The notes beneath the pieces are model-generated. The model did not search any database. It was given only the letters and a program-made list of their open reading frames with translations, and was not told the DNA's origin. A stretch of 38,614 nt of DNA, taken from assembly GCA_000990305.1 (NCBI GenBank), contig LBPR01000013.1:1-38614 (forward strand). Reading direction: 5' to 3'. The position numbers and the translations under genes were made by a program. Below, piece after piece: positions 1-38,614 of the stretch. The DNA is from Candidatus Roizmanbacteria bacterium GW2011_GWC2_34_23 (GTDB taxonomy: Bacteria; Patescibacteriota; Microgenomatia; UBA1406; GWC2-37-13). Numbering within the stretch: position 1 is the first letter of the stretch; every line of letters begins with the position of its first letter.

Positions 1-447
1 AAATACTTTAATCAATTAAAGTCTTTAGCTAAAAATGATTCTTCGATTATATTTGAAACTAACGTTTCTCTTGATAAACTTGATAAACTTTATAAACTTT
101 CTAACTATTTCTGGCATTTTACTGGACTCGGCATTGATGAAAATGAACATCCTGAAATGGTTGAACACTTTGGTATTACCCCCCTTGAAGCTATTGCCTC
201 TGGTTGCTTGACATTTTGTTACTCTGCCGGCGGACCTAAGGAGTTAATAATCGATGGCGAAAACGGATTTCTATTTTCTGATATTGATGGATTGATTGAT
301 AAAATGATTGAGATTAACAATGATAATATTAAAAAAGAAAAAATTATCAATAACGGAAAACAATTTGTAAAAGAAAATTTTTCGTATGAGGTTTTCCGTT
401 CTAAAGTAACAGAATTATTTAGGGTCAGACCTTCTACGAAGGACTGA
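1..447 (+). CDS. Glycosyltransferase group 1 / GT4-like, C-terminal part (5' end outside window)
   Basis: Frame 1 open from base 1; 'HPEMVEHFGITPLEAIASGCLTFCYSAGGPKELIIDGENGFLF' resembles the GT-B C-terminal EAxAxG...GGxxExI motif; TGA at 445-447. Confidence 0.8.
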   Translation, partial: KYFNQLKSLAKNDSSIIFETNVSLDKLDKLYKLSNYFWHFTGLGIDENEHPEMVEHFGITPLEAIASGCLTFCYSAGGPKELIIDGENGFLFSDIDGLIDKMIEINNDNIKKEKIINNGKQFVKENFSYEVFRSKVTELFRVRPSTKD

Positions 448-450
448 CCC
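422..450. repeat. Palindromic element GGGTCAG-A-CCTT-CTACG-AAGG-A-CTGACCC
   Basis: Inverted arms visible; lies at the GT4/GT2 junction and contains the TGA stop. Confidence 0.85.
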
Positions 451-1284
451 ATCATCATCCCCGTCTACAAAAACTACGAGATGTTCTTCAAATACTTAGA
501 AATTAATAAAAAATATTTCGATGGTTGTGAAGTAATTATGATGAACGATTACCCGCTGGAAAACATAACGGAACAAGTAAAAAAAATTTGTCCTGAAGTA
601 ATTATTGTTAATAATAAAAAAAATCTTGGTTTTGCCGGTAATGTTAATAAGGGTGTTTTAAAAGCAACAAGAGATTATGTTTTTCTCATGAACTCCGATG
701 TAGTTCTAATAGATAATTCTTTTTTAACTGCTTTGAAACACTTTGAGCGAAATGATGATCTATTCGCGATCGGTTTTGCCCAGATCGAAAAAGATGAAAA
801 AATCGTCGGCGCCAACCGTGCATATTTTAGTAACGGGCTGATTAACCATTCTTCTCTATTCCCTAATCCCTATTCCCTAACCCCTATCTTCTGGGCCGAA
901 GGCGGTTCCTCTATTTTTAGAAGAAAACTATTTGTTGATTTAGGATTACTTGACGAACTTTATAATCCTTTTTATTGGGAAGATATCGATCTTTCCTACA
1001 GGGCTTGGAAAGCCGGATATAAGGTTTTATACGACCCGAATATTAAAGTCGAACATCATCATGAATCAACAATAATCGCTTTCCGTAATCAATTAATTTT
1101 CCAGTGGAAAAATATGACTGACCAAGATTTAATTATGAAACATTTGTTAAATATTCCCAAGTTTATTTTTATCCCTGGATTTTTTGATGCCCTTATAAGA
1201 TTGCCTAATATTTTACAAGTAAGAAAAAAAACAGTAAAATTATTCAAGAAAACAGACAAAGAAATATTGAGTCTGTTTAGTTAA
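451..1284 (+). CDS. Family 2 glycosyltransferase (start codon uncertain; open from 448)
   Basis: The ORF-track ATG at 481 truncates the conserved N-terminus; upstream codons in the same frame read IIIPVYKNYE, followed by NNKKNLGFAGNVNKGV, DVVL and WAEGGSSIFRRKLF...FYWEDIDLSYR, typical of GT2. Confidence 0.85.
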   Translation: MIIPVYKNYEMFFKYLEINKKYFDGCEVIMMNDYPLENITEQVKKICPEVIIVNNKKNLGFAGNVNKGVLKATRDYVFLMNSDVVLIDNSFLTALKHFERNDDLFAIGFAQIEKDEKIVGANRAYFSNGLINHSSLFPNPYSLTPIFWAEGGSSIFRRKLFVDLGLLDELYNPFYWEDIDLSYRAWKAGYKVLYDPNIKVEHHHESTIIAFRNQLIFQWKNMTDQDLIMKHLLNIPKFIFIPGFFDALIRLPNILQVRKKTVKLFKKTDKEILSLFS

Positions 1285-1352
1285 AAGCGAAGATAACAAA
1301 TTTTTTTCGGTTTGATGTTTTCCGATAAAAAATTTTGTTATCAAGCTTTTAT
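1282..1352. repeat. About 70-bp imperfect hairpin element, copy 1
   Basis: AAAAGCGAAGATAACAAATTTTTT...AAAATTTTGTTATCAAGCTTTT; similar to 37436-37506. Confidence 0.75.
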
Positions 1353-2901
1353 AATTTCTCTCCTTTCTGTTGGTCTATTCCTTTACAAGATGAACATCTC
1401 TCCTCCTGCTTTAAACGCCGACGAAGCCACTAATGCCTACGATGCTTACTCAATCTTAAAAACAGGTCGCGATCAGTACGGAAATTTTATGCCGTTAAGG
1501 TTTAAATCATTCGGCGATTACAAACTCCCTCTTTTAACCTATTTTGCTATTCCTTTTATTAAGATATTTGGGTTAACCGAAACAGGTGTTAGAATGGTTA
1601 ACTTTCCTTTTGTTCTATTATTTCCACTAATTATATTTTTATTAACTCAAGAATTGTTTGACAAAAAAAACGTTTCCTTATTGGCATCTTTCCTTTCAGC
1701 CTTCGCTCCTGGACTGCAGCTCCTTGGTCGCCAGGCCCATGAGGGATATATGACGGTATTTTTTCTTACACTCGTTTTCTATTTTTTTCTTAAATTAATT
1801 AAAAAACAAAATATTCTTAATTATTTTTTGTTTTTTATCACCTTACTCATCAGTTTGTTTGGTTATCATTTTTCCCGCCTTTGGGCTGGACTATATTTTT
1901 TGCTATTTCTATTTTATATATTAAAAAAAATACTATCTAAATGGTCGATTTTTGTTTTTATCTTGGTCATCTTGCTTTTTGGAACTACAGATTTAATTTA
2001 TAAACCAACTCGAATTAAAAATCTATTATTTTTTAATAACCTTGGCTTTTCCTTAAAAATTAATGAACTGAGGTCTGAAGGTGGAAGTCGTTTAGTTTAT
2101 AATAAATTAACGGTTGGACTAAAAGATTTATCGTTTGAATACCTAAAATATTTTTCTCCACAATTTTTAGTGATTAATGGTGACGGAAATTCTCGTTTTG
2201 GATTTCCGGGGATATCTCCAATAACAGCTTTTGAATATATTTTTATTTTTATTGGGCTTTATTTTTTATTCAAGAACAAAGAAAAATGGCGTTATCTAAT
2301 CCTATTAATATTTCTTTTTTCACCCCTTTCTGCCTCCCTTTCTTGGAATGGTGAATCGATTACTCGTTCGATTTTTATTTTTATTCCAATTTTTATAATT
2401 TCAGCTTACGGAGTTATTAATTTTGTTAATAAAAAATATATATTCTATTTGTTTCTTGTTCCTTGTTTCTTGTTTTTTAATTTTTATTCATGGGATTTCT
2501 ATTTTAATCATTATCCAAAAAGAGCCATAGTTCTTCACAGTTGGCAAGCCGGCTATAAAGAATTAGCTGATTATATTAAAGTTAATTACAATAATTATGA
2601 TAAATTTTATATCACTAGGAAAAATGGTCAACCATATATTTTTCTACTTTTTTATCTTCAATACTCACCTGACAAATATCAAAAAGAATCATCTTTATCA
2701 ATGCCCGACGAATATGGTTTTGGTCAGGTAGAAAAGTTTGATAAATTTATTTTTGATCTACCAACAAAAGAAGAAAATAATTCTGTAGTCGTCGGGTTTC
2801 CCGACGATTTTCCCAATACAAACAAATCGAATTTAAAAGAAATAAAAGTGGGCACGGAAACAATTTTCTATATAAAAGAAACCGCAACGACTACATTATA
2901 A
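1315..2901 (+). CDS. Polytopic membrane glycosyltransferase, GT39/ArnT-like
   Basis: Many TM segments; N-terminal 'PPALNADEATNAYDAYSILKTGRDQYGNFMPLRFKSFGDYKLPL' is typical of GT39/PMT-like proteins. Confidence 0.7.
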   Translation: MFSDKKFCYQAFIISLLSVGLFLYKMNISPPALNADEATNAYDAYSILKTGRDQYGNFMPLRFKSFGDYKLPLLTYFAIPFIKIFGLTETGVRMVNFPFVLLFPLIIFLLTQELFDKKNVSLLASFLSAFAPGLQLLGRQAHEGYMTVFFLTLVFYFFLKLIKKQNILNYFLFFITLLISLFGYHFSRLWAGLYFLLFLFYILKKILSKWSIFVFILVILLFGTTDLIYKPTRIKNLLFFNNLGFSLKINELRSEGGSRLVYNKLTVGLKDLSFEYLKYFSPQFLVINGDGNSRFGFPGISPITAFEYIFIFIGLYFLFKNKEKWRYLILLIFLFSPLSASLSWNGESITRSIFIFIPIFIISAYGVINFVNKKYIFYLFLVPCFLFFNFYSWDFYFNHYPKRAIVLHSWQAGYKELADYIKVNYNNYDKFYITRKNGQPYIFLLFYLQYSPDKYQKESSLSMPDEYGFGQVEKFDKFIFDLPTKEENNSVVVGFPDDFPNTNKSNLKEIKVGTETIFYIKETATTTL

Positions 2902-3491
2902 AAAGCATGAATTAAAATGGGGACTGTTAAACTTTTTCTTTGAATCATTATTAATCCTGTTACCATACTTAAAAGCAGATCGGCAAAAAGTATTGGCACG
3001 TGGAGAAAAAAGAATAATATACTAGCAAAGAAAGCCGAGGAATAAGCATTTTTTGATTCTTCATAAAGTCGTTTGAGTACAAAACCACGGGAAAGAATTT
3101 CTTCGGTAATTCCGGTTGCCAATGCTGTCAAGACAATTAATCCAAATTGGTTTAAACTTGGAAAATGACCAAATAGACCAACTTTTTTAAATCTCAGATA
3201 AACAGAAATTAAAGCCGTTAATAAAAGGATTAAACCCACCCCAAAACTAATAAAAAATTCTTTTATAAAACTTTTAAAGTTTTTATTGATAAATAAACTA
3301 GAAAGAATTTCTTTTTTTTCGACCGATCTGATATAAACTAAAACCGGCAACACAAAAACTAAGGGCTTGGCAATAAATTCGTCAAACCATTCCGGAAGTT
3401 TAAAATAAGTCCTATAAATACTCCAAACAATAAGGATTACTGCCCAAAGATTTAAAGCTTTCTGAGTAGGAGTTACTTTTTTGTCTTTCAT
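2868..3491 (-). CDS. CPBP family intramembrane metalloprotease
   Basis: TM-rich; EExxxR-type motif 'TEEILSRGFVLKRL' plus 'FFLHVPI' and 'LIHAFYN' motifs. Confidence 0.85.
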   Translation of the reverse strand: MKDKKVTPTQKALNLWAVILIVWSIYRTYFKLPEWFDEFIAKPLVFVLPVLVYIRSVEKKEILSSLFINKNFKSFIKEFFISFGVGLILLLTALISVYLRFKKVGLFGHFPSLNQFGLIVLTALATGITEEILSRGFVLKRLYEESKNAYSSAFFASILFFFLHVPILFADLLLSMVTGLIMIQRKSLTVPILIHAFYNVVVAVSFI

Positions 3492-3498
3492 AAAACTA

Positions 3499-4590
3499 TT
3501 ATTCCAGAAAATCTTTTAGTTTTCTCGCTCTGGTTGGGTGTTTGAGTTTGCGAATTGCTTTGGCTTCAATCTGACGAATTCTTTCCCGAGTTACTTTAAA
3601 CTCTTTTCCAACCTCCTCAAGTGTTTTTGGTTTTCCATCTTCCAAACCAAAACGCATTACTAATACTTTTTTTTCTCGTGGAGACAACGTTTCTAAAACT
3701 GTATTCAAGGCATCCTTCAAAAGTTCTCTCGACACTTTATCATACAAAGATGGTTGATTAGTATCCGCAACAAATTGTTCTAAAGTCGCCTCTTTATCAT
3801 CGCCAATTGGAGTAGATAGTGACCTTGGCTGTTGGGAAATTTTCATCAAATTTTCTATTTCCGGAACCGTCATAAGCATTTCTTTTGCAGTTTCTTTAAC
3901 AAGTGGTTCTCGCCCCAGTTTTTGTGTTAATCGTCTTTGGGTTTTATAAAAACGGTTAATGTGATCAACCATGTGAACCGGAATTCTAATTGTCCTTGAC
4001 TGATCGGCAATCGCTCTCGTGATTGCCTGTCTAATCCACCACGTGGCATATGTAGAAAATTTATATCCACGTCGCCAGTCATATTTTTCTACTCCACGAA
4101 TTAATCCTTTATTTCCTTCCTGAATTAAATCTAAAAATGATAGTCTTCTGCCTAAGTATTTTTTGGCAATTGAAACAACCAGTCGAAGATTGGCTTTTGT
4201 TAATTTATCCTTGGCCTCTTTATCACCTTTTTCATATTTTTTTGCCAGATCAATTTCATCGGCAAATTTAAGCAATGGAGTTTTTCCAATTTCCTTTAAA
4301 TACATTTTTATCGGATCAAGTGATTCACCGTGTTTGAGAACTACCAAATGTTCCAACTCTTTTTCAATTTCCTCAACCGTTTTTTGCGATTCGCTTTCTT
4401 CACGGGTTGAAATTGTTTCAAAGATATCAATCCCCATTTTTAAAGCGTCATCAAAAAAACCATCTACTTCTTTAATGTGTTTTTCCGGGTTAGGGAGAAC
4501 TAATAAGATATCGTCCTGGACTAAAAATCCATCTTCTTCTCCTTGGCTGATTAATTCTTTTAAAGATCTTGGTAAGTGATGTTTTATCAT
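3499..4590 (-). CDS. rpoD: RNA polymerase primary sigma factor
   Basis: [109 protein letters not shown]. Confidence 0.97.
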
Positions 4591-4600
4591 AAGATGTTTA

Positions 4601-4641
4601 TGCCGCGAAGCTATTAAATAATATTTAATAGCGAAGTGGCA
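4601..4641. repeat. Palindrome of CCGCGAAG...CGAAGTGG type, dnaG-rpoD intergenic
   Basis: TGCCGCGAAG-CTATTAAATA-A-TATTTAATAG-CGAAGTGGCA. Confidence 0.75.
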
Positions 4642-4649
4642 CTTCTATT

Positions 4650-6419
4650 CTATAAAGAAATTAGCTTTTTTTCTACCTCTTTTAAATTTTGCGAAATTTC
4701 TACTAATTGTTTTTTATTTTCCAAACTCTCTTCTTCTCTAAGAATTTTCTTTATTTCGCGCTTAAAATAGTATTTTTTTATTTCGTGGATTAGCCTGTCC
4801 AAACTTTCATTTGATAGATTATGATCGGTCGACGCAAACAAAAATATTTCATCAAATACCGGCTGAAGTTCGTCGGATAAGTTCTGACCAAATTGATTAA
4901 TATTAACCTTTTTGTTTTTTTCAATTTCCTCAAAAAATAAACGGCTGATCTTTTCGTAGGAAGGATGTAAAAAATATTCCGGCTTTAAAATTTCAAAAAC
5001 ATTGCGATAAATATTATTTGGATCTTCGCTTTGGAACAGGACACTTAGAACATATTTGTCAATTGTTAATTCTCGACTATCTTCAACTGGCTTGTTGTAT
5101 TTAATTTTATTTAACGATAGTTGTTTCTTTTTTCTTTTTAATTGAAATATTAAATTTTCAATAGTATTTTCGGAAACCTCAAGAATACTGGCTAATTTTT
5201 TCATATAAAAAGTTCGAACAATCGGATTGGAAATTTTTTCAATCATCGGAATTATTTCTTCGCCAATTTTTTTCTTGGCAAAAGCTGATTCTTCAGGATA
5301 ATTTTTTTGGGCCGTTTCAATCAAAAAATCATAGATCGGTATCGGTTTGGCAATTAACTTTTTAAATTTATCCGGATATTTCTTTAGAGCTTCGTCGGGA
5401 TCTTTGGCAAAATCAATTACGACGACTCTTATTTCGAAATCAAATTTTTCCGCCTCATCAATTCCCCGTTTAATTGATTCGAGACCGGCCGCATCAGCAT
5501 CCATCATTAAAGTAATTTTATCGGTATAACGTTTAAGCAGTTTTAATTGTTCATTAGTCAAAGCCGTTCCTTTGACGGCAACAAAATTTGAGTATCCGTG
5601 CTGATATGGCGTAATCATGTCAAGCTCGCCCTCAACAATAAAAACATTCTTTTGTTTTTTTATTTCTTCAAGGGCCAAATTAATCCCAAAAAGACATTCT
5701 CTTTTATGATAAATTGGCGTTTCCGGGGTATTGATATATTTTGCTTCTTTTTCACTACCCTCTAAAATTCTTCCGGAAAAACCAAGAACATTGCTTCGAC
5801 TGTCTTTTAATGGAAACATTAGACGGCCGCGAAACCGATCGTAATAACTACCTCTTTCACTCTTTACCAGTAAACCATTTTCCAACATTTCCTCTTCTTC
5901 ATACTTCTTTTTTTTCAAAAATAATTTCAAAGAGTCCCAGGAAGAGGGCGAATACCCAAGTTCAAATTTATCAATAATTGATTGGTTTAGAAGTCTGTTT
6001 TTTAAATATTGCCCGGCTTTTTTTCCAAAATTGGTTTTGTTGAGAATATAATGAAAAAATTCGCTAGCCAACTGATTCATCCCCAAATATCTTTCTTTTT
6101 TCTGCCAGATCTTATCTTCAAAGCTAATTTTATTTAATGTTAGTTTGACTCCAGTCTTTTTAGCCAACTCTTTTAAAGCCTCAATAAAAGTAATATTTTC
6201 CCATTTCATTAAAAACTTAATCGCGTCCCCACCCTCTCCACAAGCGCCAAAACAATGCCAGATACCGCGATCGGGAGAGACGACGAATGAAGGGCTTTTT
6301 TCCTGATGAAAAGGACAAACGGCTTTAAAATTACGACCGGCTTTTTTTAAAGTAATAAAACTGCCAATAAACTCAACAATATCAATTTTCCTTTTAATTT
6401 CCTCGATCTGGTTTTCCAT
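4650..6419 (-). CDS. dnaG: DNA primase
   Basis: CHC2 zinc finger 'CPFHQEKSPSFVVSPDRGIWHCFGACGEGGD', Toprim 'FIVEGELDMI', 'LMMDADAAGLESIKRG'. Confidence 0.97.
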   Translation of the reverse strand: MENQIEEIKRKIDIVEFIGSFITLKKAGRNFKAVCPFHQEKSPSFVVSPDRGIWHCFGACGEGGDAIKFLMKWENITFIEALKELAKKTGVKLTLNKISFEDKIWQKKERYLGMNQLASEFFHYILNKTNFGKKAGQYLKNRLLNQSIIDKFELGYSPSSWDSLKLFLKKKKYEEEEMLENGLLVKSERGSYYDRFRGRLMFPLKDSRSNVLGFSGRILEGSEKEAKYINTPETPIYHKRECLFGINLALEEIKKQKNVFIVEGELDMITPYQHGYSNFVAVKGTALTNEQLKLLKRYTDKITLMMDADAAGLESIKRGIDEAEKFDFEIRVVVIDFAKDPDEALKKYPDKFKKLIAKPIPIYDFLIETAQKNYPEESAFAKKKIGEEIIPMIEKISNPIVRTFYMKKLASILEVSENTIENLIFQLKRKKKQLSLNKIKYNKPVEDSRELTIDKYVLSVLFQSEDPNNIYRNVFEILKPEYFLHPSYEKISRLFFEEIEKNKKVNINQFGQNLSDELQPVFDEIFLFASTDHNLSNESLDRLIHEIKKYYFKREIKKILREEESLENKKQLVEISQNLKEVEKKLISL

Positions 6420-6496
6420 CAACTCTATTCTATCACTTAGAGCCTAAAAACGCCTATTGATATTTGATATTTAATCTTCTATATTGTATCTATAAT

Positions 6497-7933
6497 ATGA
6501 TCTATCTTTATTTAGACAAAAACACTATCAAGCTTCTCTATCTGAAAAAAACCCTTCTCGGCCAGCAGGAAACCCTTTATAATCAAAAAACTTATGAATC
6601 TGACTTAATTGATAAGGGAAAAATAATAAACGTCGATCTGTTAGCTTCGGCTATCAAAGAAGTAATTTCTTCATCCAATAAACCGGTGGCGGATAATCAA
6701 ATTAGTCTTATTCTTCCTCAAGAATTTTTTAGTTTTTTCCGTACCACTGTTCCCTCTGACATCGCTGCATCGGCCCTTAATTCTTTTATCTCTGATAAGG
6801 CCCGTTCAATTTTACCAGTCGATAACACTGATTTGGCCAGCGATTACTTTGTCCAGGAATCGGAGAATGAAAAAGTTGTCACTTATTTTGGCATTAATCA
6901 GGAAACGCTTCTTAGTATTAAACAGGCTCTTACTTTAATCGATTTTAAAATCATTTCTATCATTCCTGATACGATGGCTTATTTTAAATTATTTGAAAAA
7001 ACTCTGCGGAAAGAAAAGAAAGAGACGATTTTATACGCTGAATTGGGAAAAGATATTTTAAGCGGTTATTTGTTTGATTCTTGCGGGCTGATTGATGATA
7101 AAAAAATATTAATTAAATATTCCGAAGAAGATAAAATAGCCGATATTCTAAAAACAAAGATTGACGAAATCGTGACTAATAAGAAAAAAATTAACCGGAT
7201 TATTATTTCCGGGGAAAAATCTGACACTATCCGCCAGGATACTTTTACCAAATCAGTCGGTGTCTGGACTAATCCTTTAAAGCGCATCGTTCCAACTTTT
7301 TATGAAAGTTATTTGAAAATGTTAATTCCTAAAGATGGAAAAGCTTTTCCAATTTTGACCTACGATGTTTGTTTTGGCGCTTTTATATTATCTGAAGAGA
7401 ATAAAAGCTTTTCTCTTTTAAAAAAGAATAATTTATACAGAAATAAAGTTTCGATGCCAAAACTTAAAATGCCAAAAAAAGAGGTCTTTCTTTTTGTTGG
7501 TTCTTTTGTTATTTCTTTTTTACTTTTTGTCTTAATTTCTAAATTTGGGAATAATTTTAAACTGCCGAACTTTTTGGCTAGAAAAAATATTGTTACTATA
7601 ACGCCAACCGAAACTCCTCCATCTCCAACCCCAACCCCAAACTTTAAAAAGGAAGAGGTTAAGATAAAGATTTTAAATGGTTCTGGCGTTAAAGGAAAAG
7701 CAACTGAAATAAAAGAAATTCTTCGAAAAAAAGGTTATGTAGAAATCCTTACTGATAACGCTGATAATTTTGATTACACAGTTACTGAAATTCAAGTAAA
7801 AAATGATAAAAAACAGTTGGGAGAAATGATGAAAAATGATTTAAAAGATTATATAACTTCACCTAAAATCACAGTCTTAGATGATAAAGAAGCATCTGAT
7901 CTTGTTTTAATCTTCGCCGCCGACTTCAAATAA
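6497..7933 (+). CDS. PilM-like (actin-fold-like) N-terminus, one TM helix and a LytR_C-like C-terminal domain
   Basis: N-terminal MIYLYLDKNTIKLLYLK... resembles PilM-like proteins; TM 'VFLFVGSFVISFLLFVLIS'; C-terminal 'VKIKILNGSGVKGKATEIKEILRKKGY' resembles LytR_C. Start moved to ATG 6497. Confidence 0.6.
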   Translation: MIYLYLDKNTIKLLYLKKTLLGQQETLYNQKTYESDLIDKGKIINVDLLASAIKEVISSSNKPVADNQISLILPQEFFSFFRTTVPSDIAASALNSFISDKARSILPVDNTDLASDYFVQESENEKVVTYFGINQETLLSIKQALTLIDFKIISIIPDTMAYFKLFEKTLRKEKKETILYAELGKDILSGYLFDSCGLIDDKKILIKYSEEDKIADILKTKIDEIVTNKKKINRIIISGEKSDTIRQDTFTKSVGVWTNPLKRIVPTFYESYLKMLIPKDGKAFPILTYDVCFGAFILSEENKSFSLLKKNNLYRNKVSMPKLKMPKKEVFLFVGSFVISFLLFVLISKFGNNFKLPNFLARKNIVTITPTETPPSPTPTPNFKKEEVKIKILNGSGVKGKATEIKEILRKKGYVEILTDNADNFDYTVTEIQVKNDKKQLGEMMKNDLKDYITSPKITVLDDKEASDLVLIFAADFK

Positions 7934-7959
7934 GTGATTCTTGAGGTATAATTGTTTTC

Positions 7960-8968
7960 ATGGAAATAGATACTAAGAAATAAATATAAGGCAATATTAA
8001 GCAGGGCCGATCTTGGCGGGAAAAAAGAAGAGTTAAAAACTTTGGAAAAACAGAGTTATGAATCGTCTTTTTGGAGCGACCCAAAACAGGCCGGTGAAAC
8101 AATGAAAAAAATTACCGATCTTAAAAAAGAGATAGAAGATCTGGAAATGATCGAGCTACTACTCAAAGAAGGCCAATTGGAAGATGCGGAAAAATTAATA
8201 AATAAATATGAAGTTCTTCTCTTTCTCTCCGGACCTTATGACAAAGGAGGGGCCGTTTTCTCAATTCATGCCGGCCAGGGCGGAACTGAAGCTATGGACT
8301 GGTCATCTATGCTCTTTCGAATGTACACCCGTTACTTTGAAAGGAAGGGTTGGCGATTTGAAGAGTTTGATCGAGTCGTTGGAGAAGAAGCCGGAATCAA
8401 AAGTTCAATTATCAACATCTACGGAAAATTTGCTTACGGTCATTTAAAAGCTGAAGCTGGAGTGCATCGTTTAGTTCGTCAGTCCCCTTTTAATGCTGAT
8501 AAGCTCAGGCAAACTTCATTTTCGTTAGTTGAAGTTTTACCAATGATCGAAGATAAAGAAATTAGCGTTCGTGATGATGAAATTGATTGGGAATTTTATA
8601 GATCGGGCGGTCATGGAGGTCAAAATGTCAACAAAGTCTCAACTGCTGTTCGCTTAACTCATAAGCCGTCAGGAATAATAATAACTTGTCAAACGGAAAG
8701 AGATCAAGGTAAAAATAGAGACAGTGCAATGAAAATTTTAAGGGCAAAATTGTGGAAGTTAGAGCAAGAAAAAAAGGCTAAGACTATTGCCGGTTTTAAA
8801 ACTGAAACAATGGCTTCCTGGGGACACCAGATCAGGTCATATGTTTTGCATCCTTATAAATTAATAAAAGACTTGCGTACTGACTACGAAGAAACTCAGA
8901 CTGATAAGGTGCTTGATGGAGAGTTGGATGGATATATCGAAGCCTACCTAAAGCAAGTCAAAAGTTAA
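7960..8968 (+). CDS. prfB: Peptide chain release factor 2, probably needs a +1 frameshift near 7978-7982
   Basis: RF2/PrfB body with GGQ motif '[14 protein letters not shown]', FWSDPKQA and [16 protein letters not shown]. Frame 2 coding-like sequence starts about 7982 ([18 protein letters not shown]) with no ATG/GTG in frame; ATG 7960 is in frame 1 and stops at TAA 7981-7983. Confidence 0.9.
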
Positions 8969-9021
8969 AAACAAATTAATGATTGTTAAATTGTTCCATG
9001 GTTCCATTGTTAAAACAACAA

Positions 9022-9041
9022 CCTGCCTGCCGGCAGGCAGG
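9022..9041. repeat. Perfect 20-bp GC-rich palindrome CCTGCCTGCCGGCAGGCAGG within a larger inverted repeat (8989-9067)
   Basis: Self-complementary; flanking arms AATTGTTCCATGGTTCCATTGTT and AACAATGAAGCAATCAAACAATT are imperfectly complementary (18 of 23). Confidence 0.85.
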
Positions 9042-9116
9042 TCGAACAATGAAGCAATCAAACAATTGATTTTTTACTTTTGATTTTTTTTCTAAAAGTT
9101 GCTATTCTAATCCTAT

Positions 9117-9554
9117 ATGGAAAATAATGACTTGATTCATACTTTGGAAACGGAGGATGTTAAAGGAATGTCTTACATTTCTTTTTTTACTATGATAGCA
9201 GTTGCCGTTGTTATTGGTACTGTTTTTGGCTTTGGCTTTTCCCGTTTTAATAAAAAAACTACAATAAATAATAACGGAAATGAAGTAAAAAATACGGCTC
9301 AATCGGCCGGCATTGTTGACAAAAAAACTTTTAAAGATAGTGTTGAAGGAATACTCCGGGAGGGAGGAATAGATGGTGAAGGCAACTTTCATATAGAGCG
9401 TCCCGGTGGAGTCTCACAAAATGCCTATCTGACTTCCAGCACGGTTGATTTATCTGGTTATATTGGTAAAAAAGTCAAGGTCTGGGGGCAAACTTTTTCA
9501 GGCCAAAAAGCCGGATGGTTGATGGACGTGGGACTGGTGGAAATAGAAAAATAA
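9117..9554 (+). CDS. Hypothetical single-TM protein
   Basis: TM 'FFTMIAVAVVIGTVFGFGF' followed by a small extracytoplasmic domain; precedes ftsE. Confidence 0.65.
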   Translation: MENNDLIHTLETEDVKGMSYISFFTMIAVAVVIGTVFGFGFSRFNKKTTINNNGNEVKNTAQSAGIVDKKTFKDSVEGILREGGIDGEGNFHIERPGGVSQNAYLTSSTVDLSGYIGKKVKVWGQTFSGQKAGWLMDVGLVEIEK

Positions 9555-9556
9555 AA

Positions 9557-10234
9557 ATGATTAATTTTGATAAAGTCACTAAAAAATTCCCCTTAGGTAA
9601 TACTGCTTTAAGCGATATTTCTTTTGAAATTGATGATAATCAATTTGTATTTCTAGTTGGGCAATCAGGAGCGGGAAAAACTACTATTTTAAAAATGATT
9701 ACTCAAGAAATAAAGCCAACTAGCGGATCTATAATTGTTGATGATTTTGATGTCACAGATAAAAATTTCTCTCAAAAAATTGATTTGCGCCGCAAAATTG
9801 GAGTTATCTTCCAGGATTTTAAAGTCTTGGTTGACAAAAATATTTTTGAAAATGTTGCTGTTAGTCTTAAGGTAATTGGGACAGATCAATCGGAGATAAA
9901 AACCGAGGTAAAGCGAGCCCTTGAATTAGTTGGTCTTTCTAAAAAAGAATTTGTTTTTCCTGTTCAATTATCAGCCGGAGAACTGCAGAGAGTGGCTATT
10001 GCACGTGCCATAGTGGGGAACCGTGATATTATTATTGCCGACGAACCAACTGGTAATCTTGATCCTAAAACTGCCTGGGATATTATGAAAATTTTTAAAA
10101 AGCTTGAAGGAAAAAGAACTGTTATTATTGCTACTCACAATACCGATATTGTTAATTCATTTCAAAAAAGAGTTCTTGTATTAAAAGAGGGAAAAATAAT
10201 TAAAGACCAAAGAAAAGGAGGATATGAACTATGA
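9557..10234 (+). CDS. ftsE: Cell division ATP-binding protein FtsE
   Basis: Walker A 'LVGQSGAGKTTILKM', signature 'LSAGELQRVAIARAI', Walker B 'IIADEPTGNLD'; followed by an ftsX overlap (ATGA). Confidence 0.93.
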   Translation: MINFDKVTKKFPLGNTALSDISFEIDDNQFVFLVGQSGAGKTTILKMITQEIKPTSGSIIVDDFDVTDKNFSQKIDLRRKIGVIFQDFKVLVDKNIFENVAVSLKVIGTDQSEIKTEVKRALELVGLSKKEFVFPVQLSAGELQRVAIARAIVGNRDIIIADEPTGNLDPKTAWDIMKIFKKLEGKRTVIIATHNTDIVNSFQKRVLVLKEGKIIKDQRKGGYEL

Positions 10235-11127
10235 GAGATATCTGGACATCAATTAGAAGAACCCCATATCAATCGTTTTCTGCTTTTTTGATTCTGTTCT
10301 TTACCCTTTTTTTAACACTGATATTATTTGTTTCTCTGACATTTCTTTACGGAACTTTGAACTATCTTGAAACAAAACCTCAGGTAACGGTTTATTTTCA
10401 AAATAAGACGCCAGAAAATCAGATTTTTAAGGTTCGTGATGAATTGATGAGTTCAGGAAAGGTGCTAAATATAAAATACATATCTAAAAATGACGCTTTT
10501 AATATTTATAAACAATTAAACAAAGATAATCCCCTGCTTTTGGAGATGGTTTCAGCTGACATTCTTCCCCCATCACTTGAGATCTACGCAAAAAAACCAA
10601 TCTATCTTCCCGAAATTGCTGAATATTTAAAAAAACAGGGAGATATTGATGAAGTCCAGTATGAAAAAGATATTATTGATAAATTACTTGTTTTGACTAA
10701 TACGATAAGGATGTCAGCATTGATCTTTTTTAGTTATTTGATTCTTATGTCAATCGTCGTTCTGACAACAATGATACTTTTTAAAATTGCTCTTAAAGAA
10801 AGTGAGATCACTTTACTAAAATTAATTGGCGCTACTAACTTTTATATTCGAAAGCCATATGTTTTGGAAAGTTTATTTTTAGGGATAGCTGCCTCCACTT
10901 TATCTTTCAGTATTTTTTCTTTTATTGTTCTCTACTTCAATCAATTTTTACAGTCATATTTTAAAGGAATAACAACTCTATCGGTTGACATATTTAATTA
11001 TCAACTAACAATTTGGCCATTAAATTATATTTTTTTCACGATTGTTTTTGTTTCTATTTCAATATTTGGAGCCGTCATTGCTTCAGTCGCCTCTTACATC
11101 GCCACTAACAAGTATCTAAAGGTATAA
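10231..11127 (+). CDS. ftsX: Cell division permease FtsX
   Basis: Four-TM FtsX pattern, 'TPYQSFSAFLILFFTLFL', 'LLKLIGATNFYIRKPYVLESLFLG'; overlaps ftsE. Confidence 0.92.
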   Translation: MRDIWTSIRRTPYQSFSAFLILFFTLFLTLILFVSLTFLYGTLNYLETKPQVTVYFQNKTPENQIFKVRDELMSSGKVLNIKYISKNDAFNIYKQLNKDNPLLLEMVSADILPPSLEIYAKKPIYLPEIAEYLKKQGDIDEVQYEKDIIDKLLVLTNTIRMSALIFFSYLILMSIVVLTTMILFKIALKESEITLLKLIGATNFYIRKPYVLESLFLGIAASTLSFSIFSFIVLYFNQFLQSYFKGITTLSVDIFNYQLTIWPLNYIFFTIVFVSISIFGAVIASVASYIATNKYLKV

Positions 11128-11134
11128 TTAAATC

Positions 11135-12289
11135 ATGGTCAAAAAAATAACTGCATTTATTCTGTTCTTTATAATATTTCTTTCGGTTTTTTCACTGAAA
11201 TATATATATTCTGCTGAGTGTGATAATAAAACTGGTAATGACAGAATTAATTGTTTGGATATATTAGTAAAATCAGGTGAACAAAAAGTTAATGATTTAG
11301 AATCAGAAAAAAAATTACTCGATAATAAAGCTTATCTTATTGAATTGCAAATAAAAGAAACGGAAAATAAAATAGAAAGCACTCAAAAAGAAGTTAATAT
11401 CCTTGAAACAAGAATAGAAGGATTGGATCAATCTTTAGATTATTTATCAAAACAACTTATTGAAAGAATAGTTATTGGTTATAAGAAAAAACCACTTTCA
11501 ATCTTTTCTCTTCTTTTTGATAATAAAAACGCTAATGATTTTCTCAATCAAGTAAAATACCTTAAAACTGCCCGAGATAATAACCAAAAACTTTTATACA
11601 CTGTCCAAGAAACAAAAACTAATTATGAGGAACAGAAAAAATTACGTGAAGAAAAAAAGGTTGAGCTAGATCAATTGGAAAAGCAATTGTTTTCTCAAAA
11701 AAGTCAACTTGATTATTTAATAGTACAAAAGCAAATTATTCTTAAAGATACACAAAACAATAATGTTCGATATAAGCAATTATTACAACAAGCTTTAGCT
11801 GAATATCAAGCGGTACAACAAGCTATTGCTACTGGATCAAAAATTGGTCCTGTAAAAAAAGGTGATCCAATAGCTTTGGTTGGCAATAGTGGTTATCCTA
11901 ACTGTTCAACAGGGGCTCATCTTCATTTTGAAATCCACCAAAATAATTCTTGGGTTGACCCAGAAAATTATTTAAATTCAAAAAATGTTTATGATGAACA
12001 AAGCGGTGGTAATAATAATATTGGTAGTGGTTCTTGGGACTGGCCACTATCTGATCCCATAATTGTTACTCAAAGATACGGCGCCACTCCATGGTCATGG
12101 CGGTATAAATATAGTGGTGGAGTTCATACGGGAGTTGACATGGTAAGTAATGGAAGTGCAGTAATAAGAGCTCCATCTGACGGAACTCTATATAGCTCAT
12201 CTCAAGGTTGTGGTGGTTCTTCAAACATAAACATTAAATATATTGATCACGGCAACGGTTTAATTAGCTATTATCTGCATGTTCAATAA
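11135..12289 (+). CDS. EnvC-like coiled-coil protein with M23 peptidase segments in permuted order
   Basis: Signal/TM N-terminus, long coiled coil, 'VKKGDPIALVGNSGYPNCSTGAHLHFEIH' then 'WDWPLSDPIIVTQRYG...HTGVDM...APSDGTLY...IDHGNGLISYYLHVQ'. Confidence 0.85.
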   Translation: MVKKITAFILFFIIFLSVFSLKYIYSAECDNKTGNDRINCLDILVKSGEQKVNDLESEKKLLDNKAYLIELQIKETENKIESTQKEVNILETRIEGLDQSLDYLSKQLIERIVIGYKKKPLSIFSLLFDNKNANDFLNQVKYLKTARDNNQKLLYTVQETKTNYEEQKKLREEKKVELDQLEKQLFSQKSQLDYLIVQKQIILKDTQNNNVRYKQLLQQALAEYQAVQQAIATGSKIGPVKKGDPIALVGNSGYPNCSTGAHLHFEIHQNNSWVDPENYLNSKNVYDEQSGGNNNIGSGSWDWPLSDPIIVTQRYGATPWSWRYKYSGGVHTGVDMVSNGSAVIRAPSDGTLYSSSQGCGGSSNINIKYIDHGNGLISYYLHVQ

Positions 12290-12468
12290 ATAAGGTACTT
12301 CGTCAATAATATAGCCATATAACAATCTAATCGTATACTTTTGTAGGTTATAAGCGGTTGACTAATATATACATTATTCATTATTTTCTATTTAACGAGT
12401 TATTTATTTAGCGAGTTAAGAATAAACTCGCAAAACTCTATAAATTCGTAATAAGTTAATAAATAATA

Positions 12469-13685
12469 ATGTTTAATATCATTATATTGTTGCTTGTTTT
12501 AATTTTTAGTAAAAATACTTATGCTTCTCTAAAAATCAATGAAGTCTATCCTGCGCCAATACCCGGAGAATATGAATGGGTAGAAATATATAATGATGAA
12601 AATACAATTATTGATCTATCTCAATATTCACTCTACGATTTAACAAATAAAAAAATAAAGTTTACGAATACTATACTTCAGCCGTTAAGTTTTGAAATTG
12701 CGACTTCATCTGGAGTTTTAAACAATGATGGCGATACATTATCTTTGAAAAATAATCTAGGAGAAATAATTGAGATTGCCACATATTCTGCTAGTTTTGA
12801 TTCAACTAAAACTTATGCTAAATGTCCTGATTTTAATGGTAATTGGTTTATTCTAAATCTCTCAACAAAAAATGATTCCAATGAAACAGCTTGTCAAAGC
12901 CTGACACCAATACCAACGTTAACCATAACTCCAACGTTAACAATTGTGCCGACGGAAGGGACGGAGAACCCGTCCCCTACAGAATCACTGTCATATAACA
13001 ATATTTACATTTCTGAGGCGATGATCAATCCCTTAATAGGCGAGAAAGAATGGGTGGAAATTTATAATGATAATGATTTTTCATTGATGATCTGGAAAAT
13101 ACCGGATCTTCCCCAAAGATATTTTCTTTAGAAATTAGTGAAAAAAATTACGCTGTTTTTAATCTTACTTCCTCAATGTTTAATAATGATGGAGACAGTG
13201 TTCGATTGTTGGATTTTAATAAAAATCTTAAAGATGATTTTGAGTATCAAAAAACCGAAACCGGGAAAACCTTAGGAAGAACTTCTCTAGAGTCGGATTA
13301 TTTTTGCCTTCAGGAACCCAGCAAAAGTTCTGCCAATAATCTATGTATTGATCCAACGCCAACCATTACTCCAACAAAAAATATTATTCAAACCAAAATA
13401 TCTCCAATTGTTAAATCCGCCCCTCAAAATAAACCTGTATCAATTAATCGATTAATTGATACAAAAAACTTATTAACGCCGGTCGAAATAAAAACAACAG
13501 GACAAGTTTTAGGAACCTCAGATGAATTAATGATAAATTTTCCAAGTAACAAATCGTTGATTAATCTTTTAACAATTCTTTCCGCTTCCTATTCTCTTTT
13601 GACTATCATCTCAATATTATTTAAAATGAAATTATTGTATGGAAAAAATAAAGACTTTTATTCACCACCTCTTCATTCCTCATGA
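12469..13685 (+). pseudogene. Lamin-tail-domain (LTD) protein, interrupted by a frameshift near 13076-13083
   Basis: Two LTD-like repeats ('LKINEVYPAPIPGEYEWVEIYND', 'IYISEAMINPLIGEKEWVEIYND'), Pro/Thr linkers, C-terminal TM. Frame 1 continues in frame 3 (IDDLENTGSSPKIFSLEISEKNYAVFNLTSSMFNNDGDSV) across a T-run. Confidence 0.75.
13436..13463. repeat. Perfect 28-bp palindrome inside the LTD gene
   Basis: TGTATCAATTAATCGATTAATTGATACA. Confidence 0.9.
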
Positions 13686-14466
13686 AGAGAATAATTTCCG
13701 TGCCAAAAGCCTTCATACCGACTTTTTGACAGTCTATTTGGTCATCGCTTTTTTAATGATGTTAGTTTTTAAACAAGGTAATATCCGTGATGTTTTGGGA
13801 TTTGCAACTGACATCAGCGTTGAAAAACTTGCTCAGTTGACCAATGAGCAACGACAAAAAAATAACCTGCCATCCCTTTCTATGAATTCTGCTTTATCTT
13901 TGGCCGCTCAAAAAAAAGCCGAAAATATGTTTCAAGAAAATTATTGGTCCCACTATTCTCCCGACGGAAAAACCCCCTGGGATTTTATATTAGGCGCCGG
14001 TTATAAATATGAGTATGCAGGTGAAAATTTAGCAAAAAATTTTTTATTCAGTAACGGTGTTGTTGACGCCTGGATGAACTCTACCGCTGGCCATCGGGAA
14101 AATATTTTGAAAAGAGAATACACAGAAGTCGGATATGCCATCGTTAATGGTATATTGAATGGGGAACAAACTACTTTGGTCGTTCAAGAGTTTGGTAAAC
14201 CAATAACTAGTTCCTTTACTCCTCCAGCAGTCCAGGCCAGTGAATCTATTATCGTTCCCGTTCAACCAAAAATTAGTGCCTTAAATTTTTCTTTTAATCT
14301 TAATGTCATCTTTATGGCTTTTCTTTTGTTGGCCTTGGTTCTTGATTTGTACTATGCTTCAAAATTTAATGTCATCAGAATTGCTGGAAAAAATACCGCT
14401 CATTTATTGTTTATAATTTTTATACTGATTGGGCTATTTATGTCAACAATCGGTACGATTATTTAA
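13639..14466 (+). CDS. CAP-domain (SCP/PR1-like) membrane-anchored protein
   Basis: 'LTNEQRQKNNLPSL', 'NYWSHYSPDGKTPWDFI', 'AGENLAKNF', 'DAWMNSTAGHRENILKREYTEVGYA'; TM helices on both sides. Confidence 0.9.
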   Translation: MEKIKTFIHHLFIPHEENNFRAKSLHTDFLTVYLVIAFLMMLVFKQGNIRDVLGFATDISVEKLAQLTNEQRQKNNLPSLSMNSALSLAAQKKAENMFQENYWSHYSPDGKTPWDFILGAGYKYEYAGENLAKNFLFSNGVVDAWMNSTAGHRENILKREYTEVGYAIVNGILNGEQTTLVVQEFGKPITSSFTPPAVQASESIIVPVQPKISALNFSFNLNVIFMAFLLLALVLDLYYASKFNVIRIAGKNTAHLLFIIFILIGLFMSTIGTII

Positions 14467-14469
14467 AAT

Positions 14470-14754
14470 ATGCCTAAACATTTTTATTTACATTTAAAAA
14501 TGGAATTGAAAAATCATTTATTTGATTATTTACTTTTATTTACAGCTGGTATATTTTTTTTGATTTTGTTAAATATTTTCCGCGGGCAAAGAGTTATTGA
14601 ATTTTTTGTTCTCGTTTCATTTGCCTTTTTTTATATCATTTGGGGCGTCTATCATCACATTATCAATGAAACCCTCCATTTAAAAACTGTGGTAGAATAT
14701 ATCCTGATCGCATTTATAATAATATTTTTACTTAAAATTATTATTTTGCCCTGA
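14470..14754 (+). CDS. Small three-TM hypothetical membrane protein
   Basis: Hydrophobic ORF packed between CAP and RmlA-like genes. Confidence 0.6.
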   Translation: MPKHFYLHLKMELKNHLFDYLLLFTAGIFFLILLNIFRGQRVIEFFVLVSFAFFYIIWGVYHHIINETLHLKTVVEYILIAFIIIFLLKIIILP

Positions 14755-14763
14755 ACATTTATT

Positions 14764-15504
14764 ATGAAAGGATTAATTCTTGCCGGAGGATTGGCAACTC
14801 GACTTCGACCTTTAACCTGGGTAACCAATAAACATCTTTTACCTATCTACAATAAACCAATGATATATTATCCGCTGCAATCACTTGTTAATGCGGGTAT
14901 CAAAGAAATTCTTATCTCCACTTCACCCGATCACGCCGGTCAATTTGCCAATCTTCTAAAAGGAGGCGATCAGTTTGGCGTCAAACTATATTACTCAGTC
15001 CAAGAAAACCCAAAGGGTGGAATTGCCCATGCGATTGGTCTGGCAGAAGAATTTGCAAAAGGTGATCAAATTGCCGTAATTTTAGGGGATAATATCTTTA
15101 GTTATAATTTGAAGCCAATTGTAGAAAAATTTAAAAAACAAGATAAAGGAGCAATGATTTTTGGAATAAAAATGCCGGGAATGGAATCAAAACACTATGG
15201 AGTAATCGAAATTGATTCTGTTGGAAAAATTATTTCAATTGTGGAAAAGCCGGAAAATCCAAAATCAAATATAGCCCAAACTGGCATTTATATTTATGAC
15301 AAAAGAGTTTTTGATTTTATTCGTAAACAAAAACCTTCAGCTCGGGGAGAACTGGAAGTGACAGACCTTAATAATTTTTATCTTAAAGAGGGAACTTTAG
15401 AGTGTGGTCTTCTTGATTGGTGGATTGATGCGGGCACTTCTCACGACGAACTTCTTCACGCAAACAACTTGGTTGCTGAAAAAGTCAGATTGGGACAACT
15501 TTAA
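14764..15504 (+). CDS. Glucose-1-phosphate thymidylyltransferase-like nucleotidyltransferase
   Basis: 'MKGLILAGGLATRLRPLTWVTNKHLLPIYNKPMIYYPLQSLVNAGI', 'VILGDNIF', 'GVIEID..GKIISIVEKPENPKS', 'QTGIYIYD'. Confidence 0.92.
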   Translation: MKGLILAGGLATRLRPLTWVTNKHLLPIYNKPMIYYPLQSLVNAGIKEILISTSPDHAGQFANLLKGGDQFGVKLYYSVQENPKGGIAHAIGLAEEFAKGDQIAVILGDNIFSYNLKPIVEKFKKQDKGAMIFGIKMPGMESKHYGVIEIDSVGKIISIVEKPENPKSNIAQTGIYIYDKRVFDFIRKQKPSARGELEVTDLNNFYLKEGTLECGLLDWWIDAGTSHDELLHANNLVAEKVRLGQL

Positions 15505-15506
15505 AT

Positions 15507-15782
15507 ATGGATACTACTCAACTATTGCTTTCAACAGCCGTCACCATCACTACTGTGCTTTTGATAATCGTTAGCGTTCAGTTAATATCTTTATTAAAAC
15601 ATTTAAAGAAAGATCATGATAAAGAAAGTATTACTTCTGTTAAAATTCCGGACAATCCGCCAGCTGGCGGAAAAAAAGATAAAATAACAAAAAAAAGAAT
15701 TAATTTGACCACTTTACTTGATCAGATGAAACGACACATCTCTCATCCTCATTCTTCAAAAAAGAAGTTTTTTAAGTCGTAA
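15507..15782 (+). CDS. Hypothetical single-TM protein
   Basis: N-terminal TM, basic C-terminus; starts 3 nt after the preceding stop. Confidence 0.5.
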   Translation: MDTTQLLLSTAVTITTVLLIIVSVQLISLLKHLKKDHDKESITSVKIPDNPPAGGKKDKITKKRINLTTLLDQMKRHISHPHSSKKKFFKS

Positions 15783-15810
15783 ATAATTCTTTGCTTTGTT
15801 ATGGTTGTTT

Positions 15811-15846
15811 GTCATTCCCGCGCAGGCGGGAATCCAGACTAAATAT
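15811..15846. repeat. REP-like element GTCATTCCCGCGNAGGCGGGAATCCAG, copy 1
   Basis: Three copies in window; copies 1 and 2 also share ACTAAATAT. Confidence 0.85.
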
Positions 15847-15887
15847 TCTTTATTGTTTTAAATATATATGTATGTAATAATGAATTA

Positions 15888-16730
15888 ATGGACCCAACTC
15901 AAATTCCTGATTTTCAACCTAAACCAAACTATTTAAAAACAATTATTTTCTCAGTTTTAGTAATTATCACATTAGGATTAATCATCTATTTAATTTTTCA
16001 AAATCAAAAACTCCAAAAACAAGTTTTAAATCTACCAGTCTCCCCGACTATTAAAGTCCCGTCACCAACTCCAAAAACAATTTCCTCAATCTCTCTCCCT
16101 CTCGACGAAACGACGGAGTGGAAATCATATACTAATTCAATTCATGGAATTACGTTTAAATATCCTACGACTTGGCAAATTGATCAAAAAGGAGACCAAG
16201 ACCAATATAACGCACAGATTAATTTAATTAATGATCAAGCAAAAATAAAGATGTATTTTAATATGGATGGAATAGGTGGACAAGGTCAAACATATCAAGG
16301 AAAGTCGTTTATATTAGATGGAAACAATCTGTATCTCTATAAAAAAATAAGTGATTATGACAAAACTCAAATAGTAGGAATATCTACCTTACTTTATAAC
16401 ACTCTAGGTGTGTTTGAAGTTAACAAAAAAACTTATTCAATTACCCTTGCATATCCTGTAGGTTATGTTAAGGGAAACGCTTTAGAGAAAGATTTCGACC
16501 AAATCCTCTCGACTTTTAAGTTTACTGACAATACAAGTATTTGCGTTCCTTCTTACAAAGTTGAAACCAATTCTGTTGAACTAACTGCTGAACAAAATTA
16601 TTCTGTTCGTTGTACAGAACAACGTTCTGAAAAAGATTGTCTCTCTGTTGATATTTATAATCAAAAAGCTGATGATTTTAGTGTTCCAGATCAGATTTCA
16701 GATTGTATTTGGAAAAACCCAACCATATAG
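15888..16730 (+). CDS. Membrane-anchored hypothetical protein (PsbP/lipoprotein-like extracytoplasmic region)
   Basis: TM 'TIIFSVLVIITLGLIIYLIF', Pro/Thr linker, 'WKSYTNSIHGITFKYPTTWQID'. Confidence 0.65.
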   Translation: MDPTQIPDFQPKPNYLKTIIFSVLVIITLGLIIYLIFQNQKLQKQVLNLPVSPTIKVPSPTPKTISSISLPLDETTEWKSYTNSIHGITFKYPTTWQIDQKGDQDQYNAQINLINDQAKIKMYFNMDGIGGQGQTYQGKSFILDGNNLYLYKKISDYDKTQIVGISTLLYNTLGVFEVNKKTYSITLAYPVGYVKGNALEKDFDQILSTFKFTDNTSICVPSYKVETNSVELTAEQNYSVRCTEQRSEKDCLSVDIYNQKADDFSVPDQISDCIWKNPTI

Positions 16731-16788
16731 AACTTTCTTTAAGTCTTGACATCTGTTATGTTAATTGTTATATTACTATTACATAATT

Positions 16789-17049
16789 ATGATAACTCTA
16801 AACAATATCAGCACCATTTCTGATCTAAGATTCAAAACAAAAAAGGTGATTAATAAAGCGGCTATTTCGCCAGTATTTCTATTTAATCGTAGCACTCCTA
16901 CAAGTGTGATTATCTCTTTTGAGAAATACCAGGAAATGACAGACGCTCTTGAAGACTATTACCTATCTTTAAAGGCTGAAGATTACGAAAAGGAAAATAA
17001 AGATCAGATTAAGTGGATCTCTCACAAAGAAATAAAAAAACATGTATAA
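16789..17049 (+). CDS. Type II antitoxin, Phd/YefM-like
   Basis: 'ISTISDLRFKTKKVINKAAISPVFLFNRSTPTSVIISFEKYQEM'; overlaps the RelE/ParE-like ORF by 8 nt; consensus promoter upstream. Confidence 0.8.
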   Translation: MITLNNISTISDLRFKTKKVINKAAISPVFLFNRSTPTSVIISFEKYQEMTDALEDYYLSLKAEDYEKENKDQIKWISHKEIKKHV

Positions 17050-17302
17050 ATTGGTTTATCATCCAAGAGTCTTCAAATTTTTAACAAAAATATCTAAGAA
17101 GGAAGCTAAAAGGATTGTAGAGAAAATTGAAATTTTGGATAAAAACCCTTTATCTGAAGAATTAAACGTAAAAAAACTTGCCTCAACAAAAAGAAGTTTT
17201 CGCTTGCGGATTGGAAATTTCAGAGTAATTTTTGAAGTTGATTTTGAAAACAAAATTATCTACATTCACGATGTTGGATTTCGAGGAAGTATTTATCAAT
17301 AA
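17042..17302 (+). CDS. RelE/ParE-like toxin
   Basis: 'YKLVYHPRVFKFLTKISKKEAKRIVEKIEIL...LRIGNFRVIFEVDFENKIIYIHDVGFRGSIY' matches the RelE-fold pattern. Confidence 0.85.
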   Translation: MYKLVYHPRVFKFLTKISKKEAKRIVEKIEILDKNPLSEELNVKKLASTKRSFRLRIGNFRVIFEVDFENKIIYIHDVGFRGSIYQ

Positions 17303-17320
17303 TCTGATAGAATAAAATTA

Positions 17321-17461
17321 ATGGGCCCAATTCAACCCCCAACCCAAGAACCTGTTCAAAGTTCACCTGAAATTAATGTTCCACAAAGTAAACCAAACTA
17401 TTTGATAGTAATTATTTTTTTAGTTTTAGGAATTATCTTATTAACTTCAATAATTTTCTAA
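17321..17461 (+). pseudogene. Truncated paralogue of the 15888-16730 gene (46 codons)
   Basis: MGPIQPPTQEPV...PQSKPNYLIVIIFLVLGIILLTSIIF* parallels MDPTQIPDFQPKPNYLKTIIFSVLVIITLG; immediately followed by ACCAAATCCTCTCGACTTTT, also found near the 3' end of the full gene. Confidence 0.7.
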
Positions 17462-17494
17462 CCAAATCCTCTCGACTTTTCAATTTCTAAAATG

Positions 17495-17522
17495 ATCCCG
17501 CGAAGTTTTAACGAAGTGGGAT
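17495..17522. repeat. Palindrome of CCGCGAAG...CGAAGTGG type, second copy
   Basis: ATCCCGCGAAGTTTTAACGAAGTGGGAT; shares CCGCGAAG and CGAAGTGG with 4601-4641. Confidence 0.7.
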
Positions 17523-17562
17523 AAGTTTGTCGATTAATTCTTCTTTGATGTATAATTAGTTT

Positions 17563-17844
17563 ATGAAATCTGATTTATTTAAACAATTGGTTTGGGACTA
17601 TAATTTAACTCAAGATGAATTTGAGGCGATTTTACATGGAAAGAAAGTTCTGGGAAATATGAACCAAAGCTGGGCAATTGTCAGGGTTTTGGAAAACTTA
17701 AATTATTATGACGCTATGAACCTAATAACATTGAACATGTTGAGAGATAATTGGAGTAAAGTTAAAGGTCAATTATTTAACAATTCCATTAGAAATGGCT
17801 ATGAATTCTTATTACAACGATACCCTGTATCCATTACAGAATAA
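17563..17844 (+). CDS. Putative antitoxin partner of the AbiEii-like gene (DUF6922-like)
   Basis: 'LVWDYNL...GKKVLGNMNQSWAIVRVLENLNYYDAMNLI', overlaps the nucleotidyltransferase ORF. Confidence 0.55.
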   Translation: MKSDLFKQLVWDYNLTQDEFEAILHGKKVLGNMNQSWAIVRVLENLNYYDAMNLITLNMLRDNWSKVKGQLFNNSIRNGYEFLLQRYPVSITE

Positions 17845-18451
17845 GGTACTAAAACTAATTGATGAACTCCAAACATCATTTTACTTGACTGGCGGCACCG
17901 CACTTTCCCGATGTTATTTTAATCACCGGTATTCTGATGATTTAGACTTTTTTGTAAATAAGGATTTAAATTTTGCTAAAGCATCTGAACAAATATTATC
18001 CAATTTAATGAAAAATTTTGAAGTAGAAATAATTATTAAAACAGAAAGTTACATTTCAATAAAAGTTGATAAAATATTAAAAATTGATTTGGTAAATGAT
18101 GTGCAGTTTAGATATGGCGAGCTCAAAAAAAAGATAATTTTTTCAAATGTAGATAATGTAAAAAATATTTTGTCAAATAAGTTATCAGCTTTGATAAGTC
18201 GTGATGAAGCTAAAGATGTTGTAGATATTTGGGTAATTGCAAAAAATAATAAGATTGATTGGAAAGATATATTTCTTTCCGCAAATTCAAAGGCGGTTGG
18301 CATATTTCCTCCAGATATTGCAAAAAGATTAATCGAATTTCCGATTGTACTGTTAGATCGTATTAAATGGGTTGAAAACAAAAAACCAACTATTAAGGAT
18401 TTTCAAACCGATCTTAATTCAATCTGCGATTCATTGCTTGCAATAAAATAA
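17795..18451 (+). CDS. AbiEii-like nucleotidyltransferase toxin
   Basis: 'FYLTGGTALSRCYFNHRYSDDLDFFVN' nucleotidyltransferase motif; 'LSNKLSALISRDEAKDVVDIWVIA'. Confidence 0.85.
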   Translation: MAMNSYYNDTLYPLQNKVLKLIDELQTSFYLTGGTALSRCYFNHRYSDDLDFFVNKDLNFAKASEQILSNLMKNFEVEIIIKTESYISIKVDKILKIDLVNDVQFRYGELKKKIIFSNVDNVKNILSNKLSALISRDEAKDVVDIWVIAKNNKIDWKDIFLSANSKAVGIFPPDIAKRLIEFPIVLLDRIKWVENKKPTIKDFQTDLNSICDSLLAIK

Positions 18452-18511
18452 TTATTAATTATGACCAAATCCTCTCGACTTTTAAGTTTGTGGGTGAAAA
18501 TTAAATACCGT

Positions 18512-18540
18512 TTGACTTTACTTATTGCGTTTTGTATGAT
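18512..18540 (+). promoter_or_regulatory. Promoter for rpoB operon (TTGACT-17-TATGAT)
   Basis: TTGACT 18512-18517, TATGAT 18535-18540. Confidence 0.65.
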
Positions 18541-18554
18541 ATATTAGTTTTTTT

Positions 18555-18582
18555 ACTCCCCGTCTTGGATAGTGGGGTTTTT
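18555..18582 (+). terminator. Hairpin plus U-tract in the rpoB leader (possible attenuator)
   Basis: CCCC-12 nt-GGGG followed by TTTTT shortly after the promoter and upstream of rpoB. Confidence 0.4.
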
Positions 18583-18614
18583 GTTGTTAACAAAATATTA
18601 TTTCCATCTACTCG

Positions 18615-21600
18615 ATGAGCAAAACTGTTAAATCAAGCATTTTACCCCACAAAAGTTTATTCCTCGGAAGGAAAGACGAACTACTTGAAAATTTTAATTT
18701 AATAGAAGTCCAAAAAAATTCTTGGGCTGAATTTACCGATGTCCGATTAAAAGAAATCTTTAATGAATTCTTTCCTATTGACGACTATACGAAAAAAAAG
18801 TTTACTATCTATTTTGAAGACCTATATTTTGGTGAACCACGATATGATATTGATCTCTGTCACAAGAAAAAATTAACTTACGATACTCCTGTTTATTTGA
18901 AATTAAGATTGGTTAACAAAAAAACTAACAGCGAAAAAAAACAAGATATATATTTCTTCAATCTTCCTAAGATGACGAATCGAGGCACTTTTATTATCAA
19001 CGGAATTGAAAGAGCCATTATCAATCAAATTGTCCGTTCCCCCGGAGTTTATTTTACCGCTGAAATTGACAAAACAACTGGATTAACTTTATATAACGCA
19101 GAAATAAGACCATATATTGGAGCCTGGCTTGATATGACAATTAATAAAAATGGCTTAGTTGAAATGAAGATTAATAAAAAAAGAAAATTTTTATCGACAG
19201 TTTTTCTTAAAATATTTGAAAATGATTCGGAATCAGACATTATTAATTATTTTTCTGACATTGATAGAAGTTTAGTCGAAAAATATCTCATTCCTACTCT
19301 TAAAAAAGATCAAACAAAAGGTAAGGACGATGCTGTTTTGGAAATTTATCGAAAAATTCGACCAGGTGAGCCTCTTATTTTGGAAAATGCTTATGAAACA
19401 ATAAATAATCTTTTATTCAATCAAAAAAGATATTCACTTGCCGACGTCGGACGATATAAAATTAATAAAAAATTAGGATTAAATATCGAAATAAAAAAAG
19501 AAAATCGTTTGTTAACTAAGGAAGATATTATTGCCTCTATTAAATATCTCCTTAACTTAACAAAAAATAAGGGCGAGTTTGACGATATTGATCATTTAGG
19601 CAATCGAAGACTCCGAACAGTTGGAGAATTAATCAGCCTATACGGAATCAGGGTTGGAATGGTTCGGGTTGAGCGAGAAATAAAAGAAAGAATGAGTTTG
19701 ATATCTGGTGAAGAATTAAATGTTTTGCCAAGCCAGGTAGTTAATTCAAAACCATTGATCGTCGCTATTAATTCATTTTATAGAACCAGCCAATTATCTA
19801 CTATCGTTGATCAAACTAATCCATTATCAGAGCTTGATAATTTGAGAAGAATTACAGTCGGAGGCCCCGGTGGAATTGAAAAAGAAAGAGCTTCCTTTTC
19901 AATTCGTGATATTTCTTCTTCTCAATACGGAAGAATTTGTCCAATCAGAAGTCCAGAAGGGCCAAATATTGGCGTTGTCACCTATATGGCTCTTTATGCT
20001 AAAGTAAACAAATATGGTTTTTTGGAAACTCCTTATAAAAAATTAGTTAAAGAAAAAGGTGGAAGTAAATTAAAAGTAAAAATATCAGATGAAATCGTTT
20101 ATTTACAGGCCGATGATGAAGAAAAATATTACATTACTTCAGGGGACGTTAATACGGACGAGAAAGGTTATTTAACCGATCAAATGGTCACAGCCCGTCA
20201 CGAAGGCGACTTGATTGAAACGTTGGTTGAAAAAATTGACCTAATAGATGTTTCTCCCCGTCAAGTATTAGGGGCATCGGCTTCTCTTATTCCCTTTCTT
20301 CAAAATGATGATGCCTCGAGAGCTTTGATGGGCTCACACATGCAATGTCAAGCCGTACCTTTAATAAATCCTGAGGCACCAATCGTTGGAACTGGACTAG
20401 AAGAAAAAGTCAGCATTGCCTTAGGGAGAACCATAAAAGCGTCGGAAGACGGTGTTGTAAAATACGTTGACGGACAGAAAATAGTTTACAAAGGAAAAAG
20501 TGGTAAAACTTATGAATATAACTTAGAAAGATTTACTCGAACCAATAAAAATGTTTCTTTTGATCAAAGACCAAAAGTTAGCCAGGATCAAAAAGTAAAA
20601 AAAGGTGAGATAATCATTGACGGTCCTTCAACCGATAAAGGCCGTTTGGCTTTAGGAAAAAACTTGTTAGTTGCATATTCTTCCTTGAATGGATTAGGCT
20701 ACGAAGATGGTTTTGTTATTTCTGACAGGTTGGTCAAAGAAGATGTTCTTAGTTCAATTACAATGGAAGAGTTCATTGCCGACGTCATCGATACTAAGCT
20801 TGGACCGGAAGAACTTACCCGAGATATACCAAATGTTCGTGAGGAAATTCTTCAAAATCTGGATAAAGATGGATTGGTTACTATTGGTACTGAAGTAAAA
20901 GGTGGAGATGTTTTGGTCGGTAAAGTTGCCCCGAAGGGCGAAAAAGAGTTAACCGCAGAAGAACGACTGCTTCGTGCAATTTTCGGGGAAAAAGCCAAAG
21001 ACATTAAAGATACGTCACTCCGAATTCCTTACGGAAAAAGAGGATCAGTTATTGATATCGAAACTATTAATGGTAAAAAGGATCCAAATGAACTTGAGCC
21101 AAGCGTATTGCAAAGAATTATTGTTAATACCGCTCAACTGCGAAAAATAACCGTTGGAGATAAATTGGCAGGACGACACGGAAACAAGGGTGTTATTTCA
21201 AAAATTCTTCCTGCTTGGGACATGCCTTATCTTGAAGACGGAACACCAGTTGATGTTATCTTATCCCCTCTTTCAATTCTTTCCCGTATGAATTTGGGTC
21301 AGTTGTTTGAAAATCTTATGGGGGTAATTGCCAAACATACAAATACGAATATTTCTATTCCAGTTTTTGAAAAAATTAAAGAAGATTTCATTTCTAACGA
21401 ACTCCGAAAATCAGGACTGCCGATTGATAATAAAGTAACTTTATTTGATGGACAAACAGGTTTACCTTATGAACGAAAGGCGCTAGTTGGAACAAGTTAT
21501 ATTATCAAGCTAATTCACATGATTGAAGATAAGTTCCATGCCCGATCAGTCGGACCTTACTCTTTAGTCACTCAACAGCCATTGGGAGGAAAATCACAAT

Positions 21601-21833
21601 TAGGAGGACAAAGATTTGGAGAGATGGAGGTTTGGGCTCTTGAATCACATCGAGTACCATACACGCTCCAGGAATTATTAACAATAAAAAGTGACGATGT
21701 TCGTGGACGAACTAAAGCTTTTGAATCAATCATTAAAGGTATTGATATTCCTCAATCATCGGTTCCGGAATCATTTCATGTTTTGGTAAAAGAGTTAAAT
21801 GCATTAGGATTGTCAATTGATTACGCTAAATAA
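18615..21833 (+). CDS. rpoB: RNA polymerase beta subunit
   Basis: '[19 protein letters not shown]', '[13 protein letters not shown]', '[15 protein letters not shown]', '[20 protein letters not shown]'. Confidence 0.98.
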
Positions 21834-21835
21834 TT

Positions 21836-24800
21836 ATGGAAGATATAAATACTGTTGATTTTTCCGGACTCCGAATTACTTTTGCCTCCCCTGAGACGAT
21901 TATTAAATGGTCTCACGGAGAAGTTATTAAACCGGAAACTATCAACTATCGAACCTTTAGAGCTGAAAAAGACGGTCTCTTTGATGAAAGAATTTTTGGA
22001 CCGACAAAAGATTATGAATGTTATTGCGGAAAATATAAAAGAATGCGTTATAAGGGAATTGTTTGTGACCGCTGTGGAGTCGAGATTACTACTTCGGCCG
22101 TTCGAAGAGAGAGAATGGGTCATATTAAATTAGCTTCCCCTATTGCTCATATTTGGTATTTTAAAGGAACATCATCAACGCTAAGTATTATTTTGGACGT
22201 CCCTCCACAAGCCTTGGAAAGAGTTATTTATTATGCGCTTTACTTAGTCAAAGAAGTTGATAAAGATAATCAAAAAAAGACTTTGAAAACTATTGATGAA
22301 CTACAAAAAGACGAGTTAAAAAAAATTGAGGAAGATTTTGTTATTAAGGAAGAGGAAATCAATAAAAACTTTGAAAAACAATATCAACTTCTCGAGAAAA
22401 AAATCACTCATAAAGAACAATGGGAAATTGCTAAACAAGAAGTTGAATTTAAAAAGCGAGAGCAATTGAAGTTGTTATCAAATGAACAAACTGATACAAA
22501 AACCAAAAAATCTGCCTATTTTGAAAGGGTATCTAAAATTGCCCGATCAATCAGACCTTTTGATGTTATTGAAGAGGATGACTATTTATTTTTTAAAGAC
22601 AACAACGTTGCCGACTTTTTAAGCGTTGGTATGGGTTCGGAAGTTTTGTATGAGATTCTTTCGAACTTCGACCTTGTCAAACAATATGCCCGAACTTTAG
22701 AACTCTTAAATGAGGCAAAGGGAGATAAAAGGAATAAACTTCTTAAAAAAGCCCGAGTTCTTGAAGCCTTTATTAAAGCAAAAATTGATCCTAAGTGGAT
22801 TGTTCTAACCGTTCTTCCTGTTATCCCCCCAGATCTTCGTCCGGTAGTTCAATTACCGGGAGGAAAATTTGCCACTTCTGATTTAAATGATTTTTATCGA
22901 CGTGTTATTAATCGCAATAATCGTCTAAAACAGTTAATTGATCTTGGAGCTCCCGAAATTATTTTAAGAAATGAAAAAAGAATGCTTCAAGAAGCGGTTG
23001 ACTCATTAATTGATCTACAAAAATCTCGAGGTAAAAGTCGTTCAACTGGATCCAATACAAAAATACAAAAATCTTTATCTGATATTTTGAGAGGGAAACA
23101 AGGTCGATTTAGACAAAATTTATTAGGAAAAAGGGTTGATTATTCCGGTCGTTCAACCATTGTTGTTGGTCCAGAATTAAAACTTAATCAATGTGGTTTG
23201 CCACGAGAAATGGCATTGGAATTATTTAAACCATATCTCTTGCATGAAATTATTATTCGAGGTTTGGCCCCAAATATTAAGAGCGCTAAATTATTCCTGG
23301 AAAAAAAGGACACTGTTGTCTATGATATTTTGGAAGAAATTACTAAAGATCATCCAGTTCTTCTTAACCGTGCTCCGACTTTGCATAAACTTTCTATCTT
23401 AGGTTTTTATCCTGTTCTTACAGATGATAATGCCATAAAACTTCACCCAGCTGTTTGTTCCGGATATAATGCTGATTTCGATGGAGATGCTATGGGTGTA
23501 TTTTTACCATTATCCAAAATGGCAATCGATGAAGTTAAACAAAGAATGTTCCCTTACCATAATTTACTCAAACCATCTGATGGCTCACCTATCGTTCTTC
23601 CAAACAAAGAAATGGCTCTTGGTTGTTATTATTTAACAACGATTGATAGCCACATGGAAACTGAAAATTCTGAAGATTTAAAATTTTTTGCCACCGAAAA
23701 TGAAGCGATGAGATTTCAGGCGATTGGCAAAATTAAACTTCGTCAACCTATAAATGTTGGAGTTAATGGCAAAATAATTAAGACGACTGTTGGTCGGATA
23801 ATCTTTAATCAAGCTTTGCCTTTAGAACTTCGATTTGTGAATAGCGAAGTCAAAGCTTCTGATTTAAAAAATATTGTTGTTGCCGCCATGAAATTATTTG
23901 AAAATGAAAAAGTTGGAGAATTAATTGATAAATTAAAAGAGATTGGTTTCTGGGCTTCCACAATTGCCGGCGGACTATCTCTTTCAATTTTTGACTGTCA
24001 AATAATTCCGGAAAAAAACAAGATTATTAACGAAACTGAAGATGAAATTAAAAAAATTACAAAAAATTTTGAACAAGGCTTATTAACATCGGAGGAAAAA
24101 AGACGTTATTCAAATAAACTTTGGATTGATGTCACAGAAAAATTAGCTGATAAAACTTGGAATGCCTTGGACGAAGAAAACCCGGTGAAAATAATTATTA
24201 AATCAGGAGGTGCTAGAGCTTCAAAAGAACAGTTAAAGCAGTTGGCAGCTATGAAGGGACTCGTCGTTGACCCGATGGGAAAAATTATCGAAGTACCAAC
24301 TAAATCTAACTACCGCCAAGGTCTATCTATTTTTGAATATGTTATTTCTGCTCGAGGCGCTCGAAAAGGTTTGACCGATTCAGCTTTGAAAACTGCTGAC
24401 GCCGGATATTTAACCCGTAGACTTGTTGATACATCTCACGATATGATTGTTCGTGAAGAAGATTGTCAGGTTAAGGAAGGATTAACAATCTCAACCACAA
24501 TGTCTCGAGGAGAAAAATTTAAAGAGAGAATTAAAAATCGTTTTATCCTCAATGATCTATTAAATGAAAATAAAGAGGTTATTATTAAAGCAAATGAATT
24601 GATCGATAATGAAAAAATAGCTTTAATGGAAAAAAATAATATTAATAAAATTGTTGTTCGTTCACCTCTTTATTGTGCTTCCCCCTACGGAGTCTGTCAA
24701 AAATGTTACGGAACAGATTTATCAACAAATAGAATTGTAGAAATTGGGGTTCCGGTTGGAGTCATGGCTGCTCAATCAATTGGAGAACCAGGGACTCAGT

Positions 24801-25630
24801 TAACAATGAGAGTTAGGCATTTTGGGGGAATCGTTATTTCCGACGTGACTCAAGGATTACCACGAGTTGAAGAACTATTTGAAACTCGAACACCTAAAAC
24901 CGTTTCACCAATTGCGGAAATTGCGGGTAAAGTTGCAATTGTTGAAGATACGGAGAAGGAGATTTATGATATTACAATATCTGCTCTCAATAAAGAATCA
25001 ACTATTCAAGAACAAAAATTCACAATTCCAAAAGCTCAAAAACTAAAAATTAAAGATGGTGATTTGATAAGTTTAGGAACTCCTTTGTCTGAAGGTTATC
25101 TTGACATTGATGATGTCTTAGCTATTAAAGGCTTAAGATCCGCTCAGATTTATTTGTTAGATGAAATTCAAGATGTATACGAATCTCAAGGAATTGCCAT
25201 TCATGATAAGCATTTTGAAGTTATTATTCGAAAAATGAGTGATAAAGTTATTATTGAAGATGAGGGCGATACCTCCCTGATTAAAGACGAAGTTGTTTCA
25301 AAAATTCGTTTTACTGAAGAAAATAAAAGAGTTTTGTCAAAGGGAGAGCGACCTGCTTCTGGAAAAGTTTCAATTCTTGGCATAACTCGCGCCGCCATTC
25401 ATACTGATTCTTGGCTATCGGCCGCCTCATTTGAACAGACAACTACAGTTCTTTCCAGCGCCGCTATTAAAGGTCAAACAGATTACTTGTTAGGACTGAA
25501 AGAAAATGTTATAATTGGCAGATTAATTCCCGTCACGAGCGAGTTAATTAGTAAATATTACGGTAAATTTGCAAATCAATATGCCAACAATCAACCAACT
25601 GATAAAAAGGAAGAGAAAAAACAGGATTAA
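21836..25630 (+). CDS. rpoC: RNA polymerase beta' subunit
   Basis: '[24 protein letters not shown]', '[16 protein letters not shown]', '[24 protein letters not shown]'. Confidence 0.98.
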
Positions 25631-26000
25631 AAAATCAAAATCTGTTGCCCTTAAAATGAGTTTTAACTCATTGAAAAGAAAATATACTAAGGATAATAAT
25701 CCATTAAAACGAGGCGTTTGTACCGTGGTTAAAACCATGACGCCGAAAAAACCTAATTCAGCTTTAAGAAAAGTGGCCAGAGTTAGATTGTCAAATAAGA
25801 TGGAGGTGACCGCCTATATTCAAGGTGTCGGTCATAACTTAGCAGAACATTCAATTGTCCTAGTTAAAGGTGGAAGAGTAAAAGATTTGCCAGGAGTTAA
25901 ATATCATATTGTCCGCGGAAAATTTGATGCCGCCGGAGTTGATAAACGAACTAGCTCAAGATCAAAATACGGAACAAAGAAACCGAGAGTTAAATCGTAG
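25581..26000 (+). CDS. rpsL: Ribosomal protein S12
   Basis: [13 protein letters not shown]..., '[30 protein letters not shown]', '[14 protein letters not shown]'. Start ATG 25581, overlapping rpoC by 50 nt. Confidence 0.96.
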
Positions 26001-26037
26001 GGAACAAAAATTTTTGTTCCGTACAACAAATAAAAAT

Positions 26038-26511
26038 ATGCCACGTCATAGTTACAAAAAACGGGTTTTCAAGAAAGATAAGCTTTTTGACAGTCTTGAA
26101 GTGGCCAAATTAATCAATTATATAATGATTAACGGTAAAAAATCAGTCGCCGAAGGACTTGTTTATAAAGTCATGGACGAATTAAAAAAACAGTTCGACG
26201 AACCTTTAAAATTATTGCATCTAGCTATCGAAAACGTTGCTCCTATTCACGAAGTTAAAGCTCGCCGTCTTGGGGGTGCTTCTTATTTGGTTCCGACTGA
26301 AGTACGACGGGAGCGAAAACTAAAACTCGCCCTTAATTGGATTATTGATGCCGCAAAGGCCCGTACCAATAAAGAGTTTCATACCTTTGACCAAAAATTA
26401 TTGGCCGAAATTGTTGAAGCATCAAAAAATCAGGGAGCCGCTATAGCAAAAAAACTACAAACTGAAAAATTAGCAGACGCCAATAAGGCCTTTTCCCACC
26501 TAAAGTGGTAA
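26038..26511 (+). CDS. rpsG: Ribosomal protein S7
   Basis: 'MPRHSYKKRVFKKDKLFDSLEVAKLINYIMINGKKSVAEGLVY', 'VKARRLGGASYLVPTEVRRERK'. Confidence 0.96.
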   Translation: MPRHSYKKRVFKKDKLFDSLEVAKLINYIMINGKKSVAEGLVYKVMDELKKQFDEPLKLLHLAIENVAPIHEVKARRLGGASYLVPTEVRRERKLKLALNWIIDAAKARTNKEFHTFDQKLLAEIVEASKNQGAAIAKKLQTEKLADANKAFSHLKW

Positions 26512-26615
26512 AATCCTAAATTCTAAATCACAAGTTCCAAATAGTTTTTAAATTTAAAATTTTAAACGTTTAAAATTTATTTGAGATTTGTAATTTAAGA
26601 TTTAATATTTAACTC

Positions 26616-28694
26616 ATGGCTCAACAACCCGTTGTCACAAAAAATCGCGATGTTCCTCTTGATAAAATTCGTAATATTGGTGTGATTGCTCATATTGATT
26701 CCGGAAAAACTACCACTAGCGAAAGATTTCTTTTTTATACCGGAAAAACTTATAAAATCGGAGATATTGATGATGGAGACACTCAATTAGATTGGATGCC
26801 ACAGGAGAGAGAACGAGGAATCACAATCGTTTCGGCCGCCACGACTACTTTTTGGAATGACTATAGAATCAACATCATTGATACTCCTGGCCACGTCGAT
26901 TTTACAGCCGAAGTTGAAAGATCTCTTCGAGTACTCGACGGTGGAGTAGTCGTTTTTGATGCTGAAGAAGGAGTACAAAGTCAATCAGAAACAGTTTGGC
27001 GTCAAGCGGATAAATACAAAGTTCCCCGTATTTGTTTTATTAATAAAATGGATAAGCTCGGCGCTGATTTTGAAGCAACCGTTGAGGAAATTAAGGAAAG
27101 ATTAGGTGCCAACCCAATTATCATGACCGTTCCGATTGGAAAAGAATCTGAATTTAAAGGAAAAGCCAAAATTTGGGATCAAGATACCCAAGGCGTCAAA
27201 TATACAACAACTGACGAAATTCCAGCAGATATTAAAGATAAAGTAACCAAGGCCCGGTCAAAGATGGTTGAGCAAATAGCCGAACACGATGACTCTCTTT
27301 TAAATAAATATCTAAATGGTGAAGAAATTACCGTTGAGGAACTAAAGGCGACTTTAAGAAAAGCCACAGTTGCTTATAAAATCGTTCCTGTTTATTGCGG
27401 AACTTCACTGCGTAATAAAGCTGTTCAACCGGTACTTGATGCTATAGTTGACTTTCTACCATCTCCTCTCGATTTAAAAGAAATCACAGGAATTAATCCA
27501 CTAACTAAACTTGAAGAAAAACGAGCTCTTAATCAGCAGGAAACATTTACCGGTTTATCTTTTAAGATTCAACTTGACCCTCACGTTGGAAAATTGACCT
27601 ATGTCAGAATTTATTCCGGTGTTTTGGAATCGGGTTCTTATGTTTATAATGTCAACAGAAATAAACAGGAAAGAGTCAGTCGAATATTATTGATGCATGC
27701 TAATAACCGCGAAGAGATTGACAAGGCTTACGCCGGTGAGATTATTGCGGTCGTTGGACCAAAAGATTCAAAGACCGGAGATACATTATCTGATCAAGAT
27801 CACCCAATTATTCTAGAACAAATTACCTTCCCAGAACCAGTTATTTCGCTTGCGATCGAACCGACCACTAAAGCTGATCAAGAAAAATTATCTTATGCCC
27901 TCCAAAGATTAGCCGAAGAAGATCCAACTTTCAGAGTCAAAGTCAATCACGAAACGAATCAAACCATTATGTCCGGAATGGGAGAACTTCATTTGGAAAT
28001 TCTCGTTGATCGTATGAAGACAGAAATGGGTATGAATGTCACGGTTGGAAAACCTCAAGTCGCCTATAAAGAAACCATCACAAAACCAGCTGTTGATGTA
28101 GAAGTAAAATATATAAAACAGACCGGAGGACACGGGCAATATGGACACTGTGTCATTAATGTTGAACCTCTCGCCCGAGGCGAAGGAGTCAAATTTGTCA
28201 ATAAAATTAAGGGCGGTTCTATTCCCTCCGAATTTATTCCTTCTGTTGAAAAAGGTGTTATGGAGGCAACTGAAAAAGGTGTTCTCTTGGGTTATCCAAT
28301 CACAGATATTCAGGTCACTTTGGTTGACGGAAGTTATCACGACGTCGATTCTTCAGATATTGCTTTCAAAATTGCCGGATCAATGGCTTTACACGAAGCA
28401 GTTAAACAAGCTGGCCCGACCTTAGTTGAACCAATTATGAAATTGGAAGTAACCATTCCCGAGGCTTTTATGGGAGTTGCCATTGGCGATATTTCTTCAA
28501 AAAGAGGAAAGATTTTGGGAACTGAAAAACGAAGTCGAGCCGTTGTCATTAAAAGTCACGTTCCCCTATCAGAACTTTCAGGATACGCAACTATTATCAG
28601 ATCGTTAACTGAAGGCCGGGGCGTTTTCTACATGGAGCCAAGTCACTACGAAGAAGTACCAAAGAATGTGATTGCTCTCATGTTAAAAAAATAA
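26616..28694 (+). CDS. fusA: Elongation factor G
   Basis: '[52 protein letters not shown]', '[11 protein letters not shown]', '[11 protein letters not shown]'. Confidence 0.98.
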
Positions 28695-28754
28695 ATTCTA
28701 AATCCTAAATTCCAAGCTCCAAATAAATCATAAATTTTAAATTACAAACAAAAC

Positions 28755-28790
28755 GTCATTCCCGCGAAGGCGGGAATCCAGACTAAATAT
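28755..28790. repeat. REP-like element, copy 2
   Basis: GTCATTCCCGCGAAGGCGGGAATCCAGACTAAATAT. Confidence 0.85.
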
Positions 28791-28806
28791 ACCTTATAAT
28801 TAAAGA

Positions 28807-29478
28807 ATGAACATATTAGTATTCTCTGATACTCACTTATATTTACCTTTCGATGGGAAAAAATTTAACTTTCTCAAAAAAATAATCTCTGACTCTGACC
28901 AAGTTATAATCAATGGTGATTTTTTTGATGATTATATGATTAGTTTTGATGAATTTATTAAATCTCCTTGGAATCAGCTTTTTCCTCTTTTAAAAAAGAA
29001 AAAAGCTATTTATATTTTTGGCAACCACGATCAGGAAAAATTTTCTGATAAGAGATTAAATCTTTTTTCCGATGTCCAAGTTACAAGTTATAAGTTACAA
29101 GTTACAAGTTACAGGTTCTTCTTCACCCACGGCCAACAGTTTCGCAAAACCCCCGATTTGTTTATCAAAAAAATTTTTAAACCTATCGTTTCGTTTGCTG
29201 TTAGAATTGCTCATTTTAAAAGACAAAACTTAGTCAATATTTTTGGAAGAAATTTTTTGAAACTTAGATTTGCTTACCGAAATATAGCAACAAAACAAAA
29301 AGCGATTAAAGCAATTAAAAATAATGAGTTTATTATCGTCGGTCACAACCATTGGGCTGAGGTTGACGAAAAAAATCACTTTGCTTGTTGTGGAGCTATT
29401 CTCTACGGCTTCGCCCAATACTTAACAATAGATTCTGAGTCTGGAAAAATAACTCTTAATGAAGAGTGGTATAAATAA
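28807..29478 (+). CDS. Metallophosphoesterase
   Basis: 'FSDTHLY', 'VIINGDFFDD', 'YIFGNHDQE', 'FFFTHGQQ', 'FIIVGHNHWAE' calcineurin-like motifs. Confidence 0.87.
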   Translation: MNILVFSDTHLYLPFDGKKFNFLKKIISDSDQVIINGDFFDDYMISFDEFIKSPWNQLFPLLKKKKAIYIFGNHDQEKFSDKRLNLFSDVQVTSYKLQVTSYRFFFTHGQQFRKTPDLFIKKIFKPIVSFAVRIAHFKRQNLVNIFGRNFLKLRFAYRNIATKQKAIKAIKNNEFIIVGHNHWAEVDEKNHFACCGAILYGFAQYLTIDSESGKITLNEEWYK

Positions 29479-29500
29479 CATCCAGAACTAAAATTTCCTC

Positions 29501-29887
29501 TTAAACAATATCTAATCCTTTTACTCTCGAAAAGTGTCTTTTGTTAAGAGTTACTAAACTTAAATTGTAGACTAAACAAGTAGCCGCTATCATAATATCA
29601 AGATCTTCTATGATTTCTCCTCTTTGTTTTAAATTCTTTCTCAAGCTACCAAATTCTTGCGCTATTTTTTGATTGAGTCCATAGGTTTTACTAAGACCAG
29701 AAAAAAACTCAAGAATGGTTGACTCTGCATTTTTATTTTTTGATCTAAAAATTCCTTCGTAAAGTTCGGATAAACAAATATAACTTGAGACTAATTTTCC
29801 TTTAAGTTCATTTATTAATGTAACTTGTTCCTCTTTTCCTCTAAGATAATCAATAATTACGGAAGTGTCCAAAAAATATGTTTTCAT
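29501..29887 (-). CDS. PIN-domain VapC-like toxin
   Basis: 'YFLDTSVIIDYLRG', 'ICLSELYEGI', 'EDLDIMIAATCLVYNLSLVTLNKRHFSRVKGLDIV'. Confidence 0.9.
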   Translation of the reverse strand: MKTYFLDTSVIIDYLRGKEEQVTLINELKGKLVSSYICLSELYEGIFRSKNKNAESTILEFFSGLSKTYGLNQKIAQEFGSLRKNLKQRGEIIEDLDIMIAATCLVYNLSLVTLNKRHFSRVKGLDIV

Positions 29888-30135
29888 ATTTTTATTTGTT
29901 TTTTTCTCGATTTCTTTTTAAGAACTTCTCCCCAAATAGAATCGTTATCCAAATCTGTATTCTTAAAAGCTCCTGCATATTTTTTGATAATCGACTTTTT
30001 TATATCATCAGTTGCGGTAAGAGTTGCAAAAGGTCTCCCCTTTTTTGTAATTGTAAAATTCTCAACATAAGGAAGCAACGCTTCAATCTCTCCAAATTTT
30101 CTCCTTAAATCAGATATAGGAATGATTGTATTCAT
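29884..30135 (-). CDS. Phd/YefM-like antitoxin
   Basis: 'IIPISDLRRKFGEIEALLPYVENFTITKKGRPFATLTATDD'; ATGA overlap with the VapC-like gene. Confidence 0.82.
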   Translation of the reverse strand: MNTIIPISDLRRKFGEIEALLPYVENFTITKKGRPFATLTATDDIKKSIIKKYAGAFKNTDLDNDSIWGEVLKKKSRKKQIKI

Positions 30136-30144
30136 ATAAGTAAT

Positions 30145-30200
30145 ATATTAACTAATGTTATATTAATTGTCAAGTGATTAATCACTGGTTTAATCACTTG
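30145..30200 (-). promoter_or_regulatory. Promoter (TTGACA-17-TAATAT) with overlapping inverted repeat, candidate TA operator
   Basis: Minus-strand TTGACA (30173-30168) and TAATAT (30150-30145); inverted repeat CAAGTGATTA...TAATCACTTG at 30171-30200 overlaps the -35. Confidence 0.65.
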
Positions 30201-30299
30201 CTTATATTATCTCCTTAACGATCGTTTACAAGATAAATTATTTATTTTTCAAAATTCGCTTGACTTTGTTGTAGTAGTAGTAGTAGTATGATTTTTAAT

Positions 30300-31037
30300 A
30301 TGATAGGTGGAGATCAAACAATTCCAGGTGCAGATGGGAGAGGAGGCACACCTTTTTCAGTGATTGAACAGGTTGACGTTCTTAAAGCTCCAGGAAAAAG
30401 CGGAGGTAAACGTTTTTCTGAAATTGAACAGCTAGATAGCTTAAAAGGTTCAAGACAAATTAAAGGAGCAGGACTTGACATGGACGCAATTCAAAAGGTT
30501 GCTGAAGCTGATCCAATCCACGAACCGGGAGAATTTAATTTTGATCAAGTCAAAAAAATTATTAGTAGGAAAGTACTTGATGCAAGTCAACTTGATCAAG
30601 CAATTAAAACAATTACGGATTTATTGGGTGATACCCCTACAATTAAATCCAATTGGCGAGATGAATATATGAAAGATAGTGACGGTGGTAGAGCCACTGA
30701 AAGGAGAATAAAGGACGTAGAGCAGCTTTCTGAAGCAATTGGAACAATTAGGGATTTATTAGGTGATGATGTATTTATGAATAAAACCGGTTGGCGTGAT
30801 GAATATCAAGCACAAAATGAAGCAAAAACACCTTTTGAAAAAATAGAACAAGTTGATCGTTTTCCACAAGTGGGTTTGAATCCAGAAAGAATTGCTGCAA
30901 GACAAAAAATGGATGCTGAACAAACAGGAAAAGTTGTAAAAGAAATTTTAGGAGAACTTGCAAAAGGGGGAAATGTTTCCAAGGCGGTGCTACCAAAACA
31001 AACTTTAGCTACTTCTGCACCTAAAGCTTCAAAATAA
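30300..31037 (+). CDS. Internally repetitive protein of unknown function (ORF may start at 30288)
   Basis: Repeats PFSVIEQVD/RFSEIEQLD/PFEKIEQVD and LDQAIKTITDLLGD...WRDEY / LSEAIGTIRDLLGD...WRDEY. Confidence 0.7.
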   Translation: MIGGDQTIPGADGRGGTPFSVIEQVDVLKAPGKSGGKRFSEIEQLDSLKGSRQIKGAGLDMDAIQKVAEADPIHEPGEFNFDQVKKIISRKVLDASQLDQAIKTITDLLGDTPTIKSNWRDEYMKDSDGGRATERRIKDVEQLSEAIGTIRDLLGDDVFMNKTGWRDEYQAQNEAKTPFEKIEQVDRFPQVGLNPERIAARQKMDAEQTGKVVKEILGELAKGGNVSKAVLPKQTLATSAPKASK

Positions 31038-31112
31038 TTCTTATATTTGTTTACTAATATATTATTAGTAGTATTGGTCTGGATTGGTCGGATTGGTTAA
31101 ATTAACTCCCTC

Positions 31113-31142
31113 TTGACATAGTGAACAAGTGTTTACTATAAT
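31113..31142 (+). promoter_or_regulatory. lexA promoter with embedded SOS-box-like site
   Basis: TTGACA 31113-31118, 18-nt spacer, TATAAT 31137-31142; TGAACAAGTGTTTA at 31122-31135 versus CGAACRNRYGTTYG. Confidence 0.75.
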
Positions 31143-31150
31143 AGTTGTCT

Positions 31151-31720
31151 ATGATTGAAGACAGACTTTCTAGTATTAAAAAATTTTTCCGTAAGAATCG
31201 CCGACTTCCTTCTTATTCTGAGATGTTGAAGCTTTTTAATATCTCTTCTAAGAATGCTGTTTTTAAAATAATTAATAAATTAATTGATCTCGGATTCATT
31301 GAAAAAGAAAGTAAAAAATTATCCCCAACAAAAAAGTTTTTTGCTCTCCCCCTTCTTGGAATTATAAAAGCCGGTTTTCCAATTTTGGCTGAAGAAAATA
31401 AAGATTATCTGACGATTGACGACTATTTAATTGAAAATCCCCAAACATCATTTCTCCTTAAGGTTTCGGGTGATTCAATGACCGGAGTCGGAATATTTGA
31501 AGGGGATATTGTTATAATTGAGCGAAAAAAAGATATTAATACCGGCAGTATTGTTCTTGCCCAAATTGATAACGAATGGACTTTAAAAATATTAAAGACT
31601 GACCGGAAAAAACATATTAATTATCTGGAGGCCGCTAATCCCAAATACCCGCCTTTTTACCCAATTAATGATCTACAGATCTATGGTATCGTAAGAGGTG
31701 TCATCAGAAAGATTAATTAA
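31151..31720 (+). CDS. lexA: LexA repressor
   Basis: Winged-helix N-terminus; cleavage-site Ala-Gly 'GIIKAGFPI'; catalytic Ser 'VSGDSMTGVGIFEGDIVI' and Lys 'TLKIL'. Confidence 0.92.
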   Translation: MIEDRLSSIKKFFRKNRRLPSYSEMLKLFNISSKNAVFKIINKLIDLGFIEKESKKLSPTKKFFALPLLGIIKAGFPILAEENKDYLTIDDYLIENPQTSFLLKVSGDSMTGVGIFEGDIVIIERKKDINTGSIVLAQIDNEWTLKILKTDRKKHINYLEAANPKYPPFYPINDLQIYGIVRGVIRKIN

Positions 31721-32740
31721 TTTAATCAATTCCTTTTCTGTCGAAGTAATTACGGTTTGATAGTTGCCGATCAAGTTAAATATTAGTTTTTGATTATTGT
31801 GATCCAGCTCTGAGAATATATCATCAAGTAATAAAATTGGTTTTTTCTTAAAAAAATCTTCTAAATATTTTAATTCATTAATCTTCAGCCAGAACAAACT
31901 TAAGCGTTGCTCGCTACGGGAACCGTACATGTGGATATTTTTTTTAACTAACGATTTATCAATCATAAAAATATTGTATTCGTCTCGATGCGGGCCAACT
32001 AAAGTTCTTTTGATTAATAATTCTTTTTGAAGTGATTCGGTAAATCGTTCCTGATTAATTTTATTTTCTTTATATTTTATCTCAAATTTTTTTGAATCAA
32101 TAATACTGTTTGAATTTAAAAAAGAGATATATTTTCGTCTCTTCATAATTAGGTACGAACCATTGTCTATGAGAAGTTTATTCCAGTAATCAAGTTCTAC
32201 ATCAAGGTTCTGACTATTAAAGCTCGATTCTAAAATCTTATTTCTTTTTCTTAGCGCCTGATTATAATTTGTTAAACATTTTTTATATTCTGAATCGATC
32301 CCAGACAAAAATTTATCGAAATATTCACGGCGATACGACATTGTTCTATCAATTACTTCTATTTGTTCCGGAGAAAATAACACGACAGGAATTAAATTTT
32401 TTAAATATGAATGACGACCTTTTTTTGTCTTTTCTAAAAAATAAGTTTTACTTAAACCAAAGTCATTAACAGTTAAATCTATTCTTAAATTACTAATATC
32501 TTTATTTTTTTTGTCTTCAATCTTTGCATCAACGTAACCGTTTTTTTCATTAAAAATAATTAGTTGTTCTTCTTTACTTTCCCGAAATCCTTCCCCCTTT
32601 AATATGAAGTAAATTCCCTCCAGTAAATTAGTTTTTCCCAGAGCATTATCTCCAAATATGGTCGTTAAATAAGGGTTAATTTTATATTGTTTTTTGTCAA
32701 AATTTCGAAAGTTGTGGAAAGAAATTGATTTGAGGATCAT
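31673..32740 (-). CDS. recF: DNA replication/repair protein RecF
   Basis: 'FRNFDKKQYKINPYLTTIFGDNALGKTNLLEGIYFIL', 'LVGPHRDEYNIF', 'LLLDDIFSELDHNNQKLIF'. Confidence 0.92.
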   Translation of the reverse strand: MILKSISFHNFRNFDKKQYKINPYLTTIFGDNALGKTNLLEGIYFILKGEGFRESKEEQLIIFNEKNGYVDAKIEDKKNKDISNLRIDLTVNDFGLSKTYFLEKTKKGRHSYLKNLIPVVLFSPEQIEVIDRTMSYRREYFDKFLSGIDSEYKKCLTNYNQALRKRNKILESSFNSQNLDVELDYWNKLLIDNGSYLIMKRRKYISFLNSNSIIDSKKFEIKYKENKINQERFTESLQKELLIKRTLVGPHRDEYNIFMIDKSLVKKNIHMYGSRSEQRLSLFWLKINELKYLEDFFKKKPILLLDDIFSELDHNNQKLIFNLIGNYQTVITSTEKELIKLINLSDDTSYDTIDL

Positions 32741-33432
32741 GGGCTTATGACAGTTCCCTTAAAAGATTCTCCATTAATAATTTTTTGAATATTTTGCATA
32801 TCATTACCGTTAGCTATCACAACAGTTAGGTTCAAACCTGTAGCAAGTTTTGTTGCAATCGGATCAAAAGGAGAGTTGTGTCCCGGCATCCATTTGTCTC
32901 CAACTAATTCTTTCATTGCTTCCCATGTGATTTTCTTTAGTGGTTTAGCATCGGAAAATTTACCAGGATCGCGATCAAAAACATAATCAATATTTGACAT
33001 GTTAATTATCATTTTTGCCTTATGATCACGCGCCAATATTACTGCATCATAATCTGTAGAACAACCAGGCATCCATCCAGCTCCGATTGCTACCGATTCG
33101 GTCCAATTTTCAAGCTTTCGATCATAATGTTGGATGACTCGAGGATTGGCAATATCCTGAAATATCGTTCTAAGAAGATGTCCGTTAAGATGAGTTGAAT
33201 GAATACCCAACCAGTCTAAGTCATCTCTTGTCAGCTTTCCAATCACGGCTGAACCTGCTTCCTGATACCGTCGGGCCAATTTGCCTCCACCGGCAATTAG
33301 CATGAACCTCTTCCCATTTGCGACTTCTTCTCTTATTAATTTATTTAACTTGATTAAAAAATCTGTATCAATCCCTCCATTAGGGACAATCAGACTACCG
33401 CCAACGGAAATAACAATTGGAGATTCTTGCAT
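32737..33432 (-). CDS. UMP kinase-like amino-acid kinase (start moved to ATG 33432)
   Basis: 'IVISVGGSLIVPNGGIDTDFLIKLNKLI', 'LIAGGGKLARRYQEAG', 'GCSTDYDAVILA', 'MSNIDYVFDRDPGKFSDAKPL'. ATGA overlap with recF. Confidence 0.82.
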   Translation of the reverse strand: MQESPIVISVGGSLIVPNGGIDTDFLIKLNKLIREEVANGKRFMLIAGGGKLARRYQEAGSAVIGKLTRDDLDWLGIHSTHLNGHLLRTIFQDIANPRVIQHYDRKLENWTESVAIGAGWMPGCSTDYDAVILARDHKAKMIINMSNIDYVFDRDPGKFSDAKPLKKITWEAMKELVGDKWMPGHNSPFDPIATKLATGLNLTVVIANGNDMQNIQKIINGESFKGTVISP

Positions 33433-33450
33433 ATGATAATACATTATACC

Positions 33451-33768
33451 TTAAAAGATTCCGTCTCCTAGACCAAAGATGAGAGCGATTATTCTGGTAA
33501 TTAAAAAGGACAAAATTAGAAGAATAAAACCAATAATTCCTGAAGTAATCTTTGCTTGACCCGCCTTAATTTTATCAGGGTTTCCCTGTGACATCATATA
33601 GTCATAACCTCCGGAAATCAAAACAAAAAGAAGAACTATCCCCGCCATTGGCATAATAAAACCTAAACCTTTAGAAATAATTTGACCTAGAGAGCTAACA
33701 CTATCATCAAGCGGGCCTTCAATCTGTGTACCGCTGATTTGTAGAGATTGGGCTAAAAAATGTTTCAT
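33451..33768 (-). CDS. Small two-TM protein, TrbC/VirB2-like
   Basis: Two hydrophobic helices separated by 'SQGNPDKIKAGQAKITSG', a pattern seen in VirB2-like proteins of CPR genomes. Confidence 0.5.
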   Translation of the reverse strand: MKHFLAQSLQISGTQIEGPLDDSVSSLGQIISKGLGFIMPMAGIVLLFVLISGGYDYMMSQGNPDKIKAGQAKITSGIIGFILLILSFLITRIIALIFGLGDGIF

Positions 33769-34400
33769 TTTTTAATAAAACGATTTAATAATTTTAAAAC
33801 TCCAAACAAAACAATGTCTATTATTAAAACAAAAAAAATATATAAATTAATTTGATTCATTATAGCATTTATACTGTTCATGTTTATTTTAATATCAAAA
33901 ACATAAAATATTATTATCAGTAAAACTACTACCGGAATAATCAATAATAAATCTTTAAGATCTTGTTTTGAGGAAAACATATTGGCTGATATGGAAAAAA
34001 TTAAATATGAATATAAAATATTTAATCCGATATTATTGGCTGGATATATATGAAAATAAAATAGCGAAAATAATATTCCTATTCCAAAAAATATTGGAGC
34101 AATTCCAACAAGAATTGCTCTTAGAAAATCTTTTTTTACAAAAAGCACTTCTCCTAACTTTATCTCGTTGTTATCCCATTTAGGGAAAACTGACATACTT
34201 TTGACCGGTAAAATAAGAAATAACGCCGTGATAAAGTGAGCGGTTTCATGGATAATTGTTCCAGGAAGAAAGATAAAAGAAACTAAAATAAAAACTGGAA
34301 AATCAGTTTCAAAAAATTTTCTTAAAAATAAAAAAAGCTCTTTTAGTATTAGTCTTGAGATAATGTAAATTGCGATTATCTGAAGTAAAAAAACAATCAT
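33765..34400 (-). CDS. M50-like membrane metalloprotease
   Basis: Polytopic with HExxH 'GTIIHETAHFITALFL'. Confidence 0.65.
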   Translation of the reverse strand: MIVFLLQIIAIYIISRLILKELFLFLRKFFETDFPVFILVSFIFLPGTIIHETAHFITALFLILPVKSMSVFPKWDNNEIKLGEVLFVKKDFLRAILVGIAPIFFGIGILFSLFYFHIYPANNIGLNILYSYLIFSISANMFSSKQDLKDLLLIIPVVVLLIIIFYVFDIKINMNSINAIMNQINLYIFFVLIIDIVLFGVLKLLNRFIKK

Positions 34401-34421
34401 AAAATTAATTTACGGGATATT

Positions 34422-34448
34422 GTCATTCCCGCGGAGGCGGGAATCCAG
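34422..34448. repeat. REP-like element, copy 3, overlapping the clpC 3' end
   Basis: GTCATTCCCGCGGAGGCGGGAATCCAG; encodes AGFPPPRE-stop on the minus strand. Confidence 0.85.
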
Positions 34449-37380
34449 CTGGCTTAATATCGGTTGTCTTTTCAGCTTCCTTAACGGCTGGTTCTGGCAC
34501 ATTTAATTCCTCAGTAATGGGTCGATCATGATCGACCCCTACAACGATCTTAACATCGTGTTTTAAACATTTTGGACAAATTATGGTCGAATTTTGAATA
34601 ACTTCATTTTCAAAACTCCAACCACAACCTTGGCAATGATAGTTTTTTTTAGTTGTAGGAACAAAAACAGTTTTTTCAATTTCAAAAATAAGTTCATTTT
34701 GATCTACTCTCGCCCTAATTAAATCTCCAGGTTTTACTTTTCCATCGATGATTAAATTAGAAATCGGATTTTCAATCAATCTTTGAATTGCCCGTCTTAA
34801 AGGTCGCGCTCCGTAAAGAGTATCAAAACCTGCTTTAACAATCTCTTGAATTACTTCGTCTGTGTAAGCAAATCCCATGTTTTGTTCTTCTATTAGCTTA
34901 ATTATTCCTTTCATTTGCAACTTAACTATCTCCACCATATCCTGAAATCTTAATGGCTCAAATACAATTACTTCGTCAAAACGATTAATCAACTCCGGTT
35001 TAAAAAACTTAGTTAATTCGCCCATTACTTTGTCTTTTATCCCTTTAAAGTTACTCTTATCTTTTTCGTCTTCAACTTTTGACTTCTGTACGGGTTTTGC
35101 GCGCAAAACCCCTACGTCTTTGGATTTATCTTTAATCATTTCATCCTGAATTAATTTCGTCCCTAAATTAGAAGTGCAGATTACAACCGTATTTTTAAAA
35201 GAAATTGTGCGACCTTTATTATCAGTAAGTCTTCCATCGTCAAGTATCTGAAGAAGAATATTAAATATATCAGGGTGGGCTTTTTCTACCTCATCAAAAA
35301 GAACAACGCTGTATGGTTTTCTTCTCACCTGCTCTGTTAACTTTCCACCTTCCTCATATCCTACATAGCCTGGTGGCGCTCCAAGTAATTTAGCCACTTC
35401 ATGTTTCTCCATAAATTCCGTCATATCAAATCTAATCATTAACTCTTCGCTGCCAAATAAAATGTCAGCGAGGGCTTTGGCAAGTTCAGTTTTTCCTACC
35501 CCGGTTGGTCCAAGGAAAATAAAGCTACCGATTGGCCGGGCGGCTGATTTAAGTCCAGCCCGTCCACGCCTAACTGCTTGGGAGACAGAGGCGACTGCGC
35601 CTTCTTGATCAATTAATCTTTTATGGATAATATCTTCCAAGTGGGTTAATTTTTCCGTTTCGGATGACGAAATTTTAGCTACAGGTATCCCTGTCCAACG
35701 GGCAATAATATCTTTAATTATTTCAACGGTCACGGCTCCAGTAGATTGGCTTTTCTTAAGATTAAATTCTTCTTTTTTTTCGCTTAGACCGGAATTTATC
35801 TCATCAATTTTTGATCGTAATATTCTTGATTTGACTTTATCTGCCTTTTTTTCTGACTCTTTTAGTTCTTGATTTAACTGGGCGATTCTTGTTTCAAGAG
35901 ATTTTATTTCCTCGGGTAAGGAGATTAAAGGTAGACGAACAGCGGCGCCTGCCTCATCAATCAAATCAACGGCTTTATCCGGTAAAAATCTGTCTCCAAC
36001 ATAACGTTTTGATAAGATAACGGCGGCTTCAATGGCGTCATCGGGAATTTTGACTCGATGAAAAGCTTCGTATTTATCTTTGATTGCTTTAAGCATCTTA
36101 ATTCCCTGTTCTTCAGTTGGCTCGGGAACTAATACCGGTTGAAATCTTCTCTCAAGGGCCGGATCTTTTTCCACATATTTTCTATATTCGGTTAAAGTGG
36201 TTGCCCCAACTATTTGAATTTCACCTCGAGCCAAGGCCGGTTTTAAAAAGTTGGAAGCGTCAAGAGACCCTTCGCCAGATGCACCAGCCCCAACAATATT
36301 ATGAATTTCATCAATAAATAAAATTATCTGACCTTGACTCGCTTTAACCTCTTCGATCAGATCTTTCATTCTCTCTTCAAACTCACCACGGTGCGAAGCA
36401 CCGGCCAACATACTCATCAAATCTAATTGAAGAATTCTCTTGTTTAATAATGGCTCTGGAACTTCTTTGGCAACTATTTTTTCGGCCAATCCTTCAACTA
36501 TTGCGGTCTTTCCAACGCCCGCTTCTCCAACTAGCGACGGATTATTTTTAGTACGTCGTGACAATATATGTATCACCCGTTCAATAACAGCTGATCGCTC
36601 AACAACCGGATCAAGTAATCCCTGAGACGCCTTGGCCGTTAAGTCAATCGTAAATTGTTCCAATGCTTTTTTCTTATTCTGGGCTTTTTTTTCTTCTTCA
36701 TTTAAACCTTCTTTTTTTCCAACAACTTTTTTATTTATCTCTTCTTTATTTAAGCCTAATTTAACCAACACTCGAGCGCCCACTCCTTCTCCCTCTTCAA
36801 ATAGTGCTAATAATAAATGTTCCGGGGCAATAAATTCAAATCCTAGTTTTCTAGCAACCACTAAGGCGTCATTGAAAATCTTTTTTATTCTTGGGGACAG
36901 TTGGACAATTCGATCGACAGTCCCTCTTTTATAAATTTTATTTAATTCATCAGTGATTAACTGGGGTTGGATTTTAGATTCAACCAGTAAGTTGTAGATT
37001 TCACTATCAGTTGTCAAAGCGTATAAAAGATGTTCACTGTCGACTAAATCTGATTTTAGCTCTTTTGCTTTTGTCTGGGCCGCCATCATAACGCGATTAG
37101 AGCGCTGGGTCAGATGGGTCATTAGATCGAGATTATTAGGGATTAGGGACTGGGGACTAGGGACTAGGGGTGTTTTAGGAATTTTAATTTCAGGTTTGAC
37201 AGGTGCAGATGTTGCCACAGTAGGCTTATCATTTCCCGTTGGCGGTTGGGTTATGTTGGTTTTAGGATTTAAACTTTGATCTTGGCTTTGAGGTTTGATA
37301 TTTGAAGTTTGATTTTGCCCTACTGGATTTGCTGTTGCATTAGTAGTCGGTTTTTTAATAAAATCAAAATAGTCAGCCAT
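34423..37380 (-). CDS. clpC: ClpC/ClpB-type AAA+ ATPase with C-terminal zinc-ribbon-like tail
   Basis: Clp_N repeat, two Walker A motifs ('[15 protein letters not shown]', '[15 protein letters not shown]'), '[13 protein letters not shown]'; C-terminal CQGC...CPKC. Confidence 0.94.
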
Positions 37381-37386
37381 ATTTTC

Positions 37387-37415
37387 ATTATCAAGAAAAT
37401 GACATTAATTGTCAA
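37387..37415 (-). promoter_or_regulatory. clpC promoter (TTGACA-17-GATAAT), 6 nt from ATG
   Basis: Minus-strand TTGACA (37415-37410), GATAAT (37392-37387), then GAAAAT and ATG at 37380. Confidence 0.7.
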
Positions 37416-37435
37416 CAGTTTTCAGGTTGTTTTAT

Positions 37436-37506
37436 TAAAGCGAAGATACCAAATTTTTTGCGGTTTAAGTTCTTCCGTCAAAAAATTTTCGGGATCAAGC
37501 TTTTAA
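37436..37506. repeat. About 70-bp imperfect hairpin element, copy 2
   Basis: TTAAAGCGAAGATACCAAATTTTTTGCGGTTTAAGTTCTTCCGTCAAAAAATTTTCGGGATCAAGCTTTTAAA aligns with copy 1. Confidence 0.75.
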
Positions 37507-37511
37507 ACCTT

Positions 37512-38614
37512 ATGAAACGAATCTATTTGGTCATTGCCGGAGCCTTCCTGATCCTTCTTGTGATTACTTCAATGCTTCTTTCACTTCAGAAAAAAACAAC
37601 CACTGAGACAAAGAAGGATATTCCTTTTCCAACAAGCGTTCCTGATCGGGGAAAAACCGGACAACAAGGTAATGAATCTTCCACGAATACCCCTTCTCAA
37701 ACAACTGGCGGAGACCAAGGATTAAAAGATTTAGATAATTTATCAAATTCATTTGAACCTATTGAAACACTTGATTTTAAAGCCGCTTATGTTCCGACTC
37801 TAAATAAAATCGTTGTTGAAAAGAAGACTCCGCAGGCAGAGGAAATGTTTAACCAATGGATCGATCAAAATCAATTAAATGAAGTTATTAGTAATACTGG
37901 TGGTAAAAAAAATATTTTATTTACACAAAATAAAATCATTCCTACCCCAAGCGACTCTATCCATAAGCTTGAAAATAAAGTAAAAGATTTCTTTCAGCTG
38001 ATAGATGACTTGAACAGCATCGGCAAAGGTTCTGAGCAATCGAACAATGAAATAATCAAGCAATCTTCTAACTCTTTATCTTCTACCCCCTACCCCCTAC
38101 AACCTACAACCTCTTTAACATATTATGCTCAATGTGGTGACCAAGGTAGTTTACCTTTACCCGATGGTGGAACTTTATGTAGTGCTGGTTGCGGGCCAAC
38201 TACTGTAGCAATGATCTCTTCCAGTTATGTTGATAAAAAATATGATCCAAAAACTATTGTTGGTCTATATGATAAAAATAATTATCTTTTAGGAGGTGAT
38301 GGTTCCCGTTATTCTGATGCTCATGAGCTTTTGAAATCGTTTGGTCTGAAAACTACCGACTATCTTGTTTTTGATTTAGAAAAAGCTGATACAGTTGTCC
38401 CACAACTCCGAAAATATCTAAGTGCCGGCTGGACATTTTTTACTTTAGCAAGTTTTTGCGAAAAAGGTTGCGGTCATTATTTTTGGATAACTGACATTGA
38501 TGCTAAAGGAAATATTTTTGCCTATGATCCCGCCTACGGTCGTTATCAAATCCCTTATAATGAAAATAGCCGTTACCCATACCCGTTGTACAGATTGGCA
38601 TTTGGGGTTAAGAA
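37512..38614 (+). CDS. C39-like peptidase with N-terminal membrane anchor (3' end outside window)
   Basis: Absent from the ORF track because no stop lies in the window. Translation MKRIYLVIAGAFLILLVITSMLL...TYYAQCGDQGSLPLPDGGTLCSAGCGPTTVAMISSSY...HYFWITDIDAKGNIFAYDPAYG. Confidence 0.8.
   Translation, partial: MKRIYLVIAGAFLILLVITSMLLSLQKKTTTETKKDIPFPTSVPDRGKTGQQGNESSTNTPSQTTGGDQGLKDLDNLSNSFEPIETLDFKAAYVPTLNKIVVEKKTPQAEEMFNQWIDQNQLNEVISNTGGKKNILFTQNKIIPTPSDSIHKLENKVKDFFQLIDDLNSIGKGSEQSNNEIIKQSSNSLSSTPYPLQPTTSLTYYAQCGDQGSLPLPDGGTLCSAGCGPTTVAMISSSYVDKKYDPKTIVGLYDKNNYLLGGDGSRYSDAHELLKSFGLKTTDYLVFDLEKADTVVPQLRKYLSAGWTFFTLASFCEKGCGHYFWITDIDAKGNIFAYDPAYGRYQIPYNENSRYPYPLYRLAFGVK

Follow-up and report, generated by a model that had tools for sequence, protein, structure and literature searches.

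A GTA-repeat promoter spacer in Candidatus Roizmanbacteria is a candidate phase-variation switch and one of a wider family of trinucleotide-array promoters

The 38,614-nucleotide stretch of DNA analysed here (the window; contig C13 of a 0.7-Mb assembly, genome G000) contains a promoter that is probably phase variable and of the spacer type, in which slippage of a (GTA)6 microsatellite would change the distance between the -35 and -10 hexamers (Table 1). The promoter belongs to the GTA/AGT class of a wider array-promoter family, and it precedes an orphan ORF flanked by a divergent Phd/VapC-like module on one side and by lexA on the other. The anatomy of these promoters, their recurrence, the 3-nt series of their spacers, the spacer optimum of native promoters, the coding ORFs downstream and unit numbers that differ before homologous genes are all seen directly. 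Switching by spacer length appears to be the most economical explanation of the recurrence, the 3-nt series and the native preference for 16–18 nt.

Table 1. Coordinates of the array promoter and neighbouring features in the window
Feature	Position	Strand	Basis
-35 hexamer TTGACT	30260..30265	+	sequence
(GTA)6 microsatellite, most of the -35/-10 spacer	30271..30288	+	sequence, TRF, shuffles, arrays of the family
-10 hexamer TATGAT; spacer 21 nt; 7 nt to ATG 30300	30287..30292	+	sequence
Alternative weak -10 TAGTAT within the array; spacer 18 nt	30284..30289	+	9/12 matches
Orphan ORF, 245 aa, internally repetitive, without known family; probable leaderless start 30300	30300..31037	+	coding score, family searches
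lexA promoter TTGACA-18-TATAAT with LexA-type box; native spacer yardstick	31113..31142	+	sequence
lexA, conserved downstream neighbour; marker for the slot in sister species	31151..31720	+	family match
Divergent promoter TTGACA-17-TAATAT serving the Phd/VapC-like module; also a native spacer yardstick	30145..30173	-	
Genes for a VapC-like toxin and a Phd-like antitoxin; neighbours on the upstream side, outside the switch	29501..30135	-	

The elements that an earlier note had read in the window (TTGACT, (GTA)6, TATGAT and the ATG) all lie exactly where it placed them, and the spacer is 21 nt as it claimed. The array is a perfect repeat (100% match by TRF) located between the two hexamers, as in spacer-type phase-variable promoters, and TATGAT has the final TA of the array in common with it. 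The pattern TTGAC-N0-9-(AGN)5 has a single match in the window, and 100 dinucleotide shuffles produced no match; these shuffles, together with the genus- and class-wide searches against controls described below, rule out a chance microsatellite. A coding repeat or longer ORF is also ruled out, as the frame is stopped by a TGA at 30261 and the start codon in the family comes after the -10. No Rfam match was found in the window. The note had further proposed that loss of one GTA would give a near-optimal spacer, and this holds, the step from 21 to 18 nt reaching the native optimum of 16–18 nt. At its present 21 nt the promoter should be weak or off; with TAGTAT available at a spacing of 18 nt, some leak is possible and the present allele may not be fully off.

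The genes on either side are preceded by classical leaderless promoters, TTGACA-17-TAATAT-9-ATG for the Phd/VapC-like module and TTGACA-18-TATAAT-8-ATG for lexA. The lexA promoter (31113-31142) overlaps a Gram-positive-type LexA box (GAACAAGTGTTTAC), and lexA orthologues across the genus retain a similar box with spacers of 16 or 18 nt. At the toxin-antitoxin promoter there is an imperfect palindrome, CAAGTGATTAATCACTGGTTTAATCACTTG (30171-30200), which is a probable operator. When non-repetitive leaderless promoters were sought at the same loci as the arrays, with any spacer from 9 to 30 nt allowed, 26 of 35 (74%) had spacers of 16–18 nt, as against 15 of 56 array promoters (about 27%; Fisher p = 1e-5; 0.001 when the lexA orthologues are left out).

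The same anatomy was found at more than 60 sites fetched from relatives (one genome per species), their spacer lengths separated by multiples of 3 nt, and this recurrence strongly supports the promoter reading given in the note. With TTGAC-N0-9-(AGN)5 there are 34 distinct sites in 12 of the 20 genomes of the genus and a single control match; other genera of the family add about 33 sites, a few of them evident chance matches, with 13 control matches outside the genus. Among 382 genomes of the class, 15 contain matches to a strict pattern with a free gap, 24 in all, and the reversed control gave none. All but one of these 24 are arrays, with spacers of 11–26 nt in steps of 3, and five of the 23 arrays lie in three other families of the class; in 350 genomes from other classes of the phylum, a similar pattern had no match. 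Within G000 itself there are more array promoters on contigs C4, C2, C10 and C23. In the sister species G006 and G019 the lexA slot is occupied by different, unrelated ORFs, each behind TTGACA and a trinucleotide array.

A search from the repeat side gives a similar picture. There are 42 AAG arrays of at least five units in the genus, of which 25 follow TTGAC and about 12 follow a related -35 (TTGAAA, TTGCAA); two lie before a -35, one falls in coding sequence and the remaining two are ambiguous. The eight genomes without array promoters have no AAG array of five or more units at all. AAG arrays upstream of a TTGACA box are present at L153:486-560 (G012) and L158:507-575 (G019), with 9 and 10.7 units respectively, before homologous genes whose products are probably surface-exposed, an arrangement nearer to that of Mycoplasma gallisepticum vlhA. 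A dispersed repeat with CTTATAACCTACAA (L007:377-399; L061, about 2250 and 3720; L068, about 3855) recurs ahead of several array promoters, at a distance of some hundred bases.

The common form of the promoter is TTGACA-AG(AAG)n-TANAAT-6 to 12 nt-ATG. TTGAC is invariant in ten aligned sites, and the start codon is 6–12 nt past the -10 in 47 of 61 sites, a count in which the window was entered with ATG 30300 at 7 nt. AAG units dominate, and AGT, AGG and mixed units are also present. Counted by hand from the fetched sites, the AAG spacers are 11 (2 sites), 14 (12), 17 (15), 20 (19), 23 (4), 26 (3) and 29 nt (1). The dominance of AAG, on one strand and in one orientation at most sites, might suggest that the AAG/AGT tract is the recognition sequence of a dedicated regulator or a sequence-reading sigma factor, in which case it would mark a regulon, its length would be tolerated and switching would be beside the point. 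The two arrays upstream of a -35 fit such a model, as does the GAA tract of M. gallisepticum vlhA, which shows that such a tract can act through its unit number outside the spacer (PMC6258824). However, AGT, AGG and mixed units take the same position with the positions of the boxes unchanged, the array invariably forms the spacer of boxes that otherwise fit the consensus, G048 has a homologous gene whose predicted promoter contains an unrelated 17-nt spacer, and no candidate regulator was found. We therefore consider a recognition tract unlikely.

Spacer-length switching also predicts that unit numbers differ between relatives, and spacers do differ before homologous genes. In one group they are 20 (L080), 14 (L086), 20 (L068) and 11 nt (L069), and L068 and L086 share one chromosomal site, with 20 versus 14 nt; in a second group they are 14 (L067), 17 (L075a) and 14 nt (L123), and in a third 17 (L114b) and 23 nt (L117). 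The G048 homologue of one orphan family has the repeat-free predicted promoter TTGACA-17-TATGAT-7-ATG, which, judged from its sequence, is a natural control for functional spacing. On the lexA side the comparison of the window with a related genome is mixed: the unit count differs (7 in G006 versus 6 in G000), but the total spacer is 21 nt in both.

Many spacers lie outside 16–18 nt and the -10 boxes at L069b, L101 and L112 are degraded, as would be expected of ordinary constitutive promoters with a low-complexity spacer that drifts neutrally in length, many copies being in decay. Against such drift, the ORFs are intact and coding, the boxes are near consensus, the spacers keep a strict 3-nt phasing, and the genomes without array promoters have no AAG arrays; of the explanations weighed here we give this one the least credence.

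At four chromosomal sites (lexA, dnaJ-like, guaA-like and L062/L072/L074/L080) different species carry non-homologous ORFs between flanks that can still be aligned. In G018, three upstream segments of 167 bp are 99% identical and are followed by spacers of 20, 17 and 20 nt and three different ORFs. These loci (L082, L083 and L085, on contigs C6, C30 and C57) have one truncated transposase-like fragment together with the array promoter before the three ORFs, and two of the contigs break off at the segment they have in common, which looks like a branch point in the assembly. Such a slot with conserved flanks and exchanged contents, and one upstream segment before three ORFs, would be accounted for if array promoters were homology tracts for cassette exchange, recombination at the promoter swapping the orphan ORF and array length being a by-product. 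Neither a common 3' boundary nor a recombinase was found, however, several homologous ORFs stay in place with differing array lengths, and a tract of 25–35 bp is short for homologous recombination, so that exchange as the whole explanation is quite improbable. Cassette exchange and switching may nevertheless operate together.

All 64 downstream ORFs have positive coding scores, and 59 score best in frame. Of the 64 proteins scanned, one was recognised as a radical SAM/SPASM enzyme (L109) and a few had marginal matches; the others are without known family. The L109 gene (L109:3094-4407, G028) is the sole clearly recognisable gene behind an array promoter and resembles peptide-modifying enzymes. 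A membrane-like segment is present in about one sixth of the proteins, and most are thus predicted to be soluble. A single family common to all of them was ruled out, as there are small homologous groups only. The AlphaFold model of a five-member orphan family is small and helical (pLDDT 77), and neither the PDB nor the viral libraries gave a significant match to it. The repeat-free homologue in G048 adjoins a phage-type tyrosine integrase (L134:1-3333), and a few genes beyond it is a gene with long SAARSAAESAA repeats; phage origin as a general rule was set aside, a phage-type integrase being seen beside this homologue only.

The earlier note had described the protein encoded in the window as internally repetitive and unlike known proteins, and both points are borne out: it has three TPFxxIEQVD-like blocks and two LLGD...WRDEY blocks, and it is without a match in Pfam, NCBIfam, PHROG and PADLOC. 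By codon usage the ORF is coding, with the second-highest coding score of the 64. No relative was found in the genus or in the phage and plasmid records searched, and among 73 genomes of the family the sole match is weak (26%, G071, E = 0.005). Its AlphaFold model is unusable (pLDDT 39). The size and gene content of G000, together with a T4SS_pilin-family type IV secretion pilin, point to membership of the Patescibacteria (CPR).

Repeat changes in a promoter spacer are, as the note stated, an established means of phase variation in Neisseria and Haemophilus; examples are N. meningitidis porA (poly-G) and H. influenzae hifA/hifB (TA repeat), in which the repeat lies between -35 and -10 (summarised in PMC3899988). 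The window promoter resembles these in having a simple repeat in the spacer, where unit number would set spacer length and thereby transcription. In porA and hifA/hifB, however, the repeats are mono- or dinucleotides and serve a few surface genes of pathogens, whereas here trinucleotides (AAG, AGT/GTA, AGG) occur at more than 60 sites in a small-genome lineage, before genes that are probably leaderless and nearly all orphans. The (GAA)n tract of M. gallisepticum vlhA, mostly of 6–12 units and situated about 40 nt before the point where transcription begins, is alike in its GAA/AAG trinucleotide array, in serving a gene repertoire of a reduced genome and in differing in length among orthologues, but the vlhA promoters lack a conserved sigma-70 sequence (PMC6258824), whereas the tract described here separates two consensus boxes as their spacer. 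The vlhA tract lies upstream of the core promoter and that of the window inside the -35/-10 gap; and where vlhA genes form a homologous lipoprotein haemagglutinin family, the 64 proteins here have no family in common. In N. meningitidis nadA the number of TAAA units likewise alters the spacing of promoter elements, but that repeat lies away from the core promoter and works together with the repressor NadR (PMC2791445). In the literature searched, which covered few subscription papers, we found no description of a repertoire of trinucleotide-spacer promoters before orphan genes in Patescibacteria.

In the switching model, slipped-strand replication would add or drop whole 3-nt units of the array filling the -35/-10 gap, and RNA polymerase with the main sigma factor would be efficient only near 16–18 nt, so that the gene would be active at the unit number that brings the spacer nearest to 17–18 nt, and silent or weak one unit to either side. 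The window locus, now at 21 nt, would reach 18 nt after losing one GTA, and in the AAG class 14 nt would be off, 17 nt on and 20 nt off. The window mRNA is probably leaderless, with its 5' end at or near ATG 30300. No MutS match was found in 19 of the 20 genomes of the genus, which would favour slippage, but G000 does have a MutS-like match. This lies in a long open frame of 1183 aa (G000:C15:2722-5214; L159, L160) in which the MutS ATPase domain is matched twice. There are counterpoints to switching: six GTA units are short for a high rate of slippage, TAGTAT could let the present allele fire, and the lexA-side spacer of G006 keeps its length despite the different unit number.

Genomes of the family carry a number of such promoters; each would control a single small orphan protein subject to rapid replacement, and a population would then be a mosaic of expression states, perhaps of variable traits facing hosts, phages or competitors. 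The broadest form of this proposal, in which interchangeable single-gene cassettes make up a phase-variable repertoire across the genome and a standard leaderless AAG/AGT-spacer promoter would turn ever-changing orphans on or off at random in each cell, we advance tentatively, doubt slightly outweighing confidence. If the proposal is correct, tract length should vary in 3-nt steps among metagenome reads at precisely these promoter sites, the promoter signature would flag more than 60 orphan genes as likely to be under changing selection, and an uncultivated small-genome lineage would have a systematic phase-variation repertoire that can be recognised by sequence alone.
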